64,000 nucleotides of DNA from contig JAGWHU010000003.1 of NCBI GenBank assembly GCA_028866575.1, positions 1 to 64,000 on the forward strand, written 5' to 3'. Both the position numbers and the translations under genes were made by a program. How positions within the stretch are numbered: the first letter of the stretch is position 1; every line of letters starts with the position of its first letter. Origin of the DNA: Candidatus Micrarchaeota archaeon (GTDB taxonomy: Archaea; Micrarchaeota; Micrarchaeia; Micrarchaeales; Micrarchaeaceae). Below the pieces are notes generated by a model, which was given only the letters and a program-made list of their open reading frames with translations, had not been told where the DNA came from and ran no database searches. This document shows, piece after piece, positions 1 to 64,000 of the stretch.

Positions 1-1
1 G

Positions 2-85
2 GAGTATACCTTCTCGACAAATAATAAAATGAGAGAGAAGGAACTACTTCTGAAGGCGGTGGTGTACAACAGATTCTTGACGTAA
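2..85 (+). CDS. 3' end of an unidentified gene (partial, uncertain)
   Basis: The frame is open from the first bases of the window to a TAA at 83-85 and encodes about 27 residues ending in VVYNRFLT. It contains an internal ATG at 29. It may be the C-terminus of a gene that starts before the window. A stem-loop follows eight bases later, which fits the end of a transcription unit. The piece is too short to assign a family, and chance openness cannot be excluded. Confidence 0.25.
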   Translation, partial: EYTFSTNNKMREKELLLKAVVYNRFLT

Positions 86-92
86 CTCTCGT

Positions 93-139
93 CAATAGAC
101 AACTACTGAAAAGTGTGCCTAATTTTTCAGTAGTTATTG
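93..139 (+). terminator. Bulged stem-loop between genes, possible terminator
   Basis: The arm AACTACTGAAAA (101-112) is perfectly complementary to TTTTCAGTAGTT (124-135), with an 11-base loop. The stem can be lengthened by CAATA/TATTG across a four-base bulge. It lies between the partial upstream frame and the promoter of the phosphatase gene. A role in ending the upstream transcript is inferred from position only, since there is no long T-run after it. Confidence 0.35.
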
Positions 140-161
140 GACACAGGCGGCGCAAAGCAAT

Positions 162-172
162 GTTTTTATATC
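162..172 (+). promoter_or_regulatory. TATA box of the IMPase-like gene
   Basis: The sequence GTTTTTATATC fits an archaeal TATA box. Its centre lies about 25 bp before the expected transcription start near 193, leaving a leader of about 20 bases before the ATG at 214. Confidence 0.45.
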
Positions 173-213
173 TCCTAAAACAGAAGTAATCCAGTGATAA
201 AAACGTGTTGAAA

Positions 214-1008
214 ATGGACAAGCAGCTTGAGATAAAAAGGGATTTCGCAATAGAAATGGCGAAAAATGCGATGGCGATAATGAGGGGCGAGTTCAAGCCT
301 AAAATGGAGAAAAGCCTGAAAAAGGACAAAAGTTTCGTGACAGAAACCGATCTAAAAATAAACGATATGGTCATATCAGAGGTGAAAAAGAGGTTCCCGG
401 ACCACAGCGTCATTGCAGAGGAGGGCAACTACATTTCCAATAAGGGCGGAAACTACATTTACGTATGCGATCCGCTTGACGGAACCATAGCATTTTCACA
501 CGATACCCCTACATTCTGCTTTTCCTTGTCTTTAGTGGAAAAAGGAAACGGCATGCCCATCATCGGTGTTGCCAATAATTTCGATCGGAGCGAGGATTTC
601 ATATATTCTGCCGTCAAGGGGCATGGCGCTTTTTTGAGCGGCAAGCACATACATGTATCAAAAGACAGCCGGTTAAAGGGCTCTGTCATAGGCCTTGCAA
701 ACTGGACCGGCGCGCAGTTTGATATGACATCATTGTACAAAAGGTTGGTTGATTCCGGCGCCGGGGTGCTCATGCCGGGATCGATAGTCTTCAGCGGGTT
801 AAAGGTTTCCTCTGGGGAATACTCCGTAGCAATACATCCTGCGCGAATGTCCTACGAGACTCCAGCGCTTAAAGTGATAGTGGAAGAGGCAGGCGGCAGG
901 GAGACCGACCTGTTCGGCAAGAATAACATGTCATATGACAAGATAAGGGGCTCCGTACTTTCCAATGGCATACTGCACGATGAGATCGTGGCGCTTATGA
1001 GGAAATAG
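214..1008 (+). CDS. Inositol monophosphatase family protein
   Basis: This 264-residue protein belongs to the Mg-dependent, Li-sensitive sugar-phosphatase superfamily (IMPase, archaeal IMPase/FBPase). Visible motifs are TETDLKIN near residue 45, the metal-binding EE pair at 69-70 and DPLDGT at 86-91. The C-terminal metal motif, usually WDxAAG, reads YETPAL near residue 215, so the third metal-binding Asp is replaced by Glu. Start: the frame also holds a GTG at 205 and a TTG at 208, but the ATG at 214 leaves a normal leader after the TATA box at 162-172. In archaea such enzymes serve inositol-phosphate or fructose-bisphosphate hydrolysis; the substrate here is unknown. The next gene converges on it with a two-base gap. 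Confidence 0.8.
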   Translation: MDKQLEIKRDFAIEMAKNAMAIMRGEFKPKMEKSLKKDKSFVTETDLKINDMVISEVKKRFPDHSVIAEEGNYISNKGGNYIYVCDPLDGTIAFSHDTPTFCFSLSLVEKGNGMPIIGVANNFDRSEDFIYSAVKGHGAFLSGKHIHVSKDSRLKGSVIGLANWTGAQFDMTSLYKRLVDSGAGVLMPGSIVFSGLKVSSGEYSVAIHPARMSYETPALKVIVEEAGGRETDLFGKNNMSYDKIRGSVLSNGILHDEIVALMRK

Positions 1009-1010
1009 GG

Positions 1011-1541
1011 CTACAGCCCATAATGCCCCTTGATTAATTTTGCAACCTCTACCGGAGGGATTCCGGTATTGTCTATGCTGTAAGACTCCACGAAACTTAT
1101 GGGTGAAAAGACGTCGTTCTCCTTTACGAACTCGTCAAATATTCCAATGTCCGTCAATTTATTGTACCGCTTCCTTGAGGGCTCCATTATCCTCCTTTCC
1201 AGTTCCGTCCTCTCGCAGCTCAACCGGACGAAGTGCATGGTGCCTGAATTCCTTTCAACTACGTTTATCAGCTCCTTGACGAACCCGTCATCCTTTCCCG
1301 CGATATTGACTGACGTCAGTATGAGGCCGCTCCTGCCTGCCTTCGCGGCGCTCTCTATGAGCTCAAGCCTGTACTTATCAAACAGCTCCCAGTATCTGCT
1401 GTCGCTTCTGTCGAGCACCGTTTCCAGCAAGTCGAGGGCAAGGTGGTTGTGAAGTATCCTATAGCCCGTCAATTTTGAAAGCTCGTTTGCAACGGTTAGC
1501 TTGCCTACGGCCGGGGGGCCATATATTACAATAAGCTTCAT
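1011..1541 (-). CDS. P-loop nucleotide kinase-like protein
   Basis: This 176-residue soluble protein has a Walker A motif GPPAVGKLT at residues 8-16, followed by a HNHLALDLL segment. That arrangement resembles AAA_18/AAA_33-type small-molecule kinases, shikimate-kinase-like folds and chloramphenicol-phosphotransferase-like proteins. A second basic segment with RRIMEPSRKRYNKL could form the lid. Phosphoryl transfer from ATP is well supported by the P-loop, but the acceptor cannot be read from the sequence. It converges with the IMPase gene (stops two bases apart) and lies head-to-tail with the ilvE gene upstream. Confidence 0.6.
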   Translation of the reverse strand: MKLIVIYGPPAVGKLTVANELSKLTGYRILHNHLALDLLETVLDRSDSRYWELFDKYRLELIESAAKAGRSGLILTSVNIAGKDDGFVKELINVVERNSGTMHFVRLSCERTELERRIMEPSRKRYNKLTDIGIFDEFVKENDVFSPISFVESYSIDNTGIPPVEVAKLIKGHYGL

Positions 1542-1591
1542 GATATGGACTTAATCCTAACTGATATATAAACCATATGTCCTGTTAGCGA

Positions 1592-2512
1592 TCACACGTA
1601 GGTAAGCCAGTTCTCGTACTCCTTTATCTTCCCAGTTACCGCTTTCGTATACTCACCAGCCAGCAGATTGGTTATCCTGCCGGGCCTGCCGGTGCCTATG
1701 CCCCTAGAATCTATCGAGGTTATGGGTGTTATCTCCGCGGCCGTGCCTGCAAAGAAAGCCTCGTCGCACGTGTACAGCTCCTCCTTGTGTATGTTCCTTT
1801 CCACTACGTCTATGCCTATCCTCTTCGCGAGCATCATTATGGATTCCCTCGTGATGCCCAGGAGTATGTCCGCCTCCCTTGACGGGGTAACCAGCTTGCC
1901 CTCCTCCACTATGAAGATGTTCTCTCCGGGGCCTTCTGCAACGTATCCGTCAAGCGACGTGAGTATCGCCTCGTCGGCTCCGGAATATATAGCATCCATG
2001 TTTGCTATTATGGAATTTATGTAATTTCCGCTGGCCTTTGCCTCAGGGGGTAGTATGAGCGAGTTGATCCGCTGCCATGAGGATATCCTGCACCTAATGC
2101 CCCTCTCCTTGCCTTTCCCGAAATAGGCCCCGAAAGGAACCGCTGCAACGAATACGCTTATCCTCTTCCCGTGAGTGCTGATGCCTATGTTGTCATCGTT
2201 GTAGAACGCAAACGGCCTTATGTAGCAGGATTCGAGCCTTGACTGCTTCACGACCTTGATTATCGCGTCCCTTATGTCGCTTTTCGCATATCCTAGCTTC
2301 ATCCCGTATACCTTTGCGCTCCTGAAGAACCTTTTAACGTGATCATCCAGCCTGAATATCGCAGTGCCGTTCTGGGTCTTGTACGCCCTCATGCCCTCGA
2401 ATATGCCGCTTCCGTACTGCATCGAATGCGTGAGTATCGGTACCTTGGCATCCTTGCTCTTCACCATCTTTCCGTCAAGCCAAAAATAAGCGCCTTGATT
2501 CTTTTTTGCCAT
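1592..2512 (-). CDS. ilvE: Branched-chain amino acid aminotransferase (class IV)
   Basis: This 306-residue fold-type IV PLP enzyme carries out the last step of Val/Leu/Ile synthesis by transferring amino groups from glutamate to branched 2-oxo acids. Evidence: HSMQYGSGIFEGMRAY near the N-terminus, the PLP lysine in EAKASGNY (Lys159 from the chosen start) and the phosphate-binding GPGENIFIVEEGKL segment. Length is normal for IlvE. The frame could be extended eight codons to an ATG at 2536, but the TATA box on this strand (around 2541-2551) predicts a transcript starting near 2519, so the ATG at 2512 (MAKKNQ) is chosen. D-amino-acid aminotransferase or 4-amino-4-deoxychorismate lyase are the related alternatives; the length and motifs favour IlvE. 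Confidence 0.88.
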   Translation of the reverse strand: MAKKNQGAYFWLDGKMVKSKDAKVPILTHSMQYGSGIFEGMRAYKTQNGTAIFRLDDHVKRFFRSAKVYGMKLGYAKSDIRDAIIKVVKQSRLESCYIRPFAFYNDDNIGISTHGKRISVFVAAVPFGAYFGKGKERGIRCRISSWQRINSLILPPEAKASGNYINSIIANMDAIYSGADEAILTSLDGYVAEGPGENIFIVEEGKLVTPSREADILLGITRESIMMLAKRIGIDVVERNIHKEELYTCDEAFFAGTAAEITPITSIDSRGIGTGRPGRITNLLAGEYTKAVTGKIKEYENWLTYV

Positions 2513-2540
2513 ATAGACACCAAAGAGATAAAGCAATTAA

Positions 2541-2556
2541 GTTATATAAAATATTC
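2541..2556. promoter_or_regulatory. Shared AT-rich TATA region of divergent ilvE and ogt
   Basis: TTATATAAAATATT lies between the divergent ilvE (start 2512) and ogt (ATG 2568). Read on the minus strand it sits about 27 bp before position 2519; read on the plus strand it sits about 25 bp before the ogt ATG. One short AT-rich block may therefore position TBP for both genes, with a leaderless ogt message. Confidence 0.4.
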
Positions 2557-2567
2557 TAAGTGATCCG

Positions 2568-2870
2568 ATGGCCAGGGGCGGCATTCTCAAGGAATTGGAA
2601 AGGTACGGCCTTACGAAATTTCAGAAGGACGTGCTTGTAGCCACGATGTCGATAAAGAAGGGAAGGACGATGACGTACAAGGCTATGGCGGCAAAGGTCG
2701 GGCACAAAAGGGCATACAGGGCGGTTGGGACAGCACTGAAAAAGAATCCATTGCCGATAAGGATTCCATGCCATAGGGTAATCAAGAGCGATGGGACTGT
2801 TGGAAACTACAACAGCGGAGGCAAGAAAAGAAAATTAGAACTTCTTATGGCAGAAGGAGCTATAAAGTAA
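2568..2870 (+). CDS. ogt: Methylated-DNA--protein-cysteine methyltransferase, minimal form
   Basis: This 100-residue suicide enzyme would remove alkyl groups from O6-alkylguanine in DNA. It has the active-site motif IPCHRVI with the acceptor Cys68, preceded by the DNA-binding wHTH segment MTYKAMAAKVGHKRAYRAVG with the Arg finger. It lacks the N-terminal RNase-H-like domain of E. coli Ada/Ogt and is close to a bare catalytic wHTH domain. The Cys is present, so it is not an ATL protein, where Trp replaces it. The ATG at 2568 directly follows the TATA box expected for a leaderless transcript. Confidence 0.85.
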   Translation: MARGGILKELERYGLTKFQKDVLVATMSIKKGRTMTYKAMAAKVGHKRAYRAVGTALKKNPLPIRIPCHRVIKSDGTVGNYNSGGKKRKLELLMAEGAIK

Positions 2871-2874
2871 ATAC

Positions 2875-2888
2875 CGCCCGAAGCAGGC
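2875..2888 (+). repeat. Left copy of a 14-bp direct repeat flanking an AT-rich patch
   Basis: CGCCCGAAGCAGGC occurs here and again at 4004-4017. With the preceding ATAC/ATAG the match is 17 of 18. The two copies bracket the AT-rich Doc-VOC segment, so they could be relics of an insertion, although the repeat is short. Confidence 0.4.
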
Positions 2889-2936
2889 AACAGGATGAGA
2901 AGTCCCACGCCCGTTTGTTTTGGACATGGATTTCAC

Positions 2937-3296
2937 CTATTTAATTATTTTTCTAAATAATTTTCTAAGTTTATCATAACTTATCTCATTTCTTGCACAT
3001 TTATAAGCAAGCTTCTCAAGCTCAAGCTTTGACGCTGTGAAACTTAGTTTATTTAATGCTAGATATGTAGCTGTAGTTGCAAAGGCTGTTCTTTTATTTC
3101 CAGCCAAAAATGGATGAACGGTAATAATATCATGTAAATAGGTAGCAGCATTGTCTATATGGTTTGGATTATTGAATACCTTTTCAACAATGTACTCAAT
3201 ATTCCCACGAGATAGCACAACATGTTCCTCTTTTGTTACCTTAACCACTTCCTTATTGATTTCTAGAATATCATCAATAGTCGGAAAAAGTGGCAT
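2937..3296 (-). CDS. Doc/Fic-family toxin-like protein with altered metal residue
   Basis: This 119-residue protein has the Doc-type motif HPFLAGNKRT at residues 61-70, with the catalytic His61 and the NKR anion-binding part. Doc enzymes phosphorylate EF-Tu/EF1A, and related Fic enzymes transfer AMP. The position that normally carries the Mg-binding Asp/Glu (HxFxD/E) is Ala65 here, which may weaken or change catalysis. Its length and helical pattern fit Doc. A small overlapping reading frame directly upstream could encode its antitoxin. A GAGGAG ribosome site lies six bases before the ATG. Base composition is clearly more AT-rich than most neighbours, suggesting transfer. Confidence 0.75.
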   Translation of the reverse strand: MPLFPTIDDILEINKEVVKVTKEEHVVLSRGNIEYIVEKVFNNPNHIDNAATYLHDIITVHPFLAGNKRTAFATTATYLALNKLSFTASKLELEKLAYKCARNEISYDKLRKLFRKIIK

Positions 3297-3417
3297 CTTT
3301 TCTCCTCATTCGCTCAGTTCCTAGATTAACCAGAAGATCGTAGTACTTCTTGAATTGCTGCTTGAATGTCGTTCTAAATAATTTCTTAGATGCATATGGC
3401 ATGCTCATCAATAACAT
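3274..3417 (-). CDS. Small basic protein overlapping doc, candidate antitoxin
   Basis: This 47-codon frame (ATG at 3417, TGA at 3274-3276) precedes and overlaps the start of the Doc-like gene by 23 bases in another frame. The product is strongly basic in the middle (KKLFRTTFKQQFKKYY, then ERMRRKD). The doc ribosome site lies inside it, so translation of the two could be coupled. Upstream on this strand there are AT-rich TATA-like boxes around 3425-3455. It resembles no antitoxin family I recognise. Position and overlap are the only arguments; it could equally be the remnant of a longer Phd-like gene. Confidence 0.3.
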   Translation of the reverse strand: MLLMSMPYASKKLFRTTFKQQFKKYYDLLVNLGTERMRRKDATFSDY

Positions 3418-3472
3418 TAGGTAATATAAGCCTATAAATCTTACTGACATTAAATTTATTAAAGAGGATTTG

Positions 3473-3898
3473 ATGGATACAATTAAGTCAAATAGGGTGG
3501 TGATTGAACTACATGTTCCTGATTTTAAGAAAACTAAGGCTTTTTACAAAAAGTTGGGTTTTGAAGTGGTTAGCGAAGATCCAATAGGTAAAGAATTAGG
3601 TTATCTAGTAATGAGACTTGGAAAAACTTTTCTAAATTTTTATGGTGGGGACTCAAGAGTTTATAAACACACATTCTTCAAAGAGTTTCCTAAAAACACT
3701 AGACTAGGATATGGGGTAGAAATAACGATCATTTTAGATGATATTGAAGGATACTATAAATCAGTATTTCCAAAAGTAAAAAACAATGTAGTACAACCGC
3801 TCATAACAAAGAGATGGGGCAAGAAAGACTTCAGATTAGCCGATCCTTTTGGTTTTTACCTTAGATTTACAGAGCCTGTTAATTGGCTTAAGTCCTAA
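3473..3898 (+). CDS. VOC-family protein (glyoxalase/bleomycin-resistance fold)
   Basis: This 141-residue protein has the paired beta-alpha-beta modules of the vicinal-oxygen-chelate superfamily. IELHVPDFKKTKAFYKKLGFEVV forms the first module with a possible metal His, and FRLADPFGFYLRFTEP ends the second with Glu. Members act as glyoxalases, dioxygenases or antibiotic-binding proteins; the substrate is not readable. The frame also has a TTG at 3470, but the ATG at 3473 follows an AGAGGA ribosome site at good spacing. The gene is AT-rich like the adjacent Doc-like gene and unlike the host average, so it was probably acquired with it. Confidence 0.75.
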   Translation: MDTIKSNRVVIELHVPDFKKTKAFYKKLGFEVVSEDPIGKELGYLVMRLGKTFLNFYGGDSRVYKHTFFKEFPKNTRLGYGVEITIILDDIEGYYKSVFPKVKNNVVQPLITKRWGKKDFRLADPFGFYLRFTEPVNWLKS

Positions 3899-4003
3899 AT
3901 GGCATAGAAAGAAAGGCATCGTACCTGCCATGCTAACGCCCCTACCGGGCATCAAAACTAAGCATTATCTTTAGACGTCAAATTAAGCAAAATAAGCCTA
4001 TAG

Positions 4004-4017
4004 CGCCCGAAGCAGGC
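4004..4017 (+). repeat. Right copy of the 14-bp direct repeat
   Basis: Second copy of CGCCCGAAGCAGGC, paired with 2875-2888. It sits between the arms AAGCCT and AGGCTT, so it may instead be part of an RNA hairpin at the end of the VOC transcript. Confidence 0.4.
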
Positions 4018-4139
4018 TTTATCGTTTCTGTACATAACCGAACACCTGATGACAAAGTCCAAACCATTCGACGACAAGCTTCCCGGATCTCCAGACGCAG
4101 GCGCTGTCCGTTTTGCTCATAGTCCTACCTTAAGCATTA

Positions 4140-4169
4140 GCCGGCCAGAGCATTTAGCTCATGGCCGGC
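4140..4169 (+). other. Strong GC-rich stem-loop
   Basis: GCCGGCC (4140-4146) pairs with GGCCGGC (4163-4169). Inside, GAGC (4148-4151) pairs with GCTC (4157-4160) around an ATTTA loop. It lies 37 bp beyond the stop of the wHTH gene, which reads toward it from the right, so it may act as that gene's transcript end or be part of an unrecognised structured RNA. There is no T-run in either direction. Confidence 0.4.
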
Positions 4170-4205
4170 ATCTTCCCTAAAACCCTAACCTATTCACCCA
4201 AGCCT

Positions 4206-4604
4206 TTATCTATATAGCGAAATCCTGTTGCTTACGATGCTTGCCTGCCTTCCATCGTCCCCGCTCCGCATGTTGTTTAGGAACGAATTGCTGAATTCCG
4301 TGACTATCTCGTTCCTGCTCCCCTTTATGGTGCCTAGCTGGGACAGCCCCTGCTTTGTAAGGCATAGCGGCTTCCCGTGCTCTGTCTTGTTGGCGAATTC
4401 CAACAATCCGGAATCCTTGAGCCTGTTGAGGCAGTACCATATCGAGCTCTTCGAGAACCCGTATTCCTCGTTTATGTAATCGACGAAGCTTGATGCGGTG
4501 TCTATCGTATCCCTGTCTATCTCGAACATCAGAAGTTGCTCTCTCCTGCTGAGTTTTGATTTACTGAACTCTACCCTATATATTTGCGCCACATAAACAC
4601 CCAA
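4206..4604 (-). CDS. Winged-helix DNA-binding protein
   Basis: This 132-residue protein has a winged helix-turn-helix in the middle: FVDYINEEYGFSKSSIWY as the helix-turn-helix, followed by LNRLKDSGLLEF and the KPLCLTKQGLSQLG wing. The layout is typical of small archaeal MarR/PadR-like regulators. The C-terminal 40 residues are polar. Start: the listed TTG at 4604 gives the whole protein, and an ATG at 4529 (MFEIDRDT) is preceded by an AGGAGA site. A TATA-like ATATATAGGG lies inside the longer version, so the shorter 107-residue start is a real alternative. No target can be named. It faces away from the glycosyltransferase pair to its right. Confidence 0.6.
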   Translation of the reverse strand: MGVYVAQIYRVEFSKSKLSRREQLLMFEIDRDTIDTASSFVDYINEEYGFSKSSIWYCLNRLKDSGLLEFANKTEHGKPLCLTKQGLSQLGTIKGSRNEIVTEFSNSFLNNMRSGDDGRQASIVSNRISLYR

Positions 4605-4906
4605 AGATTTAGAAATTTTTTGAGATTTATGCAGCGACAGGGTGTGTATTTGGTGTCATTACAAACCTGTATGCACAAACGCCTATGCTACCTATAAACA
4701 AAGAGAACTGCTTCATTAGCCACTTTTGTAGCATGTGCATGGGTTTTACACCAACCTGCCTAGATATTCTAAACCAATACTTTGTTGTACGAAATAGTAT
4801 AAAAACCTTTTGTATCAAAAAAGTTCCTTTAATATCGGAAATCCCTGGTGTCGTCAGGGCCTGTCCTCAATATGCATATATATCTTGTTGCCCAAGTCAT
4901 TTTCAT
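4605..4906. other. AT-rich intergenic interval before a glycosyltransferase
   Basis: This 300-bp stretch is richer in A and T than its surroundings. It contains the TATA box ATATGCATATATATC (about 4869-4884) that fits a leaderless start at 4907. A 63-codon minus-strand frame (4627-4818) has a TATA-like TTTTTATACTA inside it but no recognisable family. I see nothing else. Confidence 0.45.
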
Positions 4907-5638
4907 ATGCTGGATTTCGTTATGGTAGTTCCGACCCTAAATGAGGAGGGATACATAGGCGAAATGCTCAAAAGCGCCGACAGGAAACTATCCGGGATGT
5001 TCAGGAGCTACAGGATTGTAGTGGTTGACGAATCTTCCAGGGACGCGACCACGAAGATAGTGGAGCAATTCATGGAAAAACACAAATCCGTGGCGCTCAT
5101 AAGCGGGAGGCATCCCGGAAACAGGGGGCTTGACGTCAAATACGGGATGTCAAGATACGAGTCTAGGGCCTATTTTTTCATAGATGCTGATCTGGAGCCC
5201 AGCCTGCCCTACCTTGATAATGCGATGAGGCATTTCAGGAGAGGGTGCGACGTAGTAACAGGCTCGAAGTATGCCAACGAAAGGATTGCGAAGCGCCCAC
5301 CGCTTAGGACTATGGTCTCGAAAAGCTACAATCTGCTCATAAACATAATCTTCAACGACAGGATAATGGATCACCAGTGCGGCTTCAAGCTGTTCAGCAG
5401 GAGGGCATTCAAAATAATAAACAGGGTATCGCGGGAAAGGCACTGGGTATGGGACACCGAAACACTGCTGATAGCGCGCTACAACGGGCTGAAGGTCTGC
5501 GAAATACCCATACTGATGAAGGAAAGGAAATGGTCGGAAAGGACGCCGCTTAAAAGGCTCATCAAGGACATGACGGAATTCACCATAGGGATAGCCAAAT
5601 TGTTTTACAGGTTCAGGATACTCAAGGAATACTCATGA
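4907..5638 (+). CDS. Family 2 glycosyltransferase
   Basis: This 244-residue GT-A fold transferase uses a nucleotide-sugar or prenyl-phosphate donor at the membrane face. Visible motifs: MVVPTLNEEG at the N-terminus, VVVDESSRDAT and the DxD motif in FFIDADLEPS. It has no obvious C-terminal membrane helices, so it resembles soluble DPM1-like enzymes. The reading frame extends 74 codons upstream, but that part has no family resemblance. The TATA box at about 4870-4884 predicts a transcript starting close to the ATG at 4907, which is chosen. Its stop overlaps the ATG of the next gene (ATGA), so the two are translationally coupled and probably work together on a lipid-linked sugar. Confidence 0.82.
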   Translation: MLDFVMVVPTLNEEGYIGEMLKSADRKLSGMFRSYRIVVVDESSRDATTKIVEQFMEKHKSVALISGRHPGNRGLDVKYGMSRYESRAYFFIDADLEPSLPYLDNAMRHFRRGCDVVTGSKYANERIAKRPPLRTMVSKSYNLLINIIFNDRIMDHQCGFKLFSRRAFKIINRVSRERHWVWDTETLLIARYNGLKVCEIPILMKERKWSERTPLKRLIKDMTEFTIGIAKLFYRFRILKEYS

Positions 5639-7179
5639 GGCAAAGCAAATCCCCAAGCGTAAACAGGTACCTTCTAATTTTGGTTATCCTGTCAACGGCA
5701 TACTTCGGCTACTGGATCATGCTCGCGCACTACAAGTACGTCAACTACCAGTCCTCGTTCTTCGACATAGGCGGCTGGGTGTACGTGATGTACCAGCATG
5801 TGCACGGCATAACGATGGGCCCAATGCAATACCTCGTGTTCTTCGCTCACCTGTCCCCGATAATGCTGGCAATGGTGCCGATATTCGCAATATACCCGCA
5901 CGCGATTACTCTCACTGTGGCGCAGGACGTGCTCCTAGCGCTTACCGCGGCGCTCGCCTATTTTGTAGCCCTTGACATATTCAAGAGCAGGAAGATAGGA
6001 TTCGCCTTCGGGCTTGCGATGCTCATAAACTCGGGCATACGCGGTCTTGCATACTACGATTTCCATCCGGAGGCATTCATACCGTTTTTCTACATACTCT
6101 CTTTCTACTTCTACTACAAGTGCAGGAAGAGGTATTTCATCCTCAGCTATGTGCTCCTTTTGAGCGTGATGGAAACAGCATATGTCGTGGGCATAACCCT
6201 TCTTGTCGGGCTTCTTATGTTCGAATTGCTCTACAATGCAAGGAAAGACGGGATCGACAACGCCAATTACAGGAAAAGGCTGGGGCTTATCCTGATAGGC
6301 ATAGCGTTGACGGTCGTAGTTGCGATACTTTACAGGGGTGCAGCTGTATACATCACGCAGACATACGCCACTACTAGCACGTATGCGGTGCCTCCAGTAA
6401 CGCGTCTGATAAACTACATAACGATACAGGTCAAGACACTTGCGAATCCGTCCGTTGTAAGCTACAAGGCAGGCCCGATATACGGGCTTGGCGGGATAGA
6501 CCTGTCAGAGATATTCCTTGGTTTCGGCATAACATCTTTGTCGAATCCCATTATGAGCCTGGTTCTGTATTCGCCATGGCTATTCGAGGTGTTCATACTC
6601 CACAACTGGACCTTCCTGATATTCTCCGCACAGTACTTCGGCTATGTCGTCGGGGCTAGCTACGTGTCGGCGATACTGGGATATCTTATACTTGACAAGT
6701 ACAAGGGGAGGATATCGCACGCATTGAGGATGAATGCGAGGAGCATGGAAATACTCGTCCCCGCGAGCATCGTGATACTCTCGTTCATGTTCTCGCTGCT
6801 GTTCCTGTCGGAAGTATATACGCCGTTGGTGTTCCAAAGCTATCCTGGGGTAAATTACACCCAAATAAACGGCGCGCTGTCAATGATACCCAACAATTCC
6901 AGCGTAATGACGCAGACGACAATAGCGCCGCACCTGGCATACATGCGCAACCTTGAATTCGCGCCCACGCTCAACGTGAGCGGGCCGATACCTACGAAAG
7001 TGACAGTGTACTGGTTTGTGCCCGAGTACATAGTAATAGACAAGAACCTGCCCACGTACTACTCGGAATTCTCCAGCAATGCGTTCAACGTATATTCGTA
7101 TATGGGCGACAACTACACCGCATTGTACAACGGCTCCGGGCTATACATATACAGGCGGATCGGCTCCAGCGGCACGTAG
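5635..7179 (+). CDS. DUF2079 polytopic membrane protein (GT-C-like)
   Basis: This 514-residue protein has about 9-11 membrane segments and belongs to the DUF2079 family, whose members have a GT-C-like layout. Family signs are the early FFDIGGW (Asp44) after the first helix and the loop YDFHPEAFIP (His144, Glu146). The C-terminus after the last helix, from about residue 410, is an exported domain with NNS, NVS and NYT sequons. It overlaps the upstream GT2 gene by four bases. A pairing of a DPM-like GT2 with a GT-C-like enzyme is what one expects when the first loads sugar on a lipid phosphate and the second uses it outside; that is inference. Confidence 0.75.
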   Translation: MRQSKSPSVNRYLLILVILSTAYFGYWIMLAHYKYVNYQSSFFDIGGWVYVMYQHVHGITMGPMQYLVFFAHLSPIMLAMVPIFAIYPHAITLTVAQDVLLALTAALAYFVALDIFKSRKIGFAFGLAMLINSGIRGLAYYDFHPEAFIPFFYILSFYFYYKCRKRYFILSYVLLLSVMETAYVVGITLLVGLLMFELLYNARKDGIDNANYRKRLGLILIGIALTVVVAILYRGAAVYITQTYATTSTYAVPPVTRLINYITIQVKTLANPSVVSYKAGPIYGLGGIDLSEIFLGFGITSLSNPIMSLVLYSPWLFEVFILHNWTFLIFSAQYFGYVVGASYVSAILGYLILDKYKGRISHALRMNARSMEILVPASIVILSFMFSLLFLSEVYTPLVFQSYPGVNYTQINGALSMIPNNSSVMTQTTIAPHLAYMRNLEFAPTLNVSGPIPTKVTVYWFVPEYIVIDKNLPTYYSEFSSNAFNVYSYMGDNYTALYNGSGLYIYRRIGSSGT

Positions 7180-7189
7180 CAATCCTATT

Positions 7190-7522
7190 TTACCTGTAGC
7201 TCGTGTTTCCGGAAGGGGTAATTTCAGGCGACTTCGGCATGTCCTTGCTCTTAAGCTCCTTTTCGAGATTTGTTATGTTCTGGGCAATCCCGTCTATGAG
7301 CTCCTTAGCCGTATTCTTTCCTATCACGAATTCACCTACCGGCTGGCGCTTCATCATGTCAAGGAATACTATCTCTATGTAGCCGTCCTTCTCTATTTCG
7401 CCGCTCTGCGGATTCTTGAACGTCTTGACCCTCATGACTATCGCAGTGCCGTCGGCAAAAATGGGTTTCAGGCTTGAGTTGGCTATGTTCATGTTTAATT
7501 GCTCGTTTGTGGCGTTTGTCAT
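7190..7522 (-). CDS. Small archaeal protein, possibly DUF3467-like
   Basis: This 110-residue protein has the pattern LKPIFADGTAI, then GYIEIVFLDMM, PVGEFVIGKNTAKELIDGI and ITNLEKEL. This recalls DUF3467 proteins (PxFAN..., D-F-sheet, 'sp..AK.L...L'), but the match is from memory and weak. The frame extends to 7627, overlapping thyX, but the ATG at 7522 follows GGTGAGG and is the sensible start. The function is unknown. It lies downstream of thyX on the same strand with a gap of about 95 bp and may share its transcript. Confidence 0.55.
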   Translation of the reverse strand: MTNATNEQLNMNIANSSLKPIFADGTAIVMRVKTFKNPQSGEIEKDGYIEIVFLDMMKRQPVGEFVIGKNTAKELIDGIAQNITNLEKELKSKDMPKSPEITPSGNTSYR

Positions 7523-7616
7523 ATCCTCACCAATTAATATTCTTGCGCAATGCTTGTTATCGCTTGTTGCATATTCCGTTGTAGTTTGCGAAAGGCCTTT
7601 TGGGACTGCGCTGCGC

Positions 7617-8564
7617 CTATAATTCATTAATCTTCTTGACTTTGTCCAGGAATTCCATCCCTTCTCCGCTTTTCATTCTTGTGCCGTCCTCCTTGAAAAG
7701 CTTTAGCCCTGCAGTTTGAGCCGCCTCTTCCGGGGACTTGCCCCTTAATATGTTTGCCAGGGCTTTTTGCTCCAATGATGAGAAGGAAACGCCCCCGAGC
7801 CTGTAATCCTCAAAGGCCTTGTATGCTATGGGCGCTATTTTCTTCGTTATGTCCCCCATGACTTCCGCATACTGCCTTATCTCGTACTGCGCATGCGGGT
7901 CAAGCCTCAAGGAGAGGAAATGGAAAAGGTTGTGCAGGTCTATCTTCCAATACCATTCTGTATATGTGTTCAATGGCAGCAATATCCTTGCAGTCTCCCT
8001 GGCTATGCCCTTCCCCAATGCGTTTTGGTATTCAGAGTAGGAGTCCTTGCTTATCCTGTCAACCGAATTCCTAAAGGCATTGGATACATCCTCTGGAAGA
8101 ACCCCCTCCCTTCCCTGCTTGTTGCTCTTTGATTGCGGCTGTATCCTTTCCAATTCGGGAATGTCAAACCTGTCCGGCACCTCCGAATACCTTGCGGAAT
8201 ACTCGTTCACATTTGCCGTCCTGTGCCTTATCCACTGCCTTGCAACATATATCGGCATGCTCGCCACGAACTTTACCTCAACCATCTCGAATGGCGTCGT
8301 ATGCCTGTGCCTCATGAGGTACCTTATAAGCCCTGTATCATCGTTGACCGTCTTTGTGCCCTTGCCGTACGAGACTCTTGCCGCCTGCACTATTGCATCG
8401 TCGCCGCCCATGTAATCGACAAGCGCGACAAATCCGTTTTCAAGGACCTTGAACTTTTTCCCCACTATCGCATCGACTTCCGGATTAGAGTGCCTGTTCA
8501 TTTTGTCATTTTCTACGCTCCTGTTTTCCGTCAAATAGTTCACCCCAAATGCCTTGTTAATCAT
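7617..8564 (-). CDS. thyX: Flavin-dependent thymidylate synthase
   Basis: ThyX makes dTMP from dUMP using methylene-tetrahydrofolate and FADH2. The signature RHRTANVNEYSARY is at residues 113-126 of the long form (family motif RHRxxSxNExSxRY). Also visible are the FAD-contact motif RHRHTTPFE and LPLNTYTEWYWKIDLHNLFHFLSLR. At 315 residues it is longer than most ThyX proteins because of an N-terminal lead-in and a C-terminal tail of about 60 residues. A TATA-like AATAAATATT near 8570-8583 would start transcription around 8550, so the internal ATG at 8501 (MNRHSNPEV) may be the true start. GlyA, which makes its folate cofactor, is encoded nearby. Confidence 0.92.
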   Translation of the reverse strand: MINKAFGVNYLTENRSVENDKMNRHSNPEVDAIVGKKFKVLENGFVALVDYMGGDDAIVQAARVSYGKGTKTVNDDTGLIRYLMRHRHTTPFEMVEVKFVASMPIYVARQWIRHRTANVNEYSARYSEVPDRFDIPELERIQPQSKSNKQGREGVLPEDVSNAFRNSVDRISKDSYSEYQNALGKGIARETARILLPLNTYTEWYWKIDLHNLFHFLSLRLDPHAQYEIRQYAEVMGDITKKIAPIAYKAFEDYRLGGVSFSSLEQKALANILRGKSPEEAAQTAGLKLFKEDGTRMKSGEGMEFLDKVKKINEL

Positions 8565-8591
8565 TAAGGGAGGTAATATTTATTATTATTC

Positions 8592-9617
8592 CTAGATGCA
8601 TGCGATGTCCTTGAACGAATGAAGCTGCATGCCTACCTCGTCGCTGGAGTTGAATACCTCTATCCTTACGTGGCCCTCCTCAGCCTTTGCAAGAAGCTGC
8701 TGCACCGCACTGTCGCCGAGCATGTTGTCGTTCACGAATACGGTGTTGGCCTCCATGTTGTCAAGCGCTATGCTTACGTTGTCGAGCCCGTATTTCGACT
8801 TGCCTGTGCTCAGGTTTACGAGGAACTCCTCTATTAGCTTGAATTCATCGCGTATGCGCTCCCGCTCCAGGATTCGCGCGAACCTGTCGCTCTTGATCAG
8901 CTCGTAAACCCCGGAGCGCTCGGAGTTGCTTATGCTCTCGAAAAACAGGCGCTTGCCTATCTTCTTGAGCATCCCGTTTGATTCCCCGTATGCCTTCACG
9001 TCATCCTTTGTGAACCCCGGCCCGGCTATCACCACGGTATCAACGACCATCCCCCTTGCCATTTCTATTATGTCCTCGTAATACTTCCTCTGCTGATCGT
9101 TGAAGTCCTTTGGGCTCATCCTCTTGCTCAGCCTGCTGTATATCTCGTTCCTGAATTCAAGGCCATAGCCGAGCAGATAAGCTGGCAGCGCCTTCTCGTC
9201 GTCAAGCACTATTATCCCCAGCCTGGGCCTCTTCGAGTCGGAAACAGCATTGCGCACCACGTCCATTATGTAGTTGTGCCACTCGCCCTTCAGTATCTCG
9301 AATACGTCCCCCGGGGCTATGTTGAGGGTGTGGTAGCTGTTTATCTTCACGTACTCAAGCGGCTTCCCCTCCAGTATCTTGCCCAGTATCCTGAGCCTTC
9401 CTGCGTCCTTGTCCAGCTCCGTCTTCTCCACGCGGAGTGTTATCACCACCTTCTTCAGCTCGCCCTTGTCGCTTTCGCTGGACCTGAACTTCCTCTCGCT
9501 TTCCGACTTCACGATGTCGTTTGCGAATATTATGCGCTGCGCCGTCCACAGGTCCTCGAGCGTGTCCACCCTGAGCTTGAGCGAGCCAACATTCTCGTAG
9601 AATTTAACTATCCTCAT
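8592..9617 (-). CDS. pelA: Pelota (Dom34) ribosome-rescue factor
   Basis: Archaeal pelota enters stalled ribosomes with aEF1A or the Hbs1 equivalent and, with ABCE1, splits them. The 341-residue protein has the three-domain plan of the family: a Sm-like N-terminal domain (MRIVKFYENVGSLKLRVDTLEDLW...), an eRF1-like central domain with VVIAGPGFTKDDVKAY, and a C-terminal domain containing ALDNMEANTVFVNDNML. The central domain lacks the GGQ of release factors, as expected for pelota. The ATG at 9617 (MRIVKFYE) is chosen over one three codons earlier. It lies just upstream of thyX on the same strand. aRF1 is encoded elsewhere in the window. Confidence 0.93.
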   Translation of the reverse strand: MRIVKFYENVGSLKLRVDTLEDLWTAQRIIFANDIVKSESERKFRSSESDKGELKKVVITLRVEKTELDKDAGRLRILGKILEGKPLEYVKINSYHTLNIAPGDVFEILKGEWHNYIMDVVRNAVSDSKRPRLGIIVLDDEKALPAYLLGYGLEFRNEIYSRLSKRMSPKDFNDQQRKYYEDIIEMARGMVVDTVVIAGPGFTKDDVKAYGESNGMLKKIGKRLFFESISNSERSGVYELIKSDRFARILERERIRDEFKLIEEFLVNLSTGKSKYGLDNVSIALDNMEANTVFVNDNMLGDSAVQQLLAKAEEGHVRIEVFNSSDEVGMQLHSFKDIACI

Positions 9618-9733
9618 ACAATGCACTGAAGGTACAACATAAGTATGAAGATGAAAGATTTAGTAATTGGTATGGTGGTGCATAACCAGCCCTACGCAAT
9701 TGCTGAAATGTAAAAAGGATAAGAAAAGGGCTG

Positions 9734-9982
9734 TCAGGCTGAATTCCAATGCCCTTTCGATGACTGTTTGCTTGCCGACTTCATGCCTGCAAAGTGCAGC
9801 TCGTTTCTCTCCTCGCTTCTCCTGTTTGCCTTCCTGAGAGACTTTTCTATGCTCTGCTCTACAAGCACCTCGATCTCGGCATTTTCTATCTGCCTGAGCA
9901 TGTTCCTCCTTACCGTCTGTGCCTTGTGCTCTCTGTTGCTATTTTCGATATCTGATGCCTTTATTTTTCTTTCTTGTTCCAT
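9734..9982 (-). CDS. Small charged helical protein, unknown
   Basis: This 82-residue protein is rich in Glu, Arg, Lys, Gln and Ser. Residues 1-60 look like a continuous amphipathic helix or coiled coil (RRNMLRQIENAEIEVLVEQS). I do not recognise a family. Support for a real gene: an excellent minus-strand TATA box (GTATATATATC, about 10010-10020) sits about 27 bp before a predicted start near 9987, giving a leaderless or nearly leaderless message at the ATG. It stands alone between pelA and the LUD gene. Confidence 0.45.
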   Translation of the reverse strand: MEQERKIKASDIENSNREHKAQTVRRNMLRQIENAEIEVLVEQSIEKSLRKANRRSEERNELHFAGMKSASKQSSKGHWNSA

Positions 9983-10102
9983 GATATCATCGTAGATAAA
10001 CCTGTCTAACTAGATATATATACCTTTTCAACGCTTCATGAAACGGTATTTAATTGCCATTGCAGCTCAGGCGCTAGGATGAACCGTTTCCATCAGTCGC
10101 GA

Positions 10103-10711
10103 CTAAAAACCCAGCAATTCCTTGACAAAGATAAGCTTTATCCTTCCCGGCCTTTCCCTGTTGAATATGAGGATCTTCGCCACGGTGCTTCCCTGCATCC
10201 CATATGCCTTCCTTACCCTGTCGTTCTCCATGGGTAGCGAACGCTCGTATATTCTCTTGAATGCATCGTCAAGGTTTTTCACTATCTTCTGCGTTCCAAC
10301 AACCCATATGACGTTCTTGGCGCCGAACACATACGGCGCAAGCTGGCTGCCCGAAGCCGAGGCTATGACCACCTCCCCTTTCTCTGTGACGGCATGCACG
10401 CTTCCAACTACGTACTCCGGACTGAGGCTCCTCCTCCTGGCCTCCGCCCTTTCGCTTGCGTCATTTATCCCCCTTGCCTTTTTCCCTATATCCTCATAGT
10501 CGCCGCTTTCTGAAATCGCCTTTGTCGCGCCTATCTCCCTAAGGGTGATGGACGTGGCGTGAAATACCTCCGACCCCTTCGGTATCAGTCCAATAAGCCT
10601 GTTCCTCGCCTCTTCGCCGTTCTCCACAGCTGTCGCATCAATCCCGTTGCCGTTTAGCGCCTTGATCGTCCTTTCCAGTTGCTCCTCCCCTGCCAGTTCA
10701 ACCCATTCCAT
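10103..10711 (-). CDS. LUD-domain protein (LutC/DUF162 family)
   Basis: This 202-residue protein matches the LUD domain found in LutB/LutC lactate-utilisation proteins and in many free-standing archaeal proteins. Characteristic segments are NGIDATAVENGEEAR, the GSEVFHATSITLREIG strand-loop, AVTEKGEVVIASASGSQLAPYVFGAKNVIWVVG and a basic C-terminus. No LutA or LutB partner is present here, so lactate oxidation is not implied. The ATG at 10711 follows a perfect GAGGTGA ribosome site. A palindrome covers its promoter (see 10761-10778). It lies 100 bp downstream of glyA on the same strand. Confidence 0.8.
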   Translation of the reverse strand: MEWVELAGEEQLERTIKALNGNGIDATAVENGEEARNRLIGLIPKGSEVFHATSITLREIGATKAISESGDYEDIGKKARGINDASERAEARRRSLSPEYVVGSVHAVTEKGEVVIASASGSQLAPYVFGAKNVIWVVGTQKIVKNLDDAFKRIYERSLPMENDRVRKAYGMQGSTVAKILIFNRERPGRIKLIFVKELLGF

Positions 10712-10760
10712 TGCCTCACCTCTCGTTGCTGATTATATTACTGCAGCAAAATACTTAAAT

Positions 10761-10778
10761 ATATAGGATGTCCTATAT
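10761..10778. promoter_or_regulatory. Palindromic operator candidate at the LUD promoter
   Basis: ATATAGGA and TCCTATAT form perfect 8-bp half-sites around a two-base centre. The minus-strand TATA box of the LUD gene (CCTATATATTTAAG, about 10754-10767) overlaps the left half. A dimeric regulator bound here would block TBP, so this is a plausible repressor site. Confidence 0.45.
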
Positions 10779-10810
10779 TTATTGCATGCATGGTGAAGCC
10801 CTTGGTTCTG

Positions 10811-12157
10811 CTACAGTTTTAGCCCTTTATACAGCGGAAACGCATCGCAAAGCTCCCTGACCTTAACCCTTGTCTGCCTTATTCCCTTGTCGGATTTTAC
10901 CTTTTTGTGGAACGCTTCCATGTACTTGCGCCTTGCCTCCTTGTCTTCAGGGAGCGAATAGTCCTTCACTTTCTTTATTGTATCTGCGATAAGCCCGGCT
11001 ATCGCCATCATCTGCTCCTCCTTCATGCCCCTTGAGGTGATCGCCGGAGTTCCTAGCCTTATGCCGCTCGGATAGAACGGGCTCGATTGCTCGTTAGGTA
11101 TCGTGTTCTTGTTTACAACTATACCTGCCGCATTCAGCGCCTCCTGGCCGAATATACCCTTGCCCTTCCCAAAGGGTGTCAAATCTATGAGCATCATGTG
11201 GTTGTCCGTGCCGCCTGTCACAAGGCTCAATCCGCTGCCCATAAGCCCGTCCGCAAGCGCCCTTGAATTTTTAACTATCTGCGATGCGTATTCCTTGAAT
11301 TCAGGCCTTGACGCCTCCAGCAACGCGACCGCAAGAGCTGCAGTCACGTTGTCATGCGGCCCTCCCTGCAATCCCGGGAATACCGTCCTGTCTATCTTGT
11401 TTGCCAGTTCGGGATCCTTACTTAGGCCTTTCCCTGTAATCATTATCATTGCGCCCCTCGGGCCCCGCAGCGTCTTGTGCGTTGTCGAGGTTATCACATG
11501 TGCATATTCCACCGGGCTGCCATGGACTTTTCCCGCAACCAAGCCCGCTATGTGCGATATGTCAGCGGCAAGATAGGCCCCTGAACTATCCGCAATCTCG
11601 CCGAACTCCTTGAACGGAAGCTCCCTTGCGTATGCGGTAGCGCCTATCCATATGAGCTTCGGCCTGCTCTCCATCGCAAGCTTCCTTGCCTCGTCAATGT
11701 CTATGTATCCGTCGGCCTTTACGTGATAGGGTACGCTTTTGAAGAATTCCCCAGTGACGCTTGTCTTCCATCCATGGGTGAGATGCCCCCCATCGGTCAG
11801 ATTCAGCCCCATGATTGTGTCCCCCGGCTTGCACAGCGCCGCGTATACTGCAAAATTGGCCGGGGATCCCGAATAAGGCTGCACGTTCACGTGTGGAACA
11901 CCGAAAAGCGCCTTTGCCCTCTCTATCGCAATGCTTTCTATATTGTCGATGAACTCGTTGCCGCCATAGTACCTCCTTTTCGGATAGCCTTCAGAGTACT
12001 TGTTGTTCAGGACTGTGCCAAGCGCGCTTATCACGTTTATGCTTGCGAAGTTCTCGGATGGTATCATCTCGAGTGAATCCCGCTGCCTCTTGAGCTCATC
12101 CTTTATCGACTTGTAAACTTCGGGATCGTCCCTCTTCAGATTTCTTAGTGTTCCCAT
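10811..12157 (-). CDS. glyA: Serine hydroxymethyltransferase
   Basis: This 448-residue PLP enzyme interconverts serine and glycine with tetrahydrofolate or an archaeal pterin. Motifs: EMIPSENFAS near the N-terminus, YSEGYPKRRYYGG, the PLP lysine in STTHKTLRGPRGA, FPGLQGGPHDN and the C-terminal SGIRLGTPAITSRGM. Length is normal. The frame begins with a TTG at 12172, but the minus-strand TATA (about 12191-12203) predicts a transcript start near 12170, so the ATG at 12157 is preferred. It supplies one-carbon units for ThyX encoded to its left. Confidence 0.94.
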   Translation of the reverse strand: MGTLRNLKRDDPEVYKSIKDELKRQRDSLEMIPSENFASINVISALGTVLNNKYSEGYPKRRYYGGNEFIDNIESIAIERAKALFGVPHVNVQPYSGSPANFAVYAALCKPGDTIMGLNLTDGGHLTHGWKTSVTGEFFKSVPYHVKADGYIDIDEARKLAMESRPKLIWIGATAYARELPFKEFGEIADSSGAYLAADISHIAGLVAGKVHGSPVEYAHVITSTTHKTLRGPRGAMIMITGKGLSKDPELANKIDRTVFPGLQGGPHDNVTAALAVALLEASRPEFKEYASQIVKNSRALADGLMGSGLSLVTGGTDNHMMLIDLTPFGKGKGIFGQEALNAAGIVVNKNTIPNEQSSPFYPSGIRLGTPAITSRGMKEEQMMAIAGLIADTIKKVKDYSLPEDKEARRKYMEAFHKKVKSDKGIRQTRVKVRELCDAFPLYKGLKL

Positions 12158-12190
12158 TGGCTTTGCCCCCAACTACAGCTTAGAAATTAA

Positions 12191-12203
12191 GATTTAAATA
12201 CTA
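12191..12203. promoter_or_regulatory. Symmetric TATA box shared by divergent glyA and DedA genes
   Basis: GATTTAAATACT reads as a TATA box in both directions. It is about 26 bp from the DedA ATG at 12222, giving a leaderless message. In the other direction it is about 27 bp from 12170, giving a 13-base leader for glyA. Confidence 0.4.
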
Positions 12204-12221
12204 TTAGATAAAAGAAATATC

Positions 12222-12872
12222 ATGTTCCTTTTGGGCATAGTTGGATTCCTAAGCTCGCTTATATTCAATTCGTACGGCGCGATAAACGCATTCATAAAGG
12301 TATACGGCTACGTCGCAATATTCGTGCTCATGGCGCTTGAGAGCTCTACCATACCAGTTCCTAGCGAGGTCGTGCTTCCGCTTGCGGGGGCATTCGCAGC
12401 AAACGGCACCCTTAATTTCTACATGGCGCTTCTTGCCAGCGTATTGGGCAGCATTGTGGGAACAATGGTGGACTACGCGATCGGATACGTAATAGGCAAG
12501 GACATAGTGTACAAGCACCTGAAGCTGTTCCACGTGAAAAAGGAAACGCTTGATAGCTTTGATTCGTGGTTCGAGAAGAACGGCGTTGCTGCGGTATTCC
12601 TGACAAGGCTTGTCCCTGTAGTCAGGACCGTAATAAACTTCCCTGCAGGTTTCGCGAGGATGAACCTCAAGGAGTTCCTCGCATACACTGTCGCAGGGAT
12701 AGTTGTCTGGGACGTGGTATTGATGGCGTTCGGCTATTACGTGCTGTCCGTGCACAACGCGACAATAATACTGGCAGGAATCGGCGTATTCGCTATACTG
12801 CTTTACATAATATACAGGTACACTATGGGCAAGATGAAAAAGCATACAGGGGATAAGGTCAGTCCTTCCTGA
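12222..12872 (+). CDS. DedA/VTT-domain membrane protein
   Basis: This 216-residue protein has about five hydrophobic segments, including re-entrant ones. It contains the DedA signatures: ESSTIPVPSEVVLPLAG with the acidic residue and prolines in the first re-entrant loop, and FLTRLVPVVRTVINFPAGFARM with the essential arginines. DedA proteins include flippases that return polyprenyl phosphate carriers across the membrane. In this glycan-rich organism recycling of dolichyl phosphate is a reasonable guess. Its 3' end overlaps the convergent neighbour by 14 bp. Confidence 0.88.
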   Translation: MFLLGIVGFLSSLIFNSYGAINAFIKVYGYVAIFVLMALESSTIPVPSEVVLPLAGAFAANGTLNFYMALLASVLGSIVGTMVDYAIGYVIGKDIVYKHLKLFHVKKETLDSFDSWFEKNGVAAVFLTRLVPVVRTVINFPAGFARMNLKEFLAYTVAGIVVWDVVLMAFGYYVLSVHNATIILAGIGVFAILLYIIYRYTMGKMKKHTGDKVSPS

Positions 12873-13686
12873 GCATCGGACCATTGATCTCTTTCCGCTT
12901 CATTTTTTCTAGCAAGCCCACAAGGTCGTCCTTTGTTATCCCCAGTTTCGGCACAGAGCTTGAGGCGCTTCCAACGCTTCCCGCATTTATGAAATACTCC
13001 ACTATGTCCAGGGATATCCTCTTCCTGTCGTCCTCTTCGGGCCCGAATGTCTGCAATGTGAATGCCACGATGTTCATCTTGGACTCGTGGTTTATGTGCG
13101 TGTTCCTTGCAAGAGCCATGAGCCCGGTAGACAGCGCATCTGTGCCTTCCCTGCCGGTGCGCGGCATGCCGAACTTGTCGAATGCAAGCGCTGCGGTTTC
13201 CGCATCCTTGGTCCTTCCGTTGCCTATAAGGTGCGCAGCCCCGTTGACTACGCGTACCTTCACCTTGCTTCCATCGGCGTAGCCCGCTACTATGTACGCC
13301 TCCTTGACGTATCCTGACTTCACCAAATTCTCAACGCTGTCAAGTGCCACGTCCTCTATATCCCTGCCAGAGGTTTTTGATATCTTCCTAAGCTCCTCTG
13401 CCTCTTTGAGCTTGCGTGCGCTGAACAGCATACCGATCGCGACTTTCTGCATGTTTCTCGTTTTGTCATCGTCGAGTTCCAGTTCGGTGCGTATATTGCC
13501 TATCAGGGAGTTTATCCTCTCGGCACTCAACCTTGTGCAAACCTTTTTCAGGGTTTCCAGTTTTTTCTTGTAGCTTTCGCTCTCCTGCGATTCCTTCACC
13601 TTGCCGTAGCCGTAGCTGACTATCGTGTCAAACGCCTCCCTTGCGCTCAGCAGCTTGTCCTTTTTCCTGCTATTTTCCTTATCCAT
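12859..13686 (-). CDS. Helical protein of unknown function
   Basis: This 275-residue soluble protein is mostly helical, with a charged N-terminus (MDKENSRKKDKLLSAREAF) and repeated helix pairs such as VENLVKSGYVKEAYIVAGYA and AETAALAFDKFGM. These look like degenerate TPR or HEAT-type repeats. I do not recognise a family. A minus-strand TATA-like AAAATATATTTT precedes the ATG. It overlaps the convergent DedA gene by 14 bp. A scaffold role would fit the repeats but is a guess. Confidence 0.55.
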   Translation of the reverse strand: MDKENSRKKDKLLSAREAFDTIVSYGYGKVKESQESESYKKKLETLKKVCTRLSAERINSLIGNIRTELELDDDKTRNMQKVAIGMLFSARKLKEAEELRKISKTSGRDIEDVALDSVENLVKSGYVKEAYIVAGYADGSKVKVRVVNGAAHLIGNGRTKDAETAALAFDKFGMPRTGREGTDALSTGLMALARNTHINHESKMNIVAFTLQTFGPEEDDRKRISLDIVEYFINAGSVGSASSSVPKLGITKDDLVGLLEKMKRKEINGPMLRKD

Positions 13687-13844
13687 CTTTTATCACTAGG
13701 TGGCACTGTTGCATTAAAATATATTTTATGCATCCAAGGAGATATTTATAGTTTCGTTTGCAGGCGTTGCAAAAAATGCGCCGTTTTATTCCTATAAAGG
13801 GTTCGCGGGTTGCCTTTCTCCGGGCAAGGCACGAAAAGTATAGG

Positions 13845-13857
13845 TATTTATAAAAAT
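13845..13857 (+). promoter_or_regulatory. TATA box upstream of the C/D box sRNA
   Basis: TATTTATAAAAAT has its centre about 26 bp before position 13876, exactly where the guide RNA's box C begins. It may drive both the sRNA and the nuclease-AlaRS operon that follows. Confidence 0.45.
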
Positions 13858-13873
13858 GCTGTGCCAATAGCTA

Positions 13874-13935
13874 TAAGTGATGATTGAGGTAATCGCTGAG
13901 CTATTAGCTATGAAGACAAGTAGGCGGGCTGATAT
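13874..13935 (+). ncRNA. Candidate C/D box guide sRNA
   Basis: The order and spacing match an archaeal C/D box methylation guide: box C GTGATGA (13877-13883), a 12-base guide, box D' CTGA (13896-13899), a 10-base linker, box C' ATGAAGA (13910-13916, one mismatch to RTGATGA), a 12-base guide, box D CTGA (13929-13932). Both guide spacers are exactly 12 bases, the archaeal norm. A TATA box is correctly placed upstream. The guides would pair with CGATTACCTCAA and CCCGCCTACTTG; I cannot name the target sites. The terminal stem is weak. It lies in the 278-bp gap before the nuclease gene and may be processed from that message. Confidence 0.55.
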
Positions 13936-13964
13936 CTTCCTGCAAGTATTGCGCGGGGTGTGAC

Positions 13965-14831
13965 ATGAGCGTATTGAGTGAGCTGCACAAGACAAACATA
14001 AGGGTATCCGACATCGCCTCCCAATACTGGTGCGAGCGCCAGATGGAATACAACTACAGGTACGGGCAGAAGATAACCAGCGAGATAAAGGAGGGCAAGA
14101 CCATACACGAGGAGCTCGAGAATGAGGTCAACGTGCCCATAATACTGCAGCCCAAGAGCTATGCGGATGCCCTTTACAAGAGGGTATACACAAGCCTCGT
14201 GGCAATCAGGGCGCTGAAGGACAACAAGAAGACCAGGGAGATACAGCTCTACGGCTCCATAGGCGGCTATACGATAGTCGGGAAGATGGACCAGCTGGAG
14301 CTCAAGGACGGGAAGGTCGCCATATCCGAGGACAAGACCAGGGCCAACGGGAACGTACCCTCTGACGCGCAGCAATTGATTCACAGGATACAGCTCATGG
14401 TTTACAGGAAGCTGCTCGGGGACCTGACGGAGGGGCATTACGGATACAGCAACTTCGAGGTGGCGTACCACGTAAGGGCATTGAAGCTCACCGACGAGTT
14501 CAAGAGGCAGCTGGAGGCAATAAACGTGGACAGGTCACTGCAGGAAATACAGCCCATGTCCGTTGAGTTCTTCAATTCCATAAGGTCCATAGGCGCCATA
14601 AGCGACACCCTGTACGTGCGCTACATAAACCAGTTCACCGGCAAGAGCATAAAGTCCCAGTCCTTCGAATACAAGGAGGGGGAGATGGACGGCATAATAA
14701 GGTACATACTTAAATACTGGAACGGAGAAAGGGAATCGATGCCTGTTCCTGAGAACGAAAAATGGAAATGCAGGTTCTGCATGTTCTTCGGAAAGGAGTG
14801 CAAGGTATGGTGGGATCAGAAGGCGTTGTGA
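13965..14831 (+). CDS. Cas4/EXO5-like PD-(D/E)XK nuclease with Fe-S cysteines
   Basis: This 288-residue protein has the layout of the Cas4/Exonuclease V group. One cysteine is near the N-terminus (Cys23 in YWCERQMEY), then His48, Asp109 in GKMDQLEL, a Glu122-x-Lys124 motif, the helix motif QLMVYRKLL with Gln143, and three C-terminal cysteines (Cys269, Cys272, Cys279). The four Cys would bind a 4Fe-4S cluster. Family members are single-strand exonucleases in DNA repair or CRISPR adaptation. No cas gene or repeat array is in the window, so a repair role is more likely. Its TGA overlaps the ATG of alaS by one base, which couples the two. Confidence 0.75.
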   Translation: MSVLSELHKTNIRVSDIASQYWCERQMEYNYRYGQKITSEIKEGKTIHEELENEVNVPIILQPKSYADALYKRVYTSLVAIRALKDNKKTREIQLYGSIGGYTIVGKMDQLELKDGKVAISEDKTRANGNVPSDAQQLIHRIQLMVYRKLLGDLTEGHYGYSNFEVAYHVRALKLTDEFKRQLEAINVDRSLQEIQPMSVEFFNSIRSIGAISDTLYVRYINQFTGKSIKSQSFEYKEGEMDGIIRYILKYWNGERESMPVPENEKWKCRFCMFFGKECKVWWDQKAL

Positions 14832-17506
14832 TGCTTAGCAAGGACAAACTGCGCGAGGGCTTCTCAAAGGAGCCGGGTAAGTACTATTCCGTTAGGACCT
14901 TCAGGAAGGAGGGGTTCGAGAGGAGGCAGTGCGACGTGTGCGGCAAGTACTTCTGGACATCAGACAGCAAGCGCGAATTGTGCGGCGATCCTTCCCACGA
15001 GCCGTATTCGCTCATGAGGGAAAAGCCCAAGGACATCACGTATTTTGAATTCTGGAAAAAGTTCTCGAAGTTCTTCTCGGATAGCAACCACGAGGTCATA
15101 GAGAAGTACCCCGTAGTGAGCAGGTGGCGCCAGGACCTCTACTTCACGATAGCAAGCATACAGGACTTCCAGCGGATAGAGAAGGGGAAGATGAGCTTCG
15201 AATACAACGCAAATCCGTTGCTGGTGCCGCAGATATGCATGAGGTTCAACGACATACCCAACGTGGGGCTGACTGGCAGGCACCTCACCTCTTTCATGAT
15301 GGCCGGCCAGCATGCGTTTAACTACCCGAAGGAAGGATACTGGAGGGACAGGACGATAGAGCTCAACTACAAGGTGCTCACCAATCTGCTCGGGATAAAG
15401 AAGAAAAACCTCACTTACGTAGAGGACGTGTGGGCAATGGGGGACTTCTCCGAATACGGCCCCTGCCTCGAGAGCTTCGCCAACGGCCTGGAAATAGTGA
15501 ACAGCGTATTCACCCAGTTCGAGTATGTAAACGGAAGGATAGGCGAGCTGAAGGGCAAGGTGGTCGACGTCGGCTGGGGGTTCGAGAGGCTCCTGTGGTT
15601 CTATACAGGCCACGATACCCTGTACGACGCGGTATTCCGTAAGGAGCTTGAGTACATACACAAGAGCACGGCCATAAGGCCGAACAGGAAGATATACGCG
15701 AAGGTCGCGCCGTACCTCGGCTCCTTGGATGCGACAGAATCGGGAAACACGGCCGATTTGGAGATGAGGGCACTAGAGAGGGCAAAAGTCCCTGTCGATG
15801 ACTACTACAGCATAATAAAGCCCATGCAGGCTTCATATGCGATAGCGGACCACACAAGATCGCTGCTTTTCGCGATAAGCGACGGGGCCCTTCCCAGCAA
15901 CGTAGGCGGCGGCTACAACCTGAGGGTCATACTCAGGAGGGTGCTCGACTTCATGGAGCAGTACAGGATGGAGCTTGACCTGATCAAGCTCATGGAGCTG
16001 CATGCAAAGGACCTGAAGCCCCTTTACAACGACATAGACGAGAGCATAAGCGAGATAAACGAGATAATATCCATAGAACGGAAGAGGTATTCCAACACGA
16101 AAGAGCAGGCATTGAGGATAGTTACGCAGATACTTTCCAACAACGAGCAGCTCACCGCAGAAAGGGCAAGAATGCTCTATGAAAGCAACGGGATAACCCC
16201 TGACTTCATAAGTTCGGTAGCTGAATCAAAGGGCATAAAGATGGACATACCCGAGGAGAGCTACAATTCCATAATAAAGAGCGATTTCGCATCGAAGCGC
16301 AAGGAGCACAAGCACGATTACGGCATTGACATGGGCGCGCTGCAGAAAACGGAAAAACTGTACTACAGGGGCATTGTGCTTGAATCGAAATCAAAGGTGC
16401 TTGCGTCGCACGGCGCATACGTGGTGCTTGACAAGACGCCTTTCTATCCTGAGGGCGGCGGCCAGGAGGCCGATACCGGCACCATAAACGGGGTAAAGGT
16501 CAAGGACGTGCAGAACGCAAACGGGATTATAGTGCACACGCTGGAGAAGCATGCCGATCTTAAAAACGGCGCGACCGCAAGCTGCGCTGTAGACAGGGAA
16601 AGAAGGGTAAGGCTCATGGCGCACCATACCGCAACGCATCTTATAAGCGCGGCATCGCGAAAAATTCTTGGCAAGCATGCATGGCAGGAAGGTGCCCACA
16701 AAGGCGCGGCCAAGGCCCACATAGACGTGTCGCACTACGAAAGGCTAACGCCAGAGCAGATACAAAAGATAGAGGATACCGCAAACTCCTACATTACCCA
16801 CGGCATAAAAGTTGCCGTCCAGGAGATGGGCAGGAACGAGGCGGAATCCAGGTTCGGGTTTTCCATATATCAGGGCCACGGGGTCCCTGGAAGCAGGTTA
16901 AGGATAGTGCAGGTCAAGGACCTTGACGGCAACATCATAGATGCAGAAGCATGCGGGGGCCTCCATCTTTCGGGCATGGAGTCCGTTGTCGGGCTGATAA
17001 AGATAACAAACTCGTCGAGGATACACGACGGCATCAACAGGATAGAATTCGTAGCAGGGCCTGCAGCGCAGGAGCACATGGACAGGCTTGGCTCAACAAT
17101 AGAAAGCATAGCATCCAATGCGGGGATAGACAAGGACAAGCTTGATACAGGGCTTTCGGCTAAGCTGGAGGAGCTAAAGCTTTACAGGGATCGCTACCAG
17201 AAGGCTGAGGAGGAATTAAGCTTCTACATAGCAAAGGATCTTGCCAATGCGCAGGGCAAGCTTGTTGTAAAGCAGGCGGATTACAGCAGATCAATGCTCA
17301 GGAAGATAGCCACGCTATTCGCGGAAAGCAACAAGGAAAGGGTGCTGATACTCTACAACGGCGAGGGCCACGCAATAGCTATGGCAGGCACAGAATCCAG
17401 GGAATCCGCCATAGACTCAATAAAGGCGTATGCAAAGTCATCCGACATGGATTTCAGGGGCGGGGGATCCAGGAGGATGGCCGAGGGCAAGATGGTGGAG
17501 CTGTAG
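14831..17506 (+). CDS. alaS: Alanine--tRNA ligase, archaeal type
   Basis: This 891-residue class II synthetase charges tRNA-Ala. The archaeal N-terminal extension with the CDVCGKYFW zinc-like pair is followed by the catalytic core (YFEFWKKFSKFF, RWRQDLYFTIASI, motif 3 region VGGGYNLRVILRRVLDF). The editing domain has the zinc motif MAHHTATHLI and the distal CGGLHLSGMESV. A C-Ala-like tail ends in FRGGGSRRMAEGKM. The reading frame extends back to 14762 inside the nuclease gene, but the ATG at 14831 overlapping the nuclease stop (TGATG) starts exactly where family members do. Confidence 0.95.
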   Translation: MLSKDKLREGFSKEPGKYYSVRTFRKEGFERRQCDVCGKYFWTSDSKRELCGDPSHEPYSLMREKPKDITYFEFWKKFSKFFSDSNHEVIEKYPVVSRWRQDLYFTIASIQDFQRIEKGKMSFEYNANPLLVPQICMRFNDIPNVGLTGRHLTSFMMAGQHAFNYPKEGYWRDRTIELNYKVLTNLLGIKKKNLTYVEDVWAMGDFSEYGPCLESFANGLEIVNSVFTQFEYVNGRIGELKGKVVDVGWGFERLLWFYTGHDTLYDAVFRKELEYIHKSTAIRPNRKIYAKVAPYLGSLDATESGNTADLEMRALERAKVPVDDYYSIIKPMQASYAIADHTRSLLFAISDGALPSNVGGGYNLRVILRRVLDFMEQYRMELDLIKLMELHAKDLKPLYNDIDESISEINEIISIERKRYSNTKEQALRIVTQILSNNEQLTAERARMLYESNGITPDFISSVAESKGIKMDIPEESYNSIIKSDFASKRKEHKHDYGIDMGALQKTEKLYYRGIVLESKSKVLASHGAYVVLDKTPFYPEGGGQEADTGTINGVKVKDVQNANGIIVHTLEKHADLKNGATASCAVDRERRVRLMAHHTATHLISAASRKILGKHAWQEGAHKGAAKAHIDVSHYERLTPEQIQKIEDTANSYITHGIKVAVQEMGRNEAESRFGFSIYQGHGVPGSRLRIVQVKDLDGNIIDAEACGGLHLSGMESVVGLIKITNSSRIHDGINRIEFVAGPAAQEHMDRLGSTIESIASNAGIDKDKLDTGLSAKLEELKLYRDRYQKAEEELSFYIAKDLANAQGKLVVKQADYSRSMLRKIATLFAESNKERVLILYNGEGHAIAMAGTESRESAIDSIKAYAKSSDMDFRGGGSRRMAEGKMVEL

Positions 17507-17515
17507 GGCGATTGG

Positions 17516-18022
17516 TTGTACCTGAATCTGATCTACCTTTACATAATATACCCTATAATTTACATATTCCCAGCGTACGCAGCGAACGGCGCGCCGATAC
17601 TATTCGGAGGGGGCAAGAGGCCGCTCGACATGGGCAGGAAGCTAAACGGCAAGAGAGTATTCGGTGACAACAAGACCGTAAGGGGGACAATATCAAGCAT
17701 TGCTGTCGGGGTTATTGTAGGGCTTATAGAATACCCGTTCCTGCACTACATGCTTGCGGTCGCGATTCTGCTAGCAATCGGCGCAAACTTCGGCGATCTT
17801 ACCGGCAGCTTCATAAAGAGGAGGATCGGCATAAAGAGCGGGAGCAGCTTCCCGATAATGGACCAGTACGGTTTCTTCATATTTGCTATGCTGTTCGCGC
17901 TTCCATTGGGGCATCTTCCAAATGTTTACGGGATACTCTTCCTTGTGGTGCTCACAGGAACGGCGCACGTTCTTACGAACAGGGGCGCAAACAGGCTGAG
18001 ACTCAAGTCTGTCCCCTGGTAA
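17516..18022 (+). CDS. carS: CDP-archaeol synthase
   Basis: CarS activates the unsaturated archaeal phospholipid precursor (digeranylgeranylglyceryl phosphate) with CTP. The 168-residue membrane protein has about four helices and two diagnostic cytosolic motifs, GKRVFGDNKTVRG and GANFGDLTGSFIKRR followed by GIKSGSSFPIMDQYGFF. It starts with a TTG ten bases after alaS and is probably cotranscribed with it. This gene alone identifies the host as an archaeon. Confidence 0.92.
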   Translation: MYLNLIYLYIIYPIIYIFPAYAANGAPILFGGGKRPLDMGRKLNGKRVFGDNKTVRGTISSIAVGVIVGLIEYPFLHYMLAVAILLAIGANFGDLTGSFIKRRIGIKSGSSFPIMDQYGFFIFAMLFALPLGHLPNVYGILFLVVLTGTAHVLTNRGANRLRLKSVPW

Positions 18023-18062
18023 CACATGAAGGGAAAATCTGCCCTGCATCTTTATTATGGCT

Positions 18063-18995
18063 TTACGGCGGCGTATAGTTGAGGTCGTAGGAACCGCCCT
18101 GCGCCGCGCTGTTGTATGCGTAGCCGTTGTTCCCATTGCCGCTGTAGTCGTATATGTCTCCGTTTAGGGGCCACCACCCAACGAGGTTCTTCAGGTTTAT
18201 CGGAGCGCCGCCGAGCCCCTCATCGTACAGGCTCACCACAGCATTCTGCGACAGGGAGGTATTGTAGAGCTGAACGTTGCTTATGATCCCGTTCCAGGGC
18301 GTGCTTATCAAAACAGCGCTGTGCGCAGGTATGTAAACATTCGCCGAAAGCGGAACCGAGGAATATGTCCTTATGACGTTGCCATTGGTGATGGAATACG
18401 CCACAGCAGTAGTGCCGTTGTATTCTATTGCCACGAATATCCACGTATCAAGCGCAATCGGATTGGAGTACATGCAGTTGACCGCCGACTTCACTGCCTC
18501 GAACAGTCCCCTGTTGCAGTAGGGGGTTTCGTTGGTGTTTATGAATACCGCGTTCCACGGCGGGCCCCTATAGCCGGTAAAGTTCCCGTAGGCCAGCGCC
18601 GTCTGGGTATTGCCCTGCGGAGCGGAGAATATCCAGCCGGTCAGGGTGACGGAGTTGCCGCTGCCGCTGAATATGAACGGCATGAACCTCGCGTGCGCTA
18701 CAGATATGTTGGAATTCCCGAACTCCTGGAACTGCCCGAAATACCCGAAATGCGTCACGAACCTCGGGAGCTCTCCTCCGCATACCCCGACAAGGTTTAT
18801 GTTGGATACCGAGCCTGGCCCTCCTCCCCTGTACACCTGGCATTCCCCAGGGGGCGCCCTCGGCTGTATGGACCTGCCCCCGAATATGCCTGAGAAGTAC
18901 AACGCCGCAAGCACTATCATTATTATGATGAACATCCAGCCGTACGATGTGACGAACTCAATTGCCGACTGGGCTTTCCTGCCGTTGTAACGCAT
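18063..18995 (-). CDS. Type IV pilin-like surface protein with LamG-like domain
   Basis: This 310-residue protein begins MRYNGRKAQSAIEFVTSYGW followed by a 20-residue hydrophobic helix. That is a class III signal peptide, cut before Q-S-A-I-E-F by an archaeal prepilin peptidase. The rest is an extracellular beta domain with the LamG/concanavalin-like end pattern LVGWWPLNGDIYDYSGNGNNG and several NxS/T sequons. A Cys pair near residue 72-92 may form a disulfide. The frame extends 21 codons upstream, but the ATG at 18995 gives the proper short positive leader. It likely forms or decorates a pilus-like surface structure and may bind glycans. Confidence 0.78.
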   Translation of the reverse strand: MRYNGRKAQSAIEFVTSYGWMFIIIMIVLAALYFSGIFGGRSIQPRAPPGECQVYRGGGPGSVSNINLVGVCGGELPRFVTHFGYFGQFQEFGNSNISVAHARFMPFIFSGSGNSVTLTGWIFSAPQGNTQTALAYGNFTGYRGPPWNAVFINTNETPYCNRGLFEAVKSAVNCMYSNPIALDTWIFVAIEYNGTTAVAYSITNGNVIRTYSSVPLSANVYIPAHSAVLISTPWNGIISNVQLYNTSLSQNAVVSLYDEGLGGAPINLKNLVGWWPLNGDIYDYSGNGNNGYAYNSAAQGGSYDLNYTPP

Positions 18996-19066
18996 CGAAA
19001 CACTCGCTAAGACTATTATCCACACAAAGCTTAAAAGAGTTCCCAGCTCAATAGTCAAAGGATTAA

Positions 19067-19540
19067 ATGAAGCTGTTTCCTCTTGACACCAGTGTCAGCC
19101 AGATAAGGGGCATAATAGAGATAATGAAGGACAGCAACGGCTCCATAGACGTGTCGAAGCTCGCCGAAGAGACTAACGACGAGATTGATGATCTATTTCC
19201 GCTCATAGACACCTGCGTGCTTCTGAAGCTGTGCACCGTAAAGAGCGGCGCCGTGAAGCTCACTAAGACAGGCATGAACCTCGCAACGCACAACACTAGG
19301 GAGGTGTTCGCAAGGGCCTTGCACAACGTTGAGCCCTTCAAGAGCGCCATAAGCGCCATCAAAAAGGGCAAAAGGATGACCACTCCGGAGGTTTCCAAGG
19401 CGCTTTACAAGAAGGGCATACTTTACAACAGCGACGAGATAACGAATACCGAATTGCTGAAGAACCTGCTACTCAAGTGGGGCATAAGCAACAAGCTGTT
19501 CTCATACGACTACGAGCTCGACGTATGGTCCATGGGATGA
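19067..19540 (+). CDS. Free-standing AAA_assoc_C domain protein
   Basis: This 157-residue protein matches the C-terminal extension (AAA_assoc_C, PF09821) normally fused to NitT/TauT-type ABC ATPases. Segments that fit are PLDTSVSQIRGIIEIM, GSIDVSKLAEE, IDDLFPLIDTC, VKLTKTGMNLA and LLLKWGISNKLFSYD. Here it is a separate gene, convergent with the ATPase gene and one base from its stop. It probably regulates or assembles the transporter encoded next to it. A TATA-like GCTTAAAAGAG lies about 30 bp before the start. Confidence 0.75.
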   Translation: MKLFPLDTSVSQIRGIIEIMKDSNGSIDVSKLAEETNDEIDDLFPLIDTCVLLKLCTVKSGAVKLTKTGMNLATHNTREVFARALHNVEPFKSAISAIKKGKRMTTPEVSKALYKKGILYNSDEITNTELLKNLLLKWGISNKLFSYDYELDVWSMG

Positions 19541-19541
19541 C

Positions 19542-20282
19542 TCAGCCGGTAAGTATCCTGTACACATGGTCCACCATGCCCTGGAATTTCCTGCTCCTCC
19601 TGTTCCTCGGGTAATCCATGTCAACCTCCATCACCTCCTTCACGCTGGTCGGCTTCCCTGAAAGGATCACGATCTTGTTGGAGAGCTCCACCGCCTCCTC
19701 CACGTTATGCGTGACCATTATCACTGAATTCACCGGTATGGCTGTGTTCCTCACCATGCTGAGTATGTCGGATCTCAGCGTATTTGCGGTAAGCTCGTCG
19801 AGCGAGCTGAAGGGCTCGTCCATGAGTAGAACTAGCGGCTCCGATGCTATCGCCCTTGCGATGCCGACGCGCTGCCTCATCCCTCCGCTAAGTACATTGG
19901 GGTACGAATCCTCGAATCCCTCAAGCCCGAACCTGGCCAGGAGGTCCTTTGCGGTCCTGTCCTTCTCTTCGTCGCTTATCTCAAAGTAGGACAATCCTAT
20001 CTTCACGTTCTCTATGTTGGTCAGCCACGGAAGGAGCCCGAAATCCTGGAATACGAACGATATCTCCTTCCTTGGCGCGGTGATCTCCCTGTTCATGAAC
20101 AGCACCCTCCCGCTTGTCGGGCTCACGAGGCCGATCATCATCCTGAGGAGCGTGCTCTTGCCGCAGCCGGACGGACCTATTATGGATATGAATTCGTTCT
20201 TCTTTGTGGAAAAGGAAACGCCCTTTATCACGTCTATCCCCCCGACGGCATATGCGACGTCCTGAACTTTTATCATGTCCAT
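19542..20282 (-). CDS. ABC transporter ATPase, NitT/TauT (SsuB/TauB) type
   Basis: This 246-residue ATPase has Walker A GPSGCGKST, Q-loop FVFQDFGLLPW, signature LSGGMRQR, Walker B LVLLMDEP and the H-loop MVTHNVEEA. The Q-loop and D-loop wording fits the nitrate/sulfonate/taurine subfamily. The reading frame extends to 20345, inside the permease gene, but the ATG at 20282, four bases after the permease stop, is the sensible start. It pairs with the fused permease upstream. The substrate is unknown because no binding protein is encoded here. Confidence 0.9.
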   Translation of the reverse strand: MDMIKVQDVAYAVGGIDVIKGVSFSTKKNEFISIIGPSGCGKSTLLRMMIGLVSPTSGRVLFMNREITAPRKEISFVFQDFGLLPWLTNIENVKIGLSYFEISDEEKDRTAKDLLARFGLEGFEDSYPNVLSGGMRQRVGIARAIASEPLVLLMDEPFSSLDELTANTLRSDILSMVRNTAIPVNSVIMVTHNVEEAVELSNKIVILSGKPTSVKEVMEVDMDYPRNRRSRKFQGMVDHVYRILTG

Positions 20283-20286
20283 TCTA

Positions 20287-21900
20287 TCACTTGTAAGGCG
20301 CAAGCACCCTGTTGTACAGCCTCTTCCAGAAGAACCTGTTGACAACTATTATAACAATTGTCAGGTTTATTAAACCCAATACCATTAGGGCTATGTTCCC
20401 GCTGGCCAGGGATACGTCAAGAAGCCTTCCAAGGCCTATGCTTACGGACGTTATCACATTGCCGTTCCCAAGAACGTTCGTGGTGAACCTCTCCGCGACT
20501 ATGCTGGCGTTCCATTCCGCTGCTATTCCTGTTATCGCGCCGGTAATCATCGCGGGAAGCAGCGCCTTGACGTAGATGTCCTTCCATGCGAGCCTGCCCT
20601 TCACGTCGAATATCCTCCTCACCTCGTTAACTGCGGGGGATATGGTGCTCCTGCTGGAGACTATGCTGAACACCATGTACCATATCCCGCTCAGGAAGAA
20701 GACTATGAACGCAACAAGCTCGTTATGGAAAGGCGCATTCCTCAAGGATATTGCAATGAAAGGGAGGAGTATCGTTGCGGGTATCGATGCGAGTATCTGG
20801 AATGCCAGCAGGTACATTTCGCTCCTCCTGGAAATGAACACGAGGTAAACGCCGAGCGGAAGCGCAACCGCGAATATCACCGCAAACGCGAACCATATCC
20901 TGAGCATCGACGCGCCAAGGGAAAGAAGCACCTCGTATTCGTAACCTGCAAGGGATGCCAGGGAGCCGCGATAGACGTAAAGCAGGTATATGACGATCAG
21001 TGCCGCTGCTATGTACAGCAGGTGCCTGTAGTCCCTTGAATGCTCCGCAATCTTCTGCGCTGGAGACCTCCTTGATGCTCTCTTCGGAAGCACGACAGGC
21101 AGCGCGAACATGTTCCTTATGCTGACTATGTTCCTGTGCAGCGCGCCCATGCCCACCTTGCCGAGAGGCCCTATCCTCCCTATCGCCTTGGCTATGTCCA
21201 GCCTGTTCGCCTCCTCCTTGTTCCGCTTCTCCTGCACTGTATGCCTCGTGAACCTTCTCTTGAGGTAGTTGAAAAGGAGCAGGCGCGTGGCTATGACGAA
21301 TGCTATGAACACGCCTATGCCTATGAAGTATTCGGTGAAGCTGCCGGAAATGGCGAGGTTCGTGAGCGCAACACCTATCCCGTGCTTTACGGAATAGACT
21401 GAGTTCCCCGTAGAAAATATCTCGCTGGTTACAAGGTAGAAAAGGCCTATGGACCACGAAAGCATCGACTGCTCCACCACCCGCGGCATGCTAGCAGGTA
21501 TCAGTATCTTCGTGAGCCTGTCCGATGGGCTGAGGTTGAATATCCTGCCTACTTCGTTGAACTCCTCCGGGAGCATCTTTATTGATTCGTACACGCCAAA
21601 GGTTATGTTCCACACCATGCTGGTTATGATGAGGAAGACAACAGCTGCGTTTATTCCTATGTATCCCGGAAGCGTTGAAACGACAACGAGTATGACGAAC
21701 GGGAAGAACGCGAGTATCGGAAGCGTCTGGAATATGTCCCATACGGGTATTATCACCTTTTCTGCGGTCCTGTTAGTTGCAGCATATATTCCGACGAACA
21801 TGCTTATTGCAATGGAAAGGAAGAGGGCAACAAGCATCCTCACCCATGAGAAGGAAGTATCGATTATTATCGACAACACAAAGCCCAATAGCTGCTGCAT
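20287..21900 (-). CDS. Fused double permease of a NitT/TauT-type ABC transporter
   Basis: This 537-residue protein contains two BPD_transp_1 permease domains in one chain, about 12 membrane helices in total. Each half has an EAA-type loop: EFNEVGRIFNLSPSDRLTKI in the first and AVNEVRRIFDVKGRLAW in the second. The linker (about residues 225-285) is basic. Fusion of the two subunits makes the usual homodimer a single polypeptide. It is the first gene of a two-gene unit with the ATPase. Substrates of relatives include sulfonates, nitrate, cyanate and thiamine precursors. Confidence 0.85.
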   Translation of the reverse strand: MQQLLGFVLSIIIDTSFSWVRMLVALFLSIAISMFVGIYAATNRTAEKVIIPVWDIFQTLPILAFFPFVILVVVSTLPGYIGINAAVVFLIITSMVWNITFGVYESIKMLPEEFNEVGRIFNLSPSDRLTKILIPASMPRVVEQSMLSWSIGLFYLVTSEIFSTGNSVYSVKHGIGVALTNLAISGSFTEYFIGIGVFIAFVIATRLLLFNYLKRRFTRHTVQEKRNKEEANRLDIAKAIGRIGPLGKVGMGALHRNIVSIRNMFALPVVLPKRASRRSPAQKIAEHSRDYRHLLYIAAALIVIYLLYVYRGSLASLAGYEYEVLLSLGASMLRIWFAFAVIFAVALPLGVYLVFISRRSEMYLLAFQILASIPATILLPFIAISLRNAPFHNELVAFIVFFLSGIWYMVFSIVSSRSTISPAVNEVRRIFDVKGRLAWKDIYVKALLPAMITGAITGIAAEWNASIVAERFTTNVLGNGNVITSVSIGLGRLLDVSLASGNIALMVLGLINLTIVIIVVNRFFWKRLYNRVLAPYK

Positions 21901-21969
21901 AGTCAGGAATACGAAACAAAACCTTATAAGTTAATATATTGGCTGGGGATGCGCATCTGCAACCAACAT

Positions 21970-23037
21970 CTACATAATGTAATTTCCCTCATATCTGTCT
22001 TCTAGGAGCTTCATGAGCAGCATTATTCCCTGCTTGCTGTTCCTGTACTTCCTGTTGAGCTTTTCCACGACCCTGTCATCATCTAGCATGAGGTACCTTA
22101 TCATCCCGTATTTGTTCACCGCTTTTGATATCTCGAAGATTTCCCTGCTGCGCTCCTCCTTTTTCATTTTGTGCGCGCTTTTTGTATCCTTCATGACTGT
22201 GGGCAGCGCCTCGTCAAAGAGGTACTTCAAGTCCTTCCTTTTCATCACATAAGCCCCTTCAATCATGGAAAAGAATACGAAATAGTCAAAAGTGCTGAGC
22301 TCGCTGCCGGTTTTCCTGAAAGTAATGCCCTGGTAAAGGCGCATCCAGCCGAGGACTATCTTACCTATAATGGTGTCCTCTATCCTTTTGTCCGGCACGA
22401 CAAGCTTCTCAAGGTATTCCTTCATGCGCTCGTTCAACATGCCGTAGGAAAGCCTGTCATAATACCTTTTTATCTGGCTGTACTCCAGGTCTGTCCTTCT
22501 GGATCCCTTCGCCTTGAGCTCCTCGATATGAAGCATGCAGTATCTGCCCTCAAGCTTTTTCAGCACTCCCTTGACAAGCGGCTGCTCATGGACCAGCCCC
22601 CTGTAGGCCACCTTCCTCCTGTTGTAAAGCCTTGTCTGCCAGGTGAAGAAACCGCCGCTCCTGCCGTCAAGGTGCGCCTGCTCGTATCGCTTTATCGCAA
22701 ACGCATCGCAGTTAGGGTTGCCTATTATCCTTTTTATGTCGTTCTTTAGCTCTTGGTTTATCCTTTCATCGGTATCGACATAAAGAACCCAGTCATACTT
22801 GCACTTGCCCAACCCGTAGGCCCTCATCGGATCAGGATAACCGAGCGATATCGTATGGTATACAACGACCTTGCCCTTGTACTTCCTGGTTTTTGATACC
22901 AGCCTTTCCAGGTTTTTCCCATTTGTGGAGTTGTCCATCAGCACGATCTGGTCCGATAAATCCAGCAAGTCCTTCACAAGCCCGACTGCCTTGGCTATGT
23001 CATCCCTGCAAAATATCAGCACGGAAAGCTTCTGCAT
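21970..23037 (-). CDS. Family 2 glycosyltransferase (WaaE/KdtX-like)
   Basis: This 355-residue protein has a GT-A domain starting LSVLIFCRDDIAKAVGL, with DQIVLMDNSTNG and the metal-binding DxD motif in YVDTDERI. It also has the FFTWQTRLYNRRKVAYRGLVHEQ segment typical of WaaE-like GT2 enzymes. The C-terminal 150 residues are helical and basic, without clear membrane helices. It is the last gene of the minus-strand glycan block and lies five bases after the FkbM methyltransferase stop. It likely adds one sugar of the lipid-linked glycan; donor and acceptor are unknown. Confidence 0.8.
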   Translation of the reverse strand: MQKLSVLIFCRDDIAKAVGLVKDLLDLSDQIVLMDNSTNGKNLERLVSKTRKYKGKVVVYHTISLGYPDPMRAYGLGKCKYDWVLYVDTDERINQELKNDIKRIIGNPNCDAFAIKRYEQAHLDGRSGGFFTWQTRLYNRRKVAYRGLVHEQPLVKGVLKKLEGRYCMLHIEELKAKGSRRTDLEYSQIKRYYDRLSYGMLNERMKEYLEKLVVPDKRIEDTIIGKIVLGWMRLYQGITFRKTGSELSTFDYFVFFSMIEGAYVMKRKDLKYLFDEALPTVMKDTKSAHKMKKEERSREIFEISKAVNKYGMIRYLMLDDDRVVEKLNRKYRNSKQGIMLLMKLLEDRYEGNYIM

Positions 23038-23042
23038 TTATT

Positions 23043-23915
23043 TTACCTCTTACCGCTTAACTCTGCAAATATGGTGCCGCCATACATTTCCTTATTCTCG
23101 GCGTTCGCGTTTTTCATGCGCTCGGGCTTGGTGTGCCTTACATTGAACCCGGATTCCCTAAGCCTCTTTTCTAATTTTGGATAGTTATAATGGTACTCTA
23201 TGAGTATGCTCTTGAATTTGCGGAGCGTCTCCCTTTTTGATTTAAGTACTATGTCGTATTCGCAGCCCTCGCAGTCTATCTTGAGGGCGGCGCCGTTCAA
23301 CCTATACCTTTTTACGATGTCATCCAATGAAAGTATCGGTATGCTCTTGCCGGAACCTGAGGACCGCAGTTCGCTCCCTGCCAGGTTCCTGTAGTCGGAG
23401 CTTATCTTTATCGCTCCTCTTTTACCTCCGCAACCGGCATTTACCATGGTTATCTTCTTCCCTAGGGCATTCGCGTTTATGTTCTTTTTCGCAAGCTCGT
23501 AGGAATAGGGGTAAGGCTCGAATCCGTATACGTGCTTCGCCCCTTCCAATGCGAAATATATGGCGGTGTCGCCAATGTACGCTCCTATGTCCACTACGAT
23601 CCTGCCATTTACGTCAAGCTCCCCATGCGGCTCGTCAAAGAACTCACCTATTGTCATGAGTATCGCATGGATCCTTTCGTCTTTTGTGCTGTAAGCAAAT
23701 TTCAATTTCCTGCCTTTGTAGTCCGAAACTACATTGCCTCCTGCGGCGCTTATGCTGTAGGATCGCCCGTTCCGCAGTTTGACATTCATGCCGCTCCTTG
23801 CACCTGCAAGCAGCATCAAGACCTCATGCCAATTCGCCACAGTCTTGTGCAGGAAATCAAGCGAACCAGAATTGTCATGCGTAAGCTTGGAAAGCGCTTT
23901 TACGAGTATGCTCAT
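23043..23915 (-). CDS. FkbM-family methyltransferase
   Basis: This 290-residue SAM-dependent enzyme methylates a hydroxyl, usually of a sugar. The SAM-binding motif is IVVDIGAYIGDTAIYFA, followed by VYGFEPYP with the acidic ribose-binding residue. The family motif ALKIDCEGCEYDI is intact. The N-terminal 100 residues are a separate beta-rich lead-in. Its ATG overlaps the stop of the upstream alkaline-phosphatase-fold gene by four bases, so both are made together. Two further FkbM genes lie in this island. Confidence 0.88.
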   Translation of the reverse strand: MSILVKALSKLTHDNSGSLDFLHKTVANWHEVLMLLAGARSGMNVKLRNGRSYSISAAGGNVVSDYKGRKLKFAYSTKDERIHAILMTIGEFFDEPHGELDVNGRIVVDIGAYIGDTAIYFALEGAKHVYGFEPYPYSYELAKKNINANALGKKITMVNAGCGGKRGAIKISSDYRNLAGSELRSSGSGKSIPILSLDDIVKRYRLNGAALKIDCEGCEYDIVLKSKRETLRKFKSILIEYHYNYPKLEKRLRESGFNVRHTKPERMKNANAENKEMYGGTIFAELSGKR

Positions 23916-25441
23916 TTTAATGACCTTTCAGAACGTGCAACCCCGAAGTAGTCAAGTATTATCGGATTAACGTCCGAGAGTTTCAGTTTCCCTATGTATG
24001 GCTTGGATACGTCCGTTTTGCCCTTGTACGCCTTCAATCCGAATACTCCCATCCGCGTATGCTCCCCCCTCCTGTTTATCTCAGGCTTTGTGAATATGTG
24101 GTTTTTCGAGTATCCCGAAAAATCAGCAGTATATCCTTCCTTCAATTCGAATACCAGGTCCGGGGGTATGAGCTTCCCACTATCAGAGAAGAACTTTGAC
24201 CCATCGTACACGTTTTTAACCAGCGGCTTTTTTTCTGCGCTTTTTATCTTTTTTAGCTTTGCGGTTATCTCCCTCTTGAGCCTTTCCTTTTCGCCTTTCT
24301 TGATGGACGGCATGGAAAACCTTTGGTCGTTCACCCATATCATTCCCATGGGTCCAAAAGCTACTGAGCAGAATGCCTTCGTCCTTGGCATGTCAAAATC
24401 CGACTCGCTTATCCTTACGTACCTCCCTTCTGATTCGTAGTCGAATGATTCTTCGACAAAGCTTTCTGCAATCTTTTGGACGGACCTGGGCAGTTTCGAG
24501 TACACCTGTCTCCTGAATCTGCTTTCGACAAGCCTGTTGACTATGCTGCTTTTTAAGTCGGACACCGCACCCTTTTTCCTTTGCGGCCTCTTCCTGTAGG
24601 CTTCATCCTTTAGAGCAACGTAGCCGTTCTGGGCCATCCACGAATTGGACAAAAATTTGTGCCTTATCTGCTGTGCCCCGTGGTCGGAAACAATCATAAG
24701 CTCGGCATTTTCTCCAAGTTTCACTATCCTCTTGTGCAGATACATTATGAAATCGGATATCTCCTCGTATAACGGCGCTACATAATCCTCCCAGTCCTTC
24801 AGGCTTAGCGAATAATGCTGTATCCTGTCGGTTTCTGTGAAGCATATGAACGACATGTCGTAATTGTTCCTGTCTATGAGGTATATGGATGCTTCTGCCC
24901 TTTTTTTGGTGCTTTCGGCGTATATTTTCGTTGCATCGGATAACGACAACTTGCCCGTGTTAAGCGCGTTCCCGATGTCCGGCTCCCCTTCGAATCCGAA
25001 TCGTTTGCATGCCTCTTCAACCTTCCGCGAGGTGAACCTGGGCTGCAGCGGCCATCCCGTTACCATGTCCACGTTGCTGTATCTGCTCTTTTCAAGCGCA
25101 ACGGCCGGAGTCATAACAAGGGATTTGAAGCCTTTGGCTGCAAGAACGTCCCAAAATGGCGGATTCTCGGATTGGTCGTAATACAGGAGGCGCTTCCCGT
25201 AATCTTCGTCTATTCCGGAGAAGTCGATTATTCCGTGGTCTTTAGGCTCCAGGCCGGTATATACGGTGGGCCATGCGGCGCTTGTGACTGGAGGAACGGT
25301 AGATTCTATGTTAACAAGGCTTTTGCCCCCAATAAACAAGTTGAATCCGTTCATGCTGTGATTTTTGCACAATCTTTCTATTATCCAGAGCGGTGCAGAA
25401 TCTATACCTATCAGGTAAAACCTCTTCCTTGTTTCTTTCAT
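23912..25441 (-). CDS. Alkaline-phosphatase-fold phosphodiesterase/nucleotide pyrophosphatase
   Basis: This 509-residue soluble protein belongs to the type I phosphodiesterase/nucleotide pyrophosphatase family. Metal and nucleophile motifs: LIGIDSAPLW at the N-terminus (Asp14), the nucleophile region ESTVPPVTSAAWPTVYTG, TETDRIQHY and IVSDHGAQ. Such enzymes cleave phosphodiesters or phosphonates and are often found in archaeal glycan clusters, where some act on sugar-phosphate linkages. There is no signal peptide, so the enzyme is cytosolic. It overlaps the FkbM gene by four bases. Confidence 0.82.
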   Translation of the reverse strand: MKETRKRFYLIGIDSAPLWIIERLCKNHSMNGFNLFIGGKSLVNIESTVPPVTSAAWPTVYTGLEPKDHGIIDFSGIDEDYGKRLLYYDQSENPPFWDVLAAKGFKSLVMTPAVALEKSRYSNVDMVTGWPLQPRFTSRKVEEACKRFGFEGEPDIGNALNTGKLSLSDATKIYAESTKKRAEASIYLIDRNNYDMSFICFTETDRIQHYSLSLKDWEDYVAPLYEEISDFIMYLHKRIVKLGENAELMIVSDHGAQQIRHKFLSNSWMAQNGYVALKDEAYRKRPQRKKGAVSDLKSSIVNRLVESRFRRQVYSKLPRSVQKIAESFVEESFDYESEGRYVRISESDFDMPRTKAFCSVAFGPMGMIWVNDQRFSMPSIKKGEKERLKREITAKLKKIKSAEKKPLVKNVYDGSKFFSDSGKLIPPDLVFELKEGYTADFSGYSKNHIFTKPEINRRGEHTRMGVFGLKAYKGKTDVSKPYIGKLKLSDVNPIILDYFGVARSERSLK

Positions 25442-25482
25442 TTAAGCTCATCTATGGTTAATGGCTAAGAGCATGCAACTGC

Positions 25483-26553
25483 TCAATCTTTAAGCGACCT
25501 TGTGAGTATGCTTGCCTCGCTTGAATAGTTTGGCGCATCCCACGGGAACGTCTCCCCGTCTAGGCGGCGTTTCCACCTATCGACATCTGCATTGACCATT
25601 ATCTTTACGAGCTCCTTGAACGATGTCTTGGGCTTCCAGCCTAGCTTTTTCTGCGCCTTTGAGTTGTCTCCCCTGAGGAAGTTCACATCTACGGGCCTCG
25701 TGAACCTTTTATCAGTCTTTACGTATTCCTGCCAGTTCATTCCCATGACTTCAAAGGCCTCCTTTACGAACGCCTGGACCGAATGGGATTCCCCAGTGGC
25801 AAGTATGTAGTCATCAGGCTCCTTCTGCTGCAGCATGCGCCACATTCCTTCAACATATTCAGGTGCGTATCCCCAGTCCCTGCTCGGCTCAAGGCTTCCT
25901 AGCACTAGCTCTTTCTCAAGCCCCAGGTGTATCTTAGCCACGCTGTTGGTGATTTTCCTCGTAACGAACTCCAGGCCTCTAAGTGGGCTCTCATGGTTGA
26001 ACAGTATGCCGTTGCACGCGAACAGCTTGTAACCCTTCCTGTATATCCTGCCTATCCAATAGGCGTAGAGTTTTGCAGCGCCGTAAGGGCTTGCCGGGGA
26101 AAAGACGCTTTCCTCGTTTAACGGTTTTTTAATCGTGTGCTCGTTAAGCGATCCCTGCGTTCCGAACATCTCGCTCGTGGATGCCTGGTAAAACCTTATG
26201 GTGGAGTCCTTGTGCCTTATGGCCTCGAGGAATGCGGTGACTCCCAGGCCGTCTACCATCCCTGTAGCGATGGGCTGCTCAAACGCTGCACCAACAAAGC
26301 TCTGCGCGGCAAGATTGTAGACTTCATCTGGATCTGCGATGTCCAAAGCCTCGTTGATGGATGTTATGTCGACAAGCTCAAAAGGTATCAGTTTTACCTT
26401 GTTGAATATCCCGAGATAATTGAGCCTCCAAAAGTTCGGCGTGGATACCCTCCTGTACGCTCCGTAGATGTCATAACCCTTGTCGATGAGCAGCTTGGCA
26501 AGATATGCGCCGTCTTGTCCGGTTATCCCAGTTATCAAAGCCTTCTTGGCCAC
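25483..26553 (-). CDS. gmd: GDP-mannose 4,6-dehydratase
   Basis: This 356-residue extended SDR converts GDP-mannose to GDP-4-keto-6-deoxymannose. The NAD(P) motif GITGQDGAYLA, the arginine-containing YGAYRRVSTPNFWRL and YNLAAQSFVGAAFEQP are characteristic of Gmd. The catalytic YGAAK is present (SPYGAAKLYAYWI), as is the NHESPLRG substrate loop. Length is normal. With the DegT aminotransferase two genes upstream it forms the two-step route to GDP-perosamine. Confidence 0.93.
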   Translation of the reverse strand: MAKKALITGITGQDGAYLAKLLIDKGYDIYGAYRRVSTPNFWRLNYLGIFNKVKLIPFELVDITSINEALDIADPDEVYNLAAQSFVGAAFEQPIATGMVDGLGVTAFLEAIRHKDSTIRFYQASTSEMFGTQGSLNEHTIKKPLNEESVFSPASPYGAAKLYAYWIGRIYRKGYKLFACNGILFNHESPLRGLEFVTRKITNSVAKIHLGLEKELVLGSLEPSRDWGYAPEYVEGMWRMLQQKEPDDYILATGESHSVQAFVKEAFEVMGMNWQEYVKTDKRFTRPVDVNFLRGDNSKAQKKLGWKPKTSFKELVKIMVNADVDRWKRRLDGETFPWDAPNYSSEASILTRSLKD

Positions 26554-26574
26554 AAAAACACCATTATTTACAAT

Positions 26575-26964
26575 TCACATTATCTGCTTTTTAAATGTAT
26601 CCTGTATTTCATCATATATCTGGTTTGATATCTCTATCATATAAAGCTCATCGTCCCCTATGTTCTTGACTGCATGTGCGACGTTTACCGGCGTCCTTAT
26701 CAATGACGGCTTTTCCCCTGAAACTATAATCTCCTTTCTCTCGCCCGTTTCGTTGTCCTCGTAAACAAATTTTGCCCTGCCGCGTATGATACACAGCCAT
26801 TCCGCTTTCGTCTTATGGTAATGGTTGCCCCTTACCACTCCCGGTTTTGACGATATCAAAAGGATCTCCTTTATTTCAGGATCAATCCTACTTTTTTTCA
26901 ATATTTCAACAACTATGCCCCTGTCATCGCCCCTTAAATCAAGCTTCGTTATTTCCAGGTCCAT
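26575..26964 (-). CDS. Cupin sugar-nucleotide isomerase/epimerase-like protein
   Basis: This 129-residue single cupin resembles WxcM/FdtA-type dTDP-sugar 3,4-ketoisomerases and CapF C-terminal cupins. Visible are the metal or substrate histidines in VVRGNHYHKTKAEWL, then RGRAKFVYED and the strand RTPVNVAHAVKNIG. Since it sits between gmd and the aminotransferase gene, it may act on GDP-4-keto-6-deoxymannose and move the keto group, which would change the position of amination; that is inference. Four bases separate it from the aminotransferase gene upstream. Confidence 0.75.
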   Translation of the reverse strand: MDLEITKLDLRGDDRGIVVEILKKSRIDPEIKEILLISSKPGVVRGNHYHKTKAEWLCIIRGRAKFVYEDNETGERKEIIVSGEKPSLIRTPVNVAHAVKNIGDDELYMIEISNQIYDEIQDTFKKQIM

Positions 26965-26968
26965 TCAA

Positions 26969-28102
26969 TCATTTCAGAGACTCTTTTATTGCATCTACTA
27001 TGTAGGCTATCTGCTCCTCGGTAAGACTAGGCCCGCTAGGCAGATTTATGCCCCTTGCGCCAAGATCCGCTGCAACTGGGAGATTTTCTCTTTTCCTGTA
27101 TACTGGCAGCTTATGTATGGGGTAAAATGCCGGCCTTGACTCTATGTTTCTGGCTTCAAGATCATCTATCAGCTTATCCCGTTTCCTCTTTTCCACAAGT
27201 ATGGTGTAATACCAATATACGTTCTTCGCCCATGCCATTTCCGGATGGGTTACAACACCGGGCGCGTCTTTTAAAAACTTATTATACGTGGATGCGACCC
27301 AACGCCTCTTTTCTACCATGTCGTCCAGGCGCTTGACCTGCGCTGCGCCTATGGCGGCCTGCAGATTGGTCATGCGGTAATTGTACCCGACAATCTCAAA
27401 CCAGTATTTCTTCTTGGTTGGGTTGTTTGGATTGATCCCCATGTCTTTCAGCATCCGCATCCTTGCAGCAAGTTCTTCATCGTTTGTAAGGCACATGCCC
27501 CCTTCTCCCGTAGTTATTATCTTATTGCCGTAGAACGAGAAACAGTTTATAGTGCCAAAGGTGCCCACTTTTCTACTCTTGTATTCCGCGCCATGGGCTT
27601 CTGCGCAATCTTCTATAACCGGCAAGCCGTGCCTGTTTGCTATCTCCATTATTGGGTCCATATCGCAAGGATGTCCATAAATGTGCACCAGAACTATCGC
27701 CTTTGTCTTGCTTGTTATCTTATCCTCAATCTTTTGGGGATCAATGCACCAATAATCGGCATGCGAATCCATGAAAACGGGTTTTGCACCGGTATATGTG
27801 ACAGTAAATGCATTGGAAATGTGGGTGAACGTGGGTACCAAGACTTCGTCGCCCTTCTTTATCCCGAGTGCAACCAGCGCCAGGTGTATTGCAGTCGTGC
27901 CGTTTGTTGTCGCAATTCCGTGCTTTGTGCCTATATAGCTTGAAAATCCTTTCTCAAACTCTTCCAGGTAAGCGCCTTTCGAACTTATCCAGCTGGTTTT
28001 AACCGCATTGGTAATATTCTGAAGCTCCTCGTCTCCGAGCCTTACATCCACCATCCTTATCTTGTCCATGGATTTGCCTCTATCGCTACGAATATTATTC
28101 AT
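26969..28102 (-). CDS. DegT/DnrJ/EryC1/StrS aminotransferase (GDP-perosamine synthase-like)
   Basis: This 377-residue PLP enzyme aminates keto-sugar nucleotides. Motifs: ATTNGTTAIHLALVALGI, VIEDCAEAHGAEY and the PLP lysine in FSFYGNKIITTGEGGM, then GYNYRMTNLQAAIG. The closest functional match by context is Per/RfbE, which makes GDP-perosamine from the Gmd product. An alternative is amination at C3 if the cupin is a ketoisomerase. The ATG at 28102 overlaps the upstream transferase stop (ATGA); an internal ATG at 28069 (MDKIRM) is also possible. Confidence 0.87.
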   Translation of the reverse strand: MNNIRSDRGKSMDKIRMVDVRLGDEELQNITNAVKTSWISSKGAYLEEFEKGFSSYIGTKHGIATTNGTTAIHLALVALGIKKGDEVLVPTFTHISNAFTVTYTGAKPVFMDSHADYWCIDPQKIEDKITSKTKAIVLVHIYGHPCDMDPIMEIANRHGLPVIEDCAEAHGAEYKSRKVGTFGTINCFSFYGNKIITTGEGGMCLTNDEELAARMRMLKDMGINPNNPTKKKYWFEIVGYNYRMTNLQAAIGAAQVKRLDDMVEKRRWVASTYNKFLKDAPGVVTHPEMAWAKNVYWYYTILVEKRKRDKLIDDLEARNIESRPAFYPIHKLPVYRKRENLPVAADLGARGINLPSGPSLTEEQIAYIVDAIKESLK

Positions 28103-29181
28103 TCATACTTTAATAAGCTTTTATAGGCATCAAAAGTCCCTTTTGCTACCCTATCCCAAGAAAAGCTTCTTGCATAAGCCGTGGCCCTCTTCCTTAGCTT
28201 TGCATCATAGCCCATTTCCGAAAGTTTCTTTATCAATTTGACAGCCTCTTTGGGGTTTTTCGCCGCAAAGCAGTACTTTGTCACTTCAATGTCCATGTGG
28301 TTGTCCCTGTGTACTATTACGGGCAATCCCCTGGCTTGGGCATCTAGTATTGGGAGGCTTGAGCCTTCCTCCAATGACGGATAAAAAAATATGTCAAAGC
28401 TGTCATATATCCTCATGAGCCCATTTTCAGGGGCAAATCCCTTAAAATCAACTTTATCCAGACTGTTCTCATTTTTGAAATTTATAAGATTCTGCCTTTC
28501 GGCACCGTCGCCCCACACTGCGAATCTGTACCTGTCGTCATCTTTTACAAGCAATGCGGTCTTAAGTATGAAAATTGCATTCTTCCTGAAGGCAAGGGCG
28601 CCAACCCATCCTATATTCACGTGCTCGCCATGCCTTTTAGGCGGTATCCTGGATCTCCTAAAATGCTCCTTCGGACCAAGAAGCGTTGTGCACCATCTCT
28701 TGATCTTAAATCTTTTCATTGAATCTCTTTGTACGGTGCTTGCAGTGAATACTATCATGTCGGAGTACCTTATCCCGTCATGCATGCTGGAGGAAACCAT
28801 GTAATTGAAGGTGCTCTGCAAAACGCCTTTATGGAAATCCCTCTTCTCGTGCTCGTCAAGGCGCATAAGGTCATGCACAGATATTACTATCTTGGCCTTT
28901 GTGCCAGCCTTTTTGAGTATCTTCGCAGCGAAGCCGAGCTCCTGGTTGGTTATGTGTATGATGTCGTAGTCCATGCCCGCAAGTCCCCTTATCTTTGATT
29001 TGAAAAGCGAGTGTATTATTATGTTTCCACTAACGTCGTTTCTCCTGGATTCCCTCAAGCCGTATACAAGGTCGACCCTGTTGTGTTTTTTGAGCCTTTC
29101 ATACAGCCTATAGGTATAGTCTGTGATCCCGTCCCCGCTGCCGGCCTCCGGTTTTATGGTATTTATAAGCGCTATCTTCAC
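28099..29181 (-). CDS. GT4-type glycosyltransferase (group 1)
   Basis: This protein of about 360 residues has the GT-B fold. The N-terminal half has KIALINTIKPEAGSGDGITDY and VISVHDLMRLD; the C-terminal half has NIGWVGALAFRKN and the donor-binding FYPSLEEGSSLPILDAQARGLPVIV. The reading frame reaches an ATG at 29226, but that overlaps the HAD gene by 11 bases, and the GTG at 29181 (VKIALINT) starts right at the first strand. It belongs to the translationally coupled core of the minus-strand glycan block and likely adds a nucleotide-sugar-derived residue to the lipid carrier. Confidence 0.83.
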   Translation of the reverse strand: MKIALINTIKPEAGSGDGITDYTYRLYERLKKHNRVDLVYGLRESRRNDVSGNIIIHSLFKSKIRGLAGMDYDIIHITNQELGFAAKILKKAGTKAKIVISVHDLMRLDEHEKRDFHKGVLQSTFNYMVSSSMHDGIRYSDMIVFTASTVQRDSMKRFKIKRWCTTLLGPKEHFRRSRIPPKRHGEHVNIGWVGALAFRKNAIFILKTALLVKDDDRYRFAVWGDGAERQNLINFKNENSLDKVDFKGFAPENGLMRIYDSFDIFFYPSLEEGSSLPILDAQARGLPVIVHRDNHMDIEVTKYCFAAKNPKEAVKLIKKLSEMGYDAKLRKRATAYARSFSWDRVAKGTFDAYKSLLKYE

Positions 29182-29215
29182 GTAATCACATAAATTAGAG
29201 CATGCTTTTAATTTA

Positions 29216-29848
29216 TCAGTTCGCATTAAGAACCTTTTTCAACTCATTGGCAAGCGATCTTGCATTGCTGAATTGTATGGACCGTATTCCTAATTTCCTT
29301 GCAGCGGCAACGTTTTCCCTCCTGTTGTCTATGAATACCGCATTCTTGGCATCGAATTTCATGCGCCTTAGTATGTAATTGTAAAATTCGGGATCTGGTT
29401 TTTTAACCCCCATGTAACAGGATGCAAATATCCTGAGGCGCCTCAGGTCCTTTAAAGTGCCGTTTTTGCCAAACATGCTCCTATAGTCGCCGATGTTTGT
29501 ATTGCTCGCCAAGACAACGACATGGTCATTATGCAACCTGTTCACTATGCCGATGACTTTTCTATCGGGTCTTGAGTTATTCACGAATTCCTTTTCCCAT
29601 CTTATTTTATTGCCCTTGGCGCCGAACTTATTGGCTATTTTCTTCTCTGCGTCATTTATTGTTATTTTTCCGAGTTCCAGTTGATCCGAAAAACCAGATA
29701 CGAACGATATCAACAACCTGGGATTTACATTTATGTTGCGGGAAATCTTCGTATAGTGGGTAATCTCGTCATAGTCCAATATAACGCCGCCAATGTCAAA
29801 CATTATAAGTTTTCTTGAGCCTCCTCCATTTGAATTTTGGCCATCCAT
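29216..29848 (-). CDS. HAD-superfamily hydrolase
   Basis: This 210-residue protein has HAD motif I LIMFDIGGVILDYDE with the nucleophile Asp. The usual second Asp (DxD) is Gly, as in the FDLGGV subgroup such as YihX-like sugar phosphatases. Motif II is VVLASNTN, motif III lies around KKPDPEFY and motif IV is AVFIDNRREN. A sugar-1-phosphate or similar phosphatase role fits the glycan context. It lies between aglB and the GT4 gene on the same strand. Confidence 0.8.
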   Translation of the reverse strand: MDGQNSNGGGSRKLIMFDIGGVILDYDEITHYTKISRNINVNPRLLISFVSGFSDQLELGKITINDAEKKIANKFGAKGNKIRWEKEFVNNSRPDRKVIGIVNRLHNDHVVVLASNTNIGDYRSMFGKNGTLKDLRRLRIFASCYMGVKKPDPEFYNYILRRMKFDAKNAVFIDNRRENVAAARKLGIRSIQFSNARSLANELKKVLNAN

Positions 29849-29894
29849 TTTATCAAGTCAAGCCCTATCGGTGAATTGCCAGAAGGCTCTGCAT

Positions 29895-32453
29895 TTACCT
29901 GTAGTTTATCCTGAATATCCTTGTATCGCCGTTTGCATAGACCTGGCTCATCGACGCGCTGCTGCTGTTATACGGGCAGGTAAATGCGTTGCAGAGGAAG
30001 GTGAACTTGAAGATGTTGCTCTGGACGAGGTTCGGCCCGAGTATGTACGCGCCGTTTATCTGATGGCCTGAGAATGATATGAGCAGGCTGTAATTCACGG
30101 AGTCGTTTGCAGAGCCTATGTTCGATATGGAATACTGCGAGTTCGAGGTGTTCATGAATATTATGCTCCTCATCATAGTTAGCCTCGTGCCATTGCGGAT
30201 GCCAAGATATGCCTTGTAGGTAGGCGGCTGCGTGGAGTTCGCAGATGGTATCGTTATGAGCTCGGTTACGTAGTACGGCGGGGTGCTTTCGCCGAACGTG
30301 AAGAAGGTCGCAGTGCCGTTGCTGGTGGAATTGAACGAGCTCAGCGCAACATAGCCGTAGGCGCTCGCATTCTGGACAAGGCCCTCCTGGGCTATCCCCC
30401 CGAGCTCGGCATACCAGAAGTTTCTTGCTATGAAATACTGCGGCTTGCCTATGCCGTAAAGGTATTGCGTATCAAGGCTGGTGTTGAAAAGGAAATTGGA
30501 GAAGTTGTAAATCCTCGCGCTTCGTTCACCGCCGACGCTGTCCATGTAGCTGGTCCTGTTCCCCCAGCCCTCGACTACCGAGCCGTCTGGCCAAAGGGCA
30601 AGAACCGTGGCGTTCGGCGAGGTATTGTTCCTTAGCCATGCCATTGCCTCCAGGAACTGCGGGTTTATGCCGTCCGCCTGCGCCGCGGTGTACGATTCAA
30701 GATACGTATTGAACATGTTGAAGATGAGTATAACCAGCACCAGCGCCACCACGATGTACATTACGCTGATGTTTCCTTTTGCGGTCCCGTATATGCTATA
30801 CACGAACGCCGCGACAAGCAATACCGAGATTAATATTATGCTAGCTGCTATGAAAGTGAACCTGTTAAGGGCCGAAAAGATGCTTGTTTGCGGCGACGGA
30901 TAAAAGTAATAGTAGTAAACCAAGGCGATCATTATAAGTGCGGTTATTACCGTTACCAAGGCCGCGACTGTCTTACTATTTATATTGCGATTGTATACCA
31001 GCTTGCCTATTGAATATATCGCGAAGGCGGAGAATACTGCAAGCGGCAGCGATATTATCGCATTGAACCTTATCGCGCTGTATTGAAGGTATCCGGTCAC
31101 AACGAAGTATGCGAATATGGCAAGGAATGCGACATTGTTCAGCCTGAGATTATCGTCCTTTATCAATCCCTTTGAAACGAGGAACGAGAACAACAGGAAC
31201 AGGAGAACGCCAATAATAGATAAATATAGCTGCACGCTAAAGCTGGACCATAGGAAGCTATAGCTCGGCTTCTGGAGCTCCTGGGTTGTTTGGGTTATTG
31301 CTGCACCGACAGTGGCGCTGTTGGATGTGACAGTAGGGGTTATTATCGGACTAACGGGAGATGCAAGGCCTAGCAGCGTATTGCTGAACACTGCTACTAA
31401 TATTACAAAAACCACAAGTACAGCGCCAGCAGTTGCAAAGGCCCTTCTTTTCTGGGTTGACACTATGCTAAACTGCTGGATGTTCCTGATGATGTAATAC
31501 GCAGCAACGCTTCCGATGAGTATCGGCGTGTAGAATATGAAAAACTCGGTATTGCTTGTCAGTTGCAATCCCGCCCTTGCAATCCCCAAAGAAACATACA
31601 GCAATTGGAGGAAATGCATTATGAGCAGGGTTATGGATAGAACCACGCCCGAAAACAGGATATCATTGTCCGCCTTTATGAATCCGTACAGTATGATGAA
31701 CATGAGCCCCAGCATGTACACTACCGTTATGAAGGGCGCGCCGTTCCATACCACCATGCCAAGGCTGAGGGATACTGCTGACAAAACAGCCCACAGGTAT
31801 TTTCTAAAGCTTTTCCTCTCCCCAAAACATTTCAGCATCAGCAGCAGCGCAAGCAGCAGGAACAGCGTTATGAAGCTGTCCCCCCTGTATACCGTGCCGG
31901 CGGTCCTTGCTATGTTGCCGCTCGACACGCTTACGAAGAACATAGTAAGGAGCCCAAGCGCCTTGCTGTTGGACAGGTATCTTGCGAGGAAATACGCAAG
32001 TATCGCATACAGGATCCCGAAGAATATGGGCATCCACCGCATTATCGTGAGCGCACTGAGGCTGGTTATGCTATGAAAAAGGTAATACGCCATGACTGTC
32101 AAGTACGGCAGCCCCGGGGCCTCGCCTATGAAGTTATGCATTGGAAATCCGGATATGTTGAGATAATTCGAAACTACAAAATGGTTGCTTATCGCCTGCC
32201 TTATCACAGAATAATAGAAGAACCCGTCAGGCTCGAAAAGGCCCTGATACTGCAGAAGCCCTGCCCGCAAGACTACGTTTATTGCAATTATGAGGACGGC
32301 CAACCCGATGAGAAGGAACTTGTTATCAACAAACGAATCCATTTTTATTCCTATGTTGATGCTGCTGCTCTGTTTTTGGGGCTCGGACTTTGGCTCATCA
32401 GCCTGCTTTGCTGCATTTGGCTCGTTTTGATTGTAATACTTGTCTATCTTCAT
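29895..32453 (-). CDS. aglB: AglB/STT3-family oligosaccharyltransferase
   Basis: This 852-residue protein has about 13 membrane segments and an exported C-terminal domain, the plan of STT3/AglB, which transfers the lipid-linked glycan to Asn in NxS/T. The first-loop metal motif is FEPDGFF (Glu74-Pro-Asp76), and RGDSF occurs in a later loop. The signature WWDYG, which holds the acceptor sequon, is replaced by WPDGS at 621-624. The N-terminal 40 residues are polar and Gln-rich. It heads the minus-strand glycan block and faces the SDR gene across a 220-bp divergent region. The S-layer and neighbouring surface proteins, all rich in sequons, are its likely substrates. Confidence 0.87.
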   Translation of the reverse strand: MKIDKYYNQNEPNAAKQADEPKSEPQKQSSSINIGIKMDSFVDNKFLLIGLAVLIIAINVVLRAGLLQYQGLFEPDGFFYYSVIRQAISNHFVVSNYLNISGFPMHNFIGEAPGLPYLTVMAYYLFHSITSLSALTIMRWMPIFFGILYAILAYFLARYLSNSKALGLLTMFFVSVSSGNIARTAGTVYRGDSFITLFLLLALLLMLKCFGERKSFRKYLWAVLSAVSLSLGMVVWNGAPFITVVYMLGLMFIILYGFIKADNDILFSGVVLSITLLIMHFLQLLYVSLGIARAGLQLTSNTEFFIFYTPILIGSVAAYYIIRNIQQFSIVSTQKRRAFATAGAVLVVFVILVAVFSNTLLGLASPVSPIITPTVTSNSATVGAAITQTTQELQKPSYSFLWSSFSVQLYLSIIGVLLFLLFSFLVSKGLIKDDNLRLNNVAFLAIFAYFVVTGYLQYSAIRFNAIISLPLAVFSAFAIYSIGKLVYNRNINSKTVAALVTVITALIMIALVYYYYFYPSPQTSIFSALNRFTFIAASIILISVLLVAAFVYSIYGTAKGNISVMYIVVALVLVILIFNMFNTYLESYTAAQADGINPQFLEAMAWLRNNTSPNATVLALWPDGSVVEGWGNRTSYMDSVGGERSARIYNFSNFLFNTSLDTQYLYGIGKPQYFIARNFWYAELGGIAQEGLVQNASAYGYVALSSFNSTSNGTATFFTFGESTPPYYVTELITIPSANSTQPPTYKAYLGIRNGTRLTMMRSIIFMNTSNSQYSISNIGSANDSVNYSLLISFSGHQINGAYILGPNLVQSNIFKFTFLCNAFTCPYNSSSASMSQVYANGDTRIFRINYR

Positions 32454-32672
32454 TTAGATCATCAGAATTTATAATGCAGACCCTGGCCTACGACCCCCAA
32501 ATAATTTATAATGGTTAACATTAATAAACTAACATAATTAGGCAGCATAATAAATAAAATCATATGTTATTTCTTAGAGCAAGCATGCATGATAATGGAC
32601 ATAAACGCATTTCATCAAAGGAAATGGCAAAGAAAATGGGCATACTCTAAATCAGCTGATCTGCAATCATGA

Positions 32673-33521
32673 GTGGATTTATTGGAAAAGTTGCTATTGA
32701 CAGGCTCGAATGGGTTCATAGGGTCGAACCTGAGGCGCAGGCTTGACGGTTACAAGGTGCACGAGTTATCTTCAAATCTTACGAACTACAAGGCCGCAGC
32801 CTCCGAGATCAAGAGATTCGCACCCAACTATGTGGTGCACCTTGGCGCGATTACGCACCACAAATCCTATTATGAGCACTACATTGATACGTTGAAGACC
32901 AATCTGCTAGGTACTGTAAACATCGTTGAGGCATGCAGGTCCGTGAGCAACTTTAAGCAGTTCATATATCCGAGCTCTGTATGGGTGTATGCCCCTTCCC
33001 GAAAAAAACTTACCGAGACATCTGCCGTGCGGCCGATGAGTTCTCACGGCGTAAGCAAGATAGCATGCGATTACTACATAGAATACCTTGGCACGGCGTA
33101 CAACTTCCCTTATACGATATTCAGGCTGTCCAATGTCTACGGTAGGGAAAAAGGCGACCAGTTCATAGAAAGCACAATCTCGCAAATGCTCAAGACTGAT
33201 TTGGTCAAGTTGGGAAATCCGAACGTGGTTAGGGATTGGATATACATTGAAGACATCATAGACGCATTCGTGAAGGCGCTGGGCAACGGAAAGGCATTGA
33301 AGGAAACAATGCTCTTGGGTACTGGTGTTGGATATAGCACAAGGCAAGTTGCAGATATCATCGCCAGGGTTACTAAATTCAAGGGCAAAATAAAGTGGAA
33401 TACGAACGGCAGGGTTGTCGATGCGGAAAAGACTGTCTGTGACAATTCAAAGGCGAGGCGCATACTGAAGTGGAAGCCGGATTACACGCTTGAGGAAGGG
33501 CTGAAAAAGATGATCAGATGA
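32673..33521 (+). CDS. NAD-dependent epimerase/dehydratase-like SDR lacking the catalytic Tyr
   Basis: This 282-residue extended SDR has the Rossmann motif LLTGSNGFIGSNL, VVHLGAITHHKSYYEHY and the conserved serine region YPSSVWVYAPS. The active-site YxxxK is SSHGVSK: His125 replaces the expected Tyr while Lys129 is kept. The C-terminal IYIEDIIDAFVKAL and WKPDYTLEEGLKKMI are family-typical. The change suggests altered or lost dehydratase/epimerase chemistry. It starts with GTG at 32673 and heads the plus-strand glycan block. The next gene overlaps it by four bases. Confidence 0.8.
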   Translation: MDLLEKLLLTGSNGFIGSNLRRRLDGYKVHELSSNLTNYKAAASEIKRFAPNYVVHLGAITHHKSYYEHYIDTLKTNLLGTVNIVEACRSVSNFKQFIYPSSVWVYAPSRKKLTETSAVRPMSSHGVSKIACDYYIEYLGTAYNFPYTIFRLSNVYGREKGDQFIESTISQMLKTDLVKLGNPNVVRDWIYIEDIIDAFVKALGNGKALKETMLLGTGVGYSTRQVADIIARVTKFKGKIKWNTNGRVVDAEKTVCDNSKARRILKWKPDYTLEEGLKKMIR

Positions 33522-34588
33522 AAGTCGCGCTGCTCGGCATGAAAGGAGAGTTCGATGATCTTGGCTCCATTTCAGGGATAAACAAATACATGTCGTATGT
33601 CTATCACGAAATGTGCAAAATGAAAGGCATGGAGGTAACAAAGGTAGAGTACGGCAAGGTCGCCAAAAAACTGCCATGGGCCAATCACGCAGCCTTTTAC
33701 ATACAATCTGAATTCTCGGATTTCAGGGGCTATGACATAATACACAATCCGAACGGGCTGAGATTGTTCAAAAAGCCCAAAAACTCAAGGCTCGTCACAA
33801 CAATTCACGACCTCATGCCTGTTACCAACAGGGAAAGGAACCTTGGCGGCAGCGTAAAGGAAGTACTGGTCTCTGTAAATTCAAGGTTCTCCGATTATGT
33901 GGCTACCGAGGGTTTCAAGCTGGCATTGAAATCCGATCACATAATAGTTGACATAGACTACGGGAAGGAGGAGCTCCTTGAGCACTTTGACTATGACAAG
34001 GATAAAATATCGACAGTAAGGCTTGCCATGGATTATAAATTCCTGGAAGCCCAGCCCCGAAATGCCAAGCAGCAACGCGCTAAATTCAAGGTGGGGTATG
34101 TTGGCAGCTTCAATGCCCCGAAGAACATAGACTTCGCGATCAGGGCCATGAAAATGATTGATGACAGGGAGATAATCATGGAGCTTTGGGGCAAGAAGAC
34201 ACTGGAGGCTGAGGTCCTTGAAAAGTCATCGGGCAATGACGAGAGGATACGCTTCATGGGCGTAGCTCCGGAGGGCCAGAAGGTGCAGATATTCGATTCT
34301 TTCGATGTGTTTGTGCATCCCGGGGTATATGAGAGCATAATACAGTTCGAGGCGCTTTCAAGAGGCTTGCCTGTGATAGTCAAGAAGGGCTCGAAGCTGA
34401 GCCCGGACCTGCTGGAGCATTGCATCGAGGCCAAGGACGAGCCCCATATGGCCCAAATAATAAAAGACTTGAAACTAAATGGTTATGATAATGCTAAGAG
34501 AAAGAAATCAATGGAATATGCGCGTGGCTTCACGTGGAAGCGTTTAACCGAGGACACGGTCAATGTTTACAAAAAGGTTTTAGGATGA
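33518..34588 (+). CDS. GT4-type glycosyltransferase (group 1)
   Basis: This 356-residue GT-B enzyme has LVTTIHDLMPVTN in the N-terminal half and KVGYVGSFNAPKNIDFAI plus FVHPGVYESIIQFEALSRGLPVIVKKG in the C-terminal donor domain. The second acidic residue of the EX7E motif is in QFEALSRG. It shows local similarity to the GT4 enzyme on the other strand (the same IHDLM motif and C-terminal YARGFTWKRL versus YARSFSWDRV), so the two may be paralogs. ATGA overlaps join it to both neighbours. Confidence 0.83.
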   Translation: MKVALLGMKGEFDDLGSISGINKYMSYVYHEMCKMKGMEVTKVEYGKVAKKLPWANHAAFYIQSEFSDFRGYDIIHNPNGLRLFKKPKNSRLVTTIHDLMPVTNRERNLGGSVKEVLVSVNSRFSDYVATEGFKLALKSDHIIVDIDYGKEELLEHFDYDKDKISTVRLAMDYKFLEAQPRNAKQQRAKFKVGYVGSFNAPKNIDFAIRAMKMIDDREIIMELWGKKTLEAEVLEKSSGNDERIRFMGVAPEGQKVQIFDSFDVFVHPGVYESIIQFEALSRGLPVIVKKGSKLSPDLLEHCIEAKDEPHMAQIIKDLKLNGYDNAKRKKSMEYARGFTWKRLTEDTVNVYKKVLG

Positions 34589-35799
34589 CTAATTGCCAAA
34601 ACTGCGGGGCTGAATGCAAGACGATAATAGACCTTGGCGACCAGGTAATATGCAACAGGTTCGCCGCTTCAAAGGAGATGCTAAAAAAAGAGACGAAGTA
34701 CCCATTAAGGATAGTGTTCTGCCCCAGCTGCTATCTGGTGCAGCAGAGCGTCGTGTTGCCTACGGGCCTGGTATTCGATGAGAACTTCAACTACCTAAGC
34801 GGCGCAAGCAAGGATGCTGTTAAGCATTTTACAGCATTGGACGAGGAGCTGATAAAGGAGCTTGGCACAAAACCCGGGGAATACATCGTTGCGATAGGGA
34901 GCAACGACGGCACTGAGCTTCTTCCGTTCAAGCTTGCAGGCATAAACGTTATCGGGGTGGAGCCTGCGCCCAAGCCGGCGAAGATAGCGAACGACAACGG
35001 CTTGTATACGATAGTAAACGAGTTCGAAAACTGCACAGAGGAGATAGATAAAAGGGCAAACGGCAGGATAGCGCTCATCACGGCATTCAACGTAATGGCC
35101 CATACCGGCAGCATACACAAATTCCTGGAGAACGTGGCATACATATTGAAAAAGAACCCCGATGCTGTGTTCGTAAACCAAGGGCAGTACCTTCCAGACA
35201 TAATGGAAAAGGTGTCGTTCGATACGATGTATCATGAGCACAACAGGTTCTACACCATAACTTCAATGCAGAACCTGTTCAGCAAGCACGGCATGAAAAT
35301 ATACGATGCAAAAAGGACGGAATATTATGGCGGCTCCATAATAGCATATGCCTCTGTTAAAGAGATTCCTGAAACGGAAAGGCTGAAGTCCATAAAGGAG
35401 AGCGAGGAAAAATACAAGAGGTTCGAAACCTACAAGGACTTCGCAGAAAGGGCCCAGTCAAGCAAGAGCAAGCTTCTGGCGCTCCTCGAAAAGGCCAAAT
35501 CCGAGGGTGCAGTAATAGTCGGTGCAGGAGCGCCTATGAAATCCAGCGTCCTGCTGAGCTACTGCGGCATAGACGATAGGCTTCTCGATGCGCTTACGGA
35601 GCTGAACCATCTGAAGATAGGTACGTACTCGCCTTCAGGTATAAAGGTATACAACGAGCTCACATATTTCAAGGACCACAAAATAGATTACGTTCTTATC
35701 TTGTCATGGAATATGAAGGACACTATAATCAGCAGCCTGAGAAACATGGGCTACAACGGGAAATTCATAGTCCCCCTGCCAGAGCCAAAGGTAATATAG
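34585..35799 (+). CDS. SAM-dependent sugar C-methyltransferase (TylCIII/NovU-like)
   Basis: This 404-residue protein has three parts typical of deoxysugar C-methyltransferases. First is a zinc finger-like N-terminus with CQNCGAEC...FCPSC (Methyltransf_13), then a class I SAM domain with EYIVAIGSNDGTELLPF, and a C-terminal domain (C-methyltransf_C) with VIVGAGAPMKSSVLLSYCGI. Known relatives methylate C3 or C5 of 4-keto sugar nucleotides, or act with PLP enzymes on related sugars. The listed frame extends to 34534 inside the GT4 gene, but the ATG at 34585 overlapping its stop is correct. It implies a branched-chain sugar in the glycan. Confidence 0.83.
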   Translation: MTNCQNCGAECKTIIDLGDQVICNRFAASKEMLKKETKYPLRIVFCPSCYLVQQSVVLPTGLVFDENFNYLSGASKDAVKHFTALDEELIKELGTKPGEYIVAIGSNDGTELLPFKLAGINVIGVEPAPKPAKIANDNGLYTIVNEFENCTEEIDKRANGRIALITAFNVMAHTGSIHKFLENVAYILKKNPDAVFVNQGQYLPDIMEKVSFDTMYHEHNRFYTITSMQNLFSKHGMKIYDAKRTEYYGGSIIAYASVKEIPETERLKSIKESEEKYKRFETYKDFAERAQSSKSKLLALLEKAKSEGAVIVGAGAPMKSSVLLSYCGIDDRLLDALTELNHLKIGTYSPSGIKVYNELTYFKDHKIDYVLILSWNMKDTIISSLRNMGYNGKFIVPLPEPKVI

Positions 35800-35842
35800 T
35801 CTGACGGACCAACCTGTATAATCGATATGATCATGGTGGCAT

Positions 35843-36748
35843 ATGCCTGCAAAAAATAATGTTGACATAAGCTTCTGCATACGCGCCTACAACGAGGAGC
35901 GGTTCATGGAAAGCAAGCTTAACGATCTGATACCCAGGCTGAAGATGGCAGGCGCCAGAAGCGAGATAGTGATGGTGATACAGGGTAACGACGACAGCTA
36001 CAGGATCGCCTCCTCATTCAGGAAGGAATTCAAAAACCTTGTCATTCACAGGATGCAAAAACCCGACTTCCTGAAGGCGACCAACTTCATGATAGGCAAG
36101 ACGAAATCAGACATAATAGTGATAGACGACGCGGACAACCTGTTCAAGGGCGATATAGACAGGATAGTGAAGATATTCAAAGACCCAAAAGTTGGCGGGA
36201 TAATACAGTTTGACGTCGCTACAAGGGAATGGCTGAACGACGGGCACAGGCTGTTCGATCAGGTGTACAAGGAAGTGCAATTGAAGCACCACCTGAAGGG
36301 CAACGTAGTCGATTCTCCGATATTCTACGTGCACATATGGAGGAAAAGCGCACTCAGGCCGCCCTACGCCACCACGCTGAACGACGATACCGAAACCACA
36401 CTAAGGCTCCAGACTGCAGGGTACGAGGTGATATACGACAAGGAGCTGTCGGAGCACATAGAGAACAACCCATTGCAAAAAAAAATAACCGTAAAGGGCA
36501 TATTCAAGAGGAGGCTCAGGACAGAAAAGTTCAGGAAACAGGCGAAGGAGGTGCTCAATACGGACAGATTCGCGATAAAGAACAGGATCGGCGAATTCGT
36601 AGAGGCAATATTCCTGACGATGGGCAGGGCGAACCCTGCGGAGTTCCTCGGCTTCATGGAGTACCTTATAGTGATAGCGCTCGCAACTATGGCCGGGAAA
36701 ATTAAACTCCTAATAAAAGACGATAACAAATATGTGCAGGTAAGATAG
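35843..36748 (+). CDS. Family 2 glycosyltransferase
   Basis: This 301-residue GT-A enzyme begins ISFCIRAYNEERFMESKL and has IIVIDDADNLFKGD as the DxD region. TLNDDTETTLRLQTAGYEV is the acceptor or catalytic-base segment of processive-like GT2 proteins. A C-terminal hydrophobic stretch (LIVIALATMAGKIKLLI) may anchor it to the membrane. It is the fourth gene of the plus-strand block, about 43 bp after the C-methyltransferase. Confidence 0.8.
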   Translation: MPAKNNVDISFCIRAYNEERFMESKLNDLIPRLKMAGARSEIVMVIQGNDDSYRIASSFRKEFKNLVIHRMQKPDFLKATNFMIGKTKSDIIVIDDADNLFKGDIDRIVKIFKDPKVGGIIQFDVATREWLNDGHRLFDQVYKEVQLKHHLKGNVVDSPIFYVHIWRKSALRPPYATTLNDDTETTLRLQTAGYEVIYDKELSEHIENNPLQKKITVKGIFKRRLRTEKFRKQAKEVLNTDRFAIKNRIGEFVEAIFLTMGRANPAEFLGFMEYLIVIALATMAGKIKLLIKDDNKYVQVR

Positions 36749-36770
36749 GTTTCAGCAACAAGATGATGGC

Positions 36771-37427
36771 ATGAGTATTAAGGATGTGTTGAGCATGGCG
36801 CTGCAAAGACTGATACCTAGCTACAAAAGGAACCTTGAAAAGGCCGTGGCGTTACACGGGATTATAATAGAGCAGAGATTCGCATGGCTAGTCAAGGGCC
36901 TAAAGGACATCACGGTAATAGACATCGGCGCCTTCATAGGTGACACCGCAATATATTTTGCATCTTTCGACAACGTAAGGCGAGTCTATGCATACGAGCC
37001 CTATCCCTCAGCATACGGGCAGGCAAAAAGGAACATAGCAATATCCGGGCTTTCCGAAAAGATAAGCCTGTCAAGGACGGGCATAGGCGCCGAGGACGAA
37101 ACAATAAGGATAAAGGGCAAGGGCGACATAGGAAGCGAATTCAAGGATGCAAAGGATGGGAAAATGTCATCATCTCTCTCAATCAACACCATACTGAAAG
37201 GCAAGACCAATGTGGTAATAAAATCAAACTCTGAAGGGAGCGAGCACAAGATATTCAACAGTGGCGCAAATCTGAAGAACGTTAGAAGGATACACATAGC
37301 TTATCATTATGGTACCGGCGCGCTACCCCAAATACTAAAATCCAAGGGCTTCAAAATAGAAGTAAGGCCGGAAGGGAGAGACCCCCAGAAAGGGGATGTC
37401 GGAACAATTTACGCATGGAAAAAATAG
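36771..37427 (+). CDS. FkbM-like methyltransferase with degenerate active site
   Basis: This 218-residue protein has the SAM motif VIDIGAFIGDTAIYFA and VYAYEPYPSAYGQAKRN, nearly identical in layout to the FkbM protein encoded at 23043-23915. The family motif IKIDCEGCE is changed to VIKSNSEGSEH, losing the Asp and both Cys. SAM binding is likely kept, but methyl transfer may not be. It may bind a glycan or have changed substrate. It lies between a GT2 gene and the flippase gene. Confidence 0.75.
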   Translation: MSIKDVLSMALQRLIPSYKRNLEKAVALHGIIIEQRFAWLVKGLKDITVIDIGAFIGDTAIYFASFDNVRRVYAYEPYPSAYGQAKRNIAISGLSEKISLSRTGIGAEDETIRIKGKGDIGSEFKDAKDGKMSSSLSINTILKGKTNVVIKSNSEGSEHKIFNSGANLKNVRRIHIAYHYGTGALPQILKSKGFKIEVRPEGRDPQKGDVGTIYAWKK

Positions 37428-37436
37428 GGTAATCTA

Positions 37437-39032
37437 TTGCCTGATAAAACCTCCAAAGACAAGCAATCACATACGGACAGCGACGCAATAATAGGCGCGA
37501 AGACCGCGGGGGTAGCAAGCCTTATGTCCTTCGGAAGGTTCGTAGCGCTTTTCCTTTCTGGAATAGCCTTCATAATAGTGGCAAGGGTGCTTGGACCTAG
37601 CGTCTATGGCATATACACGCTTGCGATAGCATATTCGGGATTTTTCACCGCAGGACTCGCGGATCTTGGGATAAGCACCGCGTTCAGCAAGTTCATAGGG
37701 CAATATTCCGGGAAGGGCAACAAGACGGAGATAGAGAGGATAATGTCAAACGGCTATGCCGTGGCCATAGTATCAGGGCTTATACTCACAATCGTGGCCC
37801 TGATGCTGGGCAACGTTGTGGCTGTCTATGAGCTGAAGGACGCAAGCCTTACATACGTTGTGCAGATAGTGTCCTTCGCGGTAATACTCGGCATGCTGTT
37901 CAACATATCCTACAACGCGCTGGTCGGCTTCGGCAAGGGAATCTACATAGCTATTGCGATAATAATACAGTCGTTGTTCCAGGCCATTGCCAGCATAGCG
38001 CTTGCGATACTGGGCTACGAGGCCCTTGCGCCTATAATAGGCCTGTTGATAGGCTATATATCGGCAATAATATTTGCATTCATAATGTTCAACCTAAAGT
38101 TCGGTATCAGGTTCAGGATGCCGTCGTTAGCTTATATGAAGAAACTGGTTAACTTTTCCTACCCTATTGCGGTATACAACAGCGTGCGCGGCTTCGTGTC
38201 CAATCTGTCGCCCATAGTGCTTGGGCTGTTCGTGACGATAGCGATAGTCGGCAACTTCGGCGTAGCGCTAAGGACAAGCGCGATAATAAGCAACATAACG
38301 GATGCGCTGGGGCTTGCGGTGCTGCCTATGTTCGCCTATACTGCGTCAACGAAAGGCATAGGCGATAGGATAGGCAAATTCTACAATTACTCGCTTTACC
38401 TGACGTACGTGCTGGTAACCCCTGTCCTATTATATATAACAATATTGTCCAAGCAGTTCTCCTACACTGTTTTCAGCGCGAAATACGCGATCGCGCCGGT
38501 ATTCATATCTATAATAAGCATAGGCACGCTGCTGTGGATACTTGCCACATTCACCATAATGCTCCTCATAGGCACGAACAGGGTGAAAACCCTGCTCAAA
38601 TACAGCCTCATCGTCGAAGCGATAGAGGTCCTGCTGCTGTTCGTGGTGGTGCCATTGTTCGGCGGCGTAGGACTTAGCATATTGCTCTACATAATAACCC
38701 CAACCCTTATGATAATACTGATGACTAGGGCAGCCAGCAGGCTCATAAAGGTAAGGCCAGACATCGCAAAGCTGGCTAGGGTATTCCTTGCAGGGCTGGT
38801 AAGCATGGCATTCCTGGCTCCGCTGCTCCTTCTCCTCAAGGACAACTATATAGCCATACTCGTATTGGGCGCCCTGGAGCAGATAGCCATATACCCAATA
38901 ATACTCGCCCTCACCGGAGCCGCAAACAGGAAGGAGCTGAAGGTGCTCAAGGACGTTACCGGTAGTATACCGTTGTTGAATGCGGTAATGCATGCACTGA
39001 CCCGATACTCCGGGTACTTTGCGAGGGAATAA
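37437..39032 (+). CDS. Wzx/MurJ-type polysaccharide flippase
   Basis: This 531-residue protein has about 14 membrane helices and belongs to the MOP/PST exporter superfamily. The N-terminal helix pattern SFGRFVALFLSGIAFIIVARVLGPSVYGIYTLA with FGxxxx...LGPxxYG is typical. It would flip the lipid-linked glycan to the outside where AglB acts. It starts with TTG at 37437, preceded by GGTAATC, and has a 25-residue polar N-terminus. It is tightly packed between two FkbM genes. Confidence 0.85.
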   Translation: MPDKTSKDKQSHTDSDAIIGAKTAGVASLMSFGRFVALFLSGIAFIIVARVLGPSVYGIYTLAIAYSGFFTAGLADLGISTAFSKFIGQYSGKGNKTEIERIMSNGYAVAIVSGLILTIVALMLGNVVAVYELKDASLTYVVQIVSFAVILGMLFNISYNALVGFGKGIYIAIAIIIQSLFQAIASIALAILGYEALAPIIGLLIGYISAIIFAFIMFNLKFGIRFRMPSLAYMKKLVNFSYPIAVYNSVRGFVSNLSPIVLGLFVTIAIVGNFGVALRTSAIISNITDALGLAVLPMFAYTASTKGIGDRIGKFYNYSLYLTYVLVTPVLLYITILSKQFSYTVFSAKYAIAPVFISIISIGTLLWILATFTIMLLIGTNRVKTLLKYSLIVEAIEVLLLFVVVPLFGGVGLSILLYIITPTLMIILMTRAASRLIKVRPDIAKLARVFLAGLVSMAFLAPLLLLLKDNYIAILVLGALEQIAIYPIILALTGAANRKELKVLKDVTGSIPLLNAVMHALTRYSGYFARE

Positions 39033-39037
39033 CTGGC

Positions 39038-39655
39038 ATGATGAGTGTTCGAATGACCCTGCACAACCTCATAGTGGAAAGGATGATACTCCTGTCGGGC
39101 AGGATAAAAAGGCAGGGAAACACCCTGAGGCTCAACCACAAGGGGAGGAACCTATCCTTTATACGCACAGAATGGGCGGCATACCCTCTTAACGAGGTAT
39201 TCGTAAAGGAGGAATACGCCAGCCTTGGCGTCAATGGCAGGAACGTGGTTGACATAGGGGCGAGCATAGCGGATTCGCCAATCTATTTCGCACTGGAGGG
39301 GGCAAAGCACGTATACGGCTACGAGCCTGATGCCGTAAGGTACAATATGGCGCTGGAGAACATAAAGGCAAACGGCCTCGAAGACAGGATAACCATGTAC
39401 AACACGCCATACGACGGCAGGCACTCAGAGAACGCGGTAATAAAGATAGACTGCGAGGGCTGCGAGTATGCCCTTGTAAGGGAATTCGACATGGGCAAGT
39501 TCGACGAAGCGATAATGGAGTACCACAAAGGCCGTTCAGAGCTGGAGTCCATGTTTTCCGATGCAGGATTTTCTGTTAGGGTGTCGGAGCTGTCAAGGGA
39601 AAGGGGGATATTGTACGCAAGGCGCAAGGCCGCTGCCCTCGGAGCACAGCGTTGA
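39038..39655 (+). CDS. FkbM-family methyltransferase, short form
   Basis: This 205-residue protein is a compact version of the FkbM proteins in the same island. It has RNVVDIGASIADSPIYFALEG and KHVYGYEPDAVRYN for SAM binding, and an intact VIKIDCEGCEYALV motif. SAM motif I has ASIAD in place of the AYIGD of its paralog. It ends the plus-strand glycan block, 125 bp before the S-layer gene. Its product likely O-methylates a sugar of the N-glycan. Confidence 0.82.
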   Translation: MMSVRMTLHNLIVERMILLSGRIKRQGNTLRLNHKGRNLSFIRTEWAAYPLNEVFVKEEYASLGVNGRNVVDIGASIADSPIYFALEGAKHVYGYEPDAVRYNMALENIKANGLEDRITMYNTPYDGRHSENAVIKIDCEGCEYALVREFDMGKFDEAIMEYHKGRSELESMFSDAGFSVRVSELSRERGILYARRKAAALGAQR

Positions 39656-39693
39656 TAAAAGATGCCACATATGACAATCAACGTACTATAAAG

Positions 39694-39745
39694 TTTTATT
39701 TATAAAAAAACTATTATACATAGCGTATGTATTTAAATACTTTAC
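39694..39745 (+). promoter_or_regulatory. Tandem TATA boxes of the S-layer gene
   Basis: Two strong boxes are seen: TTTTATTTATAAAAA (about 39694-39708) and the perfect palindrome GTATTTAAATAC (39729-39740). The second places a transcript start near 39761 and a leader of about 20 bases. Two promoters fit a very highly expressed gene. Confidence 0.5.
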
Positions 39746-39780
39746 AGTGGACTATATTTCACAACGTTTAAAGTGAGAAC

Positions 39781-42759
39781 ATGAAGACTCTAAATGCAAA
39801 GAGAATCGCAGCTGTCGTAGCAGGTGCGGCTTTACTAGGAGTAGGTCTTGCGTTCGCAGGATCAATAACATTCCAGAATGTACCGATAATAAGCAATAGT
39901 GGACAACCGGTTGTACAGGTCGTAATAGGTTCATCCGCAAAGCCCGCTGACGGGGTAACTGCGGCAAACATTGCTGCGGCAATCGGAAACCTTGCATACA
40001 CAAGTGTTCCAGTAACCGCAACGGTAAACCAGACACAGGCAAACAAGGTATTGAGCGTATCAGTATCCTCTTCGTCATATTCGCTGTCAAACCAGCAGGT
40101 ATGGCTGAACGAGAGCGGATCCGTAAGCGCAGCTGCAGGGACTTACCTGTTCAGCGCATTGATAGGATCAGTACTGAACGGCGCGGTAATACTAAACTCG
40201 CCACAGAACACGAAGCAGTTGCAGGGCAGCGGCCAATACACATACCCGCACTCTACAACAATAGCAATATCCCCAGTTGCGTCACCATATACAACTGCAG
40301 GGTTCGTGCCAATATCCACGTCAGTAACGGCAAGCAATAACGGAGGAGGCACAGCGTTCTCCCAGTTCACAAGCGGGAGCAACGACAACATAATGCAGGT
40401 GACATCCTCGCAATATTCAGGACTGGCAAGCAACTATGGCGGGAATTCAGAGACAGAATACCTATGGCTTACAGGTTTCCCTGTATTCAACCAAGGTTCT
40501 GCCGGATCGCCGGTTAACCAGTTTGAGATAATAGATGCAGGAGGAGCATACCAGGCAACATTCGGAGCACCGATACAGAACTCAACCACAAGCAATGCAC
40601 CTGGAATAAACGTGCCGATAAGGCTATTGGGCCAGAACTGGACAATACTAAACGCTACAGGTCCGCAGTCCACAATTACTTCAGCCAGCACAGTTGCAGG
40701 CGGAAAGTTGTACCTTGCAGCGGCATTGGTACCACTGCAAACATTGTATGTAGGACATAACATAACATCAGGTCCATGGACAGTACAGCTTACAGACTTG
40801 GGACAGCCGAACAGCAACGGCGTGAGCCCTGCATCATTGTCTGTTATGTACAATAATGTACTGACAAACACATCCTCGGTAAGCCCAGGAACGACTGCAA
40901 AGTTCAACGTGACTGGACACACATTGTACGTAAACGTCAATGCGACATTCGCAGGATTGTATGCATACCAGAAGTGGGCGAAGATGCAATTGTATACAAA
41001 CGTGTACAAGATACAGAACGGCAAGCAGTTCAACGCCACAACAAACCCAGGTTGGTACGTGAACCTGCTTTGGACAAACACCACTTCATCCACGTCGGCA
41101 AGCGCAAAGGCGTTGCAGAGCATAATAATATACAACTCCACGCCGACCACATTGTCTCCGGGACAGAGCTTCAGCTTCATACAGAACCCACAGCTTCACA
41201 AGCTGACATTCCTGGGTGACACGCTCGGCTCAAGCAGCTTCGACTCAGTGACATTGGGCACATCATCGACGAGCTCAGTCCAGTACCAGAACAGCGGTAC
41301 AAACGCAAACAGCATTACGGGCCTGACGATAAAGAACGTGACAGAAGCTGCACAGGAGCTTACTGTAACAAGCCAGATACCTAATGCGTTCAGCTATGTG
41401 GGACAGACGGCAAGCAGCGTAGTGTACGACTTGACGCCATACAAGCTTACGGAGCTTGCAAACCAGATAAGCCCTGGAGCGGCATCGCAGGTTGCATCGG
41501 CAGGAAACCAGGTGTCAAACAGCTTCGTGACACTTGCATATACTAACGTAAACGCAGCCAACTGGATAACAACCACAAACCCGTTGCTCATAACAGTCTC
41601 AGGATTCACGAGCAACACAGCGTCATCCGCGGTAACGCAGACGTTGACGTTCACGGGAGCTTCGTATACACAGCCTCTGCCAACCAACGTATTCAACGTT
41701 ACTGGAGTACAGATAAACAGGGCACTTCCGGGAGCATTGGCAGTGTCAGTAGGCGCACCGGCAACAGCAGGAGGGGCAGGAGCGACCAACTCTGTAACAC
41801 TGGCAATATTGCAGAACGTAGGTTCCCCAGGAGTACTGTACACGCAGTCCGGTCAGGTATACCAGTCACTGTCGCTTACAGCGCCAGGAAACGTCATATA
41901 CAACCAGCAGAACGGGCAGCCGACAAACACATTTGTCCTTGCTGCGCAGACAACGCCAACAGGCCCAGCACTGGGCCAGTACTTCACCTATACGCTTGGT
42001 GAACAGGCAGTTCCTTCCAACAGCGCCGCAGTAGACGGCTTCGTGGTTGGAATAGACAACTCAACGGCAGGAATAGCGGCATCGCCACTCTTCCAGTTGA
42101 ACTATTCAAGCAACGGAGGAAGCGCAACGGCATCAGGTACAAGGAACAACGCCACATACCAGCCATCCAGCCTTGGATCAACATTCAACGTCCAGGCAGG
42201 ATTCAGGACAGAAAAGGGAAGCAAGCTGGTATCGATAACACCATCGTTGGTGACATTCGGATTGGCAAAGGCGCAGGACTACCTGCAGTTCTCAGTCAGC
42301 TCGGTTACATCCAACACGCCGACGAAGAACTACAAGCTGTATGGTCCATACGGGGTAGGACAGGCAACCAACATACCGAACGTTTCGATAGGTCCGGTGA
42401 ATGCGACGATAAAGGTAAGCGGCGCGAACTTCACCATATCCGGCATAGCAAACCTGACGGCAACACCATCAGTGGCAACGGCTACGCAGCCTGTATTGCT
42501 GAAGAACCTTACTACAACACCGCTTGTAGTGCTGGATTCGCAGGCAAGCCCAGGAAGCAACCTGATACTGATAGGAAGCGGTTTCGTAAACACGCTGTCT
42601 GGACAGTTGCAGAGCGCATACAACATATCAATGACGCCTACAACGCAGATAACGCAGGCATACGGGACAAACAGGGTGCTGGTAGCTGGATACTACGCGA
42701 ACCAGACAGCAGCAGCGGGCAACAGCTTCATACAGCAGTTGTACGCACAGGCGCAATAA
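39781..42759 (+). CDS. S-layer protein
   Basis: This 992-residue secreted protein starts with a Sec signal peptide (MKTLNAKRIAAVVAGAALLG, likely cut after AFA near residue 26). It continues with QPVVQVVIGSSAKPADGVTAANIAAAIG, the N-terminal pattern of archaeal S-layer proteins of the Methanococcus type. The rest is Ser/Thr/Asn/Ala-rich beta structure with dozens of NxS/T sequons. There is no clear C-terminal membrane helix, so it may be held by another protein or by the N-domain. Codon use is biased toward a few codons, as in highly expressed genes. It is the probable main substrate of AglB, and the glycan genes end 125 bp before it. Confidence 0.85.
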   Translation: MKTLNAKRIAAVVAGAALLGVGLAFAGSITFQNVPIISNSGQPVVQVVIGSSAKPADGVTAANIAAAIGNLAYTSVPVTATVNQTQANKVLSVSVSSSSYSLSNQQVWLNESGSVSAAAGTYLFSALIGSVLNGAVILNSPQNTKQLQGSGQYTYPHSTTIAISPVASPYTTAGFVPISTSVTASNNGGGTAFSQFTSGSNDNIMQVTSSQYSGLASNYGGNSETEYLWLTGFPVFNQGSAGSPVNQFEIIDAGGAYQATFGAPIQNSTTSNAPGINVPIRLLGQNWTILNATGPQSTITSASTVAGGKLYLAAALVPLQTLYVGHNITSGPWTVQLTDLGQPNSNGVSPASLSVMYNNVLTNTSSVSPGTTAKFNVTGHTLYVNVNATFAGLYAYQKWAKMQLYTNVYKIQNGKQFNATTNPGWYVNLLWTNTTSSTSASAKALQSIIIYNSTPTTLSPGQSFSFIQNPQLHKLTFLGDTLGSSSFDSVTLGTSSTSSVQYQNSGTNANSITGLTIKNVTEAAQELTVTSQIPNAFSYVGQTASSVVYDLTPYKLTELANQISPGAASQVASAGNQVSNSFVTLAYTNVNAANWITTTNPLLITVSGFTSNTASSAVTQTLTFTGASYTQPLPTNVFNVTGVQINRALPGALAVSVGAPATAGGAGATNSVTLAILQNVGSPGVLYTQSGQVYQSLSLTAPGNVIYNQQNGQPTNTFVLAAQTTPTGPALGQYFTYTLGEQAVPSNSAAVDGFVVGIDNSTAGIAASPLFQLNYSSNGGSATASGTRNNATYQPSSLGSTFNVQAGFRTEKGSKLVSITPSLVTFGLAKAQDYLQFSVSSVTSNTPTKNYKLYGPYGVGQATNIPNVSIGPVNATIKVSGANFTISGIANLTATPSVATATQPVLLKNLTTTPLVVLDSQASPGSNLILIGSGFVNTLSGQLQSAYNISMTPTTQITQAYGTNRVLVAGYYANQTAAAGNSFIQQLYAQAQ

Positions 42760-42777
42760 TCTGGTAGCCAGTCAAGG

Positions 42778-42815
42778 TGAAACCCGAAAGGGTTTCAATT
42801 TTTCTTTTTCTTCTT
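42778..42815 (+). terminator. Hairpin plus T-run terminator of the S-layer gene
   Basis: TGAAACCC (42778-42785) and GGGTTTCA (42790-42797) form an 8-bp stem closed by a GAAA tetraloop. A long T-rich tract follows (42799-42820). This looks like a bacterial-style intrinsic terminator 18 bp after the stop, and fits a gene whose transcript must be ended cleanly and kept stable. Confidence 0.7.
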
Positions 42816-42933
42816 TTATTGTTTTTTGCTTTCCTTGCGGTTATGCTGCACTTCCGAACCGGCACGTTTTACCACGACAAATGTGCGATTTGCTGCAGAG
42901 ATATTTATAAATCTTGCCATATAATATGTAGTG

Positions 42934-45009
42934 ATGACCTTCAAGAGAATCTCTGTGGTTATTTCCTGCGTTGTCGCAGCGCTGCTCCTTGCGGGCATTA
43001 ACGCCCAGACGCTCAACAGCTACCTTGCAACCTACATACCTAATGCGACCATAAGCGGCGCATCCTACTTCAACCAGCAGGCAAACGGCAACAACTACGT
43101 TGTGATGCAGCTTTCCGGGGCATCCAACAGGTACGTGGTCATAAGCAACGCGAGCGGGACATATTCCCTTGTTACAGACAACAGCACCATACAGTCGGTG
43201 CTTACGCCTTTCCTTGTCAACAGGTACTATCCCAGCGCCTCAGCCCTGGCCATACTGAAGTCGGAGATGACAGCCTCGGAAAGCTATTCGCAGGCGAACC
43301 TATCCACATGCCTGGTCGAGACGGGGCTGAACAGCCAGAACACGTGCACGCTTGCAAACTCCTGCTTCTCATGCCAGACGGTGCCTGTGTGCAAGAAGGT
43401 GCTCAACTCAATAGGAGGGCCCTATACCCCGTTCGGGTTCGGGGTCATGAACTTCGAGTCCAATTACACAAGGCTGAACAGCAGCTACAACAGCTACTTT
43501 GCACTGCTTAATTCAGTCAATTCAACCAATGCTGGTACTGTCATATCCGAGCTTTCGGCAATAACCGCCAACATAACCAAAATATCCCAGGTAATGGACC
43601 AGAACCCGATATTCCCGCCGCCGTCAGGATCATCATTCAGCACCTGCCCTACCGGCGGAAACCCGCTAAACGCCCCATGGTACTGCGTAGCCGTGGGTTT
43701 CTGCGCTGTAATACCATTCAACAGCACAGCTCTCGGCAACGTTAGGACAGACCTGTCGAACATAGAGGCCAGCCTTCCATCAACCATGGGCATACAGAGG
43801 ATAAGCGCGAATTCATCTGCGATAGCGCAGAACTACATAAACGCAAAGCTACAGGCCACGAACGGCGCAGCTTTCAGCAGCATGATATCCAACTTCACCC
43901 CCAGGTTCAACTCCATAATAAACAGCTCGGATAAGCTTCTTCTCGAGTACAACAACGAGACGCTCAACCAGTCCATTCTGGTGCTTAAGAACCAGTTCGC
44001 CATAGTGCAGAATGCCGGGATAAACCAGAACATAAGCACGGCAAACAGGACATTGCAATCATACCTGTCAAACACAGTTGCAACCTTCAACAGGGCGAAT
44101 TCCTCATATAACAGGATATACGGCATAGCGGAAAACAACAGCGACGCGCTGCTTGCGGCGCAGCTCGATTATCAGCAGGTGCCCACGAAGCTAGCCGCCC
44201 TTGCAAGCGAGCAGCAGGGCATAAACGCGCAGATAGACTCGGGGATAGGCTCCAACGACGTGTCCAGGATAATGCCTGAACTGCAAACCATAAGGATAGA
44301 ATCCGCGCTTTACGTGGCACCGCTTACGATCGGCTACATGCTCAAAGTGGCTGATGGGCCGTTCATAAGCGCCATACTCGGGCCATCAGGCGCCACAGTA
44401 CCTGAAAAGATAGCCACTGCTCCGTTGTATGCGGCTGTCGAGTCATTCATAATAGGCGCATTGGTGATACTTGTAATATTCGTAATAACATACCTTAGGG
44501 TCATAAGGAAGGGCAAGCTGAAGGGCAGCAGGAGCAAGAAGATCGCATGGATTGCGGTATTTGCTGTGCTGATAGCGCTGCTTCTTGCGCTCACCTATTC
44601 CACCTATGCATACGCGCAGAACGCCAACAGCTTCCTGCCATTCGGCTATTTCATGAACAACCTCAAGGCCAGCGGCAACGCCTACATAGCGCTTAACGGC
44701 AGCGCCGCGACGAACACCTCCATAATCGCATGCGCGGACACGATAAAAGGCTACCTCAACGGCACCGGCAAAACGGTGCAGATAGTGAAGCTTACCAACT
44801 ACTCATGCGTCAGCGGCAGCAACATCTCGTCACTCGGGATAAACTGCTACAGGGTGCTTCTCGACTCCGGGAAACCGATAATATTCATAAGCCAGTCGCA
44901 ATCAAGCAACATAACCTACAAGGGCCTGTACGGAACGGTGCTTTACGCTAGCGGCAACATAGCTGTAGGAAGCTCATGCACCCTCGGCAAGCTGTTCAAG
45001 AACGTATGA
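42934..45009 (+). CDS. Secreted/membrane protein with four-Cys ectodomain, unknown
   Basis: This 691-residue protein starts with a signal peptide or anchor (ISVVISCVVAALLLAGINAQ). About 480 residues of exported, Asn/Ser-rich, partly coiled sequence with many sequons and a Cys-rich patch (CTLANSCFSCQTVPVC) follow. Two membrane helices (about 502-525 and 537-560) are separated by a basic loop (RKGKLKGSRSKK). A final exported domain of about 120 residues has four Cys. That last domain resembles the ectodomain of the next gene's product. A TATA box GATATTTATAAATC (42899-42912) predicts a start at about 42931, so the message is essentially leaderless; a GTG at 42931 is an alternative start. The function is unknown; it may anchor or assemble the S-layer. 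Confidence 0.65.
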   Translation: MTFKRISVVISCVVAALLLAGINAQTLNSYLATYIPNATISGASYFNQQANGNNYVVMQLSGASNRYVVISNASGTYSLVTDNSTIQSVLTPFLVNRYYPSASALAILKSEMTASESYSQANLSTCLVETGLNSQNTCTLANSCFSCQTVPVCKKVLNSIGGPYTPFGFGVMNFESNYTRLNSSYNSYFALLNSVNSTNAGTVISELSAITANITKISQVMDQNPIFPPPSGSSFSTCPTGGNPLNAPWYCVAVGFCAVIPFNSTALGNVRTDLSNIEASLPSTMGIQRISANSSAIAQNYINAKLQATNGAAFSSMISNFTPRFNSIINSSDKLLLEYNNETLNQSILVLKNQFAIVQNAGINQNISTANRTLQSYLSNTVATFNRANSSYNRIYGIAENNSDALLAAQLDYQQVPTKLAALASEQQGINAQIDSGIGSNDVSRIMPELQTIRIESALYVAPLTIGYMLKVADGPFISAILGPSGATVPEKIATAPLYAAVESFIIGALVILVIFVITYLRVIRKGKLKGSRSKKIAWIAVFAVLIALLLALTYSTYAYAQNANSFLPFGYFMNNLKASGNAYIALNGSAATNTSIIACADTIKGYLNGTGKTVQIVKLTNYSCVSGSNISSLGINCYRVLLDSGKPIIFISQSQSSNITYKGLYGTVLYASGNIAVGSSCTLGKLFKNV

Positions 45010-45053
45010 TTATATAAAACTGAGCACAAAAGTAAGAGTAGAGTGGGGGCATC

Positions 45054-45650
45054 ATGGCAACGCAAACACAGCCAAAGACGAAGTCAGCTACAAAGCCAAG
45101 GCCCAAGGCTGCCGCTCCGAGAAGCCAGAGGAAAAACCCGGGGGCAGCAAAGTACATAGTCGCTACAATACTGGTCGTCATAATAATAATTGCCGCCATA
45201 TTCGCCGATTCGCTGTTTCCGAAGGTGGCAACCCCAAGCAGCAGCTTCACCGTATTCAAGAACAACTTCAACTCAGCCCCAAGGGTCAACATATTCGTAG
45301 CCGCATACAATGGCACAGTCCTCAGCAGCACCGTGGGCTGCGCAACCGCAATCATAGAGCAGATAGTCGCAAGCAGGTCGAACCACAGGAACGCTAGCAC
45401 CATAGACCTCAACATAATCAACCAGACTTCATGCATAAGGACGACAGGACTTGGTACGAAGAACGTAAGCAACTACACGACCACGTCGCTGCAGAACTGC
45501 CTCAATACGAGCAGCACGGAGCCCTCAATATACATAAACTACAGCGCCACGAATACGACGATAATAAGGCCAGAATACCTGTACATGTCGGGGGACTCCA
45601 TGTTCCTCAGCGAATGCGGCCTCGCGTCAGAGATAAGCCAAGGCGGTTAG
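45054..45650 (+). CDS. Single-pass surface protein with four-Cys ectodomain, unknown
   Basis: This 198-residue protein has a basic, Pro/Lys-rich cytosolic tail (residues 1-32), one membrane helix (about 33-52) and an exported domain of 140 residues with several NxS/T sequons. Four Cys in the exported part are spaced like those in the C-terminal domain of the preceding 691-residue protein (CATAI...SC, ...NC, ...ECGL). The YINYSATNTTI and LYMSGD segments also match in position. It is 45 bp downstream of that gene and four bases before apt, so all three are probably one transcript. Confidence 0.6.
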   Translation: MATQTQPKTKSATKPRPKAAAPRSQRKNPGAAKYIVATILVVIIIIAAIFADSLFPKVATPSSSFTVFKNNFNSAPRVNIFVAAYNGTVLSSTVGCATAIIEQIVASRSNHRNASTIDLNIINQTSCIRTTGLGTKNVSNYTTTSLQNCLNTSSTEPSIYINYSATNTTIIRPEYLYMSGDSMFLSECGLASEISQGG

Positions 45651-45654
45651 TCTG

Positions 45655-46176
45655 ATGGACGAGCAGCTCATAAAAAGCAGGATAAGGGACATACCCGATT
45701 ACCCTAAGAAGGGCATAGTGTTCAGGGACATAACAACGCTACTCAGCGACGGCGCAGCATTCCAGATGTGCATAGACGCGCTTGCGGATTCCGTCAAGGA
45801 CAAGCGCATAGACTACATAATGGGCATAGAGGCTCGCGGATTCATAATAGCATCTGCGCTTGCCTACAAGACCGGGAAGGGATTCATACCTGCCAGGAAG
45901 AAGGGGAAGCTGCCCTGGAAGACCGTCGTAAGGAGCTACGATCTAGAATACGGCAAGGATTCGCTGGAGATGCACGAGGATGCGGTAGGGAAAGGCAGCA
46001 GCGTGCTCATAGCGGATGACCTGCTTGCAACCGGCGGCACGGCCAAGGCCGCTGCGGAAATGATCGGCGAAATGGGCGCAAACGTCGCGGCGATCGCGTT
46101 CCTGGTCGAGCTGACGGGGCTGAAGGGCCGCGAAAAGCTCTCGGGCTACGAAGTGATATCCCTTGCAAAATACTGA
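45655..46176 (+). CDS. apt: Adenine phosphoribosyltransferase
   Basis: This 173-residue enzyme salvages adenine to AMP using PRPP. It has the family N-terminus IRDIPDYPKKGIVFRDITTLL, the substrate loop GIEARGFIIASALAY, FIPARKKGKLPWKT and the PRPP-binding signature SVLIADDLLATGGTAKAA. Length is typical. It starts four bases after the preceding stop and converges on the aRF1 gene (5-bp gap). Confidence 0.94.
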   Translation: MDEQLIKSRIRDIPDYPKKGIVFRDITTLLSDGAAFQMCIDALADSVKDKRIDYIMGIEARGFIIASALAYKTGKGFIPARKKGKLPWKTVVRSYDLEYGKDSLEMHEDAVGKGSSVLIADDLLATGGTAKAAAEMIGEMGANVAAIAFLVELTGLKGREKLSGYEVISLAKY

Positions 46177-46181
46177 GGCAA

Positions 46182-47384
46182 CTATTTCCTGTATCTCAGC
46201 ATAGCGGCTATGCCCTTGAATCCTAGAAGCAGCTCGTTCCCGTGCGGGCTGTTCACCGAGACGAAAACGACTTCAATCCCCTTCTTGTCGGCGATCTCTA
46301 TGAGCTCCTCGACGACGTCCTTCTGGCTCAATATGTCGAGGTTGCCGCCGTCATCGTCGTGCTTCGCGCGCCTGCTGTTCCCCTGCTCTATGGACCTGAT
46401 TGTATTCCCGCAGCTGGAGCATTTGTACTCCACCTCTGCCAACTCAACGTCCTCGCTCACTATGAGCCTGGAGACGTTGTCGGAATTCAGGGCCTTCCTG
46501 ACGTTCTCATAGCCGTAAACCGCAAGCCCGTTCCTCGATACCTCGTCAAGGAACCTTTCCATAATCCTCCTCTCCTTGACCGCAGCCTGCTCCGAGAGGA
46601 GCTCCTTCGCCTTTTCAAGCAGCTCGTTGATCCCTGTGTGCTCGTCCGTATATCCGGTATCGAATATGCCAAGGACCTTGACCTGGTAGTTCAGGTTCTT
46701 GGATTTCACGAAGTTTTCCTTGGTAGGGCCCGGGCCGCCCACCACAAGCCCGCTGAGCTTGTTCTGGTATTTCACGTATACGTCGTTCACCGCATCCGCA
46801 ACAGTCTTGTAGTAATCGTCTATGCTCTCCTCTATGGCCCTCTCGTACCTGCCCGCCGACTGGCCGCCCTTCCTGACCTTGGCGTGGGCGAACGACCTCG
46901 CCCTCTTCTCCAGGTTGAAGTAGGTGCCCTTCAGCACGCCTATAGTCGCGTCCCTGCCGTCCATCACAACAAGCACGTACATCTCCTTTGCCTCCAGCAT
47001 CGCCTCTAGGGGCTCAAGCAGGAACGTGGAATCGCACCTGTAGATGTTTGCCTTTATCGGCTGCGGCGGATCTATCGAGAAGAGCTCTATGTCCGGCTTT
47101 GCCTGCACGCTTGATATGTTGCCCGCAAAAACTGCGAAGCCGTTCTTAGGTGGCTTCTTGTAGAGGCGCAGGTACTGCACCAGCCTGTCTATTGCCCCCT
47201 GCACGTTCTGCTTGGTAGTCTTGGACTTTATGTTGCCGGCCTGCCCCCTCTCATCGTTCAGCTTCCCTATCTCGTCGCTAAGGGAGAAATCAGGAGGCAC
47301 GTATATGCTTATGAGCTCGGTCCCGGAGCCCCTGATCGCCGAAAGCCTTTTCAATTCTTTCTTGACATCGTATTCGTTCTTCAA
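46182..47384 (-). CDS. prf1: Peptide chain release factor aRF1
   Basis: This 400-residue protein recognises all three stop codons and triggers peptide release. It carries the decoding motif NIKSKTTKQNV, the catalytic GGQ in RKGGQSAGRYER, VVGGPGPTKENF in the middle domain, and a zinc-like pair CSSCGNTI in the C-terminal domain. Length is slightly under the usual 410-420. It lies 11 bp after serS on the same strand; both are translation genes. Confidence 0.95.
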   Translation of the reverse strand: MKNEYDVKKELKRLSAIRGSGTELISIYVPPDFSLSDEIGKLNDERGQAGNIKSKTTKQNVQGAIDRLVQYLRLYKKPPKNGFAVFAGNISSVQAKPDIELFSIDPPQPIKANIYRCDSTFLLEPLEAMLEAKEMYVLVVMDGRDATIGVLKGTYFNLEKRARSFAHAKVRKGGQSAGRYERAIEESIDDYYKTVADAVNDVYVKYQNKLSGLVVGGPGPTKENFVKSKNLNYQVKVLGIFDTGYTDEHTGINELLEKAKELLSEQAAVKERRIMERFLDEVSRNGLAVYGYENVRKALNSDNVSRLIVSEDVELAEVEYKCSSCGNTIRSIEQGNSRRAKHDDDGGNLDILSQKDVVEELIEIADKKGIEVVFVSVNSPHGNELLLGFKGIAAMLRYRK

Positions 47385-47395
47385 AAAAGCACCAG

Positions 47396-48694
47396 CTAGC
47401 CTATCCTGCTCTTACCCATATAGGGCACAAGCGCGTCTGGAACTGTTATCGTGCCGTCGCCGTTCAGGTAATTCTCCGTAATCGCAACAATCATCCTCGT
47501 AGTGGGTATAAGCGTTGAATTGAGCGTGTGGACGTATCTCCGCTCTCCCCTTTCGTCGTACCTTATGTTGAGCCTTACGCTCTGCCAGTCAGTGCAGTTG
47601 GAGCATGATGCGACTTCCCTGTATGCCTTCTGCCCGTACATGTAGGCCTCTATGTCGTTCTTCCTTGCAGCTACAGCGCCTATGCCGCCGGTGCAGAACT
47701 CCAATACTCTGTATGGCAGCTTGAGCTTCTGCGATATGCCCTCGGCGTTGGCAAGCAGCTCATCGAAATACCTGCCTGAGTCCTCAGGCTTTGAGAATAT
47801 GAACTGCTCTATCTTGTAGAAGTTGTGCACCCTGAAGATGCCCTTGGTGTCCTTGCTCCTGGATCCTGCTTCCCTCCTGAAGCACGGGCTTATCCCAAGG
47901 TATTTCTTAGGCAGATCCCCAGCATCGAGCACCTGGTTTGCGTGCAGCGCAGCCATCGGATGCTCCGATGTCGCTATCAGGAACAGGTCATCGCCTGTTT
48001 TCTCGTAATCCGTTTTCCCAGATGCCTCATTAGGGTCAGATACCCTGTAGAGCAGCTCCTCGAAGTCCCCCAATGCGGCAACGCCCTTGTAGAATTCCTT
48101 CCTGAGCATCAATGGGGGTGCAATGAGCGTATAGCCCTTCTTCGTCATTTCGTCAATGCCGAACCTTATGAGCGCCTGCTCAAGCAGCGCTAGGTCCCCC
48201 TTCAGGTAGTAGAACCTGGCCCCGCTCACCACAGATGCCTGCTCTATCTCAAGGAGGCCCAGCCTCTCAAGGGCTTCCTGGTGGTTTGCGCCCTTCCTGC
48301 TATTGTCTACCTCTCCCCACTTCCTTATCTCAACGTTCTGGTCCTCGCCCTCGCCGTAGGGCACGGCCCTGTCAAGCACGTTGGGCATGTTCCAGAGGAG
48401 CTTTTCCATTTCAGCAGAATCCTTGTCGAGGCTCATCTCCATCTCCTCTATCTGCTCCTTCAGGTAGGAAAGCGACTCCACCTTCTCCTTTATCTCCATT
48501 CCCTTCTTCTTGAGCTCCGACACCTCTATGCTTGCCCTGTTCCTCTTGGACTGCAGCTCCTGGAGCTGGGTCTTGCATTCCCTCCATTCCCTATCAAGAT
48601 CCAGCAGTTTCCCTATCGGGTAGTCGCTTTTCCTCCTGTTGAGCGATTCCCTTATCTCCTCCAGGTGGTCCCTCACGTATTTGGTGGTAAGCAT
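47396..48694 (-). CDS. serS: Serine--tRNA ligase, common (bacterial/eukaryal) type
   Basis: This 432-residue class II synthetase has the long antiparallel coiled-coil arm (about residues 30-105, RKSDYPIGKLLDLDREWREC...) that grips the long variable arm of tRNA-Ser. The catalytic core has motif 2 SPCFRREAGSRSKDTKGIFRVHNFYKIEQF and motif 3 LNSTLIPTTRMIVAITENY. It is the common SerRS, not the rare methanogen type. It is cotranscribed with the aRF1 gene. Confidence 0.95.
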   Translation of the reverse strand: MLTTKYVRDHLEEIRESLNRRKSDYPIGKLLDLDREWRECKTQLQELQSKRNRASIEVSELKKKGMEIKEKVESLSYLKEQIEEMEMSLDKDSAEMEKLLWNMPNVLDRAVPYGEGEDQNVEIRKWGEVDNSRKGANHQEALERLGLLEIEQASVVSGARFYYLKGDLALLEQALIRFGIDEMTKKGYTLIAPPLMLRKEFYKGVAALGDFEELLYRVSDPNEASGKTDYEKTGDDLFLIATSEHPMAALHANQVLDAGDLPKKYLGISPCFRREAGSRSKDTKGIFRVHNFYKIEQFIFSKPEDSGRYFDELLANAEGISQKLKLPYRVLEFCTGGIGAVAARKNDIEAYMYGQKAYREVASCSNCTDWQSVRLNIRYDERGERRYVHTLNSTLIPTTRMIVAITENYLNGDGTITVPDALVPYMGKSRIG

Positions 48695-48802
48695 CTGAAT
48701 ACCTATTGTTACTAGTTATTCTCGCATAAAAGAATTATAAAGGATGCGCTTATAACGAGAAACAGATACATTTTTAATGTTTGAAAATTAATTAAAACAG
48801 AT

Positions 48803-48888
48803 GCAGGGATAGCAAAGCCCGGCCAAATGCGACGGGTTTAGGGCCCGCTCCCTTAGAGGGTTCGAGAGTTCAAATCTCTCTCCCTGCA
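48803..48888 (+). tRNA. tRNA-Leu (anticodon UAG)
   Basis: This 86-base class II tRNA has an acceptor stem GCAGGGA/TCCCTGC with discriminator A, a D-arm beginning AGCAAAGCC, an anticodon loop TTTAGGG with TAG at 48839-48841, a variable arm CTCCC/GAGGG and a T-arm GAGAG/CTCTC around TTCAAAT. The CCA end is not encoded. The base pair at the top of the anticodon stem is A-C, a mild oddity. A TATA-like CATTTTTAATG lies about 27 bp before it. Its 3' half is the attachment site of the adjacent integrated element and is duplicated at 51955-51987. Confidence 0.9.
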
Positions 48889-48890
48889 AA
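48858..48890 (+). repeat. attL: 33-bp direct repeat in the tRNA-Leu 3' half
   Basis: A 33-bp block, identical to 51955-51987, covers the T-arm and the 3' acceptor strand of the tRNA plus two bases. The copies are offset by 3097 bp. On the plus strand both are open in the phase that encodes GSRVQISLPA, linking the two integrase fragments. Confidence 0.9.
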
Positions 48891-49745
48891 TGAAAATTAC
48901 GACGACAAAACCGAGTTCAGAAATCCAAGGCAGAAATCTTTCAAGAGGAAAGATTTCGAGAAATTTTCGGAGAAAATGAGGCAGGTGTCCATGCTGGTGT
49001 CATGGCACCAACTCCAGCAGATGCAATCGGTCCTTCACAAAACGCAAACCAAGAGGTTTGCAGGAAAAAGAAGAACCCCAAAATACGGCTCATTGTCAAA
49101 GGCATTTACGGACAGTCAGATAACTCAATTCTTCAGGGTTATAGACAATGACAAGTTTCAACTTATCTTCCAATACCAAGCGCAGCTTGGGCTCAGGATA
49201 GGAGAAGCTGTCAGAGTAAATGTAAAAGACATCAACTTCCAGACAAGAGAGCTTACTCTAAGGACGGAAAAAGCAGGTAGAATAGACACATTGCTAATAC
49301 CTGCTCTGTTATTTAAGGATACTTTAGCCTTCGTAGCGAAGCATGAAGCAGAAATAGGTAAAGCTCTTGGATACATCTTTTTCAGAACCAGAAGCAACAG
49401 AACTGAGAATTTTGTGGAGCAAAATTATGTGCGAAACAGGTTCAGATACTATGTAGTAAAGGCTGGTTTGGATCAGACTTACGATTCATCAGAAGAGTCT
49501 GTTATAAACAGACGGCCTAGAAGCCTGCACAGGCTTACTACTCATAGCTTAGGCACTACGCAATTACCAGCTTCGCCAAGCAAACAAACGGCAATCTTGT
49601 ATTGACTATCAGATTTGCGAGGCACTCTAATCCCGATACTACTATGATTTACATAAGCACCAAGAAAGAGGAACTCTATAAAGAGATAGACAATACCTTC
49701 TCATTTGAGCGAGCAGAAAATCTAAAAAGAAGGATTAGTACTTGA
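48889..49745 (+). pseudogene. SSV-type tyrosine integrase, C-terminal part (intC), frameshifted
   Basis: The frame is open from inside the tRNA att sequence through the first ATG (48976) and encodes the core-binding and catalytic domains. The box I arginine lies in LGLRIGEAVRV. At 49549-49554 the text reads THSL and then leaves the family frame; a shift of -1 after the TTA codon gives RHYAITSFAKQTNG and RHSNPDTTMIYIST, the box II His/Arg and the tyrosine nucleophile, ending at 49745. The unshifted frame stops at 49605. Either one base was lost, the shift is programmed, or there is a sequencing error. The first 28 codons are at 51902-51985. The last 11 bases overlap the relE gene. Confidence 0.85.
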
Positions 49746-50067
49746 AACGGCGTTCATATTCTTTATGCGGCAGCCATTCGAGCAATATGGTAATTATGTC
49801 TACCTCGCTTCCAGCTATTGAGTACATCAATCGCCACGCTCCCGGAAGATTATATTTCCAGAGGTTGTTTATGCCGTATTTTTGAATGTAGATTTTGGGT
49901 ATCAATCGCTTAGGTATGTGAATACCACATAACGGGTTCTTTTTCAGGTCGTCTATTGCTCTATTCAGGAATTTGTACAGAGTTGGATCCTCCTTTTCTA
50001 GCTTCATAAATGCCTCTTTAAGCTTATCATCGGCAAATTGGACATAGACTGGTCTATTGTCTTTCAT
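49735..50067 (-). CDS. RelE/ParE-family toxin
   Basis: This 110-residue protein has the RelE-type fold pattern: two N-terminal helices (DDKLKEAFMKLEKEDPTLYKFL, then AIDDLKKNPLCG) and a four-strand sheet ending INNLWKYNLPGAWRLMYSI and VDIITILLEWLPHKEYERRF. This matches archaeal RelE mRNA interferases, which cut mRNA in the ribosomal A site. Its ATG overlaps the stop of the upstream wHTH gene (ATGA), so antitoxin is made first. It would stabilise the element in its host. Confidence 0.8.
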   Translation of the reverse strand: MKDNRPVYVQFADDKLKEAFMKLEKEDPTLYKFLNRAIDDLKKNPLCGIHIPKRLIPKIYIQKYGINNLWKYNLPGAWRLMYSIAGSEVDIITILLEWLPHKEYERRFKY

Positions 50068-50324
50068 CTAACCATCAGGTTCGAGTTCCTATACTTTGCG
50101 GCAAGCTCTGGATTCCATATCCATATGACCTTGCTCCCCTTTATTACTATCTTTCCTGAATTCTCGAGGTAGTCTAGTATGACTGTAAAAGTCTGGTACA
50201 TTGTCTTCCTCGGCAGAGCAAGCCAAAGGCTCCTCTTAGACCTGAATTCACCGTTCTTTTTCAACATTTCCTCTACCATAAGCACGGTGTCCAACCTAGG
50301 ATAGTGAATCAATTGCTTTTGCAT
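50064..50324 (-). CDS. Winged-helix antitoxin/regulator partner of RelE
   Basis: This 86-residue protein begins MQKQLIHYPRLDTVLMVEEMLKKNG and continues with EFRSKRSLWLALPRKTMYQTFTVILDYLENSGKIVI, a winged helix-turn-helix, then a short KVIWIWNPE wing and tail. It directly precedes relE with a four-base overlap, the usual antitoxin position. The frame extends 14 codons further, but the TATA box at about 50346-50355 puts the transcript start at the ATG 50324. It probably represses its own promoter through the palindrome at 50327-50348. Confidence 0.75.
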   Translation of the reverse strand: MQKQLIHYPRLDTVLMVEEMLKKNGEFRSKRSLWLALPRKTMYQTFTVILDYLENSGKIVIKGSKVIWIWNPELAAKYRNSNLMVR

Positions 50325-50326
50325 AG

Positions 50327-50348
50327 TAATATATAGAACTATATAATA
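50327..50348. promoter_or_regulatory. Palindromic operator of the wHTH-RelE pair
   Basis: Two 10-base arms (TAATATATAG and CTATATAATA, 9 of 10 complementary) flank an AA centre. The site lies between the minus-strand TATA box and the start codon at 50324, where a bound wHTH dimer would block initiation. Confidence 0.5.
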
Positions 50349-50366
50349 TATAAACTTATCTATCAT

Positions 50367-50720
50367 TTAGGGTTCAGGTAGAGTAAAACACCCTTTCAGG
50401 TAGAGTAAAATGACCTTTGTTTGCCCTATTTTTGGTCGTTTTCCCTCGTAAAACTCCCCATTAGTCGGAAAACACCATATTTTGCCTACTTTTTGAAAAG
50501 TTAGGTAGAGTAAGCCGTCGCCCGCCCCAAAAGTCGCCTTCCGGCGACGCTCGGCGGGCTAGGCCTCTCAATCTAAAGCCGTTTTGCCCCCTCCCAACAA
50601 AACGGCGTAAAGGTTCCTTGAACTGCTAGGTAGCTAGCTTAAAGCTCTTTGGAGCGTCAGGGAGCCACCTCGTGAGCTTGCTCAAGCAAGCGATAGAGAT
50701 GTGGCGACCCCAAGGATAGA
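50367..50720. other. Iteron and hairpin region, possible replication origin
   Basis: There is no gene in these 354 bp. TTCAGGTAGAGTAAAA occurs at 50373-50388 and 50395-50410 (22-bp spacing), and a third AGGTAGAGTAAG copy is at 50503-50514. Three GC-rich structures follow. The first is nested, GCCCGCC/GGCGGGC (50520-50559) enclosing GTCGCC/GGCGAC. The second is GCCGTTTTG/CAAAACGGC (50578-50606). The third is GCCAC/GTGGC enclosing GCTTGC/GCAAGC (50664-50705). Iterons next to cruciforms are common in small plasmid origins. Some of the structures could instead be an RNA. Confidence 0.45.
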
Positions 50721-50724
50721 TAGC

Positions 50725-50732
50725 TATAAAAG
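50725..50732 (+). promoter_or_regulatory. TATA box of the element membrane protein gene
   Basis: TATAAAAG has its centre about 26 bp before position 50754, next to a GTG at 50755, predicting a leaderless transcript. Confidence 0.45.
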
Positions 50733-50754
50733 AGTATCCAGATTTATACTTTAG

Positions 50755-51239
50755 GTGTCTAGCTGGAACCCAAAAGGCCATTAGGAATAACTATACTTAC
50801 CATTGTTTACGCAATTCTAGGAATAGCTACAATTATTGATGTTATATTAAAGGTAACATCCTCTTTGTTTTTGATAAATATAATATCTACTTTAGCTACA
50901 GTATTCAGCCCAGTAACAGTGTTAACGATTTTTCTATTAAAATATAGTACAATTGTTAATTTGTTTTTTGTTGTAGCTGGGTTGTTAGAATTAATTGCGT
51001 CTTATGGATTATATGCAAGGAAAAAATGGAGTAAATTGCTTGTAGTGATACTTGCAATCATGGTGTTGCTCTACGGTTTATTATTTGTGGGATCAAATAT
51101 CTCTTCATTGCAGCAGCAACTAAGTAGTTATGGATATAGAGCAATAGAAAGTATCGTGTATGCACTTATAATGAATATAATTCTACCGATTCTTGTAATT
51201 TATTACGTTGCTAGAAAAGAGGCCAAAAGTTTTGTTTAG
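50755..51239 (+). CDS. Four-helix membrane protein, apparently needing a -1 frameshift
   Basis: The long open part (TTG at 50865 to 51239) encodes three to four membrane helices. The same frame is open back to 50763 and there encodes KRPLGITILTIVYAILGIAT, a typical first helix of small archaeal membrane proteins, but without a start codon. A leaderless GTG at 50755, correctly placed after the TATA box, opens another frame: MSSWNPK. Slipping back one base on CCCAAAA joins them to give MSSWNPKRPLGI. The zero-frame codons are AAC CCA AAA, the X XXY YYZ arrangement of -1 slippery sites. A lost base is the simpler alternative. If neither holds, the TTG at 50865 starts a 124-residue protein. The function is unknown. 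Confidence 0.55.
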
Positions 51240-51247
51240 GTGAATTA

Positions 51248-51784
51248 ATGTCGTTTTGGCCTAAAACTGAATTTTCGGCTGACCTAAAAAATGAGCAAGT
51301 CAAATACGTGATTTCTAACGCTTTTTACTATTATTTCCATGCTCGGCAAGGAAATCCATTTATGCCTCCAGTTGCAACAGTAAGCTATATTGAATATATA
51401 CCTTACAACATAATATTTACGGAGAACTCTATCTTCGGAGAACATCTAACTCCAAGTATAAAGTTACATAGCATCCCCTTTGCGCCGCTTTTAGATTCAG
51501 AAAACACATTTAATGAGCTAAAGAGTAAGATAAATGATGGGAAGATAACTAAAGGACAAAAAGAAGGTATAAACGGTAAGGTAGATATCGAATTCAAGTA
51601 TAATAAAATAGAGAGGATTGGATTTAATAATTGGATTTCTGACAAGGACAAATTAACGGATTTCTCAGCTTCATTTGAAATTTTTGTTCCGATTTATAAT
51701 AACATATTTCTAATTAATAAAAATCTATCTGCAAATTTGGAAAACATAATAAAAGAGGTTGGGCTGGTTACCAAACTAAAATAA
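51248..51784 (+). CDS. Unknown cargo protein of the integrated element
   Basis: This 178-residue soluble protein is rich in Asn, Lys, Ile and Phe (AT-rich coding). Notable are an aromatic FYYYFHARQGNPFMPP segment, two beta-rich halves and no Cys. I do not recognise a family. It starts with ATG after a GGTGA site, eight bases after the membrane protein stop, so the two are coupled. It could be an accessory or defence protein of the element, but nothing in the sequence shows this. Confidence 0.5.
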   Translation: MSFWPKTEFSADLKNEQVKYVISNAFYYYFHARQGNPFMPPVATVSYIEYIPYNIIFTENSIFGEHLTPSIKLHSIPFAPLLDSENTFNELKSKINDGKITKGQKEGINGKVDIEFKYNKIERIGFNNWISDKDKLTDFSASFEIFVPIYNNIFLINKNLSANLENIIKEVGLVTKLK

Positions 51785-51901
51785 ACGTTCGAATTTCCTT
51801 GAATCCGAACACTCTTTGCTTAAATACCTTAATTGCTATAATTCATAGGTTCAGATACATGGCTTTTGCATTTAGGAAATTTTGCTAAAAGGTGCTTTAA
51901 A

Positions 51902-51987
51902 ATGGCTAGGAAAAATGACGACAAACCAGCTAAAATAGCGAATCGAACCCGTAGGGGTTCGAGAGTTCAAATCTCTCTCCCTGCAAA
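51902..51987 (+). pseudogene. SSV-type integrase, N-terminal part (intN)
   Basis: ATG at 51902 opens 28 codons (MARKNDDKPAKIANRTRR then GSRVQISLPA) that run in frame into the right att repeat. Past the repeat the frame continues into host sequence without family meaning, to 52165. The same phase continues from the left att into the catalytic part at 48889. An AGGTG site lies nine bases before the ATG. In the circular form this supplies the start of the integrase. Confidence 0.82.
51955..51987 (+). repeat. attR: 33-bp direct repeat
   Basis: Exact second copy of 48858-48890, made of the tRNA-Leu T-arm and 3' acceptor strand. It marks the right boundary of the integrated element; only the tRNA fragment is present here, not a whole tRNA. 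Confidence 0.9.
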
Positions 51988-52047
51988 CGAAATCACTCGA
52001 CAAAACGGCAGGCTGCCGGCTGTTGTAAGTTCACCTACATATGCATA

Positions 52048-53937
52048 CTACTTTTCCGATATGGAATCCGAAACGTATACGTATTCCCCGCTGTATACCA
52101 TTAGCCTTGCGTCCCTTATCCTTGCAGTCGAGTTCGGAGCAGGGAAATACGCCCTTACGGTGTAGTTGCCGCTGCTGCCGTTGAGCGCAATAAGGTTCAC
52201 GTTGAAAAGGCAGCTTATGTCATTGCCATTGCATTTTGCCGGATTGCCTATTATGCTGTAATTGAACAGCCCCAGAAGGAGGAACCTTTGGCCGCCGTAT
52301 CCTGCAAACATGATGTGGACATTCCCGGTTGAAAGGTTGGAATAGCTCAACCTGCCAGTATATACTGTTTCGTTCAGGGTTGCATTGTAGCTCAACGACT
52401 GGCCTGATACTGCAACATCGAAGCCCTTCACGTAGCTTGCGTGAGAAGAGTAAACGACGATTGCCATCAGTACAGCAAGCGCCAAAATTACCGATGCAGG
52501 GAAATATTTCCTCCTATGCAGGTAATTGCACACAAAGCCGTTGCCTTTGCTCCTCTCCTTGACAAGCAAGGTTACGAAGATGAAGGCCACGAAAAACGTA
52601 TAGTATGAAATGGAGGAGCGCGCAAGGAAGAGGAACGGGACAATGCTGAACAATCCCACGAGCAGCTTGTTGTTTATGTATGCAATCGCGACTATCATCA
52701 TAAGTACGGCAATCCCGAAAATGGCGGTGTATGCGCTAAGAAGCACGTGGTAATTCACCAGCATAATGAACCCGAAAATGCCGCTTCCGAGCGGCATGAT
52801 GAGCTTCTGCAGCGGGTTGAATATCCCGTTAAAAAACGCCGCGGGACCCAGCGCTATGAAGTAGCTGTTTACCGCCAGGAAAACCGCCACTGCTCCAATG
52901 GTGTCATATGCCCCTTTCCTTATCCCGTAGTTGTTGAGCGTATATACGACAAGCAGTATTACCGGTATCCATATGAGTTCCTGCACGGCCAGGCACAGGC
53001 CGAGGAAAAGCCAGGAGTATTTGGTGCCTGTTTTCTTGTACGCTATTATAAGCAAAACGAGCATCAGGTAGGTGATTGCCGAAGCCGTAAAAGAGAAGAT
53101 CAAAGACAGGAATACCAATACGCCGAACAGCGGCGACTTAAGGTACTTCTTGTCTATAGAAAACGCTATTGTAAAAAGCAGTAATGTGAAAAACACGGCA
53201 ACCTGGAAAGGCACTATTACGTGCTCCATGTTGTACAGCGTCGGCGAAGCTAGGAAGTAGAACGGCACATAGGAAAACAGATAGAGCGCTGGATAATTGA
53301 GAATGCCTATAAGCTCGTTGTTAGTGGTGAACGTGTACCCCATTGAGGAGCTGTTGCGGTATATCTGCTGCGACAGCGAATGCTGGTACGGGTTTATCCC
53401 GCTGAGGAGGTAATGTATGTCGCTTATGCTTATGAATACCTCGTCGTCTATTACGAAATACTTTATGAGGATATGGGAGACGAAGTACACGAACACGAGC
53501 ACTACGACTATGCCGAAGATTGCATATCCGATCCTTGCATGTGTTTTGCCCCTCACGAGGTACGCCCCCAAGAACAGCGGGAATGCAATAATGATTATAA
53601 GTATGGCGGTTATTGCTACCGTATAGAGGGCATAGGCATTGTAGGATAAAATCGCCCCGGACACAGGCCCGGAAAGGAGGAACATCGCAAATAGATCCAG
53701 TACCGATATAAGGAAGAGCGCATTCAGCAATGCGTCGTGCCTTTTCCTTGTCTTTATTCCCAGAAGGTAAATGAACGCATATGCCACGAATGCAATAGCT
53801 GACACCGCGCCGAATGCTGTGCCGTAGGTGTAAAGGAAATTAAGCATGTAGGTGGAATTGACCGTAACGAGGAAAGCAAACGATACGATTATGAAAAATA
53901 TGTAGTATTTTTGGTTTTTTAGGAGTTTAAGCATCAA
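52048..53937 (-). CDS. Polytopic GT-C-like membrane glycosyltransferase
   Basis: This 629-residue protein has about 13 membrane helices. The first large exported loop has acidic residues (FVIDDEVFISISDIHYLLSG) followed by INPYQHS, as in DUF2029/GT87-type mannosyltransferases. The C-terminal 130 residues after the last helix are an exported domain with NAT, NET, NLS and NGS sequons. It would use a lipid-phosphate sugar donor outside the membrane. It ends about 60 bp from attR, so the element sits between serS and this gene. The overlapping plus-strand frame at its 3' end is only the intN read-through. Confidence 0.68.
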   Translation of the reverse strand: MMLKLLKNQKYYIFFIIVSFAFLVTVNSTYMLNFLYTYGTAFGAVSAIAFVAYAFIYLLGIKTRKRHDALLNALFLISVLDLFAMFLLSGPVSGAILSYNAYALYTVAITAILIIIIAFPLFLGAYLVRGKTHARIGYAIFGIVVVLVFVYFVSHILIKYFVIDDEVFISISDIHYLLSGINPYQHSLSQQIYRNSSSMGYTFTTNNELIGILNYPALYLFSYVPFYFLASPTLYNMEHVIVPFQVAVFFTLLLFTIAFSIDKKYLKSPLFGVLVFLSLIFSFTASAITYLMLVLLIIAYKKTGTKYSWLFLGLCLAVQELIWIPVILLVVYTLNNYGIRKGAYDTIGAVAVFLAVNSYFIALGPAAFFNGIFNPLQKLIMPLGSGIFGFIMLVNYHVLLSAYTAIFGIAVLMMIVAIAYINNKLLVGLFSIVPFLFLARSSISYYTFFVAFIFVTLLVKERSKGNGFVCNYLHRRKYFPASVILALAVLMAIVVYSSHASYVKGFDVAVSGQSLSYNATLNETVYTGRLSYSNLSTGNVHIMFAGYGGQRFLLLGLFNYSIIGNPAKCNGNDISCLFNVNLIALNGSSGNYTVRAYFPAPNSTARIRDARLMVYSGEYVYVSDSISEK

Positions 53938-54014
53938 ACCAGTCTAATATCAAAATCCCGCTAATTTTTATAAGCTGTATGATATAATAAACTTGACACA
54001 AAGTTGGTTTTACG

Positions 54015-54530
54015 ATGGGGAAAACACTGCACAAAAACAGGCTGTTCAGCGTTGAGGAAGTGAAGGTAAACCTGCGCAGCAGGGGGAAGTTCACCGAGTA
54101 TACCGTCAGGCAGAAGGATACCGTAGCCGTTCTACCGATAACAGGGAAAAATGGCGTATTGCTCGAGAGGCAGTTCAGGCCTGCAGCCAACAGGACATTA
54201 TACGAAATACCTGCAGGGCACGTAGAGGGAATGGAGAAGCCAATCGATACCGCAAGGAGGGAACTGGAAGAAGAAACGGGGTTCAAGGCATCCGGAATGA
54301 GGTTTCTGACATATTTTTATCCGTCTCCTGGAATACTAACAAACAGGGAATACCTCTACGTTGCCACCGGGCTTAAGAAAGGAACGCAGTCGCTGGACAA
54401 GGACGAGGATATAACGCTCGCGGAAGTGAGCATGGATGCTGCCATAAAGCTGATAAAATCAGGAAAGATAATAGACCTCAAGACCATCGCCGCAGTCCTG
54501 TACTATAAGCGCTTTGTCGATAAGAAATAG
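54015..54530 (+). CDS. NUDIX hydrolase (ADP-ribose pyrophosphatase-like)
   Basis: This 171-residue protein has an intact Nudix box GHVEGMEKPIDTARRELEEE followed by TG (GX5EX7REUXEEXGU), preceded by LLERQFRPAANRTLYEIPAGH, the arrangement of ADP-ribose pyrophosphatases of the NudF type. Substrate is therefore probably ADP-ribose or a sugar nucleotide. It converges with the polyprenyl synthase gene with a one-base gap. Confidence 0.87.
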   Translation: MGKTLHKNRLFSVEEVKVNLRSRGKFTEYTVRQKDTVAVLPITGKNGVLLERQFRPAANRTLYEIPAGHVEGMEKPIDTARRELEEETGFKASGMRFLTYFYPSPGILTNREYLYVATGLKKGTQSLDKDEDITLAEVSMDAAIKLIKSGKIIDLKTIAAVLYYKRFVDKK

Positions 54531-54531
54531 C

Positions 54532-55608
54532 TCATATGGACCTGCTTATCAGGAACTCCGCCATCGACTTCAGTACTTTCTTCGCATCAGAATCCGGTAT
54601 TGCACCGTCAACGTTCTTCCACGCGTCCTTCACAAGCTTTTGCTCCAGGTTTTTTGCATAGTCTATAGCGCCGTATTTCCCGATTATCTCTATGGCCTCG
54701 TCTATCAGGGTTCTTTCCGTGGTGTGCATCTTCAGTATTTCTATGAGCCTCTCCCTGTCCCTCTTTTCGGCCTTCTCCAGCGTATATGTAGTTAGAAGGG
54801 TTATCTTGCCCTCGGTTATGTCGTCGCCCGTACCCCCCTTGCTCTCCGAAACCCCGCTTTTCACTACGTTAAGCAGGTCGTCCTGCAGCTGGAATGCAAC
54901 CCCTATCGATGCGCCGAAGTTCCCCAGCGCGCTGATTGTTTTGTCGTCGGCACCCCCGAGCACGGCCCCCAGCTTCGCCGACATGCTGGCCAGCACGCCG
55001 GTCTTTGAATAGGCCATCTGCAGGTACTCGCTTTCCGAAACGCTGGTTGGATCCACGAGGAAGTTGTGCCATGCGATGTCGGTTGCCTGTCCTATGGTGA
55101 CCTTGAGCATCTCCTTCTGGTAGATTTCAAGGAACTTTATCTTGGTGTCCCTGTCAAGCTTGTTGCTGTCAAGGAGCGCGACTATGGGGAAGAAGTACAT
55201 GAAATCACCCAGGTTGAGCGCCACGTCTACGCCGTACTTCATGTGCACTGCCGGCGATCCCCTCCTCATCTCCGAGCGGTCCTCTATGTCATCGTGTATC
55301 AGCGTCGCGTTGTGTATTATCTCAGGTATTATCGAAAACTCCAGATACTCGTTCGAGTCCTTTCCAAGCGTGTCTATGACCGCAAGCATCAGCACCGGCC
55401 TCCATCTCTTTCCGCCCAAGTCGAGAAGGTACTTGGCAGGCTCTATCACCGCCTTGTTTATCGCCTTTGGATCGTACTGGTAGCCGCTCCTGCCCAGGAG
55501 GGTCTCAAGGTATCTTACGGAAGTCTTGTCCGTAAGGTACTTGTTTATCTTCTTGTCTATCTCCAGCGCGCGGCGCTTTATATACTCAACTACCTGCTCA
55601 TTGCCCAT
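54532..55608 (-). CDS. Polyprenyl (geranylgeranyl) diphosphate synthase
   Basis: This 358-residue all-helical enzyme condenses isopentenyl diphosphate with allylic diphosphates. It has GGKRWRPVL for substrate binding, the first aspartate-rich motif LIHDDIEDRSEMRRG, and the second motif as FQLQDDLLNV, where the last Asp of DDxxD is Asn-Val. The product is probably geranylgeranyl or farnesylgeranyl diphosphate for archaeal lipids, used by the pathway that ends in CarS. It is divergent from the radical SAM gene. Confidence 0.9.
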   Translation of the reverse strand: MGNEQVVEYIKRRALEIDKKINKYLTDKTSVRYLETLLGRSGYQYDPKAINKAVIEPAKYLLDLGGKRWRPVLMLAVIDTLGKDSNEYLEFSIIPEIIHNATLIHDDIEDRSEMRRGSPAVHMKYGVDVALNLGDFMYFFPIVALLDSNKLDRDTKIKFLEIYQKEMLKVTIGQATDIAWHNFLVDPTSVSESEYLQMAYSKTGVLASMSAKLGAVLGGADDKTISALGNFGASIGVAFQLQDDLLNVVKSGVSESKGGTGDDITEGKITLLTTYTLEKAEKRDRERLIEILKMHTTERTLIDEAIEIIGKYGAIDYAKNLEQKLVKDAWKNVDGAIPDSDAKKVLKSMAEFLISRSI

Positions 55609-55640
55609 AAAACCAACATGCGGGTTTTTTACAATAATAC

Positions 55641-55694
55641 ATACCTATTTTACCGTTATATTTAAATATTATTAAAACCATACCTATAATAGGT
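55641..55694. promoter_or_regulatory. Repeated ACCTAT half-sites in a divergent promoter
   Basis: ATACCTAT occurs at 55641-55648 and 55680-55687. The second copy forms a perfect inverted repeat ACCTAT-A-ATAGGT (55682-55694). Between the copies lies the TATA region TATATTTAAAT. The spacing brackets the radical SAM promoter and could serve the polyprenyl synthase gene too. Confidence 0.4.
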
Positions 55695-55702
55695 GTTTAC
55701 TG

Positions 55703-56764
55703 TTGGCAGTTGAACGACTAATGAGTCTCGCAGGCACCGCAATGAAGAGCAATTTCGTAAAGCTGGAGAGGCCTTACAAACTCAACTTTTGCATAACTTA
55801 CTGGTGCCAGAGCAGATGCCTGACGTGCAATATATGGCAGATAAAGCCGAAGGGCGAGATGACAATAGAGGAAATCAGGGACTTCGTGGCAAAGAACCCC
55901 TATTTCAAGTGGGTCGAGCTCACCGGAGGGGAGCCTTTCCTCAGGGGCGACATAGTGGAGATAGCGCGCACCTTCAAGGAGCACTCGAAGGAACTATACA
56001 TACTCACGATGCCTACTAACTCCCTGTGCGACCACAACATGGTGGAGAAAAAGTTAAGGGAGATACTGTCGTTTGGCATACCGCGGGTAGCCGTAACTGT
56101 GAGCCTTGACGGATACAGGGAGCTGCATGACAAGATAAGGGGCATACCCGGGAACTACGACAAGGCTATAGACATGTTCAAAAGGCTCAAGGAGCTCAAG
56201 AAGGAATACAGCAACCTGTTCTTCGTGTTCGGCTACACCTTGAGCAAGTTCAACAAGGGCGAATTCGAGAAGACTTACCAGTCTGTGAAGCAGGACATAC
56301 CGGACATAAAATACAACGACTTCCACATAAACCTGGCGCAGGTATCGAGCAACTACTACGGCAACTCCAACGACGACATAAAGGCAAACAATCCGGAAAT
56401 AGTCGGGGAGCTTGAATCCATACTGAAGCACAGGGAATTCGAGCTCGGCGTAATACCGATGATAGAAACCGCATTCACTAGGAAGCTCGTGGAATACGCG
56501 AAAACGGGGTACAGCCCGATGAAGAGCAGGAGCCTGGAGGCGTCGCTGTTCATGGACAGCTACGGGAACGTTTATCCCTCAATCATGTGGGACAAGAAGA
56601 TAGGGAACGTCCGCGAAGTGGGATACGACCTGTCAAAGCTGTGGAACAACGAGGAGGCGAAGAAGGTAAGGGAGGAAATAGCCACGGGCAAGGAGCCTAA
56701 CCAGTGGACCTCATGCGAGGCATACCAGATACTCACCGGCAACGTTGTGAGCCTGTTTGTCTAG
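55703..56764 (+). CDS. Radical SAM protein, unknown substrate
   Basis: This 353-residue enzyme has cluster-binding cysteines in WCQSRCLTCNIW (CxxxCxxC) and the SAM-contacting strand VELTGGEPFLRGD. SLDGYRELHDKIRG is typical of the MoaA/PqqE/SPASM-like group. The C-terminus has one cysteine (TSCEAYQ) and no full SPASM cluster set. It starts with TTG at 55703 or ATG at 55721. No peptide substrate or cofactor pathway is visible beside it. Confidence 0.82.
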   Translation: MAVERLMSLAGTAMKSNFVKLERPYKLNFCITYWCQSRCLTCNIWQIKPKGEMTIEEIRDFVAKNPYFKWVELTGGEPFLRGDIVEIARTFKEHSKELYILTMPTNSLCDHNMVEKKLREILSFGIPRVAVTVSLDGYRELHDKIRGIPGNYDKAIDMFKRLKELKKEYSNLFFVFGYTLSKFNKGEFEKTYQSVKQDIPDIKYNDFHINLAQVSSNYYGNSNDDIKANNPEIVGELESILKHREFELGVIPMIETAFTRKLVEYAKTGYSPMKSRSLEASLFMDSYGNVYPSIMWDKKIGNVREVGYDLSKLWNNEEAKKVREEIATGKEPNQWTSCEAYQILTGNVVSLFV

Positions 56765-56817
56765 CTATCTAACGCTTTTATATTTTGCTTTCTCATATTA
56801 ATGCATCTAGTGTTGCT

Positions 56818-57666
56818 ATGAAGCTGATCCTCCTACTGTCATTTATAGTGCTATTCGGGATTGCAGGCGCGTCAACCGTCACCCTTACTGGCACGTGCTA
56901 TTCCAATCTTGTAAACAACACGAACAACTTCATACAGTTCAACCTCACCAATTCCGGAAACGGGACGGCTACGAATCTCGCCATAGTGCCTCTCATACAG
57001 GGGGCAAGCACCAACAATACCGCTGTCACAATACCAATAGTGGCGCCAGGCACATCATACCCTGAGAAGATATACCTCTACAACTTCACTACGCCGGGCA
57101 CTTACGTCGAGAGGTTCCTGGTCAGGTATTCGCAGGGCACCAGCACCTTCGAGACGATATTCCCCTGCCTGACGGACTTCGTCGTGGGCACGCAGAGCAT
57201 GCTTACTGTATCGAATCTCGGCGAAACCAGCAACGGCTCCATAGTCGTCAACATAACCAACGCAGCCGCATATCCTATCGACTCGCAGGTCACGCTTTAC
57301 GCGCCTCCGGCATTCAACGTCACGATGCCTATAAAGAACGCTACCATAGATTCGCACGGCGTGGCAACGGTATCGTTTGACGTAACCCCTCCATCCTATA
57401 CAAACGCCAAGTTCCCGGTAGCTGTCGGGGTTGCATACATGAGGAGCGGAATACACTATTCCACGCTTGCAGTTACGACAATAACCTTTGGCGGTATAGC
57501 AAAGGCTGTCCCGAAGCTAGGGGATACGCTGCTGCTCCTGTCGCTCCTTGCCACGGTCATAATCATAATAATACTCATAGTAGTTTCAATACTCCTCAGC
57601 AGGAAAAAGAAACGCAGAAAGGAGATTGAAAGAAAGGAGAAAGAGGCTGAAAAAGTCTTTGAATGA
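56818..57666 (+). CDS. Exported beta-domain protein with C-terminal anchor
   Basis: This 282-residue protein begins with a signal peptide (MKLILLLSFIVLFGIAGAST). Two Ig/CARDB-like beta domains rich in NxS/T sequons follow (NLTNSGNGTATNLAIVPL is typical of CARDB). It ends with one membrane helix (about 245-270) and a very basic cytosolic tail (RKKKRRKEIERKEKEAEK). The topology suggests a surface protein held at the membrane. The frame extends to 56785, but the ATG at 56818 gives the proper signal peptide. The following GT2 gene overlaps its stop by four bases. Confidence 0.68.
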   Translation: MKLILLLSFIVLFGIAGASTVTLTGTCYSNLVNNTNNFIQFNLTNSGNGTATNLAIVPLIQGASTNNTAVTIPIVAPGTSYPEKIYLYNFTTPGTYVERFLVRYSQGTSTFETIFPCLTDFVVGTQSMLTVSNLGETSNGSIVVNITNAAAYPIDSQVTLYAPPAFNVTMPIKNATIDSHGVATVSFDVTPPSYTNAKFPVAVGVAYMRSGIHYSTLAVTTITFGGIAKAVPKLGDTLLLLSLLATVIIIIILIVVSILLSRKKKRRKEIERKEKEAEKVFE

Positions 57667-58352
57667 AGGGATTTTCCATGGGCTCGAAACCATCTATAAG
57701 CATTGTGATACCGACGCTGAACGAGGAGCGCAACATAAAGACGGTATTGAGGGGGGTAAGGGCGGTGATAAAGGACTACAGGCACGAGATAATAGTCGTG
57801 GACGGCTATTCCACCGACAATACTGTCAAGTATGCGAAGGAGCTTGGGGCGCGGATAATATACGACAGGCACGGCAAGGGAATGGCGCTGATCAAGGGGC
57901 TCAACGCAGCGAAGGGCGACATAACCATATCTATGGATGCGGATCTGTCGAACAGGCCCAACGAGCTCAAGCTGCTCATTGCGGGGATAGAGGCAGGCTA
58001 CGACGTGTGCATGGGGTCCAGGTTCCTGACCGGGGGCGGCTCAGAGGACATGCCCTTCCACAGGAAAGTGGGCAACAAGATATTCGTTAGTCTAGTGAAC
58101 CTCAGGTACGGATCGCATTATACTGACATGTGCTACGGCTACAGGAGCTTTGCCAAGGGAGTGGCCCAGAGGCTCTCGCTCAAGGAAAAGGGCTTCGGTA
58201 TAGAGACGGAAATAAGCATGAAGGTGCAGAGCAAGCGCCTGCGCGTCCTGGAGGTGCCGAGCTTCGAGAAGCTGAGGGCATCCGGTGAGGGGAAGCTGAG
58301 GAGCATATCCGACGGATTCATAATACTGAAGACGATATTGAAGAACATGTGA
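57663..58352 (+). CDS. GT2 dolichol-phosphate sugar synthase-like
   Basis: This 229-residue GT-A protein starts SISIVIPTLNEERNIKTVL, with EIIVVDGYSTDNT and the DxD motif ITISMDADLSNRP, then SRFLTGGG. It closely follows the pattern of DPM1-like enzymes, which transfer mannose or glucose from a nucleotide to dolichyl phosphate. There are no membrane helices. Its product would serve GT-C enzymes such as those at 5635, 52048 and 61839. It is translationally coupled to the exported beta-domain protein gene. Confidence 0.83.
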   Translation: MKGFSMGSKPSISIVIPTLNEERNIKTVLRGVRAVIKDYRHEIIVVDGYSTDNTVKYAKELGARIIYDRHGKGMALIKGLNAAKGDITISMDADLSNRPNELKLLIAGIEAGYDVCMGSRFLTGGGSEDMPFHRKVGNKIFVSLVNLRYGSHYTDMCYGYRSFAKGVAQRLSLKEKGFGIETEISMKVQSKRLRVLEVPSFEKLRASGEGKLRSISDGFIILKTILKNM

Positions 58353-58408
58353 CGAAATTGGCAACTTTTTAAACTTTTCCCTCTAAATATTAAGAGGGGG
58401 GCTTATCG

Positions 58409-60109
58409 ATGAAAGTCTTGCTTTTAGATGTTGAAAGGATTGTATACAAGTTGGTGAAGCCGGAGGCAAGCGTATACGAGGAGAGCAGCGAGAAGAAGGT
58501 TGACGTAAGGGACGCGATAGCGATGATGGTCAGCGTTGAGGGCGGAGACGACCAGTCAGTTGCAGACAAGGCATTGTCCGACGTTGCTAAGTTCATGGGC
58601 CAGCTCAAGAGGCCGAGGCTGGTTCTCTACCCGTTCGCCCACCTCAGCAACAAGCTGGCAGATCCGAAAAGCGCAATGAGGATAATCGACTATATGTACG
58701 CTTCAGCCTCCTCCAACAAGGGCATAGAGGTGAGGAAGGCACCGTTCGGGTGGAACAAAAAGCTTACCCTGGAGATGAAGGGACATCCGCTGGCTGAGCA
58801 GGGCAAGAGCTATGGCATCGAGGATGAGCCAAAAACATACAAAAAGGCCAAGCCCGTCAGCGTGAACACCGCAATAGTTACAAAGAGCATATTCTCCGGG
58901 CTTCCGGAAACGGACCACAGGTCCATAGGCGAAAAGCTTGACCTTTTCAGCTTCCAGGAGGTATCTCCTGGAATGGTATACTGGCACAGGAACGGCCTTA
59001 CCCTTTTCAGGCAGGTGATGGAGTTCATGCGGGAGCTGGAAAACAGGTACGGCTACGATGAGATAAGCACGCCGTCGTTGGCGAACATAGCGCTCTGGCA
59101 CGTCAGCGGGCACATAGACCACTACAGGAACGAGATGTTCGTGTTCTCTTCCGAGAGCGAGAGCCTAGGGATGAAGCCGATGAACTGCCCCTCAAGCATA
59201 CTTATATACAAGTCAAGGAAGTGGAGCTACAGGGAACTGCCCTTCAGGACGGCAATCTTCGACAGGCTCTACAGGAACGAGGTAAGCGGTGCGCTTACCG
59301 GCCTTTTCAGGGTGAGGGAGCTTACGCAGGACGACGGCCACATATTCCTCAGGGAGGACCAGCAGGAATCAGAGCTTGCCATGCTGCTCAAATTCGTAAA
59401 GGAGGTGTACGATGCCTTCGGGATGAAATTCAAGGCCAAGCTGTCAACAATGCCGGACAACCACATGGGCGATGAGGCACTCTGGGGCAAGGCAACCGAA
59501 GCGCTGAAAAGCGCGCTGGATATCAACAGGATAGAGTACGAGACAAAGGAGAAGGAGGGCGCATTCTACGGACCAAAGATAGACTTCGATGTTATTGATT
59601 CAATGGGTCGCTCCTGGCAGTGCGCAACGATACAGATGGACTACCAATTGCCCTTGAGGTTCGAACTGGAATACACAGGCGAGGACGGGAGGAGCCACAC
59701 CCCTGTGATAATACACAGGGCAATACTGGGAACCCTTGAAAGGTTCCTCGGTGTGCTGATAGAGCACTACCAGGGCAGGTTTCCCACGTGGCTCGCGCCC
59801 GTGCAGGCCAGGGTAATAACGATATCGGAGCAGGCGAACGAATACGCAAATGGCGTATATCGCAAGCTGAAGGATTGCGGCATACGCGCATACGCTGATC
59901 TCTCCGACAAGACGCTGGAGTACAAGATACGCGAGGCGCAACTGCAGAAGATACCATACATGATAGTCATAGGCAAGAAGGAAGTGGAGAAGAAGACACT
60001 TACGATAAGGGACAGGGACGGGAAGCAGAAGCACGACGTCCCCATAGACGATTTCATTGGCAGGATAACCAGCGAGATAAAATCAAGGAGCCAGGCGGTA
60101 GGGATTTGA
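58409..60109 (+). CDS. thrS: Threonine--tRNA ligase, archaeal type
   Basis: This 566-residue synthetase has the archaeal N-terminal editing domain of the D-aminoacyl-deacylase fold (MKVLLLDVERIVYKLV, YPFAHLSN, KAPFGWNKKLTLEMKGHPLAE). The class II core carries the zinc ligands in GMKPMNCPSS, DDGHIF and the HRAILGTLERFLGVLIEHY helix. Motif 2 is YRNEVSGALTGLFRVRELTQ. The C-terminal anticodon domain starts near VQARVITISEQ. It is somewhat shorter than the usual 600-plus residues. It starts an operon-like run with the carbamoyltransferase gene. Confidence 0.94.
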   Translation: MKVLLLDVERIVYKLVKPEASVYEESSEKKVDVRDAIAMMVSVEGGDDQSVADKALSDVAKFMGQLKRPRLVLYPFAHLSNKLADPKSAMRIIDYMYASASSNKGIEVRKAPFGWNKKLTLEMKGHPLAEQGKSYGIEDEPKTYKKAKPVSVNTAIVTKSIFSGLPETDHRSIGEKLDLFSFQEVSPGMVYWHRNGLTLFRQVMEFMRELENRYGYDEISTPSLANIALWHVSGHIDHYRNEMFVFSSESESLGMKPMNCPSSILIYKSRKWSYRELPFRTAIFDRLYRNEVSGALTGLFRVRELTQDDGHIFLREDQQESELAMLLKFVKEVYDAFGMKFKAKLSTMPDNHMGDEALWGKATEALKSALDINRIEYETKEKEGAFYGPKIDFDVIDSMGRSWQCATIQMDYQLPLRFELEYTGEDGRSHTPVIIHRAILGTLERFLGVLIEHYQGRFPTWLAPVQARVITISEQANEYANGVYRKLKDCGIRAYADLSDKTLEYKIREAQLQKIPYMIVIGKKEVEKKTLTIRDRDGKQKHDVPIDDFIGRITSEIKSRSQAVGI

Positions 60110-60131
60110 TGCTTGAAAATCAGTGATCAAT

Positions 60132-61838
60132 ATGTATGTTCTTGGAATATGGGACGGCCATGACGCAGGGGCAGCGCTCGTGGGCGACAAGCGGATAATA
60201 TACGCCGCGAACGAGGAGCGCTTCACAAAGAGGAAGCTTGAGGTGAACTTCCCGTACAACGCGATAAATGCTGCGCTCGCATACGCCAACATAAAGCCGG
60301 ACGACGTGGAGCACATAGCCTATACCACTACAGAATTCACCAAGACCCTGGAGCGCATGATACCCTCCATGAAGGAGAATTACTACAGGTTCAGGAGGAG
60401 GAAGATGCTTAAGCCTCCTTTCGAGAACGCGAGGCACGACCTCAAGTACACTCTCACCAGCATAGGCGTGCTCCCGTTGTGCAGGGAAATAAGCAGCAGC
60501 ATAGTAAGCAGGAGGCTCAGGTCAGCAGGATTCAGCAGGTTCAAGCTGCACGCTGTTGACCATCATACGGCGCACGCCGCAACGGCCGCATTCACCGCCC
60601 CGCTGAAGAGCTCGCTCGTGATAACGCTTGACGGGCTCGGCGACGGGCTCTCCGGGTCTGTAAGCATACTCAAGGACGGGAAGCTGGACAGGCAGATGGC
60701 GATAGGCGCGCGCGACTCTATAGGCATATTCTTCGAGCAGGTCACAAACATAGTGGGTATGCGCGAGCTGGAGGACGAGGGCAAGGTCATGGCGATGGCG
60801 GACTATTCGTACCCGTTCGATTTCGAGGACAACAGGTTCAAGGACTTCTTCAGCGTGTCCGGAACCCAGATAGTGGCAAAGTACGGCCCTGTCAAGCAGT
60901 TCTCGCTTCTGCAGAGGATCGCATGGCAGATGCCGCGCGAGCAGTTCGCCTACATGGCGCAGCAGCTCGTGGAGAACGTGGTGATGAAGTTCACCAGCAA
61001 CGTGCTGGACAGGTACGGGATCGGGGAAGTCACGTTTTCAGGCGGCACGTTCGCTAACATAAAGTCCAACATGCTGCTTAGGAAGCTGGAGCACCTGAAG
61101 CGCTGGTACGTTTTCCCGCACATGGGCGACGGGGGCATAGCGCTCGGAGCCGCGCTATACACCAACTACCTGGTCAGCGGCGCAACGAACTACGAGTTCA
61201 CGCCTTATCTCGGCAACAGCTATACTACCGAATATACGGAAAACGCCATAAAGTCGGACAGGTCCCTCAAATACGAAATTGAGGAAGCGGAGAGCCACGC
61301 GAAGCACGCAGCGGAGCTCATAACCGCAGGCAACTACCTTATGTGGTTCCAGGGAAGGATGGAATACGGCCCGAGGGCTCTGGGAGACAGGAGCATACTC
61401 GCGCCGAGCGACTCCGAAGCGGTAAAGGAAAAGCTCAACATATACGTGAAGAAGCGCGAATGGTTCCAGCCGTTCGCACCGTCGATGCTTGAGGAGGAGG
61501 CATCGCGCATGCTGGATTACGACAACAAGGGATACGACAAGTTCATGACATCAGCCTATTTCGTCAAGGAGAGCCTCAGGGAAAGGGAAAAGTCGGTGAT
61601 ACACATAGACGGATCCGCAAGGACCCACATGGTAGGCAAGGAGAACGTGCCCTACATGCGCCTGCTAAGCGGCATAAAGAAGAAATCCGGCTACGGGATA
61701 GTGCTTAACACGAGCTTCAACATACACGGGATGCCGATAGTCATGACCCCGGAGGACGCGATAGCAACGATGAAGGCCACGAAAACTAGGTACATGTTCA
61801 TGAACAACATATTCATAACGAACAGGGGTGGGGTGTAA
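60132..61838 (+). CDS. NodU/TobZ-family carbamoyltransferase
   Basis: This 568-residue enzyme transfers a carbamoyl group from carbamoyl phosphate through carbamoyl-adenylate to a hydroxyl, often of a sugar. The N-terminal Kae1-like domain has MYVLGIWDGHDAGAAL, AVDHHTAHAATAAF with the metal histidines, and ITLDGLGDGLSGSVS. The C-terminal YrdC-like part contains GRMEYGPRALGDRSILA and NTSFNIHGMPIV. The ATG at 60132 is preferred to a GTG at 60123. It directly precedes a GT-C transferase gene, so it may carbamoylate a surface glycan sugar. Confidence 0.9.
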   Translation: MYVLGIWDGHDAGAALVGDKRIIYAANEERFTKRKLEVNFPYNAINAALAYANIKPDDVEHIAYTTTEFTKTLERMIPSMKENYYRFRRRKMLKPPFENARHDLKYTLTSIGVLPLCREISSSIVSRRLRSAGFSRFKLHAVDHHTAHAATAAFTAPLKSSLVITLDGLGDGLSGSVSILKDGKLDRQMAIGARDSIGIFFEQVTNIVGMRELEDEGKVMAMADYSYPFDFEDNRFKDFFSVSGTQIVAKYGPVKQFSLLQRIAWQMPREQFAYMAQQLVENVVMKFTSNVLDRYGIGEVTFSGGTFANIKSNMLLRKLEHLKRWYVFPHMGDGGIALGAALYTNYLVSGATNYEFTPYLGNSYTTEYTENAIKSDRSLKYEIEEAESHAKHAAELITAGNYLMWFQGRMEYGPRALGDRSILAPSDSEAVKEKLNIYVKKREWFQPFAPSMLEEEASRMLDYDNKGYDKFMTSAYFVKESLREREKSVIHIDGSARTHMVGKENVPYMRLLSGIKKKSGYGIVLNTSFNIHGMPIVMTPEDAIATMKATKTRYMFMNNIFITNRGGV

Positions 61839-63578
61839 ATGCTGCTGCAACAAGGCTTACTAGAATACATATTCACCTTCGGAATAATAATCTCGTTCGC
61901 GGCACTGGTCCTCGGGATCGTGATGGACAGGAAGAACATAAGGCGAGTCCTTTCCGGCAGCGGCTTCATGGCAAGAGACGTTGCGATAGTCATAGGGATA
62001 GTGCTCGTATTCGTGTTCATAGAGATGTTCTTCGTCAAGGCCACCCAGCTGCTATTCTTCGATGACGCCATATACCAGGCAATGGCGCTAATGCTCATGC
62101 GCACCGGCCAGGCATGGATGTGCAATTTCGGCACCGCAAGCGCGTGCTTCACCGGCCAGATATTCCACGAGCCGATAGGCCTTTCGTTCAACCTTGCAAT
62201 GGCCTTCGCCATATTCGGGGTCAGCAGGGCCTCGGCATACGGTACCCAGCTTGCGCTTGGCGTGATATCCGTTGCCATGGGCTTCTTCGCATCCCTGCTG
62301 CTCCTGAAAAACAAGAAGGCCGCATTCTTCACCGAGCTCCTCCTGGCGCTTTCCCCTGTGATAATAGTATGGTCAAAGCCCACGAACTCCGATCTTGCGG
62401 TCCTTGCATATTCGCTCATATCCGTGTTCTTCTTCATGGTTTTCCTGAAAAAGAAGACCCTGTGGAGCTTCTCCAACATGCTGTTCTCATTCTCGCTGCT
62501 CTTCTACATGAAGGTGGACGAGGTCATATTCATACCAATATTCGTGGCGTTTTACCTGCTGCTCGACGACAGGGGCATCGCAAAGAACATATCTGAAACG
62601 CTCAGGAGCGTCAAGGATAACTTCTTCAACACAAGGCTCCTTTTGATAATACTGTTCTTCCTGATAGCGGTAATACCCTCTATACTATATTCATACAACG
62701 AATCCCAGGTGGATACGTACGGCTGGCAGGGAACTGTAATACAGAACACCTGCACCAAGAACCTCTCCCCAGTCAACGTGACCGGCCCGATAAATCTCAG
62801 GAATTTCAATACCAACGTGTGCGCCAACGTGGAATTCTGGTTCAACCAGTACAATTCCGATTACGTGATGCAGCCGATACTGTTCACCGTGCTTGCGATA
62901 CTCGGCGCTGCGCTCATGCTCCTCATAGGGAAGAGCAGGCGCATACTTGCTGCCATAGGCATATGGTTCCTGGTGTTCTTCTTCCTCTACACCGCATTCT
63001 ACGCCGGCTCAGTAATATACGGGGTTGACTGGCGCTTCATGCTCAGCCTGATAGCGCAGAGCTGCATGCTCGGCGGCTTCGCGCTTGCGGAGATACTGGA
63101 CCTAGTGGAGTACCACGCCAGGAAGCTGGCAAGGTTCTCAATCGCAATAAAGGCGATCGCAGTAATTGCGGTACTCGCGATCCTTGCAGCGCCGATATAC
63201 CACCTGCTTCCGCTCATATCTGTAAACCCAGCAACGATACAGCAGGCAGGGGACGCCAGGTTCTACGAGAATTTCGTCTACAACAGCTCGTACCTGATAC
63301 CGAGGAACTGCCTGATATACACGTACGACCCCACGCTCTTCCAGCTGCAGAACCTCACCGCAACGCAGATGGACAACCTTTACAACACGACACAGACGAC
63401 CCAGTACATGAACGAGGGGAAATGCCTTGTGCTTGATTACGGGTACTGGTGCCATACGCCCAACAACGAGTGCAGCTACGCCCCGCAAAGCTACAACCTG
63501 GTGCCCCTGAAGCTGATAAACTACACGCCCAACAAATACGACTTCGGATTCTACTACGTCTACAAGAAGCAGCAGTAA
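61839..63578 (+). CDS. GT-C glycosyltransferase (PMT/ArnT-like)
   Basis: This 579-residue protein has about 12 membrane helices. The first exported loop carries the acidic pair FFDDAIYQ, then IFHEPIGLSFN, as in GT39/GT83-type transferases that use polyprenyl-phosphate sugars. The C-terminal 120 residues are exported, with NSS, NLT and NTT sequons and three or four Cys. Its ATG directly follows the stop of the carbamoyltransferase, so they are cotranslated and likely act on the same sugar. Confidence 0.75.
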   Translation: MLLQQGLLEYIFTFGIIISFAALVLGIVMDRKNIRRVLSGSGFMARDVAIVIGIVLVFVFIEMFFVKATQLLFFDDAIYQAMALMLMRTGQAWMCNFGTASACFTGQIFHEPIGLSFNLAMAFAIFGVSRASAYGTQLALGVISVAMGFFASLLLLKNKKAAFFTELLLALSPVIIVWSKPTNSDLAVLAYSLISVFFFMVFLKKKTLWSFSNMLFSFSLLFYMKVDEVIFIPIFVAFYLLLDDRGIAKNISETLRSVKDNFFNTRLLLIILFFLIAVIPSILYSYNESQVDTYGWQGTVIQNTCTKNLSPVNVTGPINLRNFNTNVCANVEFWFNQYNSDYVMQPILFTVLAILGAALMLLIGKSRRILAAIGIWFLVFFFLYTAFYAGSVIYGVDWRFMLSLIAQSCMLGGFALAEILDLVEYHARKLARFSIAIKAIAVIAVLAILAAPIYHLLPLISVNPATIQQAGDARFYENFVYNSSYLIPRNCLIYTYDPTLFQLQNLTATQMDNLYNTTQTTQYMNEGKCLVLDYGYWCHTPNNECSYAPQSYNLVPLKLINYTPNKYDFGFYYVYKKQQ

Positions 63579-63983
63579 TCAGGGCTTCTCCCTACGCAGC
63601 ATATTGGAAACTTCAGAGGAAGTTATCCCCATCCTCAGCTGGCTTGCTATGAAATCCTTCAGCTTGTCCTCGAACGATTCAGCTGGATTGCTGCACACGA
63701 GCAGCGCCTTGAAGGATATCGGTGAAGGAGCATCTGTCTTCTCCCGTATCTTCACGCGGGAGAATGTCGAGCTGTTGACCTCACTTATCTTCATGTTTGT
63801 GATGTACTTCTGAGCGTCCTTGGACATTACAAGTTTCTTGAGGTCCTTTATGTCCTTCCTGACGACCCTGAGCTCTATCGGCTCTTTCCTGTTGATTGTC
63901 GTCGCGAGCTCTACAGGTACAGTCACGTTGTATACGAGCTTTTTGCCCTTGGTCGTACCATCGTTTGAAGCTGTTATCCTCAT
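63579..63983 (-). CDS. Small archaeal protein of unknown function
   Basis: This 134-residue soluble protein is beta-rich at the N-terminus (KLVYNVTVPVELATTI, IELRVVRKDI) with a helical C-terminus (FEDKLKDFIASQLRMGITSSEVSNML) that could be a small helix-turn-helix. I do not recognise a family. Its stop abuts the convergent GT-C gene with no gap. The ATG lies 17 bases from the window edge, so upstream context is missing. Confidence 0.5.
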   Translation of the reverse strand: MRITASNDGTTKGKKLVYNVTVPVELATTINRKEPIELRVVRKDIKDLKKLVMSKDAQKYITNMKISEVNSSTFSRVKIREKTDAPSPISFKALLVCSNPAESFEDKLKDFIASQLRMGITSSEVSNMLRREKP

Positions 63984-64000
63984 GCCATCATGCCGGGACT

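Follow-up and report, generated by a model that had tools for sequence, protein, structure and literature searches.

A C/D box sRNA of Micrarchaeota ahead of the Exo5 and AlaRS genes, with predicted targets in helix 44 and the 3' tail of 16S rRNA

The sRNA gene and its neighbours

The window analysed here is a stretch of 64,000 nucleotides from a Candidatus Micrarchaeota archaeon (contig JAGWHU010000003.1, positions 1 to 64,000). An intergenic gap of 278 bp (13687-13964) contains an sRNA of the C/D box type and is otherwise gene-free, as the preliminary description of this DNA had stated. The gap is followed by an Exo5-type nuclease gene and then by the AlaRS gene, which bears out the Cas4/EXO5-like nuclease and AlaRS named in that description. 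On its other side lies a 275-aa reading frame (12859-13686, reverse strand; start codon at 13686), which is divergent from the sRNA promoter and has no Pfam match. The features of the locus are the following.

13847-13854, forward strand: TATA-like element TTTATAAA, starting 30 bases before box C
13877-13932, forward strand: C/D box sRNA body from box C to box D, recognised by its boxes, conservation and rarity; new, without previous annotation
13877-13883, forward strand: box C, GTGATGA, of which TGATGA is invariant among 26 aligned sequences
13884-13895, forward strand: D' guide TTGAGGTAATCG, 12 nt, pairing with the 16S 3' tail GATCACCTCGA
13896-13899, forward strand: box D', CTGA, from the box pattern and the alignment
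13900-13909, forward strand: D'-C' spacer GCTATTAGCT, a 3-bp hairpin closing the inner k-turn
13910-13916, forward strand: box C', ATGAAGA, with one departure from RTGATGA
13917-13928, forward strand: D guide CAAGTAGGCGGG, 12 nt, pairing with 16S helix 44 CCGCCUGC
13929-13932, forward strand: box D, CTGA, from the box pattern and the alignment
13965-14831, forward strand: Exo5-type PD-(D/E)XK nuclease gene (PF09810, 2.3e-45), start codon 32 bases past box D

Boxes C, D', C' and D thus occur in the order proposed earlier and enclose two guides of 12 nt each, and the TATA box claimed ahead of box C is present. The mature RNA likely spans about 13873-13935. The whole 1,127,809-base genome has a single occurrence of the strict box pattern and none of the reversed control pattern, and one match came up among 3782 simulated 64-kb windows with matched dinucleotide content (about 0.0003 per 64 kb). 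An Rfam search of the element returned no match at gathering score and no member family at permissive thresholds either; the best sub-threshold C/D family was sR2 (RF01139), at 23.1 bits against a gathering score of 42, so the element does not belong to sR2. As had been foreseen, the RNA was missed by gene callers.

A hairpin formed by end pairing is possible in 46 of 47 distinct D'-C' spacers (42 of the form GC..GC and four GG..CC, some with 4-5 pairs), suggesting that the inner motif is a capped k-turn and not the usual k-loop. The pair beside boxes C and D that would begin a terminal stem forms in just 58% of sequences, and we claim nothing from the stem.

Conservation and genomic context in Micrarchaeota

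The nearest relatives of this Exo5 sit in MAGs labelled Micrarchaeota and, in a few records, Marsarchaeota. The same RNA is found at 29 of the 32 relatives' Exo5 loci that were read, directly before the gene at 28 and about 680 bases upstream at one (L030); it is absent at the Exo5 locus in L017, L024 and L034. Boxes and guide cores hardly vary in the alignment. A covariance model derived from 26 sequences (cut-off E <= 0.001) matched 218 of the 301 genomes of the phylum that were searched and 72 of the 96 of good quality, with strong scores in the two families of the window's order and weaker ones in other families of the class. The sRNA is conserved through most of the phylum, unusually well for an RNA of its class, and every sequence test that was run supports the earlier identification of a C/D box guide RNA. 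One genome, G189, holds two diverged copies (L174 and L175), and at position 9 the 16S of this genome is matched by L175 alone. Since the second copy resembles a sequence of family f1 and misfits the 16S, this bin is probably mixed.

Most relatives' loci have a TATA-like element 27-32 bases ahead of box C. Where the RNA stands at Exo5, its D box usually ends 2-36 bases ahead of the start codon, 2-14 in many and often 4 or 5. These distances from TATA to start codon indicate that in many species the sRNA fills the leader of the Exo5 mRNA. Given the shared promoter, mRNA and sRNA would come from one transcript, with transcription and processing predicted from the sequence. Among archaeal C/D genes, 5' overlaps with an open reading frame are rare and lower the expression of the downstream gene (review, PMC7994747).

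The association with Exo5 is confined to part of this range. At 13 loci read elsewhere in the class, the sRNA is well formed and there is no Exo5 within 1.5 kb; within the order, the distance between the two reaches 435-1355 bases (L158, L148, L175, L030). The occurrence of the sRNA without Exo5 suggests that it acts in trans, as an independent gene that became fixed ahead of Exo5 in one order. The preliminary description had placed the sRNA upstream of the nuclease. It does lie there, with its own promoter before it and the nuclease gene after it, but it is not tied to the nuclease, because class-level relatives carry it elsewhere.

Predicted targets in 16S rRNA and guide-target covariation

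The rRNAs of the window's genome and of its relatives were collected by Rfam search, oriented and placed in an alignment with the rRNA of E. coli (L108). Guides were scored genome by genome, each against the rRNA of the same genome, and the scores were averaged over genomes for each alignment column; the 23S of the window's genome was scanned up to about Ec 1940, where its contig ends, and that of relatives in full. Among all 16S and 23S columns, the best for the D' guide places its position 5 on Ec 1533 in the 16S tail, with a score of 12.8 (z 8.0) against 9.0 for the next 16S column and 9.6 for the best of 23S. For the D guide the best is Ec 1402 in h44, with 14.2 (z 7.1) against 12.3 for the best of 23S. 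When the 12 guide positions were permuted in step over all genomes, one of 1000 sets reached the D' value anywhere in 16S and 23S, and 26 reached the D value (0.026 for D alone).

These scans point to one target per guide, both near the 3' end of 16S. The best 23S columns (Ec 1939 and 1832) were equalled by 176 and 113 of the 1000 permuted sets, and the best matches in the tRNAs of the window's genome by 44% and 38% of shuffled guides. Thus, where targets in 16S, 23S or tRNA had been anticipated, 16S provided C1402 for D and the tail for D', and neither 23S nor the own-genome tRNAs rose above chance. A 23S candidate site, TCGGTTACCTCTA, was gone once all rRNAs were correctly oriented.

The rRNA and tRNA genes had several features of their own. 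In many Micrarchaeota the 16S gene measures 1.9-2.9 kb and carries intron-like insertions (L067, L068, L069, L070, L071, L072, L184, L185, L193-L200). In two separate genomes (L039, G000:C21:1-4337; L220, G167:C11:1-101) a contig end cuts off the 23S gene at one and the same model position, about 2064 of 2987, and G002 and G004 likewise gave incomplete 23S matches; assemblies may break there at a shared insertion or repeat. Of the tRNA genes of the window's genome, about a dozen have lengths of 100-137 bases (e.g. L095-L097, L099-L101, L103-L105, L107) and therefore probably contain introns.

The D guide of the window's genome pairs with the 5' strand of h44 (CCGCCUGC) through positions 2-9, giving 8 contiguous pairs, one of them G-U, with position 1 unpaired. 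Its position N+5 falls on the C that corresponds to C1402 of E. coli, position 1360 of the organism's own 16S, and a Watson-Crick G-C pair is present at N+5 in 34 of 38 genomes, the window's included. C1402 lies in the P site, and its ribose methylation is common to all three domains: E. coli carries m4Cm there, P. abyssi Cm1376 and yeast Cm1639 (PMC7005279), the yeast mark being made by snR70 (PMC5199042). The strongest argument for function is that the N+5 rule leads independently to a base already known to be ribose-methylated in an archaeon, and we propose that the D guide probably directs 2'-O-methylation of the C1402 equivalent.

Guide and target vary together. Across the 38 genomes with h44, position 7 of the D guide forms A-U1404 in 25 and G-C1404 in 7 and is unpaired in 6, all with C1404; position 8 is mostly G-U; and position 9 forms G-C1406 in 23 and A-U1406 in 11, both states occurring inside family f2. 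GGTGATC facing GATCACC is kept in distant families, with a G-C pair at N+5. When guides were swapped among genomes, the observed pairing was never reached in 5000 trials for either guide, a result that counts as support and not as a probability, because related genomes are non-independent.

In four class-level genomes (G032, G088, G118 and G120) the D guide has A.C at N+5 and D' is intact, which suggests that in these genomes C1402 may lack methylation or receive it by another route. When 16S and 23S were searched for another target with U opposite this A, h44 remained the top 16S match in G120 and G032 and the second-best in G118.

The target of the D' guide, GAUCACCUC, is the anti-Shine-Dalgarno region of 16S. 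In the window's genome, positions 2-4 and 6-12 of this guide are paired with the tail GATCACCTCGA, and position 5 (N+5) is an A.C mismatch. Among the 37 genomes with a tail, N+5 of D' is G-C in 25 and A.C or U.C in 12, again including the window's, with the neighbouring pairs kept; positions 4, 6 and 8 are paired in every genome. Dennis et al. scored guides mismatched at N+5 as non-methylating, and also proposed that dual guides serve as RNA chaperones (PMC4644070). An A.C exactly at N+5 therefore suggests that the D' arm of the window's genome probably pairs without methylating, as a holding or chaperone arm. Methylation had been expected at the fifth base from both D and D'; the D guide retains this prediction through its G-C pair at C1402, but D' is mismatched here, so that one site is expected. 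Among the genomes with both guides readable, D and D' are disarmed together at N+5 in none; about one would be expected by chance, which makes this absence merely a lead.

The tail itself reads GATCACCTCG or GATCACCTCA in the window's order (e.g. the own genome, L001, and L061-L071), the anti-Shine-Dalgarno core minus its last C, and several other families of the class retain GATCACCTCC (e.g. L181-L185). A search of freely accessible papers found no C/D guide against the anti-Shine-Dalgarno and no named archaeal guide for C1402.

Proposed function and relation to known guide RNAs

Taken together, it is very probable, as judged from the sequence comparisons, that this is a dual-guide C/D sRNA which has its own TATA promoter, heads the transcript of Exo5 and AlaRS and acts on 16S in trans, wherein the D guide would methylate C1402 and the D' guide probably holds the tail. 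From the boxes, their spacing, the promoter position, conservation, complementarity, covariation and the presence of fibrillarin and Nop5 genes in the genome, we infer RNP assembly, methylation and bridging of the two 16S segments. In the proposed sequence of events, L7Ae, Nop5 and fibrillarin would bind the sRNA, and the resulting sRNP would most likely bind pre-16S before h44 closes. The D guide on h44 would then direct 2'-O-methylation of C1402 in the P site. The D' arm would hold the 16S tail at the same time, so that during late assembly it would bridge two segments of the 3' minor domain separated by about 122 bases. Such bridging would set the sequence of the final folding steps and might hold the anti-Shine-Dalgarno closed until 3' maturation. 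We suggest tentatively, and with some doubt, that the RNA may be mainly an assembly clamp, tying the P-site strand of h44 to the anti-Shine-Dalgarno tail until late maturation. Lineages would disarm the methylation register of one arm with its pairing kept, and never both where readable: the window's family and parts of its sister family would have lost the register in D', and four other families in D.

Two other explanations concern the D' arm. It is unlikely that this arm actively methylates the tail C (Ec 1533), which would give two marks in the window's genome too: a G-C pair at N+5 within a duplex of 8-9 bp in 25 of 37 genomes speaks for such activity, but the window's genome and 11 others have A.C or U.C there with flanking pairs kept, which is non-methylating by the N+5 rule (PMC4644070), and a tail mark is absent from the P. 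abyssi list (PMC7005279). Less likely still, the arm would imitate a Shine-Dalgarno sequence (GAGGU), block the anti-Shine-Dalgarno of the finished 30S and so regulate translation, not assembly. The core GAGGU/GGUGA does pair with the anti-Shine-Dalgarno in nearly all genomes; the D site, however, would be base-paired in the folded h44 of the mature 30S, judging from known ribosome structure, which fits assembly better.

An explanation in cis would make the element a k-turn in the Exo5 5' UTR that binds L7Ae and regulates translation or decay of the mRNA, its guides being incidental. Across most of the order the element does take up the whole leader from TATA to start codon, and its end is often 2-5 bases from the start; a RIP-seq paper deals with translational regulation by L7Ae in archaea (PMC5539422). 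The obligate linkage to Exo5 expected of such a leader is not found, given the 13 class-level loci lacking a nearby Exo5 and the four wide separations within the order. Moreover, the guides, needless for a k-turn leader, are conserved and covary with 16S. We therefore regard this explanation as very improbable, and a cis side effect of the sRNA on Exo5 expression may nevertheless occur. A chance assembly of boxes that gives rise to no RNA deserves practically no credence: nothing was counted in its favour, and it is refuted by conservation at the relatives' loci and across the phylum and by the rarity of the pattern in genome and simulation.

With the dual-guide sRNA acting on 16S as the preferred reading, the element can be compared with known systems. 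It has RUGAUGA and CUGA boxes near its ends, internal C' and D' boxes and guides within 10-12 nt, as archaeal C/D box sRNAs do; its guides complement rRNA beyond chance, with a Watson-Crick pair at N+5 for D but not for D', which leaves membership intact because one active guide is enough. We accordingly class it by these features as a genuine, new and phylum-wide archaeal C/D box sRNA, not a new kind of RNA. With the archaeal dual-guide sR families (PMC4644070, PMC7994747) it shares boxes, 12-nt guides, N+5 geometry and two nearby rRNA sites; an N+5 mismatch in one guide is occasional there too, e.g. in Sac sR13, and those families likewise overlap or adjoin 5' ends of open reading frames. 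Unlike them, it is kept through most of a phylum, whereas their guides are described as evolving fast, with no site common to all seven species studied; its inner motif is a hairpin-capped k-turn with a spacer of mostly 8-14 nt instead of a k-loop; and its second arm pairs with the anti-Shine-Dalgarno tail. Yeast snR70 (PMC5199042) is the same kind of guide for the same base by 16S alignment (Ec C1402), a comparison by target and not by sequence kinship. The Rfam family sR2 shares the box pattern and part of a guide. For the tail-binding arm, on which the snR70 comparison does not touch, we know of no counterpart.

If true, our proposal assigns a guide RNA to the three-domain ribose methylation of C1402 in the P site, in a DPANN phylum without a guide RNA in the libraries searched. 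Exo5 becomes a gene whose leader is a guide RNA, and making both RNA and mRNA from one transcript needs reconciling. Because this C/D sRNA is kept across many genera, co-evolution of guide and target can be followed. Finally, a guide that pairs with the anti-Shine-Dalgarno, its register disarmed by one base in some lineages, would make the RNA-chaperone role of C/D RNAs directly testable.

Follow-up and report, generated by a model that had tools for sequence, protein, structure and literature searches.

A 3.1-kb DNA integrated in a Micrarchaeota tRNA-Leu gene, with its own integrase gene cut in two

The integrated element and its boundaries

The DNA analyzed here, hereafter the window, is a stretch of 64,000 nucleotides from a contig of a Candidatus Micrarchaeota archaeon. 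It contains a 3.1-kb DNA which is integrated in a tRNA-Leu gene and whose own integrase gene is cut in two. The features of this locus, with the evidence used for each, are the following:

48802–48889, plus strand: tRNA-Leu(UAG), the target gene, with its 3' half as attB/attL (ARAGORN; Rfam tRNA, 46 bits)
48858–48890, plus strand: attL, 33-bp perfect repeat (repeat comparison)
48859–49605, plus strand: Int(C), catalytic portion of a tyrosine integrase, read in frame from the tRNA, with a frame break at about 49548/49549 (PF00589)
49602–49745, plus strand: end of Int(C), encoded in a shifted frame (...TIRFARHSNPDTTMIYISTKKEEL...) (the alignment runs through in relatives)
49735–50067, minus strand: toxin-like gene with a RelE/YoeB fold, convergent with the integrase gene (weak sequence match, AlphaFold model, relatives)
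50064–50366, minus strand: winged-helix partner, probable antitoxin, with an ATGA overlap with the toxin gene (paired loci, model)
50358–50756, plus strand: conserved non-coding module, structured core at 50503–50718 (blastn, nhmmer, fold, covariation, covariance model)
50375 and 50397, with a variant near 50502, plus strand: repeats CAGGTAGAGTAAAA in the module
50578–50606, plus strand: palindrome in the module, arms GCCGTTTTG / CAAAACGGC, C-rich spacer (covariance model, palindrome scan)
50865–51239, plus strand: 124-aa hydrophobic ORF, cargo (ORF list)
51248–51784, plus strand: 178-aa ORF, cargo (homologue search)
51780–51901, plus strand: conserved stretch preceding Int(N), probable promoter of the integrase / attP arm (blastn)
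51902–51987, plus strand: Int(N), the ATG-started first 28 codons of the integrase (frame analysis, 34-element comparison)
51955–51987, plus strand: attR, 33-bp perfect repeat (repeat comparison)

The two 33-bp copies lie 3097 bp apart from start to start, and the left one is the 3' half of a tRNA-Leu gene with a TAG anticodon, as identified by ARAGORN. Both copies read GSRVQISLPAN in the integrase frame. An earlier note on this DNA had described these perfect repeats, the 28-codon ORF running from the ATG at 51902 into the right repeat and the integrase frame leaving the left repeat through codons for GSRVQISLPA; coordinates, tRNA and both frames were reproduced. The element has a GC content of 0.38 versus 0.51 in its flanks. 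A chance repeat was ruled out by the perfect match over 33 bp, the location in a tRNA gene and the continuity of the frame, while a plain tRNA duplication was ruled out by the integrase, the GC contrast and the existence of 33 further elements bounded in the same manner.

With an integrase, att repeats and no matched virus or conjugation genes, the element can be classed among the archaeal cryptic integrated elements. Virion and DnaA-like replication genes, which define a Fuselloviridae provirus, had no match among the window ORFs. As stated in the earlier note, no evident Rep or capsid gene is present in the element; no Rep, capsid or transfer gene was recognized in its relatives either.

Integrase gene splitting across a Micrarchaeota family

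Related elements were considered as bounded when both att copies were found, leading to a set of 34 elements which span 1.8–8 kb. A length of 3.1 kb is thus ordinary for this Micrarchaeota family, and the earlier description of the window element as an extremely reduced member could not be retained. A tRNA target is present, with att sequences of 33 bp in the window and 16–119 bp in relatives. In 32 of the 34 elements, the integrase frame remains open across the tRNA end. An ATG-started Int(N) was found in the integrase frame in 27 of the 34, versus 3 and 4 for the two alternative frames. Two of the three cases in the +1 frame encode the same MARN peptide with a linker indel. The Int(N) peptide of the tRNA-Leu elements has a conserved MARNIGVKQLGNTLKPLA sequence, and in elements inserted in Glu, Gln, Pro and Val tRNA genes it reads M[KE]LE..DDK. 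As a start conserved across different targets cannot come from the tRNA, Int(N) is coding, and the excess of the integrase frame together with these conserved N-termini supports that the gene split is real. In addition, the region 51780–51977, which covers Int(N) and its upstream sequence, is conserved in about ten other elements with 67–82% identity (blastn). In a tRNA-Pro subfamily (L127 and L137), the integrase is whole and starts well downstream of the att site, and split and whole architectures thus both occur in one clade.

Among 60 genomes of the same family and order, 38 contain relatives of the joined integrase, and a scan of GTDB genomes returned 183 integrase relatives. The best 80 of these 183 all carry titles of Micrarchaeota, Micrarchaeaceae or Marsarchaeota, except one "bacterium", in agreement with the DPANN-like host proposed before, now identified as Candidatus Micrarchaeota. 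No relative was found in IMG/VR, phage or plasmid records. Most of the integrases are located directly behind a same-strand tRNA gene, which can be Leu(UAG), Glu, Val, Ala, Pro, Gln, Lys, Arg or Asn.

The adjacency of serS and tRNA-Leu, which is conserved in many related genomes, makes it possible to compare occupied and empty sites, as the earlier note had suggested. This site is occupied by an integrase element in the window genome and in genomes G004, G008, G019, G020, G023, G038 and G059. G032, G043 and G049 have versions which are decayed or lack the integrase, and in G048 att copies are stacked, two of which are accompanied by a conserved Int(N). The tRNA-Leu gene is followed by no integrase in about 15 genomes, one of which is G001 from the same genus. 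An identical right flank devoid of the element was not found in any relative, none being close enough. Likewise, a search of the window's own assembly revealed neither a circular junction nor an empty site, and viral contigs yielded no attP. Collectively, the 34-element comparison and the empty and occupied serS/tRNA-Leu sites support the proposal that integration occurs through an attP inside the integrase gene, which is split upon integration as in SSV-type elements.

The window copy itself contains a frameshift, which the earlier note passed over along with the toxin-antitoxin pair and the conserved non-coding module described below. The frame break falls inside the catalytic HSLRHY motif: after the TTHSL codons, the protein continues as LRHYAITSFAKQTNGNL...YIST in another frame. 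Comparison with the DNA of relatives revealed that one base is deleted in this motif, which is continuous in 76 of 80 relatives. Circularization had been proposed to rebuild one gene of 313 codons. While the two frames do join through the att site, the joined ORF as written stops after 266 aa, the last ~64 aa being in another frame, and 313 aa are reached only across the frame change. Judging from the sequence, this one-base deletion would reflect either true inactivation by mutation or an error of the assembly, and unless the latter holds, no active integrase would be obtained from the window copy, even after joining.

No gene other than the integrase is common to nearly all elements. The window element belongs to a large and widespread Micrarchaeota family of small tRNA-targeting elements, which share the integrase and a non-coding block and differ in their cargo. 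This family is apparently undescribed so far: no report of such elements in Micrarchaeota or DPANN was found in the open-access papers searched.

A putative toxin-antitoxin pair, cargo and a conserved non-coding module

The AlphaFold model of the toxin-like protein (pLDDT 77) has a RelE fold, with Foldseek matches to RelJK, YoeB, archaeal RelE and PfiAT. This gene was found in 69 of 164 genomes, repeatedly tail to tail with an integrase, and its pairing with the partner gene is maintained in 18 of 19 homologous loci. The partner is modeled as winged-helix-like and its best PDB matches are winged-helix proteins, none with E < 0.001. Based on the operon structure and this predicted fold, the partner is probably the antitoxin. 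The 178-aa ORF, which was considered as a possible conserved Rep, was rejected for this function as it has no relative in other genomes; across 164 genomes of the order, its one weak second match lies within its own genome. Genes carried by other elements encode, among others, DNA methylases, HicA toxins, DUF2283 and DUF4258 proteins, HNH and GIY-YIG-type nucleases and a Schlafen-type helicase.

A block of about 350 bp, which separates the toxin-antitoxin genes from the cargo, is common to elements with unrelated cargo, as revealed by blastn and nhmmer. The core of this module is predicted to fold on both strands (z of -4.4 for the plus strand, -4.6 for the minus strand), and compensatory changes were observed at ten pairs in seven module sequences; later covariation counts rest on an alignment fitted to the covariance model. 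With this model, which contains 61 positions, the module was detected in many elements, for the most part on the strand of the integrase. Of 19 genome matches of the module, 17 are within 6 kb of an integrase match on the same contig. No Rfam family matched 50358–50756 with E values up to 1, and no copy of the module was found in phage or plasmid records. Its palindrome consists of arms of ~9–12 bp around a conserved spacer of ~8 bp and occurs in both orientations, the spacer being C-rich in 29 and G-rich in 10 cases in a scan which demanded C- or G-runs. G-U pairs make up only 4 of 436 cells in the best 34 matches, the tRNA control being poorly registered. The scarcity of G-U pairs and the occurrence of the loop in both orientations are hints that the module may act as DNA rather than as RNA. 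Our preferred guess is that it could be an origin, an RNA being the main rival.

A probable gene-splitting element, its alternatives and its relatives

The window very probably contains the integrated copy of a small circular element with a "suicidal" tyrosine integrase. Three steps are backed by the sequence comparisons. In the circle, the integrase gene would be whole and its codons 19–29 would be a copy of the 3' half of tRNA-Leu(UAG), serving as attP. The integrase would recombine this site with the tRNA gene, which would be restored by the incoming copy, and integration would cut the integrase gene, leaving Int(C) as an in-frame fusion to the tRNA, while Int(N) keeps the start codon and the probable promoter at the opposite end. 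As further, inferred steps, the resident copy would then be unable to remake the integrase, and its excision would require a related integrase acting in trans or leaky expression of Int(C). Due to the one-base deletion in the active site, the window copy would require a helper integrase, if this deletion is not an assembly error. The RelE-fold toxin and its winged-helix partner, located between the integrase and the cargo, may make the loss of the element costly. As no Rep was recognized, the foremost candidate for an origin of replication in the circle is the non-coding module, which apart from the integrase/attP region is the only widely conserved part.

The earlier note had assigned this DNA to the SSV-type elements, an assignment which is supported for the mechanism and unsupported for descent. 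A true element of the fusellovirus/pTN3/pT26-2 lineage which lost its virus genes would account for the same split-gene logic, the tRNA target and the location of Int(C) behind the tRNA as in pTN3 (PMC8371274). This origin is nevertheless very unlikely: all nine tested integrases match PF00589 and none PF16795 (Phage_integr_3), which is absent from all 41 genomes searched, the control being positive in Sulfolobus and others. Alignment with hhalign to the SSV/pT26-2 integrases gave a probability of 0.5%, i.e., no profile similarity, and in the phylogenetic tree the Micrarchaeota and SSV-type integrases form separate clades (99/99 and 100/98), the deep branches being long and their order unresolved. 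Consistently, tblastn searches with SSV1 Int retrieved only Sulfolobales viruses, an Archaeoglobus provirus and plasmids of Sulfolobales and Thermococcales, and, as mentioned above, the Micrarchaeota integrase has no match in phages or plasmids. Membership by descent was rejected on the basis of the PF16795, hhalign and clade results. The best curated model for the integrase is recomb_XerA_Arch (53 bits, for a XerA cut-off of 220 bits) and its nearest solved structures are those of XerA. Judged on sequence data, this enzyme would thus act in the manner of SSV-type integrases, its membership of the SSV family being unsupported. A different objection is that the enzyme is an ordinary (type II) integrase which starts downstream of att, the open tRNA frame being incidental and Int(N) non-coding. 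An internal Met at 48976 and the tRNA-Pro subfamily, whose integrase does start well downstream, are in line with such a reading, which is made highly improbable by the 27 in-frame ATG-started Int(N) among 34 elements, versus 3 and 4, and by the N-terminal peptides conserved across different tRNA targets.

Compatible with the suicidal-integrase element as a description of its present state, the window copy could be a dead remnant, fixed and immobile, with a pseudogenized integrase. We consider the chances of this to be even, as the one-base deletion in HSLRHY and decayed relatives (e.g., G032 and G049) which retain att copies and Int(N) with little or no Int(C) point to decay, whereas the att repeats are still perfect, the toxin and partner ORFs are intact and related integrases can excise suicidal elements in trans (PMC8371274). 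It is also possible, if rather doubtful, that the element is a satellite which depends on a helper virus or plasmid for its replication or movement. The lack of any recognized Rep, capsid or transfer gene in the element and its relatives would fit this idea, and a helper could recognize the conserved non-coding module; however, no helper is known, the module is absent from the phage and plasmid records searched and the integrase from IMG/VR. Equally tentative is the proposal that these elements form a Micrarchaeota class of their own, devoid of Rep, in which gene splitting would have arisen independently of SSV, pTN3 and pT26-2 and host or helper enzymes would replicate the circle from the stem-loop module, acting as an origin or as an RNA primer.

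Similar to the SSV1, pTN3 and pT26-2 families, the Micrarchaeota elements have an attP inside the integrase gene, an Int(N)/Int(C) split and a tRNA target; the att sequence is translated as part of the protein and targets have been switched among many tRNAs (PMC8371274). They differ by their integrase, which belongs to PF00589 and a XerA-like lineage, by their Micrarchaeota hosts and by a much smaller size, without recognized Rep or virus genes. Moreover, the att of the window is shorter (33 bp) than the usual 40–50 bp of SSV-type elements and lies close to the extreme N-terminus, at codons 19–29, compared to ~64–78 of 335 in SSV1 (sequence record). The XerA and pNOB8-type recombinases likewise have a PF00589 catalytic domain, but their genes stay intact on integration. 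pSSVi and pXZ1 from Sulfolobales (5.7 and 7.0 kb) are also small circles with a gene-splitting tyrosine integrase; they differ in integrase lineage, and pSSVi encodes an ORF56-type copy-control protein, such plasmid genes being unseen in the Micrarchaeota elements.

The nearest kind are the cryptic integrated elements of Thaumarchaeota, which are also tRNA-integrated and small, have the integrase as sole common gene, carry restriction-modification cargo and in many cases lack a replication gene (PMC6563490). The smallest of them (2.6 kb) encodes an integrase, a winged-helix protein and two hypothetical proteins, and one has an SSV1-like split integrase (PMC6563490). While thaumarchaeal elements have integrases of several arCOGs and a median size of 17 kb (PMC6563490), the Micrarchaeota elements are characterized by one coherent split-gene integrase family across an order and by a shared non-coding module.

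Suicidal integrases have been tied to the PF16795 lineage, with gene splitting as a single event (2021 review, PMC8371274). The presence of a PF00589-type split integrase across a DPANN order suggests a second, or older, origin of gene splitting than thought. For archaea with tiny genomes, this family constitutes a mobile tRNA-anchored system for cargo such as restriction-modification and toxin-antitoxin genes. The dozens of occupied and empty sites make target switching and excision in trans testable, and the shared non-coding module offers a concrete lead to the replication of Rep-less archaeal elements.

A conserved non-coding module

A structured non-coding module (window 50358-50756) is conserved between the 3.1-kb element inserted in tRNA-Leu(UAG) and related integrase loci, including L063, L080, L090, L097, L099, L104 and L106, and the elements which carry it differ both in their cargo and in their tRNA target. 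This module, for which no match was found in Rfam, represents a candidate origin or RNA.

Within the module, as seen at L063 9665, L067 9848, L084 9158 and L122 9050, the spacer of the palindrome is C-rich in some elements and the reverse complement of this sequence in others, while the arms and outer flanks are nearly identical between elements of either orientation. This difference is a local inversion of the loop.

Integrase genes and recombinases

A subfamily located at tRNA-Pro CGG (L123, L127 and L137) encodes integrases of the same clade as the family of the window element. In L127 and L137, the integrase gene stays whole upon integration, its start being located ~60 codons downstream from the att copy. 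The genome of the window also encodes, outside the window, additional XerA-like recombinases (G000:C4 27030 and 52883; G000:C5 52715 and 60522) which belong to a clade different from that of the window integrase.

Reduced and stacked elements

In L042 (G032:C1, 7054-8760), a 1.7-kb version retains both att copies and Int(N), the N-terminal part of the integrase, along with a single 372-aa ORF, the catalytic part being absent; this version is non-autonomous or decayed. In L227 (G048:C14, 186-8150), att copies are stacked behind tRNA-Leu at 1802, 4078 and 8111, and a conserved Int(N) lies ahead of those at 4078 and 8111. This stack reads as successive insertions at one site.
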